From NCBI GenBank assembly GCA_013416795.1, contig RQSC01000015.1, forward strand, positions 673,403 through 737,402: a DNA stretch of 64,000 nucleotides. The letters run 5' to 3'. A program made the position numbers and the translations under genes. The notes beneath the pieces were generated by a model. It worked only from the letters and a program-made list of their open reading frames with translations. It was not told the DNA's origin and searched no databases. Each line of letters starts with the position of its first letter. Positions within the stretch are counted from its first letter, which is position 1. Positions 1-64,000 of the stretch are shown one piece after another. The DNA comes from Prasinococcaceae sp. CCMP 1430. Its lineage: Eukaryota > Prasinodermophyta > Palmophyllophyceae > Prasinococcales > Prasinococcaceae.

Positions 1-515
1 CCACCACCGGGCCCACTTGCTCGCGCACTTTCTCTGCCAGCCCGACCGTGCGCGTCCGCTGCCCGCAGAGAATCCAAAGCACCATCGTTGAGTGCCTTCG
101 AGCGCTGCATGAGGCGCATCTGGGGCCGCTGGTCGGTGAGCTCAGCGCGCGCGCCGAGCGCGGCTGCACAGAGACCGAGTAGGCCGGTGCCTGCGCCGAG
201 CTCCAGCACGGCCTCGCCACGCACGTGGCACAAGCGTGCGGCCGAGAGCGCCTCGAGCATCTTGGCGAGCACCACCGCCGCATCCCACACGATCCCGCCG
301 GTAATGCCCTTCTCGAGGTTGCTCGAGTCCGACTGGCAGCAGCGCACGCCTACGCCGCCGCACTGCAGCTCGTACTCGGGCAGCAGCTTGGACACGAACA
401 GGTCGTGCTCATGGTCCGACGGGCAGCCGCTCTCCGCGTACACATACGCGAGGTCCTCCGCGGCGTCGTCCACTCGCAGCAGCCTGCGCTCGAGCGCGTA
501 CGCGGGCTCCGCCAT
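1..515 (-). CDS. METTL21-like protein lysine methyltransferase, 3' part beyond window
   Basis: This is a seven-beta-strand SAM-dependent methyltransferase of the METTL21/FAM86 group (Methyltransf_16), which usually methylates lysines of chaperones or translation factors. The start is the ATG at 515-513 (MAEPAYALERR). Residues about 73-86 read GGIVWDAAVVLAKML, a typical family segment before the SAM site. Residues about 103-116 are motif I, VLELGAGTGLLGLC, and LTDQRP follows as the acidic end of beta-2. The reading frame stays open to base 1, so about 171 residues are present and the rest of the domain lies outside the window. The oxidoreductase gene upstream is on the same strand, 164 bases away. 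Family assignment is firm; the substrate cannot be told. Confidence 0.8.
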   Translation of the reverse strand, partial: MAEPAYALERRLLRVDDAAEDLAYVYAESGCPSDHEHDLFVSKLLPEYELQCGGVGVRCCQSDSSNLEKGITGGIVWDAAVVLAKMLEALSAARLCHVRGEAVLELGAGTGLLGLCAAALGARAELTDQRPQMRLMQRSKALNDGALDSLRAADAHGRAGRESARASGPGG

Positions 516-679
516 CGCTGGCGTGGCGCCAGCGCGCGCGGCTTGTGACAGCGACACGGTGGTGCGAGCGCGGGCGGCCCGCTGGCGGCGCGCGCAGCAC
601 AACCCATTTGGTGTCCGTTTTGTAGTATAAAATGACATTAATTAAATAGCGTCGTTTGTCGTCGTCCAGTGCACCTCCG

Positions 680-2140
680 CTACCCGCGCCCGCTTTCCCC
701 CTGTCGCGGCTCGCCGGTGCCCCCGAGCGCGATGTCGGCGACTTCCCGGCCGAGGGCGTCCGCGGGTCCAGCGGCCTTACCCATGCAGGCGCCTACGACG
801 GTCACGCGCCCGGTAGCGCCCGCTCTCTCTGCCGCGGCCGCGCCGATGCCGCCCTGCGCGTCCACCGTCGTGACGCACGCCATCGAGCGAGCCGCGCCCA
901 CGAACGGGACGCTCGGCATGAGCGCGCGCAGCACCGACTCGAGCCACGCGGCGCTGTTCGGGTCGCCTTCAGAGGCAAGCCACTCGTCAATCTCAGCTCG
1001 GCCGACGTCTTCTGCCATGAAGTCGTTCGGGCCCCCACCGAGCTTGATGTAGTACGCATTCTCTCGCTCGGGGTAACGCACAGGTGGGAGTATGTAGACG
1101 CTACCCGACTCTACGCGGCCCTGCTCTCCACCGCTGTCGCCGCCACCGCCACCGAGCGCAAAAGCATATTTGATGGTCGGCATGTCTTTTAGCATTCCTT
1201 CGGCGACCGCGTCGTCCACCTGCAATAGCGCGACTGTGCGCCGCGACACACGGACGCCCGCAAGTGGATCGCTGCCCGTCGTGCCTTCCAGCGCACCGAA
1301 GAGGCCCCCGTCGTCCGCAGATGCTGCTAAGAGTGCGCGCGAGAGCGCCCCTCCTGCGATCACGCACCTTTCGGCATGCAGCACCTCACCCGACGCGAGG
1401 GACACTTCGACGCCGCCGCTCTCGGCACGCACCCTTGTCGCTTCGCCCGGCACGACGCGCAAGCGACCTGGGTGCTGTGCCTCAGCTGCCGCGTGGAAGG
1501 CCTCGATCATCGCCAGTGGATCGACATACCCGGCGCTCGAGTCGTAAACCGCAAAGTCAGAGCCAGGAGCCGGACTCAGATACGGCCAGCGGTCGTCGTC
1601 GCCGCCGCCCTCGCGGCCGTCGTTGCGCATTGCCGAAGACACATCCTCGAGCGACTCCCCTGCACCCTCCCGCGAGGCCTCGGCGCTCTCCCTCGCGCGC
1701 GTGACGAAATCCTTCGGACCGACCATCAGAGCGCCGCAGCACGTGAAGAAGCGCAACCCCGCGTCTGCCTCGATGCCGGCGAACGCGTCGAGCGACTGCG
1801 CGTTGCGCCGCGCCCAGTCGGTCCGCCCCTCTGCATCGGCCCCGCGCAGCAGGCGCGCGCGGTCAGCGTGGCTGCTCCCGAGGCCCACCGCTCTCCCATC
1901 GACAACGGTCACTGACTTCACCCCGCGCTTGAGCAAGTGGCGCGCGGTTGCCGCGCCCAGTGGGCCGTCGCCAACCACGACCGCGGTCTCGTCACTCGGC
2001 CGACTGCCGCCTGCGCCCTCATCCGTGGCCGAATCCGCCCGTGCTGCCGCCATCCGCCGCGCGCGGCGCGGCGCGCGCCGCCCCGACTCGCCGATGGAGC
2101 TGACGCCACGGACGCCGCGGGCCACCGCGCACGCCGCCAT
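680..2140 (-). CDS. FAD-dependent amine oxidoreductase (DAO/sarcosine oxidase-like), organelle-targeted
   Basis: A 486-residue protein of the DAO family (PF01266), resembling monomeric sarcosine or pipecolate oxidases, which oxidise secondary amino acids with FAD and oxygen. After an Arg/Ala-rich leader of about 60 residues, consistent with an organellar transit peptide, comes the dinucleotide fold VVGDGPLGAATARHLL with its GxGxxG pattern. Later segments are DSSAGYVDPLAMIEAF, VIAGGALSRALL and near the C-terminus MACVTTVDAQGG, matching the substrate-domain and FAD-closing parts of the family. The frame remains open upstream to 2746, but the ATG at 2140-2138 is the first that leaves a sensible leader and a promoter gap to the divergent gene at 2448. 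The substrate is not predictable. Confidence 0.8.
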   Translation of the reverse strand: MAACAVARGVRGVSSIGESGRRAPRRARRMAAARADSATDEGAGGSRPSDETAVVVGDGPLGAATARHLLKRGVKSVTVVDGRAVGLGSSHADRARLLRGADAEGRTDWARRNAQSLDAFAGIEADAGLRFFTCCGALMVGPKDFVTRARESAEASREGAGESLEDVSSAMRNDGREGGGDDDRWPYLSPAPGSDFAVYDSSAGYVDPLAMIEAFHAAAEAQHPGRLRVVPGEATRVRAESGGVEVSLASGEVLHAERCVIAGGALSRALLAASADDGGLFGALEGTTGSDPLAGVRVSRRTVALLQVDDAVAEGMLKDMPTIKYAFALGGGGGDSGGEQGRVESGSVYILPPVRYPERENAYYIKLGGGPNDFMAEDVGRAEIDEWLASEGDPNSAAWLESVLRALMPSVPFVGAARSMACVTTVDAQGGIGAAAAERAGATGRVTVVGACMGKAAGPADALGREVADIALGGTGEPRQGESGRG

Positions 2141-2447
2141 CGACGGGCAGGTCGCCGCCACCGCACCCAGCCACTCGCTCACGCGCACGCGCGCGCGCGC
2201 GAGAGAGAGAGAGAGAGTGCCACCCCCCGCCACACCTGTCACATGCGAGCGCGCTCGCACACGCCATCGCAATCCCCTTATCCAAAATTCGCGGTGTGCG
2301 CGCCTGGCATTGGTATCGGGGGATGCGGGCGGCGGCTGCGTGTGCGCACGCGTGGCGAGCGCCGGGGCGACGAGCGCGCCGGCGGCCTGCCTAAACTTGC
2401 GCCGCGCGCCGCGCCGCGCGTCGTCGCGCGCGAGGCGCGCCCTGTCT
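2141..2447. promoter_or_regulatory. Divergent promoter region with GA tract
   Basis: This 307-base gap separates the oxidoreductase from the TrmY-like gene, which are transcribed away from each other. It holds a GC-alternating tract followed by a 17-base GA run at 2201-2217. No TATA box was recognised. A shared promoter is inferred from the layout. Confidence 0.5.
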
Positions 2448-3707
2448 ATGGGGCGGATGGCGGGCGGCGGTGGCACGAAGCGTGCGCACAGCGGCGATGT
2501 GGCTGCTGCGGCGGCGACGGCGGCGGCGGCCGGGGGCGCCGCGGCCCAGGGCCTGAGCAAGGAGGAGCGCAAGGCGGCCAAGAAGGCGCGCAAAGAGGCG
2601 CGTCGCGCTGCACGGCGCGAGCTCATTGCGGCAGGCGACGCGTCTTTGCCCCCCGCCGCCCGTGGCGCGTCTTCGCCCCCCCCCGCCACCCAACTTGCGG
2701 ATGAGCCGCAGAGCACCGTGGGACCTTGCAACGTCTGCGGGCGCATGGGTCACCTTGGCCGCACCTGTCCAACGCGTGTGTGTCGGGCCTGCGGCAAACC
2801 CGGCCACCTGGCGAAGCACTGCCCCGCGAACGCCACGTGCTCGCATTGCGGTGTCAAGGGCCACCTACCGAAGCAGTGCACGTTCGGCGCGCAGCCGCAC
2901 GAGCGCTTCCTGTACTGCGGTGCGTTCGGCCAGCCGTGCGGATGCTTCGCGCGGCGATTCCTGGTGCCCCTGCGCCGAGCCGCTGCATCAGAAATCGACC
3001 CGGCCGACCTCCGCGCCAACGGCCGCACCGATGTTGGCACGGGCTGCGTGTCGTCTGGACTTTTCCTATCACAGTCGATGCGCGGCAATGCGAGCGTCAC
3101 ACTCGCGTTCGGCGGCGACAAGAAAGTAATAGAGGTGGGCGGCGCGACTACCCGCGGCCTACGGCCGGACGACGCGTCGGTGGCCGCGCGCCTACGCCTC
3201 GCCGCGAGGTCGCCGATGAACGCCGAGGACGACGGCTTTGACGCGTCCTCGGGCACCGTGGTGGACGCCGAGCGCTACAGCGCGAGCCTCAAGCGCGGTT
3301 TTCGTGTGAGCGACGGCACGACCGAGGATGCCCTGCGCGAGATGATGGCGTCGAACGAGCGCGCAGGCGGTGCCCCGCCGTTGCTCATAATGCTCGACGC
3401 CAACGGCACGCCCATCGAGGAGGCCTGCCGCCAGATGACAGCAGCTGCAAAGCGCGGCAAGGCGCCCGCGTCGCGAGGATGTGGCGTAGTCGTCCTGCTT
3501 GGCGACGACCGCGGCCTGCACGAGGACGATGAGCGCATGGCAGAACGGGTGGCGCAGGAGGCGGGCTCAAGCGTGCTCCGCGTGTCGCTAGGAAAGAATT
3601 CACTCTTCAGCATACACTCCATCATGATTGTGAACTGGGTCATGGACACACACATGCACTCGTGCAAACTCAAGGCCGCGCGAGACATGGGTGGGCGCTC
3701 GGGTTGA
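2448..3707 (+). CDS. TrmY-like SPOUT RNA methyltransferase with three CCHC zinc knuckles
   Basis: A 419-residue protein with a basic Lys/Arg/Ala-rich N-terminus (about 20-60). Three CCHC knuckles follow (about 93-150): CNVCGRMGHLGRTC, CRACGKPGHLAKHC and CSHCGVKGHLPKQC, each C-x2-C-x4-H-x4-C. The remainder resembles the TrmY family (PF04013), SPOUT enzymes that N1-methylate pseudouridine 54 of archaeal tRNA. The matching parts are RFLVPLRRAA at the domain start, GRTDVGTGCVSSGLFLSQ, then VVLLGDDRGLHEDDERMA and SLGKNSLFSIHSIMIVNWVMD near the end. The knuckles would bind single-stranded RNA and could present it. The family's usual late HCI is HSI here. The start could be 2448 or 2457. A TGTAA motif lies 24 bases after the stop. 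The methyltransferase assignment rests on motif order only. Confidence 0.72.
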   Translation: MGRMAGGGGTKRAHSGDVAAAAATAAAAGGAAAQGLSKEERKAAKKARKEARRAARRELIAAGDASLPPAARGASSPPPATQLADEPQSTVGPCNVCGRMGHLGRTCPTRVCRACGKPGHLAKHCPANATCSHCGVKGHLPKQCTFGAQPHERFLYCGAFGQPCGCFARRFLVPLRRAAASEIDPADLRANGRTDVGTGCVSSGLFLSQSMRGNASVTLAFGGDKKVIEVGGATTRGLRPDDASVAARLRLAARSPMNAEDDGFDASSGTVVDAERYSASLKRGFRVSDGTTEDALREMMASNERAGGAPPLLIMLDANGTPIEEACRQMTAAAKRGKAPASRGCGVVVLLGDDRGLHEDDERMAERVAQEAGSSVLRVSLGKNSLFSIHSIMIVNWVMDTHMHSCKLKAARDMGGRSG

Positions 3708-3730
3708 AGGAATCGGCGCCGCCTCGCACA

Positions 3731-3735
3731 TGTAA
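3731..3735 (+). terminator. TGTAA polyadenylation-like signal
   Basis: TGTAA, the usual green-algal poly(A) signal, 24 bases after the stop of the TrmY-like gene and inside a 148-base convergent gap. Confidence 0.4.
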
Positions 3736-3855
3736 TACGTGGGTCAAATCTTGTTGTACTGTACAAACGTTGCTGAAGGCAACAACAGTCGGAGGGGAAG
3801 GGGGGGGAAGGGGCACGCAGCCCTCAGGGGGGCGCGGCCCTGCCGCCAAAGTGCG

Positions 3856-6733
3856 TCACGCCTCGAGCGCGGCCGGCGAGGATATTTCGCCGAGCGCCAT
3901 GAAGTGCTCCACGAGCCCCTTGAGAAAGGACGAGGCGGACGCCGTCTCCGAGTCGGCCACCAGCGCGCAGTGCCGCCGCGCGCGCGTGACGGCAACGTTC
4001 ATGCGCCGATCGTCCGCGAGAAAGCCCACCTGGTGCGCGTCGTTGCTGCGGACGAAGCTGATGATGATGGCCTCCTTCTCACGCCCCTGAAAGCCGTCAA
4101 CGGTGCTCACCTCCACCTCAGCGAGCGCACCACCAGCCTCGGCACGCAGCTCGCGTAGGCGCGTCACCTGGGCGGCATACGGCGCGATGACACCCACATC
4201 CTGTGCAGCGACGCCCTGCGCGAGCAACGAGCGCACGTGCGCCATAGCTAGTTGCGCCTCACCCTCGTTCCACTTGCTCTCGCCCTCGTCGCAGGCAGCC
4301 TCCTCGTACCCGTCGCAGCCAGCGGTATCGAAGAGCAGTAGCACGGGCAGACCGCCCTCATCGCCCCCCAGCGCCTGCTGAGGCTTTCCTCGCCCGTCGG
4401 TCTCTGCCCCGAGCAGCTGCGCGAGCGTCCGCCGTGCGACGCTGGGGTGCGGGCGCAAGGCGCCTTCGTACAGCGCACCGCTCGCCCACCCGCATATGTC
4501 GGCGTGCATGCGGTACTGCACGGTGAGCATCCGCGTGACCTTCTCCCCAAGCACACGGTGCAGCCGCTGGAAGAGCGTTACCCCGAGCCCGCCCTTGTCC
4601 GCTTCCGTGCTTTGTATTGTCGGCGGCAACTGCAGATGGTCACCTGCAAGCACCGCCTTGCGGGCATGCAGAAGCGCCAACCAGCATGCTGCCTCCAGCG
4701 CCTGCGCGGCCTCATCCACTACGCACACATCGAACTCCATCCCGTGCAGATCACGCCCGGCGGCACCCATGAGCGTTGTGGCCACCACCTGAGCACCAGC
4801 AAGCACCTCCTGCACCGCTGCGCGCTGCCGCACGCGCTGCTCCTTGCCCAGCCGCCGGAGCTCACGCCGCGCCTCACGCCGCTCAGCACCCTTTGCGGTC
4901 ACGAGCGTGCACGTGAGGTCCTTCATCTCACGGGCGATGTCAGACGCCAGTTCTGAGTTGTCCGCGCGCGCCACGTGCGCATCCAGGCAATTTGATAGCA
5001 CAGCAGGCAGCATGCGCGCAGGGTGCCCAACGCGCACCACTCCACAACGCGCAGGAGCCGCGGCCAGGCGTTCCACGAGGTTGTCCACCGCCGCGTTGGA
5101 TGCTGCGCAGCAAAGCACGCGGTTGCCGCGTTGGATTTCCTGCAACACGTACTCAACGACAGCGGTGGTCTTGCCAGTGCCGGGTGGGCCGTGCACGAGC
5201 GCCACATGCTGCGCAGAGAGCGCGTGGCGCACGGCCTCGCGCTGCGAGGCGTCTAGGCCGCGGTTGATCCATGCTCCTTCCTTCACCTGCACGACATTGG
5301 CGTCCGCGAAGCGCGGTTCGGCACCACCAAAGGCTACGCGCACGAGATCACCAGCGACGCCCGCGCCGTCCTCCGCGCGCGCCAGGCGCTCGCAATGCTG
5401 CCGTACAAGGCCGGGCGCAGGTAAGCAGGCGGGCACGCCCCGCGGTGATTGCGGCACTCCGTCAGCTTCGCAGCGCAAGCACAGCATCGCTCTCGCTTGC
5501 ATCCACGCACCTGTCTCAGTCGCGTGTGTGTGACTTCGTTGGCAAGCTTCACTACGCGCAGTGGCACGTTCATCTCGCCGTCGGGCGGATCCTCGGCAGC
5601 TACCACGATGGCCGCGTCGTACAGGCGGTACACCACGCCCTCGCACAGCACCGCACCGTCGCCCTTCATGCGGCGCACCTGCACAATGTCATTCTGACTG
5701 ACGCGGTGCTCACCAAGCGTCGCACCAGCGGACGAGGGCACCAGTCTGAGCAGGGTACGGCCCAGTAGACCAGCCTCGGCGCTCTCTAGGCGCAGGCGCG
5801 GGATGCAGCGCCCGCGTGCTGCGAGGGCGCTGCGAGGGCTCGCGGTGTCGGCGTCAGCTGATGCCCGTCTCGTACGCACGTGGGCAAGCCAAGCCACCCC
5901 ACCCCCTCCATTGCCCTGCGCGCTCGAGAAAGCATGCAAACAAGAATCTGCGCGCACCTCTTAGTGCCCGCATTGCTAGCCGCGTCGGCCTCTTCGACGG
6001 CTTCTGCTGCGGCGGCGAGCTCTGCCTTGTGTTCCTCCTCAAGCAACGGCAGCGTAGCCGCCGCGAAAGCCTGAGGCGTCAGCCGCCGGCCCTCACCCTC
6101 GCCGGCGCACTCCCCCGCGGCCAGTGCGTGCCAGCCCCCGCTCTCCCTCCCCACAGCACCGGACACCGCATCGCTGATGAGCTCGTGCAAGCGGTGCTCA
6201 GCGCTCGCACGGAGGTGATCCCATAGCACCGCGCACAGCGCAGCGTCGGTCGCCAATGCGTCGCTGTTCGGCTCGGCCGTACGACCGGGAGGGAGCGCGC
6301 CCGCGGTGGCTGCTGCAGTCGGCGCATCCATGTGCACCGACAGCCACACACGCCGCGTGCCGGCGTCGACATCGCCGACACTCGCATGGGCGAGGCCAAG
6401 GTCCTCAGCGACAGCGTGCAGCCAGCGGCGGCGCCGCGCGTCCAGAGACGCTGGGAACACCACCGAGTCGTAAGGGGCTGCAAGGCTCGCTGCGGGAGCA
6501 TCGGCGGCGAGGGCGCGTGCACGTCAGCGGCACGCACGCGCACGCGCTTACGACGCAGTCGTACCTTCGAGTGCAGCAGACTCATCCTGAGCCCCTGTGC
6601 CGCCTTCTGTCGCCCCCGGCTTGCCAGGCCCTCTGCCGCCGGCCCTGGCCTCCTGCCTCGCGCGTCGCCGCGCAGCAAACGCCTCGCGCCGCCGCGTCGC
6701 TGCTCCTGCCTTGTCTTCCTTGCCGGATGGCAT
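3856..6733 (-). CDS. IGHMBP2/SMUBP-2-like SF1 helicase with N-terminal R3H domain
   Basis: UPF1-like superfamily 1 RNA/DNA helicase, closest in motifs to IGHMBP2. Model of four exons: 6733-6565, 6489-5958, 5829-5511, 5397-3856, giving 853 residues. The introns are 75, 128 and 113 bases, start GTACGA, GTGCGC and GTGCGT, and preserve frame exactly. An R3H-like segment, VFPASLDARRRRWLH (about residue 68), precedes the helicase. Then come the beta-barrel region (LLGRTLLRLVP), Walker A GPPGTGKTT (about 408), VVDEAAQALEA (about 567), TVQYRMH (about 634), VDGFQGREKEA (about 773) and FLADDRRMNVAVTRARRH. In human IGHMBP2 the R3H domain is C-terminal, so domain order differs. The frame stays open upstream of 6733, so a longer leader, perhaps organellar, is possible. 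It is convergent with the TrmY-like gene. Confidence 0.85.
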
Positions 6734-7222
6734 TGCGCGCACGCGCGCGCGAGTGGCGCGGAGAGCGCGCGGCGGGGCGCAGCAGGCGCGTGGCGGGAAG
6801 CGGCCGGCGTGAGGCCCCCCGAAGGCGCCGGTGCGCCCGGCTTGGCGCACGCGGTGTGGCACGCCCCGCATCGACTCGACTGTACCATCGGAGTTGGCCT
6901 GCTGCAGCTGTGATTGGACATTCATTTTGAACTACGGATCGAGCAAGCGTCGTCAGCGCGCGTCCCGCCGCGCCACTGCGCGCGCCCGGGGCACCGCAGG
7001 CGACGACCGCGCGGCGCGGGGCCGCACCCTGCCGGCCCGAGCGTGCGCCCGCGGGATCGATTGCGCTGCTCGTCGCGGAGTGGTCGAGAAGGGAGCCACG
7101 CCCAGCGCGAGCGCGGTGCGAGGCAACGCTTGTGCGGTGCAGCAGTGCGCGCGGATTCATAGATCCCGCCTAATAAGGGGGGGGGCAGGTGCAGCAGCAG
7201 GGAGGGGTGCGCGGCGAGCGGT
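6734..7222. promoter_or_regulatory. Divergent promoter region, helicase/ECM29
   Basis: A 489-base gap between two divergent genes. GC-rich with no recognised TATA box; a short G run sits near 7178. Its 6734-6925 part is open in the helicase frame and may be 5' coding sequence. Nothing else was recognised. Confidence 0.4.
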
Positions 7223-10200
7223 ATGAACGCCCCCACGGGATCGGATGAGGCAGCAACGGTCGCGCAGCTGGATAATGTGCTCACGCGGCTCGCCATGACT
7301 GACGACTCGAAGCTCGAGAGGGTGCTCGACAAGCTGCTGCCGCAGCTGGTTGCGCAGCTTGGCACAGCGGGGCCACAGGCGCGTGCGAAGCTGCTTGCGG
7401 TCCTCAGCCATGTCAACAAGCGCGTGCGTTCGGTAGAAAGCATGCGCCTACCACTCACGGAGCTCGTCGCGCTGTATGGCCGGTCGGCGTCAGCGCCGCT
7501 CGTGCTAAACTTCGCGATCGTGTACATTGAGATGGCCTTTGCCCGCGCGACAAGAGAGGATTGCGCGGCCGTGGCCGCGCCGCTCCTCGAAGGCGTCGGC
7601 TGCCGCTCCGAACAGCACAAGCCGATTCTCCTTCGCACGGCGGTGGACGGCCTCGCCGCTCTGGAGAAAGAAGGCGGTGCTGCCGCGAGCGTCGACAGTG
7701 TCCGCGCCGATTTCACCTTCCTGCGTTCGGAGCTGGACAAGGCTACCTTCATGGCCTTTGCCAGGGACTGCATGCTCTACGCGCCGCCGAGCGCGCGTGC
7801 TGCGAGTGCGCTCGATGCGGCACAGGCGGCGGCGCAGGCAGGAGGCTCGGCAGCAGCTGTAGCGGCCAGAATGCCGAGCGAACGAACCGCCGCGGCTGCA
7901 CGCGCCGCCGCGGCTGGCGTGCCGCAGTTCAACGCTGGCGCGGGTTTCTCGGCTGCACCGCCGGGGATGTCACGGGAGCGCGTTGATGCCGTCAGGGGCA
8001 AGACGCCGGTCGACACCGACATCGCCACGCGGCGCAAGCTCGCGCTGCAGTGGTTTCTGGCGAAAGCTGGCATGCCACCCGCCGAAGTCTACCCGGTCGC
8101 GTTGATCGGTGCGGAGGACTCGTCGGGTGCGGTGGTCACACGCGCCGAGGAGATGCTCGCGAAGCAGTGCTTCTCGGTGGACCTCGACAGCCATGCGCTT
8201 GTGACCGAGTTGCTGCGTCTGCACCAGGGCACAGGTGTGGGAACGCCAGGAGCACAGCAGCAGGGCGATCCTGCGGCGGCCGACCCTGCGTTCGTGAACG
8301 CCGCTTCGCCGGGTCTCAAGGCGCGCATCATTTCAACATTTGTGCGCTCTGTTGCGGCAGCTAATAGCTACCCGCGCATGCTCGCGGTCGTCTTCGACGG
8401 CTTGTTTGGGGCAGATACCACACCCAGGCTGAAGCAACTCAGTATGGAGCTCGTCGCATGGTCGTTCAAGCATGGATCGGACAGCCAGCTCGTTCCCGTG
8501 GCACCCGTGGTACTCCAGGGCCTACTGAAGCAGCTTGACTCAGGCGTTGGTGTGGGCGTCTCTGGCAACGCGGCTGACGCTCCAGCGGTCGCGTTGCGAC
8601 AATTCACCTACTCGGCTCTCGGCCAGCTCTGTCGACGCGCGCCTAAGCTAGTTGCAAGTGACGCGGCGCTCGCATCCAGGCTATTCCGCGCGGCAGGGGA
8701 AGAATCTGCTGCATTGGTCTCCTCAGTCGCAGACGCACTGCTCTCGCTCTCAATCGCCACCAAGGCTCTCGATGCCAAAGGCGGCGTATCGCCGGAACTG
8801 CAGCGCGCACTTTTAGCTCTCATCGAAGGGTCTGCGACCAGCGCCGTCCGCGCCGCCCGCCTGGCCGCAGCACAGTGGGCTAGCGACGTCTTCCCCTTCA
8901 GCCACGCCGGCGCGCGCCGCGTGGCTGCACTGTGCGCGGGTGATGACGCCATGGACGTTCGCGAGGAAGGCCTGCGCGGTCTCACCCCCCCCGCGAAAGG
9001 CGATGGCTCCAGCACTACCTGGCCTTCAAGTGGGGATATGCTGCGCCGTGCGCTCGCTGCAAATGCCGCCCTCGACATGGAGGCAAAGCAGGGCGAGGCA
9101 TTACTCATGCCGCCGAAACAGTATGCAGCGTTCGTGCGCTTCGTGCGCACCTGTCGCGAGCGTGAGGAGGCAGGGCAACAACTCGATATGCCCGAGGCGA
9201 ACAAGACCGCTGAGGTGGCACTTTCTGACCGCCTGTACGAGCAGCTCCTCTCACATGCGCTTGTGCCGGCGGGCGACGGCGAGCTGCACGCTCTTGCGTC
9301 AGGCGCCATCCTCGCGCATGCTGGCGCGGGACGAGGGGCCGAGGCCGCTGACAAGGCCGGCGTCACTTGGGCCCCGCGCGTTGGATGGCTGCAGACGTTC
9401 CTCGGTCACACAGATCGCCGTGCGCGCTCGGCGATGGCACAGATGGTCGGCATTGCAGCACGTGGGCTCAGCAGCGCGGACGCGGCCAAATTGCTGGCAA
9501 ATCTCGCCGGCCGCTTTTCGGCCAAGCGCTTCGAGGACGCTGATGGCGCCCTACGGGCGGCAGGCTTTGTCATGGCGCAGCGCAGAACGCGCTCGGCGAT
9601 GGACGCCGACGAGGTGAAGGCGTGTGAAGACACAGCAGCTGCCATGGTGGGCATGCTGCCCATGCCGAAGGGTGACGCTGCTCAGGAGTGTGGGGTTGCC
9701 ACGTCTTCGTCGAGCCCAGTGCCGGCTGAGCTGCAAGCGACCGTTGCACTTGGGCTTGGGTACGTAGGTCTCACCGGGCCGTTGCCTGTCGGTGACACAG
9801 CCAACATCGACGCGGCTGTGGCCCGCGTAGTGCTTCTGCTCAAGGCGCCGGAACCTGCAGTCGTCTCGCATGCAGCGACATCGCTTGGTTTCATTGCCGG
9901 TGGCGACTCGCGCGTTGCTGTTGGCGAGGCCTGTGTCGGCGCCATGTTCGGCCAGGTGCTCAACAAGAGCGAATCCGTGCAATTCGCCATCGGCGAGGCG
10001 CTCGCTTTCGCGTTCGGTGGGTCGCAGGGCTGCCTGCCTGTCCCCGTCGAAGAGGTGCTCGGCGGCGAGTTCGCATCGCTCGCAGAGTCGCCACGCTTCT
10101 CGGAGGGCGTATCTCCCAACGCCGATGCTGAAGGTGGCCGAGCGGATGACACCATGGACGCTGAAGGGGGCGAGCACGGGGCGGGAGCGCCGGAGGCGGG

Positions 10201-13184
10201 GGATCGGATGCATTGTGTGGGCGTACAGAAGTACGTGCTCGACGAACTCTTCGGAAAGCATGTGTACGACAGCCGTGCGAATGCGCGCGCCAGCGGCACG
10301 GTGTGGCTCCTGAGCGTCATCCGCTTTTGCGGCAATGACTGCGCAGGCGCACAAGAGGCCCTGCCCGAGGCACAGGAAGCGTTCGGCCAGCTACTGGGCG
10401 ACACGCACGAACTGACGTCTGAGATGGCTAGCCGTGGCATGAGCATCGTGTACCAGCTTGGCGATCCGACCACGCGCGCGCGCCTTGTACAGGATCTCGT
10501 AGACAACCTTACCGGTAAGGTCAAGCGCAACCGCCGCATCAAGGTTGCGGGCGACACCGAGGTCTTTCAGTCGGGCTCGATGGGCGAGACACCTGATGGG
10601 AAGGGCTTGTCCACGTACAAGGAGCTCTGCTCGCTCGCGTCTGAAATGGGCAAACCCGACCTTGTGTACAAGTTCATGGACTTGGCCAACCATCAGGCGA
10701 GCCTGAAGAGCGCTCGCGGCGCGGCGTTCGGCGCGATGGGCGTGGCCGCGCAGGCGGGCGAGGCACTCGCTCCTCACCTGCCAAAGCTCTTCCCAAAGCT
10801 CTACCGCATGCAGTACGACCCTTCACCCGCTGTGCAGGATGCCATGTCGGGCATTATCAAATCGCTGGTGGATGACGTGCGCGGTGCTGTCGACAAATAC
10901 TACGCAGAGGTCATGGCCGAGTGCATCAGCAGCATTAGCGGCAGACTGTGGCGCTCGCGCGAGGCCGCGTGCTGTGCGGCAGCGGACGCACTCTCGGGGC
11001 GGCCGCACGAGCTTATTGCACCGCACCTGGAGCAGCTCTGGACCCTGTCGCTGCGTGCGCTGGACGACATCAAGGAGACCGTTCGCAGCGCCGCCACGAC
11101 ACTCGCACGAGCGCTCGCATCAAACACGCTGCGGTTGGTCGATCCAAAGCTCACCAAGCCGGATCTGTGCGCGAGCACGGCTGCGTCCGTGTTCCCCATC
11201 ATCCTCGAGAAGGGTATCACGTCGTCCGCCAAGGAAGTGTCAGCATTTTCGGTCGGATTCCTCATCAAATTGGTGGAGGCCGCCGGCGAGCAGTGCCGGC
11301 CGCACATTCCTGACGTAGCCGTGTGCATGCTCGAGGCGATGTCCACGATGGAGAGTGCTACCATCAATTACCTCAGCCTGCACTCTCAAAAGGTGCGCAT
11401 CGAAGAGAGGGCGCCACTGCTCGGCGTTCGCGCTGACAGGTGCCGCCGCGCTGCTGTGCGCATTGCTGACCCGCGTCACTCGCATGCGCGTCCTACCGGT
11501 GCCGCCCTCTCGCCAGTACGACATTGACACTGCCAAGCTCGAAGAGGCGCGGGCGAACGCCAACTCTGGCTCGCCTGCACACGACGCGCTGCAACTCTGC
11601 GTACGCTTCCTGGATGAGGAGAGTCTCGCCGCGCTCGTGCCGAGACTCACGTCGCTGGCAGGCTCTGGGGTGGGCCTCCCGACGAGGGTGGGTGTCGCCA
11701 AGCTCACGCAGAGCCTCGCTGCGCGCCACGCCTCGTCCGTGAAACCCCACGCGAAGACGCTCTGCAAGGCATTCATCTCTGGCGCCGACCGCGAGTCTAG
11801 CGCCGCCACGCGCAAGGCGTACTACGCCGCAGTTGCTGCCTTGACCAAGCTCATGTCGGCGAAGGCGATCGGCAAAATCGTGGACAATGCCGTGCACGCC
11901 GCCGAGCGCGACGAGGATGGCGCGGTGCGCTCTGCGCAGCTGTTGCGTGAGATCAGCCGAGGTTCGCCTGATGCGCTCGCGCCGCACCTCTCGGCCATCC
12001 TACCGCTGGCATTTCTGCTGAAACACTCGACCGTCGCCGACCCTTCGCGGCCCGGCAAGACGAAGCAGACGCCTATCGGTGCCGCCTTTGCGGACGTGTG
12101 GGACGAAAACACTGCGAGTGCCGCGTCTAGCCTGCGCCTCTACCAGAAGGAGTGTGTGGGCAGAGTTGTGGAGGCGCTGCAGGCGTCCTCGTATGAACGC
12201 AAGCGTGAGGGTGCACGCGCGGCGATCACTCTGGCCACGGAGCTCAAGGGTGATGTGGCGAGCAACGGTGCTGCCGCAGAAGTGATACCAGCATTAGTGG
12301 CCAACGTGCCCGGGCGCATCTACGAGGGCAAAGAGGAAGTACTCGACGCGATAGGCACCGTGGTGTCTACATCCGCGAAGGCAATGTGCGCCGAGGGCGC
12401 CACAGTCGGAAACAGTGGTGCCTGCGAGGATGCTGCATCCTCGTTGGTCGCTTCACTGAAGCGCGGGCAGACCAAGTGGAGAGAGGCGGCCACTGCCGCG
12501 CTGAGCTCGATCGTGAGCGCCATGAGCGCCGAGCCCGCGTGTGCCACCCGGAGCAAGGTCCTGGCGCTCTGTGTGCCGACGCTCCTACAGAGTGCGAGCG
12601 GAGCCCTGGAGGGTGACGATGATGGCAGCTCTGGAGGCTTGCCGAGCGAGGGCTCTGGCAAGGTCATGGGCGCGGTGGGCGCCAAAGCGGAAGAAGAAGC
12701 GGCGCGCGCGGTCGCAGATGCGCGCGTTGCGACAGTCTCGATGCGAGCGCGGCGCGCGGCAGCTCTGCGCGCGCTGTGTGCGCTGCTTCGCGACGCTGGA
12801 GAGGCGGCACTGGTCGAGGCCGGCGCGACCGTCGAGGCGTGCGCTGCTTCAGCCGTGTCTGCCACCGCCGACGCCTCGGCGTGGGAGGCGCAGGTTGCGG
12901 CATTGGAGCTTGCCGTGGTGATGTTCGAGGCGCCATCCTCGTCCAGTGCTGCATGGGCTGGTGACCTGCTCGCCGCGTGCTTGAGCTGCGCCGATGCCAC
13001 CGCCAACGGCTCGACGTCCCAAGCGCGCGAGGCCGCCATGGGCGCGCTGGCAGCGTGCATGGGCGGCATGAGTGTGGGCGATAGCACTGCCGCCGACCGC
13101 GCCCGCGCGAGCATAGAAAAAGCTGCGCAGCATGATGGCTCCGGCTCCGTGCGCGCCGCCGCGTTGCGGGCGCTCGACAGGTGA
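7223..13184 (+). CDS. ECM29: ECM29 proteasome adaptor/scaffold, HEAT-repeat protein
   Basis: ECM29 tethers the 26S proteasome core to its cap and helps quality control. Two exons, 7223-11392 and 11517-13184, give 1945 residues, near the roughly 1850 of the human protein. The 124-base intron has a GTGCGC donor and a CCAG acceptor, both phase 0. The start is fixed by the family N-terminus: AQLDNVLTRLAMTDDSKLE, LPQLVAQLG, LSHVNKRVRS, and LVLNFAIVYIEMAFARA. After the intron, LVPRLTSLAGSGVGLPTRVG matches a conserved ECM29 block. The rest is helical HEAT-type repeat. The last codons run into GACAGGTGAGC, which looks like a splice donor, but only 56 bases separate this stop from the convergent gene, so I take TGA as the stop. 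Confidence 0.9.
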
Positions 13185-13240
13185 GCACACTCTAATAGTA
13201 CGATTTCACATGCGATTAACCCGCTATCTCGCGCTCGCGC

Positions 13241-16200
13241 TCATCGCATCGTCCTGGCGATACTTTTCCTCAGCATCGAGTTGCTCTTGAGAAGCTCGTC
13301 ACCCTGCACGCTCGACAAGGAATCGGGCGTGGCTTGCTCGTCATCCTTTAGCTTTTGCTTTGGATGCTCTCGGTGAGATTCGCCGGTGGTGTCGGCGCCG
13401 CCTGCATCGAGGCTGGGCGGCAGCAAAGGTACCTCTGCAACGGGCACATTGGCGCCGCACGCGTCCTTGAGTTGCGCATTCTCGTCGCAGATGGCACTCA
13501 AGAGAGCCTCAGTCGCGTGGTCGTGTTGTTGCGTCTTTGCGATCAAACCCTGCGCCAGGCGACGGGCGGCAAGCAGTTCACTGGCAAGCGAGTCGACTAC
13601 TGCATTGCTCAGCGAGCCGGCGGCGGTCCGAGCCCCAGAGCCGCCCCCTTCGTTGCGGGCACTGGCGTCGGCATGCGCGTGGGCACCCGCATCGGCATGA
13701 ACTGCCGCCCCTGATTCGTTGTCGAACGTAGCCTGCGCGTCCGCAAAGCCATCTTCCGGGCCGAGACAATCGGCGGAATCGTGGCTCCCCTCGACCACAT
13801 CTTCCTGGGACGTTGTGTGCTCCGCTGGCACGGGAATGCCAGCGGCCGGCGCGGCAATTGTGTGTGTGTGCACGTTGTCGTCGGCCCGCTGGTCAGCGGC
13901 ACCGATGGGGGCGAGCTCCGCGCGTCCTCCCTTGCGCGCGTGTGCAGATTTGGAATGATCGCCACGAGCCTTCGCCTTGGCCTCCGCGGCTTCGAGCCTC
14001 TTCTTGAGCACTTTGACAGCCCTCTTGAAGAGAGCGCGCTCCTTCGTTGAGGCCTCTGCCCTTGCGCGCAGCCGCACCACCTCATCACGTAGCGGCGCGA
14101 GGCGAGCGCAGCGCTCACGTGCGCGCTCGGCCTCCCCCCGCGCCGCATCGCGCTCCTCTCTGAGGGCCGCAGCAGCGCGCCGCGCCGACGTGGCAGCCGC
14201 TGCCTCGACCTCAGCATCCGCCGCCTTGGCGCTGCACTTTGTTGCCTGGGCTACCGCCTCCGATGCCGCCGACTCAAGAACACTGATCCTCTCGTTGAGC
14301 GTTTGAATGGTTCTCCTCGCCTCAGCGGCGCCCTCCTCCAAGGCACCCGCGCGGGCATCGGCGGCCGATGCAGCATTCGTTGCGGCCGCTTGTTTTCGCT
14401 CAGCCTCGTCGCATGCCGCACGAGCAGCTAGGATATCTTTCTGTGCCTGCTCGTACTGTGCCTTGATCGCTGACAGCGACACGTCCGTGGTGTGGGAGCG
14501 CTTACGCAGCTTTGCATGCGCCTCCTCGGCCTCCTTCTGCTTCTTGAGCGCCTCGGCGATCTTTGCTTCAGCTGCGCTGGCCCGTCTCTCCGCATTGCGC
14601 TTAGCACTGCGCACACGAGCGAGCTCTTCGGCAGCGCTTGTGGCTTGCTTCTCGAAGGCGGCCCGGGACTTGACCTTCTTGTCAAGTGCATCGCGCTCGG
14701 ATTCGAGCGAGTGCACGCGCTCTGTAGCGGCGCGCTCCGCGCGGCGACAGGCTGCGGCCTTCGATCGAGCCAACTCCGCCGACTCGTACGCCTCGGCGGC
14801 AGATGCCTCGGCAGCCTCCGCCCGCTTTCCGGCGTCAACGAGAGCGGCCTGCTTGGCGACGAGATCAGTCTCTACTGCGGCAGCCTTACGCTCTGCCGAT
14901 GCAGCTTGAGCCTCCACATCTTTGAGGGCCTCGATGCGCTCGTTGGCAGAGTCCAATTTCTTTTGCAGTCTTTCACACTTGGCATTGGATGCGTCCAGGG
15001 CAGCCGCCGATCTCTGAGCTGCCTCCGTGAAGCGCGCGACCTCGTCCGCGTGCAGCCTCTTGAGCGTTTCTGCGCGATTCACCGTCCCCGAGTGCATGTC
15101 CAAAGCTCTCGATGCCTCGACCTTGTACTCGTCGGCTGCGCGCTTGGCGTGCTCGAGCTCGCGCAGGGCAGTATGCGCCTCGGCGCTAGCCGCGGCGGCG
15201 CGGGCGTCCGCATGCTGAACCTCTGCTTCGGCTTTTGCGCCGCGCGCCGCGGCTGCCTTTGCGGCCGCTGCCGTCTCGTCCACAGCCTTGATGAGGCTCG
15301 CGCTTTGCTCCTTGGCGGCGAGCACTTCAAGCTTCGCAGCGCGTGCGTCGCTCTGAGCCGTCTCGAGTTGAGCAAGCAGCTCCCTCTGCTGCTCCTCGGA
15401 GGCGTTCAGCTGTTCACGCATTCGCTCGACTAGGGCAGCCGCGGCCTCAGTAGCTGCAGCCTCGGCTTGTGCGGCTGCGTGTGCCTCAGCAGTCGGACGG
15501 GGACTGCCGACGGCAACCATTTCTCTGCTGTGCACGCTCTCGGCCATCTCTCTGTGCTGTGCGCGCATCGCGTCGACTGCCTCGTTAGCGTCAACAACGC
15601 GGCGCTCGCTTTCCCTCAGTTTGCGCTCGAGCACTGCACACTTCTCGGTCAATGCCGCTTTGTGAGCCTCAGCATGGCGGCGGCGGCGCTCGGAAGAGAG
15701 CAGGGCCTCGGCGCCTGCCTTCTCAACGGCCGTGCAGCGCGCCTCGGTGTCCCGGACGTTCTTGGAAGCCCCGTCGATCGCACTTCGCAAACGCTGCAAC
15801 TCCTGCTCTGCGGCAATCACAGCGCTCTCCAACGCCTGTCGCCTCGCCACCTCGGCCGCGTGTGTCTCGTCCGCCTTGATGAGCTCCTCCGCGTTGGGAT
15901 GCGCCGCCATCTCAGCGCGGGCCTTCGCAGCGTCCTCTTCGGCCCGCCTCGCCTTCTCCTCTGCAAAGGCCACCTGTGCCCTCCAACGCTCGGCCTGGGC
16001 CGCGGCCTCATCGGCACGCTGCTCTGCCTCCACCACGCGCGAGTCGGCAGCGTCCAGACGGCGAAATGCCTCTGCCACACGTCGACGAAGGAGCTCCGAC
16101 TCGGCGCACGGGGTCGGCGCTGCGGCGGCGGCGGCAGCAGTGGCGGTAGCCTCGGCCATGGCCGCCAGGGCAGACGGTGTACCGCTTTCGCCTCCTGGCG

Positions 16201-17611
16201 GCGATGGAAGCGATTGAGCCAGCGAGGCAGCGCACTCCGCCGCCTGCCATTCCGCCTCAAGCTGCGCTGCCTCCTCACGCGCCTCGGCAGCAGCGGCGGC
16301 GGCAGCGGCGGCAGTCTCGGCGCTCTTGAGGGCGGACCTGCGAATGGCTTCGAGGTCTCCCGCAGGCGACAGCAGCGCCCTGGAGCGTGCCTTGGATGCT
16401 GGCGTGCTCGCAGCCGACCATGTGCCCTGGACACCGCTCCTCCGACCGCCTTTAGGCCGCGAGGGCGTCACCAGGCCGGCCTCTTCCATCTCTCCAAATG
16501 CGCGCTGCAGCTCCCGCATCGGGCTGCACGGGCTAGAGAGACGCGCAGCGCGGTCGGTCACGTTACCTGTGCTGTCGATCACTGCCTTGACCGCGCGGGC
16601 CAGCCTGCGCACCCGCCCCTCGGCGGCACGGCGGCCGCCTTCGGCGGCAGCCAGCGCCTCCTGAAGCCTGTCTCGATCCGCCGTCGCGCTCTCGAAGGCC
16701 TCGTTGGCGAGGCGCAGCGCCGCCTCGGCCTCTTCGAGGCGCGCCTCGAGCGCATTGCACGCGGCGGCGCGCTCCTCAGTAGCCTCGGCGTCGTCCATCG
16801 CCACCGCAAGCGCCGCACCGACGCTGCAGTCAGCGGCCTCGGCGACGCTGCGGGCAGCGACAGCACGCGCCGCCGTCACGCTCGCCTCGCCGGCCTTGGC
16901 GTCGTCTGCGCGGCGCTCCGCCGCGGCCAGATCCTTGCGCGCGGCGGCCGCCGCGGCCGCCGCCTCCTTTGCCGCGCGCTCGGCCTTGGCGACACGCGAG
17001 CGCAGCTGCGCTCCCTCCGCAGCCATTTCCTTGCACTGACGCGTGAGCTCGGCCACCGTCTTGGCGGCTGAGGCGTGCGTCTCGCCGGGCGTGTCGCCTT
17101 CGTCGGCCTGGCGATGGAGCAGGTCCTCTGCTTCGGCCTGCGTGGCCTCGAGCGCGCGGAGCATTTCTTGCTGAGCAGCAAGCGCGGCACGCAGCGCTGC
17201 ATCCTCGCGTAGCACCTCCTGCAGCCGCTGCAGCCCCGCCTTGTGCTTACACGCGAGCTCGAAGGCACGCCCACGCTCCGCCGCGAGAGCGCGCTCCGCA
17301 TCGTCCGCGATGGCGGCGCGACTCTCGAGCTGCGCCGCCGCGGCCTCGGCGGCGGCGAGACGACCCGTGAGCTCCCGCACGCGTGACACCAACGCCTCGT
17401 TCTCCTTTAGCACTGCGCTCGAGTGTGCCCGCGCGAACGCCGCCACTTTGCGCGTGCTCTGTGCTGACGGCGGCACGTCACGCGCTGGTTTGGACCCTGC
17501 GGACGACGCGAAGTCGGCGTTTGGGCTCATCGCCGCCAGCGGGCTGCGCGCCCCCGCGCCTGGCCTCGTCGCCACCGCCGCCGTCGCGGGCGGTGACGCC
17601 GGCTCCTCCAT
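13241..17611 (-). CDS. Very long Ala-rich coiled-coil protein, unknown function
   Basis: An uninterrupted frame of 1456 residues. A short Pro/Ala-rich head (MEEPASPPATAAVA) is followed by almost continuous heptad-like sequence rich in Ala, Glu, Arg and Lys, for example VRELTGRLAAAEAAAAQLE and AEEKARRAEEDAAKARAEM, up to about residue 1230. A Ser/Gly/Asp-rich linker follows and the tail ends SMLRKSIARTMR. No catalytic motif was seen, so a structural role (centrosome, basal body, Golgi tether or nuclear matrix) is only a guess. The start at 17611 has a strong GCCATGG context but lies inside the 3' end of the SPT6 frame. A second in-frame ATG at 17530 overlaps the SPT6 stop as ATGA. The 3' end faces ECM29. 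Confidence 0.75.
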   Translation of the reverse strand: MEEPASPPATAAVATRPGAGARSPLAAMSPNADFASSAGSKPARDVPPSAQSTRKVAAFARAHSSAVLKENEALVSRVRELTGRLAAAEAAAAQLESRAAIADDAERALAAERGRAFELACKHKAGLQRLQEVLREDAALRAALAAQQEMLRALEATQAEAEDLLHRQADEGDTPGETHASAAKTVAELTRQCKEMAAEGAQLRSRVAKAERAAKEAAAAAAAARKDLAAAERRADDAKAGEASVTAARAVAARSVAEAADCSVGAALAVAMDDAEATEERAAACNALEARLEEAEAALRLANEAFESATADRDRLQEALAAAEGGRRAAEGRVRRLARAVKAVIDSTGNVTDRAARLSSPCSPMRELQRAFGEMEEAGLVTPSRPKGGRRSGVQGTWSAASTPASKARSRALLSPAGDLEAIRRSALKSAETAAAAAAAAAEAREEAAQLEAEWQAAECAASLAQSLPSPPGGESGTPSALAAMAEATATAAAAAAAPTPCAESELLRRRVAEAFRRLDAADSRVVEAEQRADEAAAQAERWRAQVAFAEEKARRAEEDAAKARAEMAAHPNAEELIKADETHAAEVARRQALESAVIAAEQELQRLRSAIDGASKNVRDTEARCTAVEKAGAEALLSSERRRRHAEAHKAALTEKCAVLERKLRESERRVVDANEAVDAMRAQHREMAESVHSREMVAVGSPRPTAEAHAAAQAEAAATEAAAALVERMREQLNASEEQQRELLAQLETAQSDARAAKLEVLAAKEQSASLIKAVDETAAAAKAAAARGAKAEAEVQHADARAAAASAEAHTALRELEHAKRAADEYKVEASRALDMHSGTVNRAETLKRLHADEVARFTEAAQRSAAALDASNAKCERLQKKLDSANERIEALKDVEAQAASAERKAAAVETDLVAKQAALVDAGKRAEAAEASAAEAYESAELARSKAAACRRAERAATERVHSLESERDALDKKVKSRAAFEKQATSAAEELARVRSAKRNAERRASAAEAKIAEALKKQKEAEEAHAKLRKRSHTTDVSLSAIKAQYEQAQKDILAARAACDEAERKQAAATNAASAADARAGALEEGAAEARRTIQTLNERISVLESAASEAVAQATKCSAKAADAEVEAAAATSARRAAAALREERDAARGEAERARERCARLAPLRDEVVRLRARAEASTKERALFKRAVKVLKKRLEAAEAKAKARGDHSKSAHARKGGRAELAPIGAADQRADDNVHTHTIAAPAAGIPVPAEHTTSQEDVVEGSHDSADCLGPEDGFADAQATFDNESGAAVHADAGAHAHADASARNEGGGSGARTAAGSLSNAVVDSLASELLAARRLAQGLIAKTQQHDHATEALLSAICDENAQLKDACGANVPVAEVPLLPPSLDAGGADTTGESHREHPKQKLKDDEQATPDSLSSVQGDELLKSNSMLRKSIARTMR

Positions 17612-20600
17612 GGCAAGCAGCGCTGGCCGGCGGGCGGGCCAGGCGGGCCAGGCGGCCCGGGCGGCGGCCCGGGAGGGGCTCCGGGCGGGCCAGGCGGTGG
17701 CCCCGGCACCGCGTCGTAGCCGCCGGTCTCGTAGGCGTGCTGCGGCATCGGCGGCGGAGGGGGCGCCTGTTGCTGGCCGTAGCCGTACTGTGGCTCCGGC
17801 GCGTAGTTTGCGTACGCGTTGTGCTCAGGAGGTGGCGCCATCGGCTGGCCATAGCTGTCGTAGTTGCCGTAGTTGCCGTAGTCGCCACCCGCGTTGCCGT
17901 AGTTGCCACCGACGTCTGCCATGGGCGCGGCCGCGGGCTCCTGGCGCTGCTCCTGCCGCGGCGGCTCGGGGCTGCGCTTGAACTCCTTGACGACGTCGTC
18001 GAGAGTGGCGCGCTCGCGCGAGCGGAACTTGTAGCCGCGCGGCGTGATCTGTAGGTACTCATGGATGGGGGACGTCGTGCCCAGGATGCTGGCCAGCATG
18101 AGCAGGCCCGAGCGATCGCCGCCAGGCAGCGCGAAGAAGTACGGCGTGATGGCCGGGTTCTTCTCCTTTTGCTTGCGCAGAGCATCATCGACGGCGTGCT
18201 TGCTGGTGAGCTTGATGAACTTGCGGTACGAGATGGCGTTCTTGATGTGCTGCACGACCGGATCCACGTGGTGCACGAAGAGCTCATCGAGGTCGTCGTA
18301 GTTCTGCCCGTCCACGGTGAGGGGTCTGCCCAACACCAGATGGTTGGCAGTCTGTGAGCCGACGACGTCGTCCTTCTTGTTGCCCTCCTTGATATCCATG
18401 TCGGCGAACACGTCGGGGCACACCTTGTAAGTGAGGCTCAGGTGATTGGTGCCCTTGCTGCTGGGGCGCAACACAAACTCTCCAACTCTCTTCGAGCTCA
18501 GAGCCTCGACTGCCTCCGAGCGCGTGCAGTTCTTGAAGTACGGGTGGTCCACGCGGCGAGGGATGTACGATTTCACGGTCTTCCGCTTGGCGTCTTCCCG
18601 CTTCTTGCGCAAGAGCGCGTCGACCTCCCAGTGCATGTCGAAGTAGTGCGCGAGTCCAGACCTTTCGTCTTTGTCCATAAGCTTGTCGGCGAGCAAGCCC
18701 GATCTCTTGCCCACCTGCACGCTGAATCTTTCGTAGTCTGGAGGATTGAGCACTCGCACATCCACGGGCTCCCCCTTCTTGGCCACCTGGGTGAGAGATT
18801 CGATCTGGTCGTGAGCGGACAAGTAGTCCTCCTTGCGGCACCAACAGTCGATGCTCGGGTGGCCCACATCAAGCCTCACCTGCGCGTCGCCCACGTATTT
18901 GATGGTGGCCTTGATCACTCGGCCATATCGGAAGTGCTCCCACTCGTCTCCCAGCAGCAGCTTGAATACCTCGTAGGGGCTCGAGCCAGGCCACATGTAC
19001 ACGGGGCGAACCTCGCCGTACGGCCAAGTAAGCTCGGCGCGGATATCCGCAGCGCGCGCCTTGAAGGCTTCGTACTCGCTGTCCCACCCAGCGCATGATT
19101 GCATGTACTCGAGGTGGCGGTCATCGTACGACTGGCCTGCCACCTCGATGTTCTCGGCAGACCATTCCTCGTACGTCTCCTTCGGCGCCACCTTGGCGTA
19201 CCTCATGAAAGCCGCCTCCGAGTTGAGGTCGAGAGCCCACAGTTCGCGCAGCGCAGCGCGCCGGTCGCCGATCCAATGATCCTCGGCGCTCTCCACATCG
19301 AGGAACGTCTTGAGGGCGTCCTCAACGGCCGGTCGCATCGGAGGTTCTTGGTCCTCGCCCTCAGTCTCGCGCTTTCGCTTCGCCAGGACGGCATCCTGCG
19401 CGATCTCGCCCACCATGTCGGCGTAGACCTGCGAGTTGCGCGTGTCGTCGATGATGTCTGTCTCCTCGTACGAATGCCGATGGTCGTCCACGTGGCGTCT
19501 GTCAATGCGCAGCCCGGAGCAGGCGTTGCTGAACACCTTGTCGCCCATGCACTGCATCTTCGAGTCGTTGGTCGAGCTGGTGAGCAGCTGGATGCGCTTC
19601 AGCAGCGGCCCGTGCGCGCGCACCAAGTCAAGCAGCTTGCGCGCCTTGCGCGGGCCCAGGCCGCCGACGAACTGGAGGCAGCCCGTGCGCCAAGGATGCG
19701 CGATCGTGATGTTCAGGTCCACGCCCACCTGATTGACGAGCGATACCATGCACTGCGTCAGGACCTCCAGGCGGTCCTCCTTCGACAGCTGATCCTGCAG
19801 CGCGTGCAGGCGCAGGAGCGCGGCCACGTCCTTCTCGGCAACGAGGGCGGCGCCCGCAGCCATAGGATCCTGCACGCTTCGGCACAGAGAGACCGCGACA
19901 CGAACCTTCTCCGCCTGATCAGGCAGCTCCGTGAGCATGGCCTTCCCCTGCGCCAGCAGCGTGGCCATACGCTGGTCGGCATACTGCACGTCGAGGTGCT
20001 CCATGGCGTCCCTTGGGTGAAGCTCGACTAGCTTCTGATGCACCTCAGCCATTACCGTCTTGACGTTCTTCGCATACCGCGACGCCGAGCCAACCACGAC
20101 GACGTTCGGGCGGCTCTGGCGCATGAACTCGAGGCATCGATTGAAGTCGGTGCGCCACTTGCCCAGCATGACCGACTCGTTCGCAGTCTTGAAGTGTTTG
20201 TTTGGCTCTTCGAATCGTCTGACCTCGTACGCCAGTGCGGGCAGTGTCACGATCTCGGCAAGCTCCCCCGTGGTGTCGCAAATCACACAGACCACCGGGT
20301 CTTCCGAGCTGTCGCCTGCGATCACTGCCATGACCCGAATATCGCGGTGGTACGTTGTGGGCAAGGTAGGATCGCCGGCGTTCTCGCAGTAGCTGTGCGC
20401 CGGTGCTGCCGATACGAGCCCCCAGAACTTCTCCCCGATCTCGGACGCGACGAAGTCGCGAGAGATCTGCAGCATGCGCTGGCGCAGCTCGCGCTCGAAG
20501 GACTTGAGCAGCATGTCCACGGCGAGTGCGACTGCCTTCTCGCGCTCGTCATTCCACGCCTGAGCCACGGCCGACTCGCCGTCGCTGAGATACGCGCCGA

Positions 20601-23073
20601 TCGCCTTGAGGTCGGCGCGAAGCGCCTCGAGCGCGCTCTTGTTGAGCTCGACCTTAACCTCAAGCAAGCCGGCCTTGACGCCCTCCTCAATCAGCAGCGC
20701 ACCCGCGGGCAGTGGAATGCTCACCTTCGCAGAGCCATCCATGTCATGCTGCTGTTTGGCCCTGTCAATTACGAAGGAGCCAAAGTCAGTGCTCGCGCGG
20801 TCGTCCCACTGCATGAGCAGGTGCGCAGGCTTGCTTCTCAGCCATTTGACGGGCGCCAGTCGGTGGTAGTGTGAGATGCCCTTGTCGCCCTTTTCTGTGG
20901 GCGTTGTCGTGATCTCAGCACCACTGAAAAATATCGCGCGCACTTTTTTGCGGAGCCCCGTGTGCGCGACCAGCCGCTGTGCAGCCACCAGGCGCGCCCC
21001 ATCGAGGGCAGTCGATGTCAGAATTCCACCAGCGCCGCCGCAAAGCTCCTGCGCCACCTGCTCAGGGCTATCCTCAGGGTCCTCAATCTCGCGATCGATG
21101 GACCGCTCGCCTTTTGCGTAGTCCTCCGCAATTAGTTCGGATGGAAACAGCTTCTCAGCGAGCGGCACCAGGCCAGCCTTGACTTGGCGCTCATACGCCG
21201 TCGATGCAATGGGCCGCAACGAGCTTATGACCGAGCTCCGGCCAGCGGCGCGCGTCAGGTCTGCAAAGCTCACCCCCCAGTCCGCGAGAACCACGCCCGC
21301 GAGCGCCTCGGCGTCGTCCACCTCCTCCGGCGAACTCGCGAAGCTGAAAACGCCCTTGATGCGCTCGCCAGCCGCCATGGCCTTGACCTCGTCCATCGTG
21401 GACATCGGGCGCCCGCTAAGCGTCGCTGCCGACTTGGCCGCCTCGGCGAAGCCCTCCATGACCTCCATCTGCTTGGATTTGCGCGCCTGCACGATGCCCC
21501 ACCTTTTGTCCATCTCCTGGACGCGGTGCAGAGCGCGCCACCTAGCCAGGGATCCCGCACGGTAGTCCTCGGGCACGTCGTCGCTCTCCGCGAGCATCTG
21601 CGAGTATTTGTGTGCCTCGAACTCCAGCTGCGCAGCCGTCCTTGGCGCATCCATATCAAGGAGCGGCCCACACTCGGCTTTGTGCCACATGGCAATCGCA
21701 GGCACCTCGAGACGCTCTTCGAGGAGCAGCTTCAGGACCTTGACGATGTGCTTCGTCACCAACTCCTTCCGACGGCCCTCCTCGACATCCCCCTGCTGCA
21801 GGTCGTCCGGCCCAAAGGAGGGGCCCGCCTGCCCAATCCTGAAGTGCACGCGGTACTCGGGCGCGGTGGGCCCGAAGATGCTGTCGTAAATCCACGCCGC
21901 CTCCTTGACGAGATCGCTCTCCCGCGGTCTCACGCGGAAGCGCTCCTTCTCCAGCGCGCTCGACTGAATGCGCTCCTGGACGCGCTCCGGCAGGTCCTTG
22001 CGCGCAATCTTTTGATCGAGCTCTCCAAGAAAGTGCTGGTCGCGAATGGCAGGCTCCACTGTGTCCATCTGCTTACGCTGCGTCGGGGCCTCGTCCTCCT
22101 CCATCTCGTCCTCGTCGCGGGCGGCCTCGCCCTCCCTCTGTTTCGCGCGCGCCTGCGCGTACATATCAAGCATGTTGTCGGCGTCGCCGAAGATGTCCGT
22201 CGCCTCCTGCAGCTGCACGGCGTTGAAGCGCCCGGTGCCCTTGGGGCGCCTCTTCTTCTTGCGCTTGATCGGAAGGCCGTCCGGCCCGAGCTCCTCGTCA
22301 TCGTCCGCGATGAAGTCAGCCATCTCGTCCTCGTCATCGTCGAAGAGGTCCTCCTCCTCCTCTCGCTTACGCAGCGGCTCGCCCTCATCACCGCTGTCGT
22401 CATCCCCGAAAAGGTCGGCCTCGAGTGCCTCCGCGTCGTCCACTGGCTGCTTGCCCTTGGCGTCCCCGTCACCCGCCTTGCGCAGGCGCTTGCGCTGGCC
22501 CTGCGCTGGCTTCGCGGGGCGCTTGAAGCCCGTCACCTGGTTTTCCTGCAGGAGCTCGTAGTCCTCCTCGTCAAGCTCCTGGTCCTTCTCAAAATCCTCG
22601 CTGTCCTCGGATGCCGCATCGTCGCCCGCGTCCGGCTCGGCGTCCTCGTCCCGCACGATGACATCGTCCTCCTCGTAGCCGGCGCCGCCGGCGGCCTCAA
22701 GCGCCCGCTCCTTCGCCTTGAGCTCCGCATCCTCCGCGGCATCGGCGGCGCCCTCCGCGTCACCGCCCTTGACGGCGGCCTCACTCAGGAAGCCGCGGGC
22801 ATCGCCCTCCTCCTCCAGAAGCTCGTCCTCCTCCTCATCCTCGTCGTCGAGCACGGTCGCGTGACGCTTCTTCACCGGCGGTCGCGCGGCCGCGGCGGTA
22901 GGTCCGTCGCCACCGGAGCCGCCGGCGTCGTCGCCGTCGCCCGCAGCGGCAGCAGCGTCCGCGGGCTCGTCCGCAAGATCGTCGAGGAGCTCATCCTTCT
23001 CCTCCTCCTCAGGCCCGGCGTCATCTCCCGGCACCTCCTCCGCGGGCGCGTCCCTCTCCGGCGAGTCCGCCAT
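17527..23073 (-). CDS. SPT6: SPT6 transcription elongation factor / histone chaperone
   Basis: SPT6 travels with RNA polymerase II, reassembles nucleosomes and binds the polymerase linker through tandem SH2 domains. Start at 23073 (MADSPERDAPAEE); 1848 residues, one exon. Parts in order: strongly acidic N-terminus (about 1-460); Tex-like helical core; YqgF-like region (about 910, IRVMAVIAGDSSEDPVVCV); helix-hairpin-helix (about 1130, GLGPRKARKLLDLV); S1 domain (about 1380, FRYGRVIKATIKYVGDAQVR); and tandem SH2 (about 1510, HPYFKNCTRSEAVEAL and FVLRPSSKGTNHLSL). The tail is Gly/Tyr/Asn- then Pro-rich (GPPPGPPGAPPG). The final 28 or so codons turn Arg-rich and overlap the next gene, so the true C-terminus may differ. 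Confidence 0.93.
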   Translation of the reverse strand: MADSPERDAPAEEVPGDDAGPEEEEKDELLDDLADEPADAAAAAGDGDDAGGSGGDGPTAAAARPPVKKRHATVLDDEDEEEDELLEEEGDARGFLSEAAVKGGDAEGAADAAEDAELKAKERALEAAGGAGYEEDDVIVRDEDAEPDAGDDAASEDSEDFEKDQELDEEDYELLQENQVTGFKRPAKPAQGQRKRLRKAGDGDAKGKQPVDDAEALEADLFGDDDSGDEGEPLRKREEEEDLFDDDEDEMADFIADDDEELGPDGLPIKRKKKRRPKGTGRFNAVQLQEATDIFGDADNMLDMYAQARAKQREGEAARDEDEMEEDEAPTQRKQMDTVEPAIRDQHFLGELDQKIARKDLPERVQERIQSSALEKERFRVRPRESDLVKEAAWIYDSIFGPTAPEYRVHFRIGQAGPSFGPDDLQQGDVEEGRRKELVTKHIVKVLKLLLEERLEVPAIAMWHKAECGPLLDMDAPRTAAQLEFEAHKYSQMLAESDDVPEDYRAGSLARWRALHRVQEMDKRWGIVQARKSKQMEVMEGFAEAAKSAATLSGRPMSTMDEVKAMAAGERIKGVFSFASSPEEVDDAEALAGVVLADWGVSFADLTRAAGRSSVISSLRPIASTAYERQVKAGLVPLAEKLFPSELIAEDYAKGERSIDREIEDPEDSPEQVAQELCGGAGGILTSTALDGARLVAAQRLVAHTGLRKKVRAIFFSGAEITTTPTEKGDKGISHYHRLAPVKWLRSKPAHLLMQWDDRASTDFGSFVIDRAKQQHDMDGSAKVSIPLPAGALLIEEGVKAGLLEVKVELNKSALEALRADLKAIGAYLSDGESAVAQAWNDEREKAVALAVDMLLKSFERELRQRMLQISRDFVASEIGEKFWGLVSAAPAHSYCENAGDPTLPTTYHRDIRVMAVIAGDSSEDPVVCVICDTTGELAEIVTLPALAYEVRRFEEPNKHFKTANESVMLGKWRTDFNRCLEFMRQSRPNVVVVGSASRYAKNVKTVMAEVHQKLVELHPRDAMEHLDVQYADQRMATLLAQGKAMLTELPDQAEKVRVAVSLCRSVQDPMAAGAALVAEKDVAALLRLHALQDQLSKEDRLEVLTQCMVSLVNQVGVDLNITIAHPWRTGCLQFVGGLGPRKARKLLDLVRAHGPLLKRIQLLTSSTNDSKMQCMGDKVFSNACSGLRIDRRHVDDHRHSYEETDIIDDTRNSQVYADMVGEIAQDAVLAKRKRETEGEDQEPPMRPAVEDALKTFLDVESAEDHWIGDRRAALRELWALDLNSEAAFMRYAKVAPKETYEEWSAENIEVAGQSYDDRHLEYMQSCAGWDSEYEAFKARAADIRAELTWPYGEVRPVYMWPGSSPYEVFKLLLGDEWEHFRYGRVIKATIKYVGDAQVRLDVGHPSIDCWCRKEDYLSAHDQIESLTQVAKKGEPVDVRVLNPPDYERFSVQVGKRSGLLADKLMDKDERSGLAHYFDMHWEVDALLRKKREDAKRKTVKSYIPRRVDHPYFKNCTRSEAVEALSSKRVGEFVLRPSSKGTNHLSLTYKVCPDVFADMDIKEGNKKDDVVGSQTANHLVLGRPLTVDGQNYDDLDELFVHHVDPVVQHIKNAISYRKFIKLTSKHAVDDALRKQKEKNPAITPYFFALPGGDRSGLLMLASILGTTSPIHEYLQITPRGYKFRSRERATLDDVVKEFKRSPEPPRQEQRQEPAAAPMADVGGNYGNAGGDYGNYGNYDSYGQPMAPPPEHNAYANYAPEPQYGYGQQQAPPPPPMPQHAYETGGYDAVPGPPPGPPGAPPGPPPGPPGPPGPPAGQRCLPWRSRRHRPRRRRWRRGQARGRAARWRR

Positions 23074-23332
23074 CGGCGTGTTAGGGTTGCCCCGCTCGCC
23101 GCGGCGGAGGCCCGCAAACGCCGCGAAGGCCGGCCGCCGCGCAGATCGGCGCGCGGCGCGGCTGGGGATGGGAGTGGGGAGAGGGTGGGAACAGGGGAGA
23201 GAGAGAGAGAGGGGCTCGCCGCGGCGCAAGCCCGCCGCGCTGTGGCGCCGGCGTAGCCGCCGGCGGCTGGCCAAGGCGCGAAGGTTGAGGTTTACAGTAC
23301 GGTAGGTCTTAGGGATATAGGGTATTTCAATA

Positions 23333-23340
23333 TTAGGGTT
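23333..23340 (-). promoter_or_regulatory. Telo-box-like motif upstream of SPT6
   Basis: TTAGGGTT on the plus strand, AACCCTAA on the SPT6 sense strand, about 260 bases upstream of the SPT6 start. A further copy lies at 23081-23088, 8 bases upstream of the ATG. Confidence 0.35.
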
Positions 23341-23983
23341 CACATTCATACAATGCACATGCACATGTCCTCTGACACTCACACACTGCGCGCGCACCGG
23401 GGCGGCCCGGGTGGGGGCCCCGCTCGGGGGCGGCGAGGGCGCGCGGCGGGCGCCCGCCTCCGCACCCGCCTCGCCCCTTCGGTACGAGACCGGACCGGGG
23501 GCGAGGGGAAGGGGGAGGAGGGGGAAGGGCGCGCAGCGCGCACGCTGTGGCCCCTGCGCCGCACGTACCGCCGCCGCCGCGCCACCGCCGACGCCCACAC
23601 ACATCGGCGCTCGCATGCCGATTGATGGCAGCCCATCAAAACGCACGCGCGCGCCGGTCCGCGCGCGCGAAAACGCGAATCACCGCGGCTTTGGATGCGA
23701 TTCCAATGATCGTCCGAATGAGCGGAACTTGCAAAGAGCGGCCCGAGCGCGCGCCGACTGGCCAAAAAAAAAAAAAAGGTGGACGCGCGCCATCGCATCT
23801 CGTGTGTTGAGTTGGCATCGGGTGGGCACGCGCGGCCCCTAAAAAAAAAAAATCGGCGCGCGCGCGCGCATGCGCCCTGAGGTGCTGGCTCGCCTCCCCC
23901 CGGGCCCCTCGCAACCCCAACCCATCCCAATTTCGCGCGGCGGATGCAGGTGCAAATAGACGCGCATGAAATCGTGCAGCAAC

Positions 23984-23991
23984 AAACCCTA
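23984..23991 (+). promoter_or_regulatory. Telo-box-like motif upstream of mitochondrial uS7
   Basis: AAACCCTA about 195 bases upstream of the uS7m start. In land plants such boxes mark promoters of ribosomal-protein and translation genes; equivalence here is inferred. Confidence 0.35.
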
Positions 23992-24185
23992 CGCGAAGGC
24001 ACGCACGCCAGGTGGGTCGCCCTGCCCTAAAAATACCTGCGGCGCGCGCACCTGCCCTCGCCACTGTGTGCGCGCTCGCCGCGGCGGGCGTGGGCGTGGG
24101 CGGTGTGTTGTGCGTGTGGAGTGGGGTGCGGGTTGGCGGGTTGGGGAGGAGGGGGTTCGGGGTGCGGGCGGGTGCAGCGGAGGCG

Positions 24186-25745
24186 ATGCTCGCGCGGCTC
24201 GCGGCCGCCGCCGCTGGCGCGCGCACAAGTGCCCCGGCGCGTTGCGCGTCCGCGGCGGCGGCGCAGCAGCAGCAGCAGCGGGGGCAGGGGCAGGAGCAGC
24301 AGGGGCGGCCGCAGGGACAGCGGAGGCAGCAGCGCGGGGATGGAAGGAGACAACAGCAGCGAGGGGGAGGGCGCGAGCGCCGCGCGGGTGGCCCTGCCTC
24401 GGCCGCCAGCGGTGGCAGCGGCGGGAGCCCGTCCGGCGGTGGCAGCGCAGGCAGGGCGGCACCGGCCGTGCGTCGCGTGCGCGAGATCCCGCCGAAGATG
24501 GAGATGGGCATCGAGTTCTCTGGGCTTGTGAACTCATTTGGCGTGCCGCGATCGCAGAGCCGCAAGGCCAAGGCGCTGGCAACGCCGCACTGGCTCGGCA
24601 CGTACTTCAGGCCGACGGCGGTCGACGCCGACACGTCGCGCCACTACCGAGTGCAGGACGCGCAGTCGCTCATCAACAGCGCCATGCGAAAGGCCAGCAA
24701 GGCCAAGCAAGGCGCCAAAGGCAGGGGCGGGCGGAGCGCGGCGGCGAGCGAGGCGGAGGCTGAAGCCGCCGAAGCGGAGGCGGCTTCGGCTGAGCGCCTC
24801 GCGGCTTGGAAGGCGCCGTGGCGCGACATGAGCGCCGAGGAGCGCGCCATGGAGATGCTCGAGCGCTCCGCGGGCAAGCTGGACCCGGCCGCGCTGGCAG
24901 CGGTGCAGAGCGACGACAGCCACAGCAGCGCAGAGGGCGCGAACCACCAACGCGATGCCATTTTGGAGATCGTGAACATGCCGCCCTCGCTCCACGCCTC
25001 AACCAACAGCGCGGTGTCCGACCTGCGCGACGTGCCGCTCTCCACGGATGAGTTGCCCGGTGATGAGAAGCTCTGGCCGACGGCCGTCGGCGACGCCAGC
25101 CGCCAGAAGATGATCGACGCCGCCGAGAAGAAGGGCGAGTCCCTCGCGAGCGTGGACGAGAAGTTGCAGCTCCGCGAACGCGTCGTCCAGCGCGCACTGG
25201 CCGCCATGGCCCGCGACCGCCACGAGGAGCTTAGCCACAAACACATCAATCACCTGAAGGCGGAGACCAACCGCGTTGCGCAGGCAATGATCGGCAGCAT
25301 AATGAAGGACGGCAAGAAGAAGCTCGCCGAGCGCCACCTCCGCAACGCGCTCACCGTTGCCAAGGAGTTCCTGCAAAAGGAGGCCGCTGAGACCGGCGTG
25401 TCCTTCCGAGGCTTCGAAAACAGCCAGGTAGTGCTCGCGGCGGCGATGCACAACGTTCGCCCCCGCGTGCTCATCCGCTACGTCAAGAGCGCCGGCCAGT
25501 CGTCGGGCGTGCCCTACGCATGCAGACAGGAGCGATCAGAGTTTCAGGCGGCCAAGTGGCTCGTGGACTCAGCCAACGAGATCAAGGCGCGCGGCCGCAC
25601 GCCGCGCGAGCGCGACTTCGGCTACGCGCTCGGCTCGGAGATCGCCGCGGCCGCGCTCGACCAAGGTGGCGCTGTGGCGAAGAAGCACGCCATGCACAAG
25701 CTGTGCGCCGACAACCGCGGGAACATCATGCGCGCGTGGTGGTGA
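24186..25745 (+). CDS. Mitochondrial small-subunit ribosomal protein uS7m
   Basis: uS7 nucleates the 3' domain of small-subunit rRNA and lines the exit site. The frame from 24186 gives 519 residues. It begins with an Ala/Arg leader, MLARLAAAAAGARTSAPARC, typical of mitochondrial import, then Gln/Gly-rich and Ala/Glu-rich low-complexity stretches. The uS7 domain occupies the last 160 or so residues: MKDGKKKLAERHLRNAL, NVRPRVLIRYVKSAGQ, FQAAKWLVDSANE, and KKHAMHKLCADNRGNIMRAWW. These match the beta-hairpin and final helix of S7. The protein is over twice the length of bacterial S7 because of its N-terminal extension. The plastid form is normally plastid-encoded, which also points to mitochondria. 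The ATG at 24186 was chosen over the upstream 24012 because of the targeting leader. Confidence 0.85.
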   Translation: MLARLAAAAAGARTSAPARCASAAAAQQQQQRGQGQEQQGRPQGQRRQQRGDGRRQQQRGGGRERRAGGPASAASGGSGGSPSGGGSAGRAAPAVRRVREIPPKMEMGIEFSGLVNSFGVPRSQSRKAKALATPHWLGTYFRPTAVDADTSRHYRVQDAQSLINSAMRKASKAKQGAKGRGGRSAAASEAEAEAAEAEAASAERLAAWKAPWRDMSAEERAMEMLERSAGKLDPAALAAVQSDDSHSSAEGANHQRDAILEIVNMPPSLHASTNSAVSDLRDVPLSTDELPGDEKLWPTAVGDASRQKMIDAAEKKGESLASVDEKLQLRERVVQRALAAMARDRHEELSHKHINHLKAETNRVAQAMIGSIMKDGKKKLAERHLRNALTVAKEFLQKEAAETGVSFRGFENSQVVLAAAMHNVRPRVLIRYVKSAGQSSGVPYACRQERSEFQAAKWLVDSANEIKARGRTPRERDFGYALGSEIAAAALDQGGAVAKKHAMHKLCADNRGNIMRAWW

Positions 25746-25845
25746 GCACCGCAGGGCTTGCCGTAATTTTTTGTTTCGGAATTCGTATTGAAGTTGCCAC
25801 ACGCGGCGCTTGGCGCACTGCTCGCTCCTGCCGCACCGCGCCCCC

Positions 25846-26860
25846 ATGGAGTCGTGGCGGCCGCTTGCGCTCCACCCGCCCACGTCCCAGCTGCCAATGA
25901 CGCGCGGCGGCGCGGATGCACTTCTGGCCAGCGACGCTGTGATACGCAATGATGCTGCCAAAAGTGGCGGCATCTCAAGCGACATTGGCGAGAGCGTGCT
26001 GGGCTTCGCCATTCCATCCGTCACGTGCTTCTTCCCGTCCGAACGCTTCGACGTGTACGACACCGCCGGCGTCGCGCGCTTCCACGTGTCGCCGCCACTG
26101 TCGCGCGACGACCGGCAGCGCGGGGTGGTGCTAGAGCTCCGGCACGGCACAGCTAAAGGGGGCGCGCGCATCGCTGTGCTCCGCGAGGAGTTTGGCTGGT
26201 GTCGGTGCGTGCGCGCCGCGCGCGAAGAAGGTAGCACTGCGCCGCGCAACAGCGCTAACGACAGTGTCTGCGATCCCCAGGGAGGCTCCATGGGTGGTGG
26301 ACGGCGGCCCGGCGCTGCGCGAGCAGCGCCTGCTCCTTCGCCCCCTTGGCGGCCCATGCTGTATCCCGCGATGCTTTGCGATGGGCGTCGGTGTGCTGGG
26401 CCAGCCATCGGCGGGTGTGGCACACGCGCTCCGCGGCCCACCCTTTCCCGCGCCGCGGCACGCCGCAGCAGATCGGAAGGTAATGACTGCGGGCGAGCGT
26501 GCTGCGAGAGAGGGCGCCATGCGGGAGAAAGAGGCCACGGCTGCGGCCGCGGCGCGAGCGGGGCTGTGGGACCCTGATAGTCCTCACGCCACGTGGCGAG
26601 GGCGTGCGTGCTGCCTAAACGGTGGCGTGTATACTTTCGTCGATGCCGGGATGCCCGTGATGGGCACGCTCGAGCCCGCCTTGGGCGCTTGCGCCGCGTG
26701 CGCTGGGCAGCACGTCGCGTACAGGCTGCGAGTCACCCATGGCGCCGACGAGGCAGCAGTGCTCATGCTCGCGATGGCACAGCTGCACCAGGAGCATCGG
26801 CTTTGCGGCGCGGAGGGCATGGCCAACTTCAACGGCCATCGCATCTACGGCATGCACTGA
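25846..26860 (+). CDS. Unknown two-exon protein, possibly LURP-one/Tubby-C-like
   Basis: Exons 25846-26204 and 26281-26860 give 312 residues. The 76-base intron has a GTGCGT donor and CCCCAG acceptor and restores frame. The start has context CCCATGG. N-terminal part: VLGFAIPSVTCFFPSERFDV then YDTAGVARFHV and GVVLELRHG, alternating hydrophobic strands like those of LURP-one/scramblase-type Tubby-C folds. The second exon has an Ala/Glu-rich helix, then GVYTFVDAGMPVMGTLEP, a CAAC pair, and a helix ADEAAVLMLAMAQLHQEHRL like the buried C-terminal helix of such folds. The resemblance is weak and no function is claimed. It lies 100 bases after uS7m on the same strand and converges on RNR2. Confidence 0.55.
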
Positions 26861-27148
26861 GCTGCGAGCGCGCGCGAATGTAGGCGAGGGCGCACCGCCC
26901 ATCTGACAAGGCGCGCTTCGCGAGAGCATCTGTTCACTCTGGCTCGACAGGAACAGAACACTGGAGCAAAAGAATGGTAGCAATTATGTCATGCACTATT
27001 CGCCGCGCGCTTGAGGGCACGGCAGCCTCCATGAGCACTGCCGACAAACGAGAGGGGATGGGGCGGGGAGGGGTATACCCGCGAGCCGGGCCACACTAGA
27101 ACTAGCTGGGCCCGGCGCGCTCCCCTCCGCCCTCATAACCCCCGGCCT

Positions 27149-28426
27149 TCAAAAGTCGCAGTCCGTTCTGAACACCCAGTCGCCCGCCTCGTGCGCCATG
27201 ACGCCCGCCTTCTGATACTCCCCGACCCGCCTTTCGAAGAAGTTGGACTTGCCCTGCAGCGAGATGTTCTCCATCCAGTCGAAGGGGTTCCTAGCGTCGT
27301 ACAGCGGCGAGCAGCGAAGCTCGCGCAGCAACCGATCCGCCACGAACTCGATGTACTCGGACATGAGCCCCGCGTTCATGCCAATGAGCGCGCAGGGCAG
27401 CGACTCAAGGATGAAGGCCTTCTCGATGTTCACTGCGTCGCGCACGATCGCGTGCACCGTCTCCTCCGCGAGCGGCACGCGCAGGTGCGAGTACAGCAGG
27501 CACGCGAAATCGGTGTGCAGGCCCTCGTCGCGCGCGATGAGCGAGTTGGAGAAGCACAGCCCCGGCATGAGGCCGCGCTTCTTGAGCCAGAAGATGGCGC
27601 AGAAGCTGCCCGAGAAGAAGATGCCCTCGACGCACGCGAAAGCCACCAGCCGCTCCGCGAAGCTCGAGCCCGATCCCACCCAACGCAGCGCCCAATCGGC
27701 CTTCCGCTTGACGCACGGCACAGTGTCGACCGCCGCGAAGAGCTTCCGCCGCTCGACCGTGTCGGAGACGTACTGCTCGAGCAGGAGGGAGTAGGTCTCC
27801 GAGTGCACGTTCTCGATGGCGATCTGGAATCCGTAGAAGGCGCGCGCCTCGGGCACCTGCACGTCGCTCATGAAGCGCACGGCCAGGTTCTCCAGCACGA
27901 TGCCGTCCGAGGACGCGAAGAACGCGAGCACCTGCTTGACGAAGTGCTGCTCGTTGGCGTTCAGCTGGACCCAGTCCATGTGATCCTCGGACAGGTCGAT
28001 CTCCTCGGCGGTCCAGAAAGATGCCTCGGCCTTCTTGTACATCTCCCAGATGTCGCCGTAGCGCACCGGGAACATGCAGAAGCGGTCGGAGCTCTCCGCA
28101 AGAAGCGGCTCCTCCACGTACCGCGCCGCCGCCGCCGCCCCCGCTCCCGCCGCAACCCCACGCACGACGGCGACCTCAGCGGCCGCCTCGGTGGCGGCAG
28201 CGAGCACTGAGTCATGCGACCCCGTCCGTGCTCGATCCTCGGCTGCCGCGGGTTTCTTCCCCTGTCGTTGGCTGAGCTCCATCTTGGCGCCCGCGAGATC
28301 GATCTCGAGCTCGGCGACGCGCGCCCGCAGCAGCTCGATCATCTCCGATGAGTCGGTCGCCCCGGGCGAAATGCTGGATCCATCACGAAGGGCCGGGCGC
28401 GACCGCGCCGCCACTGCCTCGCACAT
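27149..28426 (-). CDS. Ribonucleotide reductase small subunit R2
   Basis: Class Ia R2 houses the diiron-tyrosyl radical that powers reduction of ribonucleotides to deoxyribonucleotides. From ATG 28426 it has 425 residues: an N-terminal helix ([20 protein letters not shown]) and an Ala-rich linker of about 90 residues, then the catalytic core. Iron-ligand segments are all visible: [28 protein letters not shown] (with the radical Tyr after HSET), [11 protein letters not shown] and [25 protein letters not shown] is a family signature. The C-terminus [13 protein letters not shown] carries the acidic/aromatic heptapeptide that docks on R1 (normally FTLDADF). The linker is longer than usual. Expected to be S-phase regulated, but no E2F-like site was clearly identified. 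Confidence 0.93.
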
Positions 28427-29412
28427 CCCTACAAGCGGGAGGACTCCCCCCGGTTCCGTCCGCCCCGTCGCCCCGCGCGCTCTCCCGCCCGCACCCGACC
28501 TCGCACGAGAGAGCCGCCGCACCCGCACCTGCGCGCGGCGATCCCACCCCCCTTCCCCCCTCCGCCCCGCGCCGCTGCCGCGCACGATCGCCCGCGCTCG
28601 CTCCCCCCTCGCGATCCGATGCGCCCGCTCCCCGCGCCCCCCGCACGCGCGCGCTGTGGCGCAACGCGGCCGCGCGCCCGCCAGAGTGGCGCGCGCACTT
28701 GCCGCCAAAAAAAAAAATCGTCTCCAGAACTCCGACGAAAAACGAGAGGAAAGTGAGATGGCATGGAAAATTCGACGGTATGCCGATATTTCGATGCCGC
28801 GTTCCGGGGCGCGCCGCCGTGGGGGCGCGTGCCCAGGGTCCTCAGGCACCCCTGGCGGGAAATTTGCACGTGGCGGGCGGAGCGGCGGTTGGCTTTGACG
28901 TGGCCCGGATAAGCTGCGATAAGCTGCGTTGCGCGCGCGTGCGTACGTGCCTACCACGCGCGTGCCCTGCCGCGCTCGCCCGTTTTTTTTTTCTGTTTTT
29001 GTTTTTGTGGCTGTTTTTGCCGTGGGCAGGGTACGCTGGGTCATGAGCCGCAATTTGGGGGTTCTGTTCGCGCGCGCTGGGCGACGCGCGCGGCCTGGCT
29101 GGGCCAATTCATTCTGGGTCTGCGTTTCGTTTTTTGTTGGTGTGGATCTTTTTCGATGGGAAATGCGCCCGAAACGATTTTTTTGGCCGCAGGGGTGGGC
29201 CGCCTCCCCGGGGCGGATTTCGGTGGTGGGCGCACCGCGGTTTTCCTGGTCTCCCGACAAGGAGCGTGTCGCGTTTTGCAGCGATTTCGGATCGCAGGGC
29301 GGCGCGTAGCCGCCGCAGCCGCCGGGGGAAGGGGGAGGGGGACGAGCGGCGGCCGCCGAGAGCGCGGCGCGGCGCCTGGGCGCACTGGGTGTGGAGGAGT
29401 GTGTTGGTGGGT

Positions 29413-29459
<47 letters not shown>

Positions 29460-29531
29460 CGGCGCGGCGCGGCGCTCTCCCTCGCGTGCGGCGTTCCGCT
29501 CCGCGGGCGGCGCCTTCGACGGGCCGCCGCC
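28427..29531. promoter_or_regulatory. Divergent promoter region RNR2/NOG1
   Basis: A 1.1-kb divergent gap with an A run (28707-28717), a T run (28983-28992), further short T runs near 28995-29025 and 29170-29190, and the GT repeat below. Open frames here on both strands are compositional shadows. Confidence 0.45.
29415..29458. repeat. (GT)22 microsatellite
   Basis: Forty-four bases of perfect GT repeat, about 75 bases upstream of the NOG1 start codon, probably in its 5' UTR or core promoter. Such tracts can form Z-DNA; no function is shown. Confidence 0.95.
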
Positions 29532-31592
29532 ATGGCGTCCTCCGCCAATCACAACTTCAAGGCCATGACGCCCGTGCCGACGGCGAAGGACTTCATCGAC
29601 CTCGTCCTCTCGCGCACGCAGCGCCAGACGCCGACCGTCGTGCACCCGGGCTACAAGATCACGCGCATTCGCGCGTTCTACATGCGCAAGGTGAAGTTCA
29701 CCCAGCAGACTTGGCACGACAAGCTCTCCAAGATCCTCGAGGACTTCCCGCGCGTCGAGGACATCCACCCGTTCTATGCCGACCTGCTCAACGTGCTGTA
29801 CGACCGCGACCACTACAAGCTCGCGCTGGGCCACGTGAACATGGCGCGCAACCTCATCTCCAAGGTGGCAAAGGACTACGTGCGGCTGCTCAAGTACGGC
29901 GACTCGCTGTACCGCTGCAAGATGCTCAAGCGCGCCGCGCTGGGCCGCATGGCCACCGTCATGAAGCGCCAGGGCCCATCGCTGCAGTACCTCGAGCAGG
30001 TGCGCCAGCACATGGGTCGCCTGCCGTCCATCGACCCCAACACGCGCACGCTGCTGCTCACGGGCTTCCCCAACGTGGGCAAGTCGTCCTTCATGAACAA
30101 GGTCACGCGCGCGGACGTCGAGGTGCAGCCGTACGCCTTCACCACCAAGTCGCTCTACGTGGGGCACATGGACTACAAGTACCTGCGATGGCAGGTCATC
30201 GACACGCCGGGCATCCTCGACCACGCGCTGGAGCAGCGCAACACCATCGAGATGCAGGCGGTGACCGCGCTGGCGCACCTGCGCGCGGCCGTGCTCTACG
30301 TGGTGGACATCTCCGAGCAGTGCGGATACACGCTGGAGCAGCAGGCGAGCCTCTTCCACTCCATCAAGCCGCTCTTCCTGAACAAGCCGCTGCTGGTGGT
30401 GTGCAACAAGACCGACGCGCGGGCGTGGGAGGACCTCGAGCCGGAGCAGGTGGAGCTCATCAACGAGATGCGCGCGGTGGCCGACCCCGACGCCGTGGCC
30501 GCCGGCGAGCCGCCCATGACGATGAGCACCGTCAGCGAGCAGGGCGTCATGGAGGTCAAACAGCGCGCGTGCGAGCGCCTGCTCGCCGCGCGCGTCGAGG
30601 CCAAGATGCGTGGCAACAAGATCGAGGGCTTCCTCAACCGCGTGCACGTCGCCCAGCCCAAACCGCGCGCGGCGGGCGCGGGCGCGCGCCCCGCGCAGAT
30701 CCCGGCGAGCGTGCTGGCGGAGCACGCCCTGCCCGCAGCGCAGGCCGAGGCGCTGCGCGCGAGCCGCCGCACGGAGAAGGACCTGCAGGAGGAGAAGGGC
30801 GGCGCGGGCGCGTACTCGATGGACTGGCGCAAGAAGTACCTCCTGGAGGACTCCGAGTGGAAGCACGACAACATCCCGGAGATTGTCGACGGCCACAACG
30901 TCGCCGATTTCGTCGACCCGGACATCGAGGCGCGCCTGGAGGAGCTCGAGCGCGAGGAGGAGGCGGCGGAGGCGGCCGCCGCGGCGGCGATGGAGGAGGA
31001 CGAGGACGACCGCGCGAAGCGACTCGACGCGGGCGAGGCGCAGCTGCTGGGCAAGATCCGCAAGAAGAAGGCGGTGGTGAAGCAGCACTCGCGGCGCGAG
31101 AAGGTGGCCGGGCAGCACCGCCAGCCGATGCCGCGCACCGCGCAGGCGGCGCGCGCGCCGGGCAAGACGGCCGAGACGATGGCAGATGCGCTGGCAGAGA
31201 TCGGCATCGACCCCAGCAGGGCAGTGGAGCGCGTGCGCTCGCGCTCCAGGGCGCGCGAGGACACGCGCGGGCGCAAGCGCGAGCGCAGCTCCTCAGCAGC
31301 TGCGGCCGCGTACGACGCCATGGACGCCGACGACCCGTCGAAGAAGCTTCGCGCGGCGTCGCGGGCGCGCTCGGCATCGCGGGCGCGCGGCGCCAGCCAG
31401 ACACCCGAGCCGAGGGCAGTGGGTCTCAAGGACACGGCCATGCAGGAGGCCGCTCGCAAGAAGATGAAGAAGATGCAGAAGAGGATGAACAAGCAGGCGA
31501 AGATCGGCGAGGCGGACCGCGTGATACAGACGAAGATGCCCAAGCACCTGTTCAGCGGGAAAATGTCCAACGGCACGAGGGACAGGCGGTAG
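29532..31592 (+). CDS. NOG1: Nucleolar GTP-binding protein 1 (NOG1/GTPBP4)
   Basis: NOG1 is a GTPase that binds pre-60S particles in the nucleolus and threads its C-terminus through the exit tunnel during maturation. Single exon, 686 residues, start context GCCATGG. The N-terminal helical bundle is conserved ([36 protein letters not shown]). The GTPase domain has G1 GFPNVGKSS (about 177), G2 region [11 protein letters not shown]3 DTPG (about 223) and G4 NKTD (about 292). The C-terminal third is Lys/Arg-rich and low complexity ([15 protein letters not shown]), and the protein ends near [16 protein letters not shown], the usual NOG1 tail. Convergent with the next gene, 240 bases away. Confidence 0.95.
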
Positions 31593-31832
31593 AGTCGAAA
31601 GGTCTCCACCGTCGTACAGATCGGCGGGCGGCATTGACGCCGTCGCCCCCAACGCCGCTCACGCCTCCACCCACCCAACCCGACCCGGTCGCGCGTTCGC
31701 GTCTGCCCAATGGCCATTTCCCGGCGAGCGCACGCGCCGCGCTCGCGGCCGCGTCACTATTGTTCTGTACCATAAGTCATGTGAAAACGCACTACTACCA
31801 CTGCGAGGGCGTCGCTCATGTGCTATGATCCC

Positions 31833-33089
31833 CTACGGAAGCAGCGTCGTCAGGCTCGCCCCCTCGTGGCGCTCGAACGCGAGCGCGCCCTCGGGCCCGA
31901 CGTCCGTGCACTCGGCGCAGCCGACGTGCGGCGTGCCGTCGGCGCCCCAGCCCGTGAAGTAGAGCCTGGGAGTGCCCCCGGGCACGTCGACGAAGCACGG
32001 CATGCCCACGCCGGCGGAGTCCCATGCGCCGTCGGCCGCCTCGAGCACGGGCGCGGCGCCGCGGCGCCAGTTGATGCCGTCGGGCGACCAGGCCACGCCA
32101 ATGGACGCCTTCCAGTCCGCGTCGCGCGCCTCGTAGAACATGAGGTAGCTGCCGTCGTCGGCCGCCGGGTTTGGCACCACCTGCACGTACGCGGCGCCGC
32201 GCTCGTCGAACGCGCCCTCCGCGCCCGCACCGATCTTGGCGCCGCAGCCAGGCGCGTCACGCTCCCACGCCATGCCGTCGCGCGAGCGCGCCATGCCGAC
32301 GGTGAAGGCGCCGGCTTCGCGGTCGAAGGTGTGGTAGTATAGCCGCACATCTCCCTCGGCGGCGAAGGCCACGCTCGGTGCCGAAGCGCCGTGCGCGTCC
32401 CACGCGCCCTCACCACGCTCCGTCCCGCAGAAGAAGGCGCCCGTGTGGTGCTCGCCCTCGATGCGCGCCCACGTCATGCCGCCGTCCTGAGAGATGGCGA
32501 GTCCCATGCGGCTGCGCAGTCCGCGGACCATCTCGGTCCCGTCCTCGCCCTCGCCGGCACCCGCACCGCTCGCTCCCGCGGCATCGCCCTCAACCAGTGC
32601 ACCACTCGGCAGCGGCGCGGTCTTCTCAAAGTCCCCGCCGCTGTAGTACATCCAGATGTTGGTGATGCCGCCCTCGGCGCTGTCGTCCTCGAAGACCTTG
32701 ACGTCGGACGGCAGCACGTGCGCGCAGTCGAAGGACCACCACTCGCCCTCGTTGCGTTCCATGATGCGCCCCCCGGCGCCCGCGCGCTCGAGGTTTCCCC
32801 TCTCAATCGAGCTCGAGCCGCGCTCCCACACGAGGCCGTTGCGCGAGGTGGCGACGCCAGCCGCGCCGCCGCGCAGGCCCGCCGCGAGCTCGCCCCACAC
32901 GGGGTCGGCGCCCTCCTGTGCGCTCAGCGAGCGCGCGTCGGCGCCACCGTACCACATGATCCATCGCTCCTCGCCCTCGCTCGCGAAGCGCCGCACGATG
33001 GGCTTGCACACGCCATCGACGTCCCACGTGCCCTCGCCGCCCGCGCGCAGCACGCGGCCGCATTCGGAGACGTCCGCCGACGCCTCGGC
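31833..33089 (-). CDS. Five-bladed beta-propeller, GH43/arabinanase-like; 5' end lost to chimera
   Basis: Repeating blades with the pattern of plant and algal arabinanase/levansucrase/invertase-fold proteins: [83 protein letters not shown] and [15 protein letters not shown]. It ends [13 protein letters not shown], then [11 protein letters not shown] and stop. At least 418 residues are algal. Glycosidase activity is not shown; the plant relatives are mostly uncharacterised and plastid-predicted. The reading frame continues upstream without a stop into bacterial pheT sequence (33090-33344), so the native start codon and any transit peptide are missing. The boundary near 33090 is estimated from where protein similarity changes. 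Confidence 0.75.
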
Positions 33090-33361
33090 GGCGCGCGCAT
33101 TGGGCGCGCCGCAGACCACCTGCAGAACACCTTCGCCCGTATCGACGGTCAGCACCTGCAGCTTGTCCGCCTGGGGATGCCGCTCGGCGGTCAGCACCTT
33201 GGCGACGCGGAAGCCGTTCAGCTTCTCGCCCGGATTCTCCACGCCTTCCACTTCGAGGCCGACGCGGGTCAGCGCCTCCTCGATGTCGGTCAGCGAGGCC
33301 GTCGTATCGAGATGCTCCTTGAGCCAGCTCAGGGTGAACTTCATGCGCCCACTCCCCCGCT
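33090..33361 (-). other. pheT: Proteobacterial pheT 5' fragment (probable contaminant chimera)
   Basis: From ATG 33344, about 85 codons encode the N-terminus of bacterial phenylalanyl-tRNA synthetase beta subunit: [51 protein letters not shown] and [10 protein letters not shown]. The style matches alphaproteobacterial PheT. Seventeen bases of upstream sequence with a GGGGGAG Shine-Dalgarno-like stretch follow, and then the only ambiguous base of the window at 33362. The rest of the pheT protein is absent, and the frame switches without a stop into the propeller protein. An assembly or library chimera at a filled gap is the simplest reading. Confidence 0.85.
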
Positions 33362-33362
33362 N
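33362..33362. other. Unresolved base (N)
   Basis: The single N in the window, at the outer edge of the bacterial-like fragment. It marks a likely join or gap in the assembly. Confidence 0.95.
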
Positions 33363-33589
33363 GGTTGCCTTGGCAAAGCGAAGGTTCGAACGAACGAATG
33401 GGACCCTGGGCGCGCGCTGTTTAGGGTAATGTAAGAGGGTTTATAGCCTGTTTTTGAACCTGGTGCTGGGGAAGGGGGGGGAAGAGAGGGGGGGGGAAGG
33501 AGTGGAGTGGCGGGGTGGTCACTTCGAGGACTAGAGGCAGGGCCTCGCGCGGCGGCGCGCGGTGCGCGCCGCCGCTGGGCGACTGGGGG

Positions 33590-35161
33590 ATGGCGAGCGC
33601 GGGCGCGGACCCCGCGGCGGCGGCCGCACAGGACGACACGTCGCTGGTCGAGGAGCTCGTGCGGCTGCGGCAGGAGTCGCGCGAGCGCCGCGCGCTCGTG
33701 GCGGGGCTGCGAACCGAGCGCGATCGCCTGCGCTCGCAAAACGCCGCCCTGGAGGAGGAGGCGCTGCGCGCGGCCGCCACGGCCGCCCGCGCGCCCGCGC
33801 TGGAGTCGGCGCTCTCCGATGCCGAACAGAAGCTCGCAGTGGCGCAGTCGGAGTTGGCTGCCTCCAACCTCGCGTGCCTCGAGCTCGAGGAGCGCGCCGT
33901 GGCCGCAGAGGACGCGCTGAAAATCGCCAAGGAGCAGGCCGAGGGTGGCGAGGCCGCGGCGAGCGGAGCGCAGTCGCAGCTCCGTGCGGAGCGCGAACGC
34001 GCGTCGCGGGAGGTCAGGCTCGCAGAGGCGCGCGCGTCGGAGGCCGAAGAGGAGCAGCTGCGCGCGGAGCATGAGATCCACATGCTCAAGGAGGAGCTCG
34101 CGAAACACCAGGCCGAGGCGCGCGCGAATGGGCACGGTGACGAAGAGGGCGCAGGTGTTGAAGGCGCCGGCGCCGGCGCGAGTGCCCAAGCGGCGCTCGA
34201 GGCAAACGCACTGAGATCAGAGGTACTGGAGGCGCGGGCCGAGGCGGAGAGGGCGCGGCAGGAGGCGCGCCTGGCAAGGGATCAGCACCAGGAGACGGCG
34301 CAGCAGCTGCAGGAGCTACAGCAGGCGCCACAGCTGTCAGGCCAGCGCGGCCAGAGCGACGCTCGAGCGCGCGAGGCCGACGCGCGGCACGCGGACGAGA
34401 TCGCACGGCTACGCGCTGAGCTGCAGCGAACTCAGACGGCGCTGGCGGAGCAGAAAGACACAGAGGACGCGGCGGCGGGGGGAGTGCATGCCCAGCACCC
34501 GTCCCAGACGCAGTCAAAGCAGCAGCAAGGGCAGCAGCAGCTGGCCGATCAGCAGCCTCGCGCCCAGGAGGTCGCTCTGGGCGAGACCGCCGCCTCTTTG
34601 GAGGCCGCGCGTGACAGGCTGCTAGCCGAGGTGGAAGCGCAGGGCCACGAGATTGAGCGGCTGTACTCCGAGAACGTGTCCCTGACAGAAGGCCTCGAGC
34701 AGAGCGCCGAGGTCGCAGCGGCATGGGAGGGGCAAGTGCGCTCGTGCTTGGCGCAGATTGAGTCGCTCAAGAGCATGCTCGCGGAGCAGGCGGAGGCCGC
34801 AGCCGAGGAGGCACGGACGCAGCAGGAGCAGGCCGCCTTGCTGGCAACAGACGGAAACGGGGTCGCCGGCGCTACAGCCGATGTCGTACATGCAGACACC
34901 AGCGTTGGTGGCGTGGACTCCGCGGGTGCTACCATCTCTGCCGCTGCTGCCGCTGCCCAGACGCAGGCGCAGGTCGCGCGCTCGACTGCCGCTGTCGAGA
35001 CAGAGCGAGCGGCGCGAGCGGCTGCTGAGGCGGCCCTTGCGCGGGCTCGCGCAGATATGACCAAGGCCGTGGCGACTGCAGATGCGCTGTCGCGCTCATA
35101 CGAGCCCATGCTCGCTGCGATCGACCACAGGCTCTCGGCCGCGCTCGCGAATGGAGCCTAG
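33590..35161 (+). CDS. Coiled-coil protein of unknown function
   Basis: Single exon, 523 residues from ATG 33590 (MASAGADPAAAAAQ). Nearly all is predicted coiled coil rich in Glu, Ala, Arg and Gln: LRQESRERRALVAGLRTERD, ARASEAEEEQLRAEHEIHML and IERLYSENVSLTEGLEQSAE. Gln-rich and Gly-rich breaks occur in the middle. The last segment SRSYEPMLAAIDHRLSAAL is a short amphipathic helix. No GRIP, kinesin or other named domain was recognised. The organisation resembles Golgi or centrosomal tethers, but that is a guess. It ends 138 bases before the convergent phosphatase-like gene. Confidence 0.7.
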   Translation: MASAGADPAAAAAQDDTSLVEELVRLRQESRERRALVAGLRTERDRLRSQNAALEEEALRAAATAARAPALESALSDAEQKLAVAQSELAASNLACLELEERAVAAEDALKIAKEQAEGGEAAASGAQSQLRAERERASREVRLAEARASEAEEEQLRAEHEIHMLKEELAKHQAEARANGHGDEEGAGVEGAGAGASAQAALEANALRSEVLEARAEAERARQEARLARDQHQETAQQLQELQQAPQLSGQRGQSDARAREADARHADEIARLRAELQRTQTALAEQKDTEDAAAGGVHAQHPSQTQSKQQQGQQQLADQQPRAQEVALGETAASLEAARDRLLAEVEAQGHEIERLYSENVSLTEGLEQSAEVAAAWEGQVRSCLAQIESLKSMLAEQAEAAAEEARTQQEQAALLATDGNGVAGATADVVHADTSVGGVDSAGATISAAAAAAQTQAQVARSTAAVETERAARAAAEAALARARADMTKAVATADALSRSYEPMLAAIDHRLSAALANGA

Positions 35162-35299
35162 CGAGCGGGCGAGGGGAGGGATTCTAGCTAGCTAGAAAGT
35201 CGCGGTAGAGTAGAGGATAGTGCCAAGCGAGAGGCTTGCTCGTCGAGCGTGCTGACATTGATATCGTTCAAATTTATAAAAGGCACGCGCCACGTGGCC

Positions 35300-36232
35300 T
35301 CAGAGCGGGTCGTAGTCGGGCACGTCTGCGCGCTGGAAGCTCTCGACGGCGAAGACAGCAACGCCCAGCGTCGCCACGAGCAGCGCGTCTGCCATCCGCT
35401 GCCACCCCTCGAGATCCGAAGCGTCGGCGACGGCGACGCCAAGCGCGCCGTCAGCGTGCGCGTCCAGCGCAGCCGCGAGGCGGCGCTCGTCATGCGCCAT
35501 GAGCTCCTGCGTAGTCTCAGCGTCGAGCGGAGGAACCAGCGGTCCGGGCCCGCGCTCGCCTCTGGCCGCGCGCCGCACAGCCTCGGCGCCGAGCGGAGCG
35601 AACTCGGCGAGCATGCGCACTGTGGGCGCGTAGTCCGCGCGCGCGCTCGCGGGTTGAACGAAGGCAAGCGCGTGCTCACGCGCCTCAGCGTCGAGACAGA
35701 CGACCAGTTCGTGGGCGTCGAGGTCTCCCACCACTGCGGGGTGAAGCACGTTGCTGAGCAGGTCCTGCCGCGCGCGCGGCGGGTGCCAGAGCATGCGCGG
35801 CCGCGCGAGCACGCAGCGCGCGTCCACACCCAGCCGCGAGGCCTCGCCCAGCAGGGCCGCGCGGCACAGCGCCGCCTCGGGCGAGTCATCCGCGAGCGAC
35901 TCACAATCGTCGCCGTCCCCACTGCTCGCCACCGACGAGGTGCCGTCCATGGTGGGTCTCGGCGGCACACCGCACGCGTGCGCTATCAGCACGTTGCCGT
36001 ACGACAGCCAGTCGGCCGCGCGGTGCAGCAGGCCCTCGGCGAGGCGGGCACGCACGCCGTGCGCACCTGCCTCAACGATTAGCACCTGCGCGTGGTGCCG
36101 CGACCAGTCGATGACGCAGTCATCGAGCGGCGACGCTGCGACACCGCGGCACCCACGCCGCCGCGGTGGGCGCGCGCCGCCGCTGGTGCACGCTGGTGGT
36201 CCGCGCCGGCGCACGGTCTGCGCAGCGCGCAT
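35300..36232 (-). CDS. LMW-PTP-fold-like protein lacking the catalytic cysteine, organelle-targeted
   Basis: A 310-residue protein starting MRAAQTVRRRGPPAC, an Arg/Ala/Gly-rich leader like a plastid transit peptide. The mature part follows the plan of low-molecular-weight tyrosine phosphatases: HAQVLIVEAGAHGVRARLAE aligns with the P-loop strand and helix (normally VCxGNxCRSPxAE), then a WLSYGNVLIAHACG strand, then DLDAHELVVCLDAEAREHAL like the LI-x-MD segment, and PTVRMLAEFAPLG. The Cys and second Cys of the CX5R loop are absent, so it should be inactive as a phosphatase. A hydrophobic helix near the C-terminus (DALLVATLGVAVFAVESF) may be a membrane segment. The fold match is from motif order only and could be wrong. 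Confidence 0.45.
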   Translation of the reverse strand: MRAAQTVRRRGPPACTSGGARPPRRRGCRGVAASPLDDCVIDWSRHHAQVLIVEAGAHGVRARLAEGLLHRAADWLSYGNVLIAHACGVPPRPTMDGTSSVASSGDGDDCESLADDSPEAALCRAALLGEASRLGVDARCVLARPRMLWHPPRARQDLLSNVLHPAVVGDLDAHELVVCLDAEAREHALAFVQPASARADYAPTVRMLAEFAPLGAEAVRRAARGERGPGPLVPPLDAETTQELMAHDERRLAAALDAHADGALGVAVADASDLEGWQRMADALLVATLGVAVFAVESFQRADVPDYDPL

Positions 36233-36651
36233 CGCGCGGTGCGGCACAGCACCGCGTGACTGGTGAGCACGGCGGCGCGCGCACCCACGCCCGGCGGCGG
36301 CTGCGCCGACGCTCACACCTCGCTCACAGCGCACTCGCTGCGGGGGCGGAGTGGGCGGCGGCTCCGGGAGCGAAAGAAGAGGCCCAGGCCGCCCACCTCG
36401 GTGGCGCGCGAGCCGCTGCACCTGCGGGCGCCCACACGCGCACGTTGTGGAGCGCTGTCGTCGCCGCGCGGCGAAGTTGGCAATTTGCCACCTTTGCCGT
36501 CTTCCAGACGGGAAAGCGAAAAAACGGGGCCGTTCCGTTCCCCATCCGGGCAGGCGCTCGCATCCCGAGCCGAAAACCAGCCGACAAGGACAGCGCATGC
36601 ATACAGTGCACATGTACAGGATTATAGGGGGGCGGTGCGGGGCGTCGGCGC
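36233..36651. other. Intergenic spacer
   Basis: A 419-base gap between two minus-strand genes: the promoter side of the phosphatase-like gene and the 3' side of the deubiquitinase. No gene or clear motif was seen. Confidence 0.4.
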
Positions 36652-39600
36652 TCACTCTGCGCCCTCGCGCAGGTACAGTAGCACGCTGGGTTGCAGCTTG
36701 CCCTCTGCGAGCTTCCCGCGCAGCGCGGGCACGCCGCCCGGCAGGGGCGTGACGTTTGCGTCATCGAGCGCCACCCATTGCCCATCCTTTCGAGAGGACG
36801 AGGACGGCAGCGGTCAGCGATCGAGGGGCGACGTCTGAGCCTGGCGCACACATGTGGCGAGGCGTGACCCCGTGCATCGCCGCGGCACGCTCGCACCTTG
36901 CCGCGAACGAACGCAACCCAGTGCTGCCCGTAGTACGCCATCACCGCCTGCAGCTTGCGGGGCGCCGCAGCGTGAATGCCAAAGACAGCCGCAAGATCAA
37001 GCTCCTCCTGCACGGCGAGCTCAGCCACGTGCGAGATCTCCTCCTTTGGCGGGCGCGCCGACTCCCAAGCGATGACAACCGCCAGCGTCTGCACGCAGCG
37101 GGCAACCCAGCCAGCAACGACGTGCATTGCACGCAATACGACGGAGCAGTGCGGTCACGTGCTGGCGTTAGCTCGCGAGACAAAGGCCGAGGCTGAGGCG
37201 CGCGCGCGCACGCGGGGCGCGCGCGAGCATTGCAGGCCAAGCGACGCTGCATATCGAGCGATCGCGCGCCGCTGCACGCACATCAGGCATGGACTGAAGC
37301 TTTCTCACGACAGTTTGCATGCTCCCACAGCCCTTCAGATCGGTGTCGCAAGGCTTCATGTCCGTGTCGACGCACTCCAGCAACTTCTCCAGCGGTGCAA
37401 CTCCGTCCGGGAAGCCGTAGCACGCCATCCGGAGTGCGGTGGCCGACACCACATGCACGTGCTTCACGTAAGCGTGCTTCTGGGTGTCGAGATCACAGTG
37501 CTCACAGTGCACGTGCTCGTCGATGCGCAGGCCGAATACGTGGTCCACGAAATCATGGCCGGCTGTGGTCAGCGCGTCGAAAAGCTCCAGGAGCACCTCG
37601 GAAGCGTCGTTCATCTGCGACTCCTGAAAGAGCGCGCTGCCGGCAAAGACCTCCGCAAGCGCGACTCGAAGGGCCGAGGTGGACACGGCACCGCCACAAG
37701 AGCGTCCTGTAATGCTGTTCGCGGCGGCATCGTATTCCTTGAAGACGGAGCGCAGAGCGTGGACCAGGCGATCAGCCCGCGTATTGGCACCCGCACCCAC
37801 GCCCGGAGCCTCGCCCACCTCGAGGAGCCCCCGGCGGAACGGAGGCAAATGCCAGAGACTCTGAATCACGGTGTTGAGGAAGCAGTTGTACTCGCCCGCA
37901 TCATTCGTCAGGCCGGCAGTGCCAGCGACCAACCCGGGCCCCGCCGTGCACTCCACCGGCGAGCCTGGCGCGGCCTCGCCGCCCCCGAAGCTGGCCGCGC
38001 CGTGGTCGGGGTGGCGCGCGCGGAAAGAGCGCGGGTCCTGCTCGTCCCTCATGCTCTCCTCGAGCGCCTTGGCCATGTCACGCTCGAAGGCCTCGTCGAT
38101 CAGGTCGCGCTCATCGGCAGCACTGACCTCCTGCTCTTCGTCTAGGCCAGGCCACATGGCTGAGTCGTCGAAGGGCGGCGGCGGAGGAGGCGATGCGCCG
38201 GAGCTACCGACACAGCTGGCCGCTGATAGCGCGGACACGGCGGGCGGCGCGTCTCGAGGCTCTTCGATGGCGTCGCCGGCGGGTTGTGCGAAAAGCATGT
38301 CCATCACACCTGCATCGTCGTCGCCGCCGTCACCGCCCTCGTCGTCAGCAGCTGGTGCCGACTCTTCATCCTCCTCTGCGTCCAGCATGGCAGCAATGGA
38401 AGCTTCCTCAGCCTCGCGCAAATGTCGCAGCTCGAGCTCAGCAGCCATGGCACGCTCCTCCTTCTGCCGCGTGGCCTCCCTGGCAGACACCGCCTGGACT
38501 TCTTCCTCCATTCGTTTTTCCTCGGCCTCGAGCTCGGCGCGACGCCGAGCTAGGCTCGCTTCGTACTCGGCCGCGCGCTGCTCCTCGATCCGAGCTCTGA
38601 CAGCGGCGCGCCTAGCCACCTCCTGCTTGGCCGCCTCCTGCGCCTGGCGCTCCGCGTCGCTCACTTGAGAGGTGCCTTCCACACGAGCCACACTCTGCTT
38701 GTGCTGCCGCTTCTTCCTCCTCTTATTTCGCTTGCCAGCCTTGGCGGAGGCACCGTCGTCCTCGGTGGCGGCTGCTCTGGCCTCTGCCCTTTTCTCCTCG
38801 GCCGACAAGAGCTCCGAGGCGGCCGCTTCAGCAAATACTCGCTTTTGCTCCTCGTCCTGAGCCTTGCGAGCTCTCGCCTCTTCCGCTGCGCGCGCCTGGG
38901 CCTCTTTTTGTTCTTGCTCGAGCCGCGATTTGTGCCACGCGGTCACAGGCGCGCTCACTGCATCGAAGACGCAACAAGCGAGCGCAATGTCCAGGTGAGA
39001 ATAATAGGTCTGTCCAATGGCCTCTACCAGCTCTCTCCTCGCCCATCTCGCAGCAGAGGCCAGATGTCTTGCCTCGTTCATGCGGAATGCCTCTTGCTCC
39101 TCGGCCGACATCCCGGCCACGCATGCATTCGGTGTGTGCACACAATCCTTAAAGCGCACGGTTGCAGCGATGACGGCACGGGCTTTCTCACGCACAGGCT
39201 GTTGCGTGTCACCGTCCCAGACCCCCTCTTCCAGCCGCCCCCTGACGAGCGTCGCCTTGAGCGCTTCCCACGTGCCCGCTGCGCTGTTCGAAGCGCCCCT
39301 CAAGTAAGCGTCACCGAACGCAATTAGCCATTCACGCACGTCGTTCAACCCGAGCGTGAGATCACCATTCCAGAAGTATGACGTAACGAAGAAGCTCCCC
39401 ACTCCCGTCAGGTCGTCGAGTTCGTCGGGGCGAGTGTCGTCAGCGGCCACGATCTCGTCCTGAACATGAAAGTTGTGTGCTAGCCATTGTGCGAGCACGC
39501 CATTGCTGTGATGACCGAGCTCAGACAGACCGGTACCATATGTGTGTGCGAGCGCTGCATGAACGGCAGCCAACAGGGCTCCCTGAGACACGGCCGCGGA

Positions 39601-41175
39601 GGGAGGTGCATCGGACGCCTCGCTGTCGCAATCGCCGCCGACACTGGAGAGCGCTGACTGGGATTGAACAAGGTCGGCCTGCGTCCCCTCGAGTACCACG
39701 AGGAAATCCGCGACTTCGGGCGTCACTACATGGCCATCGCACCACTTGCTTCCGATCTTGAGCATTTCTGCCCACTGTGTCCCCTCGATAGCCAACATCT
39801 CGTCTGGGTGCGCGTCCAGATACGCCTGCACAAGCTCTCCTGACGGGGCAGCCGCAAGTTTGGCCACCAGCGGCGCTCGCTGCTGCCGCTGCTGCGGCTG
39901 CGCCGAGTCGCCAGCGCTGATACCAGCCAGCCCCTCTTGTGACTTGAGCTGCTTCAGAAGCTGCGCATTTTTGGCCCTCCTGCCAGCGCCTGTTTTCACA
40001 ATCTGCTGCTGCTGCTGCTGCTTCTGGGAGCCGTCAACCTCGTCCTTGATCTTCGCCTCAATGCCAAAAGATGTCAGCAGCTCTTGCTCGAGATCCTGCC
40101 ACTTGCAAACCGCGGCCGTGGCTCGTTGAAGGTGGTCCAAGTTGTGGTGCAAAGTCGCATCAAGGCGTGAGCTCCTGGATTCCATTCCTGTCGCCGTGTG
40201 CAAGGCGCGGTGCACGGATATCCACAGGCGCTTCACCTCAGCCATGGACTGGAAAAAAACAACTTCGAGTCCGTGCTCCGGCGCGTGGCGAAGTTGAAGC
40301 CACTTGCTAGCGAGCTCCTCAGCGCTCTGGTCGGACAGGCGCGACTGAAGCGACTGGCCGGAAAAAAGCGCGTCGTGAAGTGCGTGTACGAGTGACTGCC
40401 CCTCGCTCCCACGGCTCTCTCCAGCCTTGGACCCCGTCTCCGCGTGCCTCAGCCGCGCGAGCTTCGACACCGCCGCAGCCTCGCGTTGCACCAGAGCGTC
40501 GTCAGAGCTTGCGGGCGCGATCCGATCGTCTCGCTCCTGGGCGTGGCGCTGCTGGGAGGGGTACTTCTCCGCCAGCGCCGCACCGAGTGGATCAAGTAGC
40601 GTGACCCACCGCTGGGCTTCGGCTGCAGCACCTCCGATATCCCCGAGCTCAATGAGAGCGCACTGCAGCAGGAACGATGTCTCGAGCGTTGCCGCGCCGG
40701 GCGGCGGGGGGTCCTCAAGTACCGCTCCCTCAGAGGACGCTCCCACGAGAGCGCGAAGGCTCACCACGCGATCCTTGCCCACCTTCCCGAAAAACGCGTC
40801 TGCCATCAGGGCTGTGTGCAAGCCCTCCTCGCCACCCCGCTTGCGCGCCGCGGCCAGGAGTTTCCTGCCCTGTTGACAAAGACGCAGTGCAAAGGGCACG
40901 GGGCACGCGCACACCACGTCAGAGGGCCGTGTGCTGCAGGGGCGCGGGGAGGTGAGCGACGGACACAGGGAGCGTACCTTGGAAGGCATGGACGTGCACA
41001 CTTTTGCGAGCTTCATGGCAGCGTCCATGCGCTCGGCGAACGACTGTGCACGCGCCGCTGGGCCTTCGCCTGTTGACGGCGCCGCGCCATGCATGCCGGC
41101 ATTGCCTCCGTGCTTGCCCTTTCCTCCGCGGGCCTTCCCACCGCCGCCGCCGGACGATCCCTTGCGCTGACCCAT
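36652..41175 (-). CDS. Large plant-type ubiquitin carboxyl-terminal hydrolase (USP fold, UCH-related)
   Basis: A deubiquitinase related to plant UCH-related proteins. Exons 41175-40978, 40869-37282, 37088-36897, 36786-36652 give 1370 residues; introns are 108, 193 and 110 bases with GTACGC, GTGCGT and GTGCGA donors. The start MGQRKGSSGG precedes a TPR-like region (LQCALIELGDIGGAAAEAQR). The middle has helices, a Gln tract and a Glu-rich coiled coil (RRAELEAEEKRMEEEVQAV). The catalytic domain starts about residue 1060: GLTNDAGEYNCFLNTVIQSL, with the Cys box spelled EYNCFLN as in plant relatives. HCEHC is a zinc-like pair. The last two exons supply the His box YYGQHWVAFV (about 1315) and the closing WVALDDANV. 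Cys, His and Asp are all present, so activity is likely. The first intron has a length divisible by three and no stops. Confidence 0.88.
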
Positions 41176-41360
41176 GGCGGCCCTCCCTCTACCGTGGCGC
41201 CCCCTGCAGTCCTCCGAGCGCACAGACGCGCGGAGGCCTCGCCACGCGTGCAAAAAAAAAACGGGCGGCGCAGCGCGCCGCCCGCGCCGTGCCGCCCCCA
41301 GCGTCGCACTCGCGCCCCGCCCCGCTTGCAGTCAATAAGATGGGTCCGTCGGGGGGGCGA

Positions 41361-41404
<44 letters not shown>

Positions 41405-41685
41405 GGGGGGGGGGGACCCGCCACCCCCACCCACCCACCCACCACCCACCTGTGCCGCGCGCGCGCGCAGTGTGCTGCTGCAAATGCCGCGCCGCAGCCG
41501 ATCAGCAAAGTGTGCTGTCGCGGAGTCTGATGAATACGGACAGCCGCAAACCGCCAGCCTGCCCGGGCGCGCCACAGCGTGTGCGTGGCGCGCTGTGGCG
41601 CTGCGCTGCAGCGACCTCGGCGCAGGCGGTCAGGCGCACGCACCACAAGGCGAGATCGGTGGCGTGCGGAGCTGAGCAGGGCAGC
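41176..41685. promoter_or_regulatory. Divergent promoter region USP/TPGS2
   Basis: A 510-base gap between divergent genes. It contains a 10-A run at 41252-41261 and the C/G homopolymer at 41351-41415. Open frames crossing it are not credible as genes. Confidence 0.45.
41351..41415. repeat. Homopolymer: G7, then C41, then G13
   Basis: Seven G (41351-41357), CGAT, 41 uninterrupted C (41362-41402), then 13 G (41403-41415). The C and G runs can pair as a hairpin, and each strand could form G-quadruplex or i-motif. Length in the source is uncertain because sequencing of such runs is error-prone. Confidence 0.95.
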
Positions 41686-42573
41686 ATGGCGCCAGAGCCG
41701 CACTTGGGCGCAGCTCCTGCGGGGGGCGGGGGCGCCACTGCAAACGCCGCGCAGTCGCCGCAGTCGTCGCTGCAGGCGCAGGAGATCACACAGGGCGTCC
41801 TCTCCTACCTCAAGTCGAAGCCTGGCGTGCGTGAAGTGCGCTTCTCGGAGCGCGCAGGTGCAGGCACCGCCGAGCTGCGGCTGTGGGAGCGCACGCACGC
41901 CCCATGCAAGCTGCCGGACGACCTCGAAGCTTTCCTGGCCATCTCCAATGGCATGCAGCTCACATGGGAGATGGAGTTCAGAGGAGAGGTGCGCCCGCTT
42001 GGGGCGATGGCAATTAATAGCCTCGAGGACATCAAACCGCTCCCGCTGGACACGTGGCCTGTGGACGACGACGGCAACGACGACGAGCTCCGCGCAGGCC
42101 CGACAGCGGCGCAATCTCCAGGCACGGACCGTGCCGCTCCTGTGCGTGCCTTTTGCCTCGACGCGGCATGCTCCGCCGGACGCGTGGCGCTCGTGTATGG
42201 GGCGGTAGCGCCCGTGGGTGTGGGTTCCGACGGCCGTCGCGCCGGCACTGGGCGAGCGAAACGCAAGGGATCCAACTCGCCCGCGAGCAGCAGCAGTGCG
42301 GGCAATGGCGCAGACGCGTGCCCCCAGGTGTGGTTCCAAGACTTGGGCTGCCAGTGGTCGTTTATCTCCGCGACCTTCAGCGACTACTTCCGACTCATGA
42401 TGATGCATCTCGGGCTACCGCACTGGCATTATGCCTTCACTGAGTTGGGCCTCGACCCCGTGGCGAAACAGTGGTTCAGGTACTTGACACCCGAGAGGCT
42501 GGCCATCATACAGGCGGAGCGAACCAAGAAGGAGAAGGCGAAGGTGAAGCGGAAGAAGCGGGCCGCCAGGTGA
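41686..42573 (+). CDS. TPGS2: Tubulin polyglutamylase complex subunit 2 (TPGS2), SMI1/KNR4 fold
   Basis: TPGS2 is a subunit of the TTLL1 complex that adds glutamate side chains to tubulin of axonemes and centrioles. Single exon, 295 residues, start MAPEPHLGAAPAGG. Strong family blocks: GVLSYLKSKPGVREVRF, LPDDLEAFLAISNGMQLTWE, RPLGAMAINSLEDIKPL, VWFQDLGCQWSFISATFSDY and FRLMMMHLGLPHWHYAF, then GLDPVAKQWFRYLTPERL. The tail is Lys-rich (KKEKAKVKRKKRAAR). A Ser/Gly/Asp-rich insert separates the two halves. A TGTAA motif follows the stop by 20 bases. Its presence suggests flagella or centrioles. Confidence 0.9.
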   Translation: MAPEPHLGAAPAGGGGATANAAQSPQSSLQAQEITQGVLSYLKSKPGVREVRFSERAGAGTAELRLWERTHAPCKLPDDLEAFLAISNGMQLTWEMEFRGEVRPLGAMAINSLEDIKPLPLDTWPVDDDGNDDELRAGPTAAQSPGTDRAAPVRAFCLDAACSAGRVALVYGAVAPVGVGSDGRRAGTGRAKRKGSNSPASSSSAGNGADACPQVWFQDLGCQWSFISATFSDYFRLMMMHLGLPHWHYAFTELGLDPVAKQWFRYLTPERLAIIQAERTKKEKAKVKRKKRAAR

Positions 42574-42593
42574 CAGCAAGAGACTCGCGGCAC

Positions 42594-42598
42594 TGTAA
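42594..42598 (+). terminator. TGTAA polyadenylation-like signal
   Basis: TGTAA 20 bases after the TPGS2 stop; position fits a short green-algal 3' UTR. Confidence 0.45.
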
Positions 42599-42781
42599 CA
42601 AATGTTGTATACTACCGATCTCCTTACAGAAATGGGGGTCGTTGGCGCGGGGCAGCGAAGCGGCGAGCCGAGCATCGGACAAGCTCGAGAGTGCGCGCCT
42701 TGCCGAGCACCGCCCGTGTGCGCGCCCGTCCAAGGTGGGCGGCTGCGTCGACGCCTCGGTCGGCGGCGCAAGCTCCATCCG

Positions 42782-42991
42782 TCAATTCGCCTTGTCGTAG
42801 GCCCGCTTGATCATCCGTCGCTGAGCCTGCGTAGGCCCTTGCTGCTTGTACAGGAAGAGCAGGTACACGCCCAGTAGCAGCAGGTGCCCACCGATGAGCA
42901 CTGCGACGAGAGCGTACCACTCGCCAAGGAGGTCCTTGGCGGACACGGACGACAGCTCGGTCGCCAGACTGCGCTCCATGTGGCGCGTCAT
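42782..42991 (-). CDS. Small single-pass membrane protein, unknown
   Basis: A 69-residue protein from ATG 42991 (MTRHMERSLATELSS). One clear transmembrane helix, WYALVAVLIGGHLLLLGVYL, is followed by a basic tail, YKQQGPTQAQRRMIKRAYDK, which predicts the C-terminus in the cytosol or matrix. The size and layout are like small integral membrane (SMIM) or respiratory accessory proteins. Its same-strand neighbour, 128 bases upstream, encodes COA3. No homolog was recognised. Confidence 0.6.
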   Translation of the reverse strand: MTRHMERSLATELSSVSAKDLLGEWYALVAVLIGGHLLLLGVYLLFLYKQQGPTQAQRRMIKRAYDKAN

Positions 42992-43119
42992 GGCCACCGC
43001 GCGCGTATGTCCGGACTAGCCGCGCTCCCTGCTGCGAGCTGTCGCGTAGCCCTCTCTTTGCGGTTCGCGGGGCGTGTGCGCTCCGCTCCACCGCCGCTTC
43101 CGTCTAGCTTCTCCTGCGC

Positions 43120-43323
43120 TTACTGCTCCTTGGCGCTGCTCTTCTTGGCGAGGTCGTCGAGGTCCGTGCTCTTCACCGCGTGCATCGTATAGTAGTACAC
43201 CCCTCCAACGAAGCCGAGAAGCGCGAGCGACGTCACGGCGTTGCGCGAGCGCGTCGCCGCCGACACGGGCGCGCGGCGCGCCGCCTCGAGCGAGGCCTTG
43301 AGCGCCTCTGCGTCGGCTGCCAT
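43120..43323 (-). CDS. COA3: COA3/CCDC56-like cytochrome c oxidase assembly factor
   Basis: COA3 is an inner-membrane protein that stabilises newly made COX1 and couples its synthesis to assembly. The frame from ATG 43323 encodes 67 residues, MAADAEALKASLEAARR onward. It has the family core SRNAVTSLALLGFVGGVYYY, in which a basic RxRN stretch leads straight into the single transmembrane helix, followed by TMHAVKSTDLDDLAKK, like the Ser/Asp-Leu tail after the helix in known COA3. It is shorter than the animal protein, as is usual for fungal and algal forms. The match is short but the pattern is specific. Confidence 0.72.
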   Translation of the reverse strand: MAADAEALKASLEAARRAPVSAATRSRNAVTSLALLGFVGGVYYYTMHAVKSTDLDDLAKKSSAKEQ

Positions 43324-43976
43324 GCAACGGCGCGCGCGCGGTGCACGCGGGCGCACAGGCGCTCGCGCTAGGGGTGTGGGTGGGTGGGGGGGAGGCGCGG
43401 CGGCCGGCGCAGCCGCGGTCCGCGGGGCGCGCGCGCCTGCGCTGGCGTGTGCGGGGGGGGGAAAGTCTGACGGCGAAGGCGCGGCTCGTGCTCTCTCCCT
43501 CGCACGCGCCCTGTGGCGCGCCCGCGCCGGACGCCCCACGCCCGCCCTGCTCCTGCTCCTGCGTCCGACGAAATTCGGCGCGGTGCCGACTCCCAACGGC
43601 CGGAAAAGAGGAGCGCTCGCGGCCGCGCACGCGTAAAAAACGGCCGGTGCGCGCCACGTGCGCGCGCAATTCCGCCAAAAGGCGCAAACGCGGGCGACGT
43701 CCAGCTGGCCGCCGCCAGCCGCCGCCAGCGCGCGAGCAGCGGGCTACGGAGAAATAGGGTTTACAATCGATATCATTGTACGTCTTTTATGTTGGGGTGT
43801 GTGTTTGGGTTTGATTAAAACCGTAAACTTTGTGGGCGTTTGCCGTTGCCGGAGGAGGCGGCGCAAGCGCACGCGGCGGCGGCGGCGGCTGCGCGCCACA
43901 GCGGCGCCCCGGGCTCGCGGAGGGAGTCCGGCGGCGCGCGGCACACGGCGTGCGTTCACGCGCGGCGGCGGCGGCC
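43324..43976. promoter_or_regulatory. Divergent promoter region COA3/PRMT10
   Basis: A 653-base divergent gap. It contains TAGGGTTTA at 43755-43763 within a locally AT-richer stretch (43740-43835). Frames in it look non-coding. Confidence 0.45.
43755..43763 (-). promoter_or_regulatory. Telo-box-like motif between COA3 and PRMT10
   Basis: TAGGGTTTA (TAAACCCTA on the other strand), about 215 bases before the PRMT10 start. Confidence 0.35.
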
Positions 43977-45369
43977 ATGGCGTCTGACGGGGCTGCGCCC
44001 AACGCGGGCAAGCCATCCGAGGGCGACTTCCACTCCTACTTCTGCACCTATGAGTTCATCTATCACCAGAAGCAGATGATGTGCGTGCGCGCCGGCGAGC
44101 GCGCCAGGAGGCGTGCCGTGCCTCGCACACCGGCTGGGAGGGGCCACCACGCGCACGGCGCCCGAGAGGTGATGCGTCATGCGAGACGCTGACCTGCTGC
44201 GCGCCTACGCTCGCGCACTGCGCCATGTGCCACGGGCGCCTTCACCAAATGGCGCGTGCACGCACGCCATCGCCCCCCATCCACCCCAACCCACCCACCC
44301 TGCTCTTTCGCACCATCACGCATGCCAACCCGCCGGCTGCCCTGCCGCGCCCTGCAGTGAGGACCAAGTTCGCACCGGCGCGTACCACGCGGCCATCATG
44401 CGCAACAAGCACCTGTTCAAGGACAAGGTGGTGCTGGACATTGGTGCGGGGACAGGCATCCTGTCCATTTTTGCCGCCAAGGCGGGCGCGCGCAAGGTGT
44501 ACGCGGTGGAGGCCACCGCGATGGCTGAGCGCGCCAAGCTGATCATCGCTGCCAACGGGCTGGACGGACAAATCGAGGTGGTGCGCACCATGGTCGAGCA
44601 GCTCGAGCTCGAGGAGAAAGCCGACGTGATTATCTCGGAGTGGATGGGCTACATGCTGCTGCGCGAGGCCATGCTCGACAGCGTGGTCAAGGGCCGTGAC
44701 AAGTGGCTCAAGGAGGGCGGCGTCATGTTCCCCTCGCACGCCAATGTCTACCTCGCGCCCATCCGCTGGGGCACCCACGAGCGCCAGAGCGACCAGCACG
44801 ACGACGCTATCGAAGACTGGTACGGCTTTGTCGATGAGACCAAGGCGCTGTACGACCTGGACCTCAACTGCCTCAATGAGCAATTTGAGGAAGAGACCAA
44901 GGAGTACTTCCTGCAGACCAGCCACTGGTGCGAGCTCGAGAAGCACCACATGGTGGGGCCGGCCACCAAGATCAACTCGCTCGACCTGCGCTCGTGCTCC
45001 GTCGACGACATCCAGGAGCTTCGCAGCGAGTTTGAGCTCAGTGTGACCGCTCCGGGCACCGACCACATCCAGGGCATGGTCGGCTGGTTCGACGTTGACT
45101 TCGACGGCTCGGACCAGAACCCCGTCGAGGAGAAGATCACGCTCACCACGGGGCCCGGCCCGCGCGCCGAGCAGACGCACTGGGGCCAGATGGCCTTCCT
45201 GCTGCATCCGCCGCTGCCGGTGAGCAGCGGGGGCAAGATCAAGGGCTCTGCGCGCATCTACAAGCGCGGCGACAACATGCGGCTGCTGGGCATGGACAGC
45301 AGCCTCAAGGTCGAGAAGCCCGATGGGTCGGCCGGCGAGGCGCGCAAGGTCAAGTGGAACGTCGATTAG
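43977..45369 (+). CDS. PRMT10: Protein arginine methyltransferase PRMT10-like
   Basis: A type I arginine methyltransferase, making asymmetric dimethylarginine on histones and other proteins; the plant-specific PRMT10 class fits best. Exons 43977-44080 and 44358-45369 give 371 residues. The 277-base intron (GTGCGT...CTGCAG) joins QKQM and EDQVRTGAYHAAI in frame, rebuilding the dimer-arm/helix typical of PRMT10 (YFCTYEFIYHQKQM). SAM site VLDIGAGTGILSIFAAKAGA (about 61), post-I VYAVEAT, double-E loop ISEWMGYMLLREAM with both glutamates, and THW loop QTHWGQMAFLL are intact. GTDHIQGMVGWFDVDF is also PRMT10-like. The start context is GCCATGG. Confidence 0.92.
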
Positions 45370-45772
45370 GCCCTTCGCCCGGAGGGGCACGCGCGCGCCG
45401 AGCAGCCGCCGCGCGCGTCGCCTGCCACTGTACCGCGTACTAAGACCTGCATCCCACAGCGAGCTTGCTGTGGAATCCACCCACAGACGTCACGCCGCCG
45501 GGTCGCCGAGTAGCGCTGGTGTGGAACCGCGCTCTGAGCACGCCAGCACCGCCGAAAATGACAGCGCTTCTTTCTTGCGGCGTTTCGGAGCGCGTTGCGG
45601 GCGCGCCAGCCGCGGGCGCGCCACACGGAGCAGGGCGCGCGCAGGGCTGGCCGACGGCAGCGAGGACATCGGGAGCCCCTCTCGCGTGCTTGGGGCACCA
45701 CGCTGTGTGTACTTTGGTCTCGTCCGCGCGAGGCCACGACGCCGGTCTGCCCACGAACGCCGTGCGAGAAAG
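45370..45772. other. Intergenic spacer
   Basis: A 403-base gap between two plus-strand genes: PRMT10 3' UTR and the promoter of the next small gene. Nothing else was recognised. Confidence 0.35.
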
Positions 45773-46024
45773 ATGCTCCGCCGCGCACTGCTCCGAGTCG
45801 CGCGTGCGCCGCCACGCGGCGCACGTGGTGCCACGGCGGCAGCCGAAGGCGGCGCGCCCCAGGGAGACGAGCCCAGCAACGACATGATATGGGTTGGCGG
45901 CGTCGCTGTGACGCTCGCAGGAGTCATGTTGTACTCGCAGTATGGCGGGGAATCAGTCTCGGCGCTGAAAGAGCCGGCCAAGAGCAAAGTGGACGCCGTC
46001 GCGGACGCCGCCAAGAAGAAGTGA
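45773..46024 (+). CDS. Small mitochondrial-type single-TM protein, unknown
   Basis: An 83-residue protein, MLRRALLRVARAPPRGARG, whose Arg/Leu/Ala N-terminus with no acidic residues is a classic mitochondrial presequence. A linker EGGAPQGDEPSNDM is followed by one membrane helix, IWVGGVAVTLAGVMLYSQY, and a Lys/Ala-rich tail (KEPAKSKVDAVADAAKKK). The plan fits an accessory subunit or assembly factor of the inner membrane. No family was recognised. Upstream frame is open to 45323, but the presequence supports the ATG at 45773. Confidence 0.55.
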   Translation: MLRRALLRVARAPPRGARGATAAAEGGAPQGDEPSNDMIWVGGVAVTLAGVMLYSQYGGESVSALKEPAKSKVDAVADAAKKK

Positions 46025-46573
46025 TGCGCGCGGATTGAGGGCTTGGAAGAGGGAATCGAGGCGACCATGCACGGCCTCGCAGCTTCGCTCGAAGCTGACT
46101 ACTGTAGAGATGACCACACGGGCCTTCTCATGAGCTGCCCGACTACGCGTTCGGCGCCGTGGAGAGATCGAACGGACAGAACGAGGAAGCGCGCGACAAT
46201 TGTAAGATGCTGTCGTGCCCCGCATCGTGGCTGCCTTGCTGCTGCTGGCCAGCAGCGTGCTCGGCAAGATGTGTGCACGCACGTGCGTGTGTGAGTGGAG
46301 TGAGGAAGGACGAGCACTTGCGCAGCCATCAATGTCGAAGAGCACGGCACGGTGCCCGCACGCAAATTCTGTCACTCATTTTTTCCGTCACTGCTTCTGA
46401 AATCAGCACGAACTCTATTGAGCCGCCGAAACCGAAGCGGAGCGAAGGGAAAGTTCAGGCACCTGGGCAGGCACGCGCGAGAGCATGGAGCGATGTCGCA
46501 GCCGCCCGCGCGGCAGCTAAAGTGAGAGCGCGGCGTCTTTAGGATGCAGCCGGTTGAAGAGCGTAGCGGCGAC
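46025..46573. other. Convergent intergenic spacer
   Basis: A 549-base stretch between convergent genes. A TGTAA at 46201-46205 could serve the upstream plus-strand gene. No coding sequence was recognised. Confidence 0.35.
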
Positions 46574-46927
46574 TCACTTGCCCGCACGCTTGGCGCCCTT
46601 TGTTGCCCCCTTGGACTTGCGGTGCTTCTTGTACGCGTCGAGGACCGCTTCGAAATCCTTCTCCTCGACTTCGTCGCTGCCACGACTCTTGGCTTCGGCG
46701 CACGCAGCCGTGTAGAATGCCTCGAGGGCGGGGCCCAAGCTGCGCTCCAGCTCCGCCACCGCCGAGGGGGACAGGGGGAGGCTCGCCGCCTTGGCGCACT
46801 CGACTGCGATCCCATGCACCATGTCCTCCACCGCCTCAGGCGTCTGCGCCGACCCGCCGGGGACGAAGCGCCGCGGCGGCGCCGTCGCGCGCGCACTGCG
46901 CCGTGCTGCGGCCACCGACGCCACCAT
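46574..46927 (-). CDS. Small histone-fold-like protein
   Basis: A 117-residue protein from ATG 46927 (MVASVAAARRSARATAPP). A basic tail of about 25 residues precedes three helices with histone-fold spacing. Helix 1 is TPEAVEDMVHGIAVECAKAA. The long helix 2 is LSPSAVAELERSLGPALEAF, running on to YTAACAEAKSRG. Then come SDEVEEKDFEAVLDAYKK as loop 2 and helix 3, and a Lys-rich end (HRKSKGATKGAKRAGK). The pattern of a long amphipathic helix, small-residue turn, and E-x-D-F-x-x-V/A-L is that of CENP-W/CENP-S, NF-Y or TAF-type folds. Which of these it is cannot be told; it would bind DNA as a heterodimer. Confidence 0.5.
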   Translation of the reverse strand: MVASVAAARRSARATAPPRRFVPGGSAQTPEAVEDMVHGIAVECAKAASLPLSPSAVAELERSLGPALEAFYTAACAEAKSRGSDEVEEKDFEAVLDAYKKHRKSKGATKGAKRAGK

Positions 46928-47515
46928 TGCGGGACCCCGCGGGTGCTGGCGGGGTCGCGCCCACGACGGACGCGCTGTGGCCACGCCCGCCGCGCGCCTC
47001 CGCGCCGCCGCCGCCGCCGCAGAGCTTGAAAACGCGCTTCCCGCCCTTTTCCGGGTTGGAATCGCTCATTTGAGGGCAGCTCGCGCGTCGGAGAGGGTCT
47101 GCAAACACATCGGTCATGTCATGACCGGTCACCGGTATTGACAATGCGCGTCATCATTGCTATGGCGTGATGAAGATGCAGGGCATGAATGTTCGGGTGA
47201 GGTTTGAGGTTAGGGATAGGGTTCTAGTATTTGGTCAAAGTGCACGCGACGCGCGACCTGGGAGGCTCAGACGGACTGTACGAGCTGCGCCGTTACGATT
47301 TCCGGCAGCTTCCGGGCAGACAGTTGGCACAGTTGGCGGCGCGCGCGCCACGGCGCTCCCCCGGGAGCGCGGGGCGCGGAGGCCGCAGGCACACGGCGCG
47401 GCGCTGAGCGTGCGCGCGCCTGCGGCAACTCTTGCTCCGCACCCGTCGCCACGCGCGCGCGACTCGTGCGCGTCCTCGCGCGTGCCCTCGCCAGCTGCCG
47501 CGCCGGACGCACGGG
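46928..47515. promoter_or_regulatory. Divergent promoter region, histone-fold gene/U-box gene
   Basis: A 588-base divergent gap. It holds TAGGGATAGGGTT at 47211-47223 (telo-box-like) in a locally AT-richer stretch (47130-47240). Confidence 0.4.
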
Positions 47516-48811
47516 ATGTGGCGCGCGGTCCGCGGCACCGTGGAGCGGATCACGAACAGCGGGGAGGGCGGCCAAGTGGTGGGCGAAGAGCTGGAGGGCG
47601 AAGAGCATGCTGCCTGCGTAGCGTTCATCACCGCCGCGGAGGTGGAGTCGCCCGAGGCATTTCCGAGCGCCGGGCCCGCCCGGATCATCTGGTCGTCGAC
47701 GCATCAGCGCGAGGGAGAGTTCGGATGGCGCATGGTAGATGGCCGCCGGGCGTGCGCGGATCGCGCGCCGGCGCGTCCGCCGGTGATCGGAGAGCGATGC
47801 GTGGCGCCGTATGGAACGGAATTGAGACCTTACCTGTGGGACGCCGTCGTGAGGTCATACGATCCCGAGACTGCCAACGTCGACCTTGACTTCGACGATG
47901 GCGACTCATGCAGCGCAGCATGGGACGCGTGCCGTCTACCCCCGCTTGCAGATCCGCGCGGGCCGCCACAGGACGGGGAGAGCGTGATCGCGCCCATCTG
48001 CCGGTACTCGCACAACGACCGTACTGGCTTCGTGCGATACATGCGGGGAACGCTGCTCGGTCGCCCCGCCCGCTCGGAATACGACCAGCTGCTTTCTCGC
48101 ACGGAGGAGGTGGAGGCGCTGCGGAGCCTCTTCATTCGCCGCGCAATGGAGCACCACCCTTACGAGCCTTGGTTGAGGGAAGCGAGCGCGTGGTTGGATG
48201 AGGAACGTGGTCACGCACGAGACGAGGACGAGGAGGGGCACGAGCCGCCCCAGAGCTCGCGTTCCGGCCCTGGCCCTATTTCCGACGAGCTGTACTCGCG
48301 CGCACGCGCGCTACTCGAGACACACTTCCCAGCGCACCTTTGCTGCCCGATCTCGATGGCCCCAATGCGCGAGCCTGTGGTCGCCGCCGACGGGCACACG
48401 TACGACAGGACCAACATAGCGCGCTGGCAGCGCGCAAATCAAGGCGAGCGGGTGCGTTCGCCAGTGACGAACGAGGTGTTGGCCTCGAACGAGCTCTTTC
48501 CGAACAACATGGCGCGTTCGGCCATTCACCAGGCCCTTGAGGCACTCGTGCTGGTGGGACGCGACGAAGACGAGGCATCGTCGCCTGTTGGATCCGGGCG
48601 GCCGCCTTCACAGCCGGTGCGCTTCGAGGATGCATCGGTACAGACCGTCGAGGCAGCGCCGGCTGCACGCCGCGAACCGCGCCTCGCGCGCCAGGCGTCA
48701 GTGCCCCTACAGGCCAAGCTGCCGCCGCAGTATTCAGCACCTGCTGACGTCTTCGCCGCCAGCGCCGTCAAAACGGAGGGCCCTTCGCCGGGAATGGTGC
48801 AGGTCTCTTAG
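47516..48811 (+). CDS. U-box E3 ubiquitin ligase with Tudor-like N-terminal region
   Basis: A 431-residue protein from ATG 47516 (MWRAVRGTVERITNSGEGG). The middle third has PYGTELRPYLWDAVVRSYDP then VDLDFDDGD, a strand pattern like Tudor/SGF29-type barrels (weak). The U-box begins about residue 262: CCPISMAPMREPVVAADGHT, then YDRTNIARW and the S-P-x-T-N-E segment (SPVTNEVLASNELFPN). These are the hydrophobic and charged positions that replace zinc ligands in U-boxes and recruit E2 enzymes. The tail is Ser/Pro-rich and probably disordered. The frame is open to 47432, so a longer start is possible. Confidence 0.8.
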   Translation: MWRAVRGTVERITNSGEGGQVVGEELEGEEHAACVAFITAAEVESPEAFPSAGPARIIWSSTHQREGEFGWRMVDGRRACADRAPARPPVIGERCVAPYGTELRPYLWDAVVRSYDPETANVDLDFDDGDSCSAAWDACRLPPLADPRGPPQDGESVIAPICRYSHNDRTGFVRYMRGTLLGRPARSEYDQLLSRTEEVEALRSLFIRRAMEHHPYEPWLREASAWLDEERGHARDEDEEGHEPPQSSRSGPGPISDELYSRARALLETHFPAHLCCPISMAPMREPVVAADGHTYDRTNIARWQRANQGERVRSPVTNEVLASNELFPNNMARSAIHQALEALVLVGRDEDEASSPVGSGRPPSQPVRFEDASVQTVEAAPAARREPRLARQASVPLQAKLPPQYSAPADVFAASAVKTEGPSPGMVQVS

Positions 48812-48991
48812 TCCTTTCACATTAGTGCGAACGTCGCGCAGCAGCGTAGAGTAGACTAGTACTATGGGTGCATAAAGGTGCACAGCGGCCGCTGTGCGGA
48901 TCAGTTCTCTTACTTGTGCGTGCGCTGGGCGGGAACAATGTCAAATACGGACGGACTGACGAATGCGATCTCCGTCGGCGCTGCGCGCGCC

Positions 48992-51766
48992 CTAGCCGTC
49001 GTTCTTTTTGTCCGTTGCCGTGGCCGCTTGTGGTTGCTGCCCGGCGCCGCCCAAATCAGCCAGCGCGGCGGCCTGCTCTGCCGAAATCTCCTGATCGAAG
49101 AAAGCCACTCGAGCCAGTCGGCCAGTAAAGACTCGCTCGGCGCTGAGGTCCGCTCGCGCGCACAGCGTGACGGGCCCGGACGGATCGATAGGGCCTTGGC
49201 CGAAAAGGCGCTCCACGGCGACGAGCTCTCCGTCAACGTACAGGTCGTGGCCAGCAAGGCCGTCTGCGCTGTTGCCTGGGCTAACGCTGGTCAGAAGCAC
49301 GTGGTGCCATTCATTGTCCGAGAGAGCGGCATGGAAGCTCGTATCGCTGTCCATGAAGCGTGTTTGATCTAGCAGGTCGCTCTTGGAGCGCGCCACGACG
49401 CGGACGCCTTCCAGCTGCCCCAAGTCGGTGCGCTTTGAGAGCACATTGATGTGGTTGGGCTGGAACACATTGACCATCACGTCGGAAGGGTCGAGCTCGC
49501 CGTGGGAAAAGAAGTACGCGAACGGGTTGAGCACCGGGTCGACGCCCTCTTCGGGCTCCTGCGTCCTCAGCATCATGGAGATGGCCCACGCGCCGCTCGA
49601 GCCGTACTCCACGTCGGGCAGCTCAGCGTACGTGTCGGCGGTGGCCCCGTCGAGTACACCGCCGCAGGAGAGCACCATACCCAACTCCTCGTCCTCCACC
49701 CATGCCTGGCTGTCAATGTCATCGGGTGCGACGGGCGAGCCCAAGAAGAAGACCTGGCCACTCGGCCCGCCGAGCGTGTCGCGGACGCTCGTCTGCCTTG
49801 CGGTGAGCCCGTCGTTGAGCGGAAAGAACGCCACGGGCCGCGGCACCAGAGCATCCTCCTCGGCAGGCGCGTAATCGTCTGTCCCGTCACTCTCGGCCAC
49901 GTCGGCCCCAGCAGCGTCGTCGTCGTCGAGGATCTGCGCGGAGGCGCCGCAGACGGCGCCGTCCTCTTCGAAGGCAGCACACAGAAAGTTGGCGAAGAGG
50001 GAATCCGGATTGCCCCAGCCATCATCGCACACGTCGTCGTCCGGCTTGGGAGCCTTGCCCCCCTTTCCGACGCAGAAGCCGACGCAATCCATGTCCCCTT
50101 TGCACGGTTCCGGCTCCGAGTCGCCGCCGTCGTCGGGATCACCCCCCGGGTAGTAGTCGAAGTAGGAGCTGTCGTCGTCTGCGCCCGTGGCGCCATCGTC
50201 GCTTCCCGCCTCCCCGTCGCCGTCGGCGTCGTTGTTGTCCGAGCCGTCTATGCCGTCCAGGAACTGTTCCGATGGCGATATGAGAGACCACAGCGGGGCG
50301 CCGCTCGACGCCGACGGGATGTCCCACGCGTATCCGAGTGACCCGTAGTTAAATATCGACGCCGAGCAGCCGCCGCAGGGATTGGAGAACGTGCACGAAT
50401 CGACAGTGCTGGTGACGCCGACCACTCTGCGGCTGCTGTCGGCGAAGAGGGGGCCGCCGCTCGATCCGCCCTGAACTGTGCCAAAGTCCCAGCCGGGGAA
50501 CACCTGCCACAGGTTCCCAGCAAAGCTCCTCGTCGCGCCGGCGGCGCGGCGGCTGAGCTTCTTGTAGTCCCCTCTCGGGTGATGTATGGTCGTGACGCCC
50601 TGGTCGACCTCGGCGCCCGACACCGACGTCGACGTGTCGAAGCCATTGTAGTAGGGATCCGCGCTCTTCGGAAGACCTCCCTGCAGCTGGATCAGCGCCA
50701 AATCGGGATTGCCGTTGTGCCAAAGCACATCGATGCCCTGCGAGGTCACCCCAGTCAGGGGGCAGCCCGCGCTGCACTCGCGCTCCAGGCCGAATTGCGC
50801 CAGCCAGAAGGGGCTGCCGCCGCTGAAGCCGTCCACGCAGTGGTCCGCCGTCAGCGCGAGGAGCCTGCCCTCCCCCTCGGGATCGCGGATGAGACTCGCA
50901 CTGCAGACGCTCCCCCCCACGATCAGCTTGAAGACCCCTCGCGACATCTCTTCCCAGCTGTCGCCCTCGTCGCACGTGATGTCGACCTGGCACTCCGCGG
51001 ACTCGCACACCCGCGCGCTGGGCAGGCTCACGTTGCCGAGCTCGGTGTCGAAGTGGTGGACTACGTCGAAAAGCTCCAGCGAGGGCACGCACCCGGCGTG
51101 TGCGGCCCTCGGGCCGCGCACGTACTCGAGCAGCACCTCATCGCCGATGGTCTCCGTCAGGATGGCGCCCGCAGGCGGAGCGTCCGCGTCGGCCATCGTG
51201 CGCACGGCCGGGTCGCCGAGCATGGCGCCACCGGCCGAGTCCACGGCGGTAGCGAACACGGCGCCCCCACACAGCGACGCGTTCGCCATGCGCACGGTCA
51301 GCGCGATGGCCCCCGGCGAGCGCACCAGCAGGCGCAGCAGGGGCGGTGCTCCCAAATTCACGTCCACGTCGTCCTGCCCGGCGGCGTGTGAGGTGCGGTT
51401 CCACTCTGCTGTGCTGCCATTGTAGAAAACCCAACCACCGGCCTGGAAGAGGTCGGTGCCGTTCGCGGGCAGCTCCAAGCCGTATCGCAGCGGCCGCCGC
51501 CCATCACTCTCCTTGACCGCCTCGGCCTCGGCTGCGCGCAGCGCGGCCGCGTCGAGCTGTGGCGGCAAGTCAAAGCGGGGCACGCTCTCCGCCCACGGCA
51601 GGCCGCGACGCGCCGTTGGCGATACCGCGCTCGGAGGTGCGCCGACAGCGTCCGCACCGCGCGGCCAGCGAAACACCGCCACCGCCAGCGCGAGCAGAAA
51701 GAGGGGGAGAGGGAGTGCCGCTGGCACCGGCGCGGCGCGGCCGAGGGCGCTGCGGCGCGCGGGCAT
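48992..51766 (-). CDS. Secreted lysyl-endopeptidase-like serine protease with LamG-like tail
   Basis: A 924-residue single-exon protein. The start MPARRSALGRAAPVPAALP leads into a signal sequence or anchor (LPLPLFLLALAVAVFRW). A prodomain-like beta region follows, then a trypsin-fold domain resembling bacterial lysyl endopeptidase (Achromobacter protease I). His is in LLALTADHCVDG (about 307), Asp in GNPDLALIQLQGG (about 351) and Ser in VQGGSSGGPLFADSS (about 432). Many cysteines suit an extracellular protein. An Asp/Gly/Ser-rich linker (about 510-640) leads to a concanavalin/LamG-like domain (about 650-900): VAFFPLNDGLTARQTSV, AWAISMMLRTQEPEEG, DNEWHHVLLTSV, and DLYVDGELVAVERLFG. The closest relatives of the protease are expected in bacteria, which raises the possibility of transfer. 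Confidence 0.82.
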   Translation of the reverse strand: MPARRSALGRAAPVPAALPLPLFLLALAVAVFRWPRGADAVGAPPSAVSPTARRGLPWAESVPRFDLPPQLDAAALRAAEAEAVKESDGRRPLRYGLELPANGTDLFQAGGWVFYNGSTAEWNRTSHAAGQDDVDVNLGAPPLLRLLVRSPGAIALTVRMANASLCGGAVFATAVDSAGGAMLGDPAVRTMADADAPPAGAILTETIGDEVLLEYVRGPRAAHAGCVPSLELFDVVHHFDTELGNVSLPSARVCESAECQVDITCDEGDSWEEMSRGVFKLIVGGSVCSASLIRDPEGEGRLLALTADHCVDGFSGGSPFWLAQFGLERECSAGCPLTGVTSQGIDVLWHNGNPDLALIQLQGGLPKSADPYYNGFDTSTSVSGAEVDQGVTTIHHPRGDYKKLSRRAAGATRSFAGNLWQVFPGWDFGTVQGGSSGGPLFADSSRRVVGVTSTVDSCTFSNPCGGCSASIFNYGSLGYAWDIPSASSGAPLWSLISPSEQFLDGIDGSDNNDADGDGEAGSDDGATGADDDSSYFDYYPGGDPDDGGDSEPEPCKGDMDCVGFCVGKGGKAPKPDDDVCDDGWGNPDSLFANFLCAAFEEDGAVCGASAQILDDDDAAGADVAESDGTDDYAPAEEDALVPRPVAFFPLNDGLTARQTSVRDTLGGPSGQVFFLGSPVAPDDIDSQAWVEDEELGMVLSCGGVLDGATADTYAELPDVEYGSSGAWAISMMLRTQEPEEGVDPVLNPFAYFFSHGELDPSDVMVNVFQPNHINVLSKRTDLGQLEGVRVVARSKSDLLDQTRFMDSDTSFHAALSDNEWHHVLLTSVSPGNSADGLAGHDLYVDGELVAVERLFGQGPIDPSGPVTLCARADLSAERVFTGRLARVAFFDQEISAEQAAALADLGGAGQQPQAATATDKKNDG

Positions 51767-52967
51767 GTCGCCGGCCGGCGCGTCGGCCCGAGGACCTGAC
51801 CGACGCCCCGGCAGAGATAACAGAGGCGGCGAGCCGCTCACTGGAAAAATGCCCGCGAAAAGAGACACCGCCGCCGCTCTGCGCGCGCTAGGACCCACAG
51901 GCGCGCGCGCGCGGGGCCGCGAGCGCCGCGGCGCCCTCTGAGGGATCAGACGGAGGCGAATCCCCCTCCACCCCCCACTCTCACCCAACGCACGCGCCGG
52001 CCCTCTGCGCGCCCGACCGCCGCGCGCGCTCGCGTCGCGCGCGCGCGCGCGCGTGCGGAGCGCGCGCCGATGCCAGGCGGCGGCGCCGCCGGCGAAAGCT
52101 GGCATCCTCACGCAGTAATTCGGATCATCGCCTCGCCCAGTGCGGAAGCGCCCGGACGTCAACGCGCGCTCGCCGCGGCGCGTCTGGATCATTGTCCAGC
52201 TGTCCGCCCCCAGATTTTTTGTGCAGGGGTGCGAAGAGGCCGAGCCGCCGGACGGCGCGTGGGAGGGTGCGCACGCACGCTCGGAGGGCGCGTCCGCGAC
52301 GGGCGAGCGATCGCAGATGCCGTGCAGTGGCCGTGGCGTCCGGCGGGTTTGACCTGTGGACCGCACGCGCGCCGCATGGCAAACTTTCGAGTTTTTTGGC
52401 GCCTCCTCAGTACTTTGGGCCGGCGTGAGAGGTTTCCTCGCCGGCGACGGAAGCACCGGAGTTGCCGCATGACAGACGAAGACTACACGCAATGAATTGC
52501 AATGCGCGCCTGCGTGTCAATGTGTGTGTGTACCTGCGCGCGCGTGTGTGTCCCCCACTAAGGTGCGTTGGGTTGGGGGAGGGCGCGAGCGAGCGCCACT
52601 CTGCCTGCCTGCGCGAGATTGCTTCCCGTGCGCACCGTTTGACGCAGCGAGGAGCAGCACAGCGCGCAGCGCGCAGACGGCATCGCACGACGGAGACCGC
52701 GGCGCGGAGCGCTGGCACCCACGAGGCGGAGCGGCGGCGACCGGGCGAGGACCGGGTGGGGGAGGGGCGGGGTGAGGGGGTGCGTGGGCGACCAGCAGGC
52801 CCGCGCGCCCCACCATCCGCATCGGAAATTTCCCCTCGTCCCTTCCTTGTTCGAAACCAGCCTCCGGGCTTGCATGACCAACGCTGGACGTGCGGGCGCC
52901 ACGACTCTCGGTAGCAGGGGCCGACACGCGCGCAGCTCCTGTCCTGATATCTGAGTCCTGACAGACG
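51767..52967. promoter_or_regulatory. Divergent promoter region protease/Sec14 gene
   Basis: A 1.2-kb divergent gap. GC-alternating tracts occur near 52030-52060 and GT-rich tracts near 52520-52555. Frames crossing it show only compositional Arg/Ala/Pro bias. Confidence 0.4.
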
Positions 52968-54457
52968 ATGGGCTGTTGCGCCTCGGCCCCCTCCGCGGGC
53001 AGACCAGCAGCGGCAGGGCAGACCGCGCCGCCACCGGCCTCTTTGCTCTCCATCGTCGTCTCGACGAGCTCCTTCCGATCCGCGCGGAGCTCTTTCAGGT
53101 CTGCGTCGACGGCGGGGGAGTCTGAGGTACGACTTCCTCGTCTGTGCGCCCGATTTGCGCCCGCGCTGACACACATACGCGCCCTCGCCGCCTCCCTCCT
53201 CACCGACAGCGCGATGTCGCCGCCTCCCCGCGAGCGTCCCTCGCAGCGCGCCTCAGGCGCTCCTTCATGTCCGGCCGACTGCGGCGACCCGATCAGCCAA
53301 AGGATGAGGGCGCCGCCGTCGAGGCCCTCCGCCGCGAATTGGTCCGCCGAGGCGCGCTCGAGGACGATGCGACGGCCTGGCACGGTGGAGCGCAGCCAAT
53401 TGGCGCCGTGCTGCGAAGGTTCTTGCGCGCACGGAAAGGGGAGGTCGCCGCCGCCGCGGACATGTTCGAGCGGCAGGTCGAGTGGAGGCGAAGCCTCGGC
53501 GACGGCGGGGTCGATTCCATCGAGCGCTGGTTTGACTTTCCCGAGAAGGCGAGCGTGCGCGAGCTGTACCCTGCGGGCTATTTCAGGACGTGCAAGCAGG
53601 GCCGTCCGGTGTATTGCGAGCGTCTGGGCCGCGTGGACATCGAGGCGTTGGCCAAGGTGTGCTCCGTTGACCGGCTGGTGCTTTATCACGTGCTCGAGTA
53701 CGAGTTTCTCATGCGGCACCATCTGCCGGAGCTGCAGGCGCGTCTGCCCGAGGAGAAGCGATGGGAGGTCTCGAGCACGCAGACCGTGACAATTCTGGAT
53801 TTGGCGGGCCTCCACTTCGGCAACTTGAAGAAGTCCAAAGGCATGGCGCTCGACTACTTTCGTCGCGTGAAAGACATCGACAGGTGCGAGCATGATGGCT
53901 CGTTCGTGTTGCCTTGGATGGTCGTAGAAGTCGATAGCAAGCTGTGCGCTGACTCGCGGGCGTCTCTTTACTCTCGCACCGGCAGCGATTGCTACCCAGA
54001 AATGCTCGGCAGACTCCTCGTGATCAACGCCCCGTTCGCGTTTCGCGCGATTTGGTCTCTGTTGAGGCCCATGGTGCCGCGCGAAACGCTTTCGAAGGTT
54101 TCAATCCACGGGACGGACTTCGAAAAGGCGCTGCACTCGCTGGTCTCGCCCGCAGATCTGCCGCCCTCGCTGGGCGGAAGCGACGAGTCGCTCGAGCTGG
54201 GCACGTGCTTGAGCGACGAGTACCACGCCGAAACGCATCTGTGCGCAGACGAGGAGAGCGCTGATGCCGCCAGCCAGAGTCCGACGGGTACCGACGACGA
54301 TGACACACAGCCTGTTCCCCCGCGGTCTCTTGGCCGCCGAGCGACCAAGATGGTCGTCAAGGTCGGTTCGATGCTGGCGTCACCCGTAGCAGCGCCCGCG
54401 GCGCAGGCAGCCTTCGTGCGGGGCATCGTTGAGCACGGCGCGCAGCACGACATCTAG
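52968..54457 (+). CDS. Sec14-type CRAL-TRIO lipid-transfer protein with MGCC N-terminus
   Basis: Sec14 proteins exchange phosphatidylinositol and other lipids between membranes. Model: 52968-53126, 53210-53883, 53986-54457, 434 residues; introns of 83 and 102 bases with GTACGA and GTGCGA donors. The first exon begins MGCCASAPSAG, a candidate myristoylation/palmitoylation signal, with an A at -3 and G at +4. CRAL-TRIO-N: LRRFLRARKGEVAAAADMFE. Lipid-binding domain: GRPVYCERLGRVDIEAL, TVTILDLAGLHFGN, then, across the second intron, DYFRRVKDIDSDCYPEMLGR and LLVINAPFAFRAIWSLLRP, which restores the usual D-x-YPE. The C-terminal 100 residues are acidic then Ala-rich. If exon 1 is wrong, translation could start at 53267 (poor context). 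A TGTAA lies at 54637. Confidence 0.83.
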
Positions 54458-55037
54458 CTGCTAGAAAGAGCCACATGCTCGTTGTTGATCCTCTCCATCT
54501 AGCTTTCCAGAGCAGCGGCTGGACGTGCAGCAACAGAGTCTGCACACCCAGTACCGTGCACACTCACCTTGCCCGTGGCGAGCCTCCCGTTCTGCTGCGC
54601 GGTGAGCAGCGGGCCGCCCTAAGTTTTGGTTCTGCGTGTAATGTTCGGGGTTGGAAAACGCGGACCCTACGCACGTCAGACCGCATGGCTCTCACCCCCA
54701 TTTTCCAGGTTTTTTAGCGGGTTCCGCGCCCGCGCCGGAGGGCCTCCATGACCTCGAGTTCGAAAGTGCGATTCGAAAGCGGCGGCGTTCTGTGCAGCGT
54801 GCGCGCGCCGGCGCGCGCCATTGCGCGCGGGTGCGCCCCCCCCCACCCACCCCCCACCCACCCCTTCCGCTTCGCGAAGCGGGCCGCGCTCGCGCGGGGC
54901 GGGGCGGAGAAAGGAACCAGCGCGCAGCCACCTCCCGTCGATCGACTTCTCTACCACCACTTTGCAGCCCCCCCCTCCCCGTCCCCACACTCCGTTTTGT
55001 TGCCGGGCGGAGAAGGCGGGGCAGAGTACGCGCTGCG
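54458..55037. other. Intergenic spacer with TGTAA at 54637-54641
   Basis: A 580-base gap between two plus-strand genes: 3' region of the Sec14 gene and promoter of the phosphatase. Contains a C-rich stretch at 54834-54868. No gene was seen. Confidence 0.4.
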
Positions 55038-56749
55038 ATGGCGGCGGCGGTGTGCGAGTGGCCGGCCTCGGGCAAGCCGGACCTGGAATGGGTGCAATCG
55101 CTCGCCGAAGCGATGCTTGCGGCGAGCCAGGCACGGGGTGGCGGGTCGCTGTGCAAAACGCGCGGGCTCGCCGCGCGCGTGCCGTACGCCACCGCCGAGG
55201 CGCTGCTCTCAGAAGCGGCGTCGGCGCTCGCAAAGGACGCGACCGTCGTGGACGTGGAGGGGTACGACGTGGACGAGGTGATCGTGGTGGGGGACACCCA
55301 CGGGCAGTTTCACGATGTGCTACGTCTAATTGAGCTCAGCGGACCGCCGGGCGCGGGCTTCGCAGGCGCGGACGCGCGCGAGTGCGCGTCCGCGCGGCTT
55401 GCGGCAGACAGCACGCAGCGCATGCGCGTCGAAGGTGCGTACGCGGGTGAGGCGGCCGTCCCTGCCGCGAACGCGGTGGACACGGAAGCCGCGGTCGCTG
55501 CCGACATGGATGCAACGTCGGACTCGAGCTCGGACGACGAGGTCACCATCAACCCACGCCGGCGAGCGAATCCGCAGCAGCAGGAGCGACATGCTGGGGG
55601 CGGAGAGAAGGAGCAGGACCAGCTTGGGGCGGACGAGGGACAGGCGAGCGCTGCGCCGATCCCGGTGCGCAAGAAGACGCGCACGATTGTCTTCAACGGC
55701 GACTTCGTGGATCGCGGCGCGTGGTCCGTCGAGACGCTGCTGTTGCTATGCGCGTACCGGCTGGCGGCACCCGGGCGCGCCGTGCTACTGCGCGGCAACC
55801 ACGAGTCCAAATTCTGCACGATGTGCTACGGCTTCAACACCGAGCTGGAGGCCAAGTACGGTTCGGACGCCAAGGCGCTATACCGCCGTTGCCTCCGCGT
55901 CTTCTCCAATCTGCCTCTCGCGGCGCTCGTGGCGGGCAAAGCCCTCGTGCTGCACGGCGGTCTCTTCAGGGCACCCCCCAAGAAGTCGAAGAAGGCTGGA
56001 GGGAAGGGCGGCCGCAGCAAGCGCCACTACGCCGTGCAACTTGGCACGGTCGACGAGCTCCGTCGCGCCTCCCGCGGTGGGCAAGACCCTGACGGAGAGG
56101 GTGTGCGCGCGGTGGCCTCGGACGTGCTGTGGTCGGACCCCACGATGGATGAGGGCCTGGAGGAGAACGACAACCGTGGCATCGGACTGCTGTACGGCCC
56201 GGACGCGACCAAGCAGTTTCTCAAGGTGAGGACGCTCGGGCGACTCGGGCCGACGCTTGCTCGCGCTCGCGCTTGCGATCGCGCTCGCGCGCCCTACGCT
56301 CGGCTTAAACCCCTCGCGCGCCGTACGCTCGGCTTAAACCCCCCAGCTGACCGCCCGCCCCCGCTCGAATCCACTCACAGGAAAACGACCTCAAATTGGT
56401 GCTGCGCTCGCACGAGGGGCCGGATGCGCGTGCCGACCGCGTGGAGGACGGCATGAAACCAATGGATGCGGGCTTCACCGTCGACCACGACTGCGGCGAG
56501 GTCGGCAAGCTCTGCACCGTGTTCTCGGCGCCGTCGTACCCCCAGTTCCTCTCGCCGGGCGAGGAGCGCATCCACAACCAGGCAGCGTTCGTCAGGCTCA
56601 CGGCCGGGACCGACTTCAGCGAGCCTTCGCCCTTTTCGTTCGATGCCGCCGAGCGGCCCGCAGCCTCGTGTTACTACGACCTCGTAGACGACGCCGAGAC
56701 AGAAGCGGGCGACCTGGAGGACTCAGACTTGGATAGCGACTACAAGTAG
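55038..56749 (+). CDS. PP7/PPP-family serine/threonine phosphatase
   Basis: A metal-dependent PPP phosphatase; the many inserts point to plant-type PP7 rather than PP1/PP2A. Exons 55038-56225 and 56381-56749 give 518 residues (155-base intron, GTGAGG donor). Motifs: VVGDTHGQFHD (about 83), GDFVDRG (about 220), RGNHESKFC (about 252), VLHGGLF (about 307), SDVLWSDPTMDEG and, after the intron, CTVFSAPSYPQFLSPGEER. All metal-binding residues are present. A roughly 100-residue Asp/Ser/Glu/Gln-rich insert separates GDTHG and GDFVDRG, and a Lys-rich insert (PPKKSKKAGGKGGRSKRH) follows HGG and could be a nuclear signal. The C-terminus is acidic (DLEDSDLDSDYK). Confidence 0.85.
56285..56342. repeat. 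29-base tandem duplication inside intron
   Basis: Two adjacent 29-base units (56285-56313, 56314-56342) ending in CTCGGCTTAAACCCC, differing at one position, within the phosphatase intron just before its acceptor. Confidence 0.9.
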
Positions 56750-57043
56750 ACGCGTGACAGCTCCGAATCTCGTCGGTCATCGCGGACGCCTGATCTTAAG
56801 GTGGTCGTGCCGATAACACTCAGGATGCACGCGTCCAGCGATGCGCCGTGCCGCAAGCGCCGATCGTGCGCAAGAGTGTGACAAAAATGATTTCATATAG
56901 CGGGCGAAGCGAGGTGGTGCAATGGTGTCCCGACGTGCTCCTGTCTGGACACCTACATGGCCCGGTCGCCGCGCCGGCAGCCCATGGAAGCAATCACTGG
57001 CACGCGCGTACGCTCGCACGGTGCAGAACGCCCCCACCCCAGC

Positions 57044-57672
57044 TCACGCGCTGCCCTCCCCCGACTTCTTGGCCGCCCAGTCCTTTTGGAACTGCTCCCA
57101 CTTTTGGCGCAGCTCCGCGTCGGACATGTCCGTGCTATTCATCTTCAGCTGCTCGCGGCGATTGAGGTGGTCCTTCTTATGCAAGCACCGCTGCGTGGCC
57201 GCGCAGGCGGGCCATGCACGTGCGAGGAACCACGCGGAGGCGTCGACAGAGCGCGGAACGCCCGCACGAGTTAGCACACAGCTGCGAATGGCGAGGCCGC
57301 AGGCGCGCAGCACCAAGGGCGACCGGCGCCAACAACGCAACTGCTCAGCGCGCTTTCGCGCGCACAGGGAGGACGGCAGCAGCCCGCGGGATGGCACCGC
57401 GTATGTGCACGTGGTGACGTGCTTGAGGCGCAGCGACCACCCCTCGACAGCACATGCGGCAGCAGGGAGCGCAGCGCGCTTCCCGCGCACGACGTTGTGC
57501 GAGGCATCCTCGGCGCCATCCGCGCGCCCGGAACTCGCGCGCGCACCTTGTAGTCCTCCAGAAGCGCGCGGCAGGCGCGCTTGGGGTTGTCGGCCTGCGT
57601 GAAGCACCACTTGAAATCCATCCACAGTGGGAAGCACGGGTGGACCCCCCCGCGCCAGTCGAAGTACACCAT
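57044..57672 (-). CDS. NDUFS5: NDUFS5-like complex I subunit, twin CX9C
   Basis: NDUFS5 (15 kDa) is an accessory subunit of respiratory complex I on the intermembrane-space side, imported by the Mia40 relay. Exons 57672-57547 and 57190-57044 give 90 residues; the intron is 356 bases with GTGCGC donor and CACGCAG acceptor, phase 0. Start MVYFDWRGGVHP in GCCATGG context. The twin motif is exact: C-FPLWMDFKW-C and C-RALLEDYKR-C, each with nine residues between cysteines, and the second spans the splice junction, supporting the model. The tail HKKDHLNRREQLKM resembles plant NDUFS5. An upstream non-coding exon cannot be excluded. Confidence 0.82.
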
Positions 57673-58360
57673 GGCCTCTGCGCAGTGCGCGCCCGTGTGC
57701 CCTCCCCCCCCCAACCCCAAATGCGGCCCGCGTCAGGCGGCGCGGGCACGCGGCTGCCCGCGCCGCAGGGCCGGTCGGGCACGGCGCGGGCGCGCGGACG
57801 GGCCCCGCGGAGCCTCGGAAGGGAGGGGCCCGCCCCCCTGTCTGCCACGCGGCGCAGCGGGGAAGGCGCGAGCGCGGGAGGCGCGGGCTGTGCCCCCCGC
57901 GCACCGGGCGCCCTAAAAATCTGCTGGCGCGGAACTGCTGTCATCAATCGGATCGCGCAATAAACCTCAAACATTCGCTCGCACACGCGATCGGAATCAA
58001 CATGACACGACATCAAAAACACCCAATCACAAACCCTCATTTTCACACCCAGAACGGCTGGGGGAGTGGCAGGGATAGGGCACACGCCTCTGAGACCGGA
58101 CGACTCACCCGCGCGCCTGCTACCGCTGCAGCCTCACTCAGGGGCGTGGGGACGTGATGGCCTGGTCTAGAAGGCACGCACGTACACAGCAACAACACGT
58201 ACGCGCGCGCACACACACGAGCGTACCCTTCCACTGCACCCGACTGAACAATGTGAACAACGTCAGCTCCACCGCCGCATTAGACGCAGCTATAGCGCAA
58301 GGCGGCGAGAGGACTGTCAGGGTGGAAAGACGAGCTTGAAGGTAACAACGCGCAAATTCA
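57673..58360. other. Intergenic spacer
   Basis: A 688-base gap: promoter of NDUFS5 and 3' side of the WW-domain gene, both on the minus strand. AT-richer core at 57910-58060, with AAACCCT at 58031-58037. No gene was recognised. Confidence 0.4.
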
Positions 58361-58579
58361 TCAATTCTGTGCCCAGCCAGCGGGCGGCTCCCACTGCGTC
58401 TTGCCACTCGCATTGAAGTAGTACGTGCGGCCGGTCGACGGGTCCACCGCAGCAGACCAGCGCTCCGCCACCACCGGCGCGGGCACAGGGACTGGTCCAT
58501 CGCGCTCTTGCACAGCACCTGTGCCACCGCCATGCTCAGTTAGGACGACATTCTCCTGCGCATCCCCCTGCTTTTGCCG

Positions 58580-58614
<35 letters not shown>

Positions 58615-60178
58615 GCTCCTGCTCCTGCTGCTGCTGTGGCTGCTGCTGGGTCTCGCGTGCACGCCCCGGCCCCTCCTGCTTCGCGTGTGCCCCACCTTGC
58701 GCCTCTTTCCTTCTCTTCGCGCGCTGCGCGCGGCCCTGCGCTCTTTCCGCCTCCTTCTCCGCGTTGGTCATGAGCAGGTTGTGGTGGCGGAGCGGGTGCG
58801 CCTTCACGAACTTGTGCGCACCAACACCCACACCAGCGAGCAGGGCGACCTTAAAGACGACGCCCACCAGGCGGCGGAGCGGACCTCGCCTGCGGCGCGC
58901 AGGCACCCCGGCATCCGACATCGCAGTGGAAGCAATCGATGCGCGCGAGCCCTGACGCGACAGGGGGGCGGACGGCGCGCCTGCCAGCGCGTGATCCTCA
59001 AGTGACACCAAGTACCGCCCCGTGAAGGTCCTGAGGAGCTTGTCGAGGGCGCGGTTGGCGAAGCCGCGCAGCAGGCGCGGCGGTGGGCGCACCCACTCGA
59101 CACGCCAAGACACCGATGCCGCAGCCGCACCCTCCGGATTGCCGGCCTCCTCCGGCGACACGGCGATCTGCTGCCAGATTACCAGCCGCGGGCTCGACTT
59201 GCCGTTATCGTTGACCTGGCACACCTCAACCACGCCCGTGCCCGCCGCCGGGTCCTCGTGCACCACCATCTGTAGCTCGATGGCGTCGCACGCACCGCGC
59301 ATGAGCAGGCGATTGGGCGCGTGCGTGAAGCGCACGCGACGCCATCGGATTGGCGTCGCGCTCGCGCCGGTGTACAACGCGCGCAGCGAGATGTCCTTCG
59401 GTGTGCCGCGGCACCACGCGCCTACCTGCAGGCCGGTAGAGTTGGCGCTAGAGTGCCACGCCTCCGCGAAGCCGATGCTGGTGAGCGCAGTGAACGCGCG
59501 CTGCGGCCGGCAGCTGATCGCGCGAGCCAGCGGGCGGGCGTTGAGCGGCGCGGGTGGCGGGTTGGTCGGGGTGGTGCCGACGGCTGCACGCGCGGCCGCA
59601 CGTCGCCTGGCGGACGGCGCCCGCCGCCGCGGGAGGCTCGGTACTCCCAGGCTGGCCTTCTCCGCGGCGGGCACACCTGCGGGCGCGCCGGTCGTCGAAA
59701 GCGCCGCAGCCGCATCGCCTGCACCGCCCCTGCTCGACGGCTGCGTGGCAGCCGTGTAGAGCGCTGATGGCGCGCGCGGCGCCGCCCCCCGCTTTGCTGT
59801 GGCCTTTGCGGCGGCCGCGCGCACGGCGTGCGCCTGCGCCTCGCCGAAGGCCTGTGCCTGCACGGCCGCGGCGGCGAACGCGTCGATCTGCTCTTGCTCA
59901 AACGCCTCCGCGGGCCCCGCTCCCGCCGCCCCCCCCACGGCCGCTGAGCGGTCGCCTGTAGGTGCTGGCCTCGTGGCCCAGGGGGAGCGCGCTGGGCCCG
60001 CACACGACACACTCCTCACCAGCCCCGCCCAGCACCAGCGCAGGTCTTTTTTTTTTTTTTTTTTGGTGCCGGGTGATTTTCGCGCGCCCGCCGGCCAGGG
60101 TTGTTTCCGTGGTTGGGTGGACTCGCGCGCCGCGTTCGCGCGCGCTCGCCGCTCCGCTCGCCAGAGGACGGAAAGCAT
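58361..60178 (-). CDS. VASt/START-like domain protein with TM segment and C-terminal WW domain
   Basis: The frame ends GWAQN at 58361. Domains in order from the N-terminus: Ala-rich helix (EQIDAFAAAAVQAQAFGEAQ), low-complexity linker, and a domain of about 170 residues starting FTALTSIGFAEAWHSSAN, with RWRRVRFTHAPNRLLMRG and VSWRVEWVRPPPRLL, resembling VASt/START-like sterol-binding folds. A hydrophobic segment LVGVVFKVALLAGVGVGAHK follows, then a Gln/Glu coiled stretch. The WW domain at the end, RWSAAVDPSTGRTYYFNASG then KTQWEPPAGW, has both tryptophans and the proline. WW domains bind Pro-rich partners. The 5' end is uncertain: ATG 60178 requires reading through an A18 run as KKKKKK, so an intron or a later start may apply. 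Confidence 0.6.
60047..60064. repeat. T18 homopolymer
   Basis: Eighteen T on the plus strand, inside or just upstream of the 5' end of the WW-domain gene. Its presence argues that this part is promoter or UTR rather than coding. Confidence 0.9.
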
Positions 60179-60207
60179 TGAAAGCGGCGTCAGGACGCGC
60201 CTGTTAC

Positions 60208-60215
60208 AAACCCTA
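60208..60215 (+). promoter_or_regulatory. Telo-box-like motif upstream of WW-domain gene
   Basis: AAACCCTA, 30 bases upstream of the candidate start of the minus-strand WW-domain gene. Confidence 0.3.
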
Positions 60216-60717
60216 TTGCTCGAACGCACCCCAAATACCGCGGCGGGCTGCGCGCGCGCGTCCGGTCGGAGGAAGAATCCGCGGCCGCAACCAACCACAC
60301 CGCGCGCGAAGGTGCGAAGCTGCGAGGGCATGCCCGGGATGGGATGTTTGCGCGCCCGCGTTTGGTCGGTTGGGGCGGCGCTTGAGTACGACTCGATCGA
60401 TTTTCCGGGTTCTTTTCGGGCCTAGCGCGCGCGGAGCGGCGCCGCGGCGCGAGAGGGCGCGCGCAGAAATTGGGCCGAAAATTGGGCGAGCGGGGAAGGG
60501 CGGGGCGGGAACGGAGGAAGGGGGGGGGGAAAGAAAGAGGGCAGGTCGTCGTCGTTCGGAGCGCGCCGCGATGACTCGCGGCCCGCCCCGCCCGCGCTGC
60601 GAGTGGAGCCCGGGGCACAGCGCGCGCGCGGGCCGTGGGGGAGCCTGGGCCTCGCGCGCCACCACCTCCCTGGTTGAGGCCATCGGAGGACGCAGCGGCC
60701 CGGGCGGGGCGGCCGCT

Positions 60718-60826
60718 CCCTAAACCCTAAACCCTAAACCCTAAACCCTAAACCCTAAACCCTAAACCCTAAAAGGGATTTGGGATTTGGGATTTGGGAT
60801 TTGGGATTTGGGATTTGGGATTTGGG
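60718..60826. repeat. Interstitial telomere-like array: (CCCTAAA)8 then (GGGATTT)7
   Basis: Eight perfect CCCTAAA units (60718-60773), one A, then seven perfect GGGATTT units (60775-60823) ending GGG. The first block is the plant-type telomere repeat on its C-rich strand. The second is the base-by-base complement of the first without reversal. Unique sequence lies on both sides, so this is interstitial. Confidence 0.95.
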
Positions 60827-61479
60827 TAAACCTGAATTTCTACCCTGAAAAGTAAAATAAAAAATTAAAATTAAAAAATTAAAATTAAAATACTTCGGGT
60901 ATGGCATATTTGGAGCAAAACAACGTAGAGTGCGCATGCAGGGGGATGTGCTGGAACGAATCCCGCCCGACGTTGCTCGCGCCAACCATTCATTCAAATC
61001 AAAGCATCCAACCGACCAAAGCTTTGAACCGACCAACCGCCAGCCGGCGCGCGCGCAGCACTCGGTTAGTTAGGGTGGGCGCCGTAGCGCGCGGGAGCGC
61101 GCGCCGTGGCTGCGCGGCGCGCGCGTCCGCGCGGAGCAGCCGGCCGAAAGCTTCGCTCTGCCGCGATGCTTCGTGTGTGCTTTGATGTGGTCTTCCGGGA
61201 GCGCGCGCGCGCCGAAAAGAGTTGCGCATGGCACGCGCGCGCTCTCCCCCGCCCCTCGGCCGCGTGCTCAACCCCGCACCTCGGCCGCGCTCCGCACCGT
61301 CGCAGCGGAGCCCCCCCCTCCCCCTCCCCCTGCCGCCCGCTCTTGAGACGCGGTGGATGCACACGGCGTCTAGCGTGCACCTCCGTCCGAAGGCGGTTCC
61401 GACGATCGCAGCGGCCGCTGCGCCGGCGTCCCTTGAAAGAGACGCGCGCGAAGGCGACGAGGCGCTCGACGGGGAACTC

Positions 61480-62214
61480 ATGGCATCGTCAGCGGCCTAC
61501 GGCGCGGGCGTAGTAAACAGGGGGAGCATGGGGGGTGGGCCGGGCAGCTGGGAGCAGCTGCGCAAGGACGCGCGCAAGCTCGAGGGCGAGCTCGACATGA
61601 AGCTCGCGTCGTACTCGAAGCTCGGGGCGCGCGGCGCTGGCGATGTGAGCGACGCGTCGGCGGACGCGGCAGCGGCGGAGATCGAGGGGCTGCTCAAACG
61701 GCTGGGGCTTGTGAATGATCGCATGGTCGATGCGGCCACCCGGACGCCCGGCACGGCGGACGTGCTCACGCACACCCTCGCGCGGCACCGCGACATCCTG
61801 CAGGAGTTCAGCCAGGAATTCAGGCGCGTGAAGAGCACCGTGACGGCGGCCAACGAGCACGCGCGGCTGCTCGCGGGGGCGCATCGGCGTGACAACATCG
61901 GCCTGGGCGGGACGGGGCTGAGCCAGTCGCAGATTCACCAGCAGCTGCTGCGCGAGCGCTCCGGGCTGCAAAGCGCGACCAACGCCGCCGACGAGGTCAT
62001 CAGCCAGGCGCAGAGCCAGGCGCTCGCGCTGGGCCAGCAGCGCTCGCTGCTGATCGACATCGACTCCAAGGTCGGCTCCGTGGGGCAGAAGTTCCCCGTC
62101 ATGAACTCGATCATGACAAGCATCCGCCGCAAGAAGTCGCGGGAGCAGCTCATTCTCTCGGCGGTGGTTGCGTCGTGCCTGCTGTTCATCATCATCTACT
62201 GGATGAATAAGTGA
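61480..62214 (+). CDS. GOSR1: Golgi Qb-SNARE GOSR1/GS28
   Basis: GS28 (yeast Gos1) drives fusion of vesicles with and within the Golgi. Single exon, 244 residues from ATG 61480, or 228 from 61528 (MGGGPGSWEQLRK), which matches the animal and plant N-terminus better. N-terminal helix: SWEQLRKDARKLEGELDMKL, then ASYSKLG. Habc region: RHRDILQEFSQEFRRVKST. SNARE motif: LLRERSGLQSATNAADEVIS through QQRSLLIDIDSKVGSVGQKF, with the central-layer Gln expected near ALALGQQRSLL. C-terminal anchor: LILSAVVASCLLFIIIYWM. A TGTAA signal follows 83 bases after the stop. Confidence 0.93.
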   Translation: MASSAAYGAGVVNRGSMGGGPGSWEQLRKDARKLEGELDMKLASYSKLGARGAGDVSDASADAAAAEIEGLLKRLGLVNDRMVDAATRTPGTADVLTHTLARHRDILQEFSQEFRRVKSTVTAANEHARLLAGAHRRDNIGLGGTGLSQSQIHQQLLRERSGLQSATNAADEVISQAQSQALALGQQRSLLIDIDSKVGSVGQKFPVMNSIMTSIRRKKSREQLILSAVVASCLLFIIIYWMNK

Positions 62215-62296
62215 GCGGGCCAGCGTCGCGGGCGCTGGGGCGGACGCGGGGTGCGCGCTGGCGGTGGCGTGGCCGGGCGAGCGTGCCCGCGCCCAT

Positions 62297-62301
62297 TGTA
62301 A
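62297..62301 (+). terminator. TGTAA polyadenylation-like signal for GOSR1
   Basis: TGTAA 83 bases downstream of the GOSR1 stop. Confidence 0.4.
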
Positions 62302-62598
62302 CGCGGACGCGCAGTCGTTGAGATTTGTGTACACCGTGTCGACTGACGTCGGCGGCGTCGCTTCGCGAGCGCGGCGTCAAACAAGGGCTGGGCCCGCGGC
62401 TCGCGCACCCTTCCCTGTTGCAGGAGGTTGGGGATCGGGGTCGTGTGTGTGTATGTGTGGGGGGGTGGGGGGGTACAGGGACGGGGTGGGGTCGCAGGAC
62501 CCCGGTGGGCGCGCCGAACGGTTGAGATGCGCGGCCGGCGAGCAGTTCGGGGCCTCTCGGTACGGATGAGGATGGCGCGATGCCACACCTCGCATTAC

Positions 62599-62603
62599 TT
62601 ACA
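62599..62603 (-). terminator. TGTAA polyadenylation-like signal for antenna gene
   Basis: TTACA on the plus strand, TGTAA on the gene's strand, 13 bases after the stop. A second TGTAA overlaps the stop codon itself. Confidence 0.4.
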
Positions 62604-62615
62604 ATCCAACTTAAC

Positions 62616-64000
62616 TTACAGCTGGGGCCACAGGCAAGGGGTGCTGATGGTCACGCCGCTGAAATCGACGGAGTCATCGAGCACGCACTGGCCGAGGTTG
62701 TTGAAGAGGGTCTGCGTGAACGGCGAGCCCACGTGCAAGTTGAGCGCCTCCACCGGGCCCAGGCCGGTGGCCTGGTAGCAAATGACCTCTGTTCGGAAAG
62801 GGCGCGAGAAACGCGGAGAGCGGGCGGCCAGGTCAGCAGGGGGCACAACAAGCAGCTGCATGGGGCGCCGCCCTCGGCGCCACCAGCACAAATCCACGAA
62901 AGCAGCGATTCGTCCACGCGCACAATCGCGCGCACGCAACGCATCGACGGTCTCCCTCCACCAGCTCTTTCACTCGTGGGCGGCGCAGCGGCGGCGCGGC
63001 GCGATGGCGCAGCGGCGGGGCGACGGCGCCGCAACGCACCACCCATGAACGCCACCATAGCCAGCCTGCCCCAGTACAGCTCCCTCGTCTTCGCCGCGTC
63101 AAGGTCGCCCTGCAGGAGCGCGAGAGCAGCGATCGGGCGGCATTGGCGGCGCCGCGTCAGCGCGCGCTCGCGGCGCACAGGATCGCACTCGCATGGCGTC
63201 GTAGCGTTCGCTCGCGCGGAAGCGCGGTCGCGAGACGCTCGCGCCCTCAGCGCACCTTGCTGAAGCCAAGGGGGTCGAAGGGGCCGCCGGGGTAGCCCGG
63301 GTCGACCGTGGTCAGCTTCTGCTCCGAAAAGATGGGGTCCTGGTTGGCCGAGCCCGGCGTGCGGATGTCCATCCAGCGGCGGATCTCCACCCAGTGCATC
63401 ATGAGGAACTGGAACGCGAGGAGCGCGGCGGGGTTCATGGGGAGATCGACCTCGAGCGGCGCCGTGTAGAAGTTGATGCCGGTGAACACCTCGCCGGCGA
63501 CCGAGCCCGCGACGCCGACCATCGCCCAGCGCGCGTGCTGCAGCTCCGCCTGGCGGTACCACGTCATCGCGTTCGGGTCGGCGCCCAGGCCCAGCGGGTC
63601 GAGGCCGAAGTCGCCGGGCATGCTGCAAAGGCGGTGCATATGGGTCGCGGCGGCGTCAGCGCGGGGCAAGACGGCGGTGGCACTGGCATCAGCAGCCCGC
63701 GCTTCCGGCGACGCGCCGGCGGAGCGCGTGCGCGGGCCGCCGCGCGACACCGGCGAAATCTCCTTCCCGACCCCTAATTGGGGGGCGCTGCGACGCCGGC
63801 GCGCGCGACGCGCGCGCCCTCGCTCGCCCGTCGCCGCGGCCGTGAGTCCCCACGCGGCCCGCGGGCGACAGCGAAGTGGGAGCGGGTGCCACCGCACCAG
63901 TCCCGCGCGCCCTCCCCTCCGGACACTGGCAGCACGCCCTCGGCGGCCTCCTGCGCTCGGTGCCGGCGTTCCGCGTCCACCGGGGCGCGCGCCGCGCAGC
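62616..64000 (-). CDS. Chlorophyll a/b-binding antenna protein (Lhca-like), 5' end not resolved
   Basis: A thylakoid light-harvesting protein. Resolved exons: 63622-63256, 63109-63040, 62788-62616; introns 146 bases (GTGCGC donor) and 251 bases (GTGCGT donor) keep frame. Mature start MPGDFGLDPLGLGADPNAM; helix 1 WYRQAELQHARWAMVGVAG with the Glu/Arg pair and His that ligate chlorophyll; helix 2 LLAFQFLMMHWVEIRRWMD; then DPGYPGGPFDPLGFS; helix 3 rebuilt across the introns, TRELYWGRLAMVAFMGE then VICYQATGLGPVEALNLH. The generic E-x-x-x-x-R-x-A-M is present twice. The form fits green-lineage PSI antenna better than fucoxanthin proteins. A CTTTGCAG acceptor before MPGDFG implies an upstream exon with the transit peptide, in 63624-64000 or beyond the window; it could not be placed. 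Confidence 0.88.

Follow-up and report, generated by a model that had tools for sequence, protein, structure and literature searches.

Does a eukaryote carry an archaeal-type pseudouridine N1-methyltransferase joined to a zinc-knuckle array? The question is raised by a locus of the alga Prasinococcaceae sp. CCMP 1430, within the 64,000-nucleotide stretch of DNA analysed here (the window), for which a first reading of the sequence (the original prediction) had proposed a nuclear gene that pairs a TrmY enzyme with CCHC knuckles. In the reviews cited here, TrmY appears as an archaeal enzyme only, putting N1-methylpseudouridine (m1Psi) into tRNA (PMC5372735), and the m1-pseudouridine of eukaryotes is that of rRNA (PMC7694415).

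Gene structure and genomic setting

The locus is a single intron-free open reading frame at 2448..3707 of the window (+ strand), which runs from ATG to TGA and, upon translation of the window, encodes 419 amino acids plus the stop in the order basic N-terminus, three CCHC knuckles, SPOUT domain. The stretch leading from the knuckles to the SPOUT domain is free of stop codons in this frame. Codon usage, scored against that of neighbouring genes, gave +0.25 bits per codon in the frame of the gene and negative values in all other frames, a fit that argues for a functional gene in this frame; by segment, the N-terminal and SPOUT portions scored positively, and the knuckles about zero.

All three knuckles have the perfect C-X2-C-X4-H-X4-C spacing: CNVCGRMGHLGRTC at residues 94-107 (2727..2768, +), CRACGKPGHLAKHC at residues 112-125 (2781..2822, +) and CSHCGVKGHLPKQC at residues 131-144 (2838..2879, +). 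Pfam zf-CCHC matched the same three stretches (3e-9, 37 bits versus a cutoff of 20.8), in agreement with the three canonical knuckles of the original prediction. Among the other open reading frames of the window (60 amino acids or longer), none contains a CX2CX4HX4C knuckle, not even in one copy. The nearest solved sequence to the array is yeast AIR2 (2.6e-8). A Lys/Arg-rich stretch read from the translation, SKEERKAAKKARKEARRAARRE (residues 37-58; 2556..2621, +), resembles a nuclear or nucleolar signal and may act as one. Knuckle 3 is joined to the SPOUT domain by a Cys-rich linker, YCGAFGQPCGCF (window 2904-2950, residues about 153-168), which is not of the CCHC type and is possibly an additional metal site.

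The window lies within a 775-kb contig of a 24.5-Mb genome. The flanking genes are eukaryotic (an FAD-dependent oxidoreductase, an AAA_11/AAA_12 helicase of the SMUBP2 type, and ECM29), and genes for LHC (chlorophyll a/b-binding) proteins are numerous in the assembly. These ordinary eukaryotic neighbours, together with the many LHC genes, identify the locus as part of the nuclear genome of the alga rather than a contaminant. A profile search of the assembly found one PF04013 copy in the genome, the protein described here. Twenty-four bases past the stop codon, at window 3731-3735, stands TGTAA, the usual poly(A) signal of green algae, a motif whose frequency across the window is not above chance. 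Close to its right end, the window also encodes a chlorophyll a/b-binding domain at 63256-63624 (-).

Family, fold and conserved residues of the SPOUT domain

A whole-Pfam scan of the 419-amino-acid protein returned PF04013 (Methyltrn_RNA_2) as the sole enzymatic family above cutoff (44.7 bits versus a gathering cutoff of 25.5, 1.7e-11, profile positions 2-195 of 198); the domain occupies residues 169-401 (2952..3650, +). No match to EMG1 (PF03587), RsmE or other SPOUT families was obtained in Pfam and NCBIfam scans of the protein. An HMM that we made from archaeal TrmYs gave the algal domain 61 bits, the top of 2000 shuffles reaching 12.4, and phmmer against the PDB matched only AF1056 and MJ1640. 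In the alignment the stretches GRTDVGTGCVSSGLFLSQ, GDDRGLHEDDER and SLGKNSLFSIHSI fall on the motifs of TrmY with their order preserved, as had been predicted. By sequence, then, the algal protein belongs to the TrmY (COG1901/PF04013) family, as a divergent eukaryotic form fused to knuckles.

The score of the protein against the NCBIfam TrmY equivalog NF002560 was 60.2 bits, far below the cutoff of 183. This cutoff is passed by Vibrio (208 and 227) and Thermococcus (244) members, and two scored members of a Thermoplasmatota clade both fell just below it (149 and 167). Since NF002560 accepts Vibrio and Thermococcal proteins, a TrmY score is no proof of m1Psi54 synthesis; failure to reach the cutoff does not by itself rule out related chemistry.

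An AlphaFold model, computed with an alignment of the algal protein and 34 prokaryotic (nearly all archaeal) proteins, reached pLDDT 81.6 and pTM 0.81, whereas a single-sequence model without the alignment (pLDDT 37) was uninformative. Foldseek placed the TrmY-family structures 2qmm (1.4e-13), 3aia/3ai9 and V. cholerae VCA1059 (2qwv) first and Nep1 next; the VIA-align Z values were 22.7, 21.7 and 19.6 for 2qmm, the 3aia type and 2qwv versus 13.1 for Nep1. The structure search against TrmY crystals suggested in the original prediction put no other SPOUT family ahead. The fold match is not an independent test, because the alignment behind the model consisted of TrmY proteins; the Pfam-wide sequence search is independent of the model and agrees with it on the TrmY family. 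The fold of the algal domain is predicted to be intact.

We compared the domain with 31 archaeal-type sequences, which share 20 invariant positions. The algal protein keeps 15 of them (D187, G192, R193, D195, C200, S208, R212, P240, D241, A252, G284, L316, G320, D353 and D400) and changes five (L185P, G190A, R199G, E242D and R243A); in addition, the nearly invariant H209 is replaced by Q, which Vibrio also has. The N-terminal signature GRTDVGTGCVSSGLFLSQSMR (residues 192-212; 3021..3083, +) retains the family-invariant G, R, D, C, S and R and carries R199G and H209Q. Part of an algal insert absent from archaeal TrmYs follows at residues 261-278 (3228..3281, +), with low confidence in the model. 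Further on, LLGDDRGLHEDDER (3495..3536, +), the counterpart of the archaeal (L)GDH.G..EEDE loop, keeps D353, and the C-terminal motif SLGKNSLFSIHSIMIVNWVMD (3585..3647, +) keeps D400 and resembles both the Thermococcal GRKSYL.SHVI..VN..LD and the Thermoplasmatota variant SLGK.WLQGHACI. Among these changes it is the loss of the two arginines, R199 and R243, that is the real warning sign. The original prediction had worried instead about HSI replacing the late HCI motif; this concern was unfounded, as archaeal TrmYs have HCI, HTI, HAI or ACI and Thermococci HVI, and with the cysteine so variable the change says little.

A phylogeny with archaeal COG1901 proteins, which the original prediction had called for, grouped the algal protein with the Thermoplasmatota clade (support 89/95), the algal branch being 3.18 changes per site long, in a tree whose sampling favours that clade, because it was fetched with the algal query, and leaves out Asgard archaea, DPANN and most bacteria, with one sequence standing for the algal lineage. 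The grouping was recovered, but the AU test rejected neither of the alternative joins, to Thermococci (p 0.24) or to Methanimicrococcus (p 0.25), and a local phmmer comparison favoured no archaeal group, Thermococci scoring lowest among them. On account of the very long branch, the query-biased sampling, the AU values and the phmmer result, descent from any one archaeal group is no more than tentative. Members of the Thermoplasmatota clade (L115-L137) have RAV for the RCV motif and LQGHACI for LHADHCI, possibly reflecting another change of substrate. Searches of plasmids, phages and viral contigs yielded no relatives of the algal domain, nor did a PHROGs search with the algal protein give a match; L127, the one archaeal open reading frame with an apparent N-terminal extension that was scanned, contained no further Pfam domain.

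RNA-modification context and candidate functions

The function of COG1901 is not uniform. The family has a few bacterial members (PMC1829167), and a review table lists it as the archaeal m1Psi54 methylase and as a 'bacterial unknown methylase' (PMC5041015). Thermococcal genomes carry a COG1901 member, and the tRNA of P. furiosus has m5U54, not m1Psi54 (PMC7912444). It is therefore unsafe to transfer the TrmY function within COG1901. Thermococcal proteins (L033, L095-L114) are a distinct variant, with RS, RF or RA for RC and a GRKSYL.SHVI C-terminus; the tRNA of their hosts contains m5U54, yet the NCBI model names them TrmY. Two TrmY-like genes of Vibrio (L083, L084) are plasmid-borne, one on a conjugative plasmid, where it adjoins a recX-like gene; the GR.D motif is absent from their products (AH.E or CH.E), yet these are annotated as tRNA Psi54 methyltransferases. 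An ordinary archaeal-type TrmY (L046) occurs in a MAG named Bipolaricaulota bacterium, through transfer or mis-binning. Identical TrmY proteins (L078 and L079) are encoded near both ends of the Halorussus aquaticus chromosome NZ_CP100400.1, perhaps a duplicate from an untrimmed circular overlap.

The pseudouridine substrate of archaeal TrmY is made by PUS10. A PUS10 gene of eukaryotic type is present in the algal genome (TIGR01213, 169.6 bits at G000:C11; human PUS10, 2.9e-42), and its frame contains the conserved stretch GREDADVRMLG, which has a catalytic role. An EMG1/Nep1 gene, matching in two pieces, is found elsewhere in the genome, so that the knuckle-TrmY gene is no replacement for EMG1. 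A missing T54 methyltransferase would have favoured m1Psi54 replacing m5U54; this idea was ruled out by a gene for a TrmA-type tRNA m5U methyltransferase, found along with two weaker relatives. Given the TrmA-type gene, many tRNAs probably carry m5U at position 54. With PUS10 and TrmA-type genes the alga should in principle be able to make both Psi54 and m5U54, as human cells do via PUS10 and TRMT2A, and a role in m1Psi54 would then be limited to a subset of tRNAs, or another RNA would be targeted.

That the protein is an RNA pseudouridine-N1 methyltransferase has, in our judgement, a little less than an even chance. The fold match, to three TrmY-family crystals and then to Nep1, itself a pseudouridine-N1 methyltransferase, points to this activity, as do the 15 retained invariant positions together with the PUS10 gene. 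Assignment as a TrmY enzyme is made less secure by the shortfall from the equivalog cutoff, by the loss of R199 and R243, and by E242D and H209Q. The family, the fusion and the nuclear gene of the original prediction stood, while its m1-pseudouridine activity stays a proposal: the equivalog score is low, two arginines are lost, and synthesis of m1Psi54 is not known for other members of COG1901. The new RNA target that it considered is speculation.

As an N1-methyltransferase, the protein would dimerise through its SPOUT domain, bind S-adenosylmethionine in the C-terminal knot of that domain and methylate N1 of pseudouridine in RNA. The knuckles would add a grip on single-stranded RNA to the minimal recognition of the T-arm that the archaeal enzyme has, and the basic N-terminus would direct the protein to the nucleus or nucleolus. 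As substrate, a pseudouridine made by PUS10, such as Psi54 in a subset of tRNAs, would be the most economical choice, which is the weakest step of the scheme; the target RNA and any part that the knuckles play in choosing it are speculative. The full scenario, in which a eukaryote recruited an archaeal-type pseudouridine N1-methyltransferase, fused to knuckles and acting after PUS10, to make m1Psi beyond the Nep1 rRNA site, whether in tRNA at position 54 or in a different nuclear RNA, we regard as rather unlikely when taken as a whole.

The algal protein may instead be a COG1901 member with another reaction or target, recruited by its knuckles to a nuclear RNA such as rRNA or snRNA, where the base that it modifies need not have been made by PUS10. 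This is conceivable, if somewhat improbable: it accords with the documented lack of isofunctionality in COG1901 (Thermococci carrying a member while P. furiosus has m5U54), with the Thermococcal-like C-terminal motif, the Vibrio-like Q at position 209, the TrmA-type gene and the score far under the equivalog cutoff. The algal protein, however, is not specifically close to the sequences of Vibrio or of Thermococci, the latter giving the lowest archaeal phmmer scores, and a joint clade with Thermococci is neither favoured nor rejected by the AU test. Unlikely, in our view, is a SPOUT domain that is catalytically weak or dead and serves in an RNA-binding or assembly factor whose knuckles do most of the binding. 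Nep1 has a ribosome-assembly role in addition to methylation. Such a factor would fit with the two lost arginines, which do not vary in the archaeal set, with the very long branch and with the strong knuckle array, but the protein retains most of the invariant residues, among them R and D of GR.D, R212, D353 and D400, and its fold is predicted to be intact. Very improbable is an artefact of the gene model or contamination, with knuckles and domain on separate transcripts or the DNA prokaryotic: the two-piece EMG1 match indicates introns elsewhere in the genome and the codon score is neutral over the knuckles alone, but the frame is continuous and needs no second start, the coding signature lies on both sides of the knuckles, the long contig has eukaryotic neighbours such as ECM29 in an LHC-rich assembly, and the knuckle array is most like that of eukaryotic AIR2.

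Comparison with known systems

A literature search combining zinc knuckle, SPOUT and methyltransferase found no report of such a fusion. The presence of a eukaryotic TrmY-family member and PUS10 in one genome makes eukaryotic m1Psi in tRNA or other RNAs directly testable. N1-methylpseudouridine is the base used in mRNA therapeutics, which would lend practical interest to a eukaryotic enzyme that modifies RNA and has gained an RNA-binding module, as the algal protein would be if it is an N1-methyltransferase.

The closest known proteins are the archaeal TrmYs (M. jannaschii MJ1640, 3aia/3ai9, and A. fulgidus AF1056, 2qmm), which have the same fold and family (Z 21.7-22.7, 23-28% identity) and share with the algal protein the motif order and most invariant residues. 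The algal protein differs from them in its three CCHC knuckles, basic N-terminus and two inserts, in being encoded by a eukaryotic nuclear gene, and in R199G, R243A, E242D and a score of 60 bits where the equivalog asks for 183. The COG1901 proteins of bacteria (VCA1059 of V. cholerae, 2qwv, and the Vibrio plasmid copies) also share the fold (Z 19.6), have Q where archaea have the H of LSH and likewise occur in a non-archaeal host; unlike the algal protein, they are without knuckles and have lost GR.D, and they show no specific sequence affinity with it. The AIR1/AIR2-type CCHC proteins (TRAMP) resemble it in the knuckle array but are without a methyltransferase domain. Nep1/EMG1, the 18S/16S rRNA pseudouridine N1 methyltransferase (COG1756/PF03587), is the next-best fold (Z 13.1) and occurs in eukaryotes; it has the chemistry predicted for the algal protein and acts on another RNA, but it belongs to a different Pfam family and is encoded by its own EMG1 gene in the same genome.
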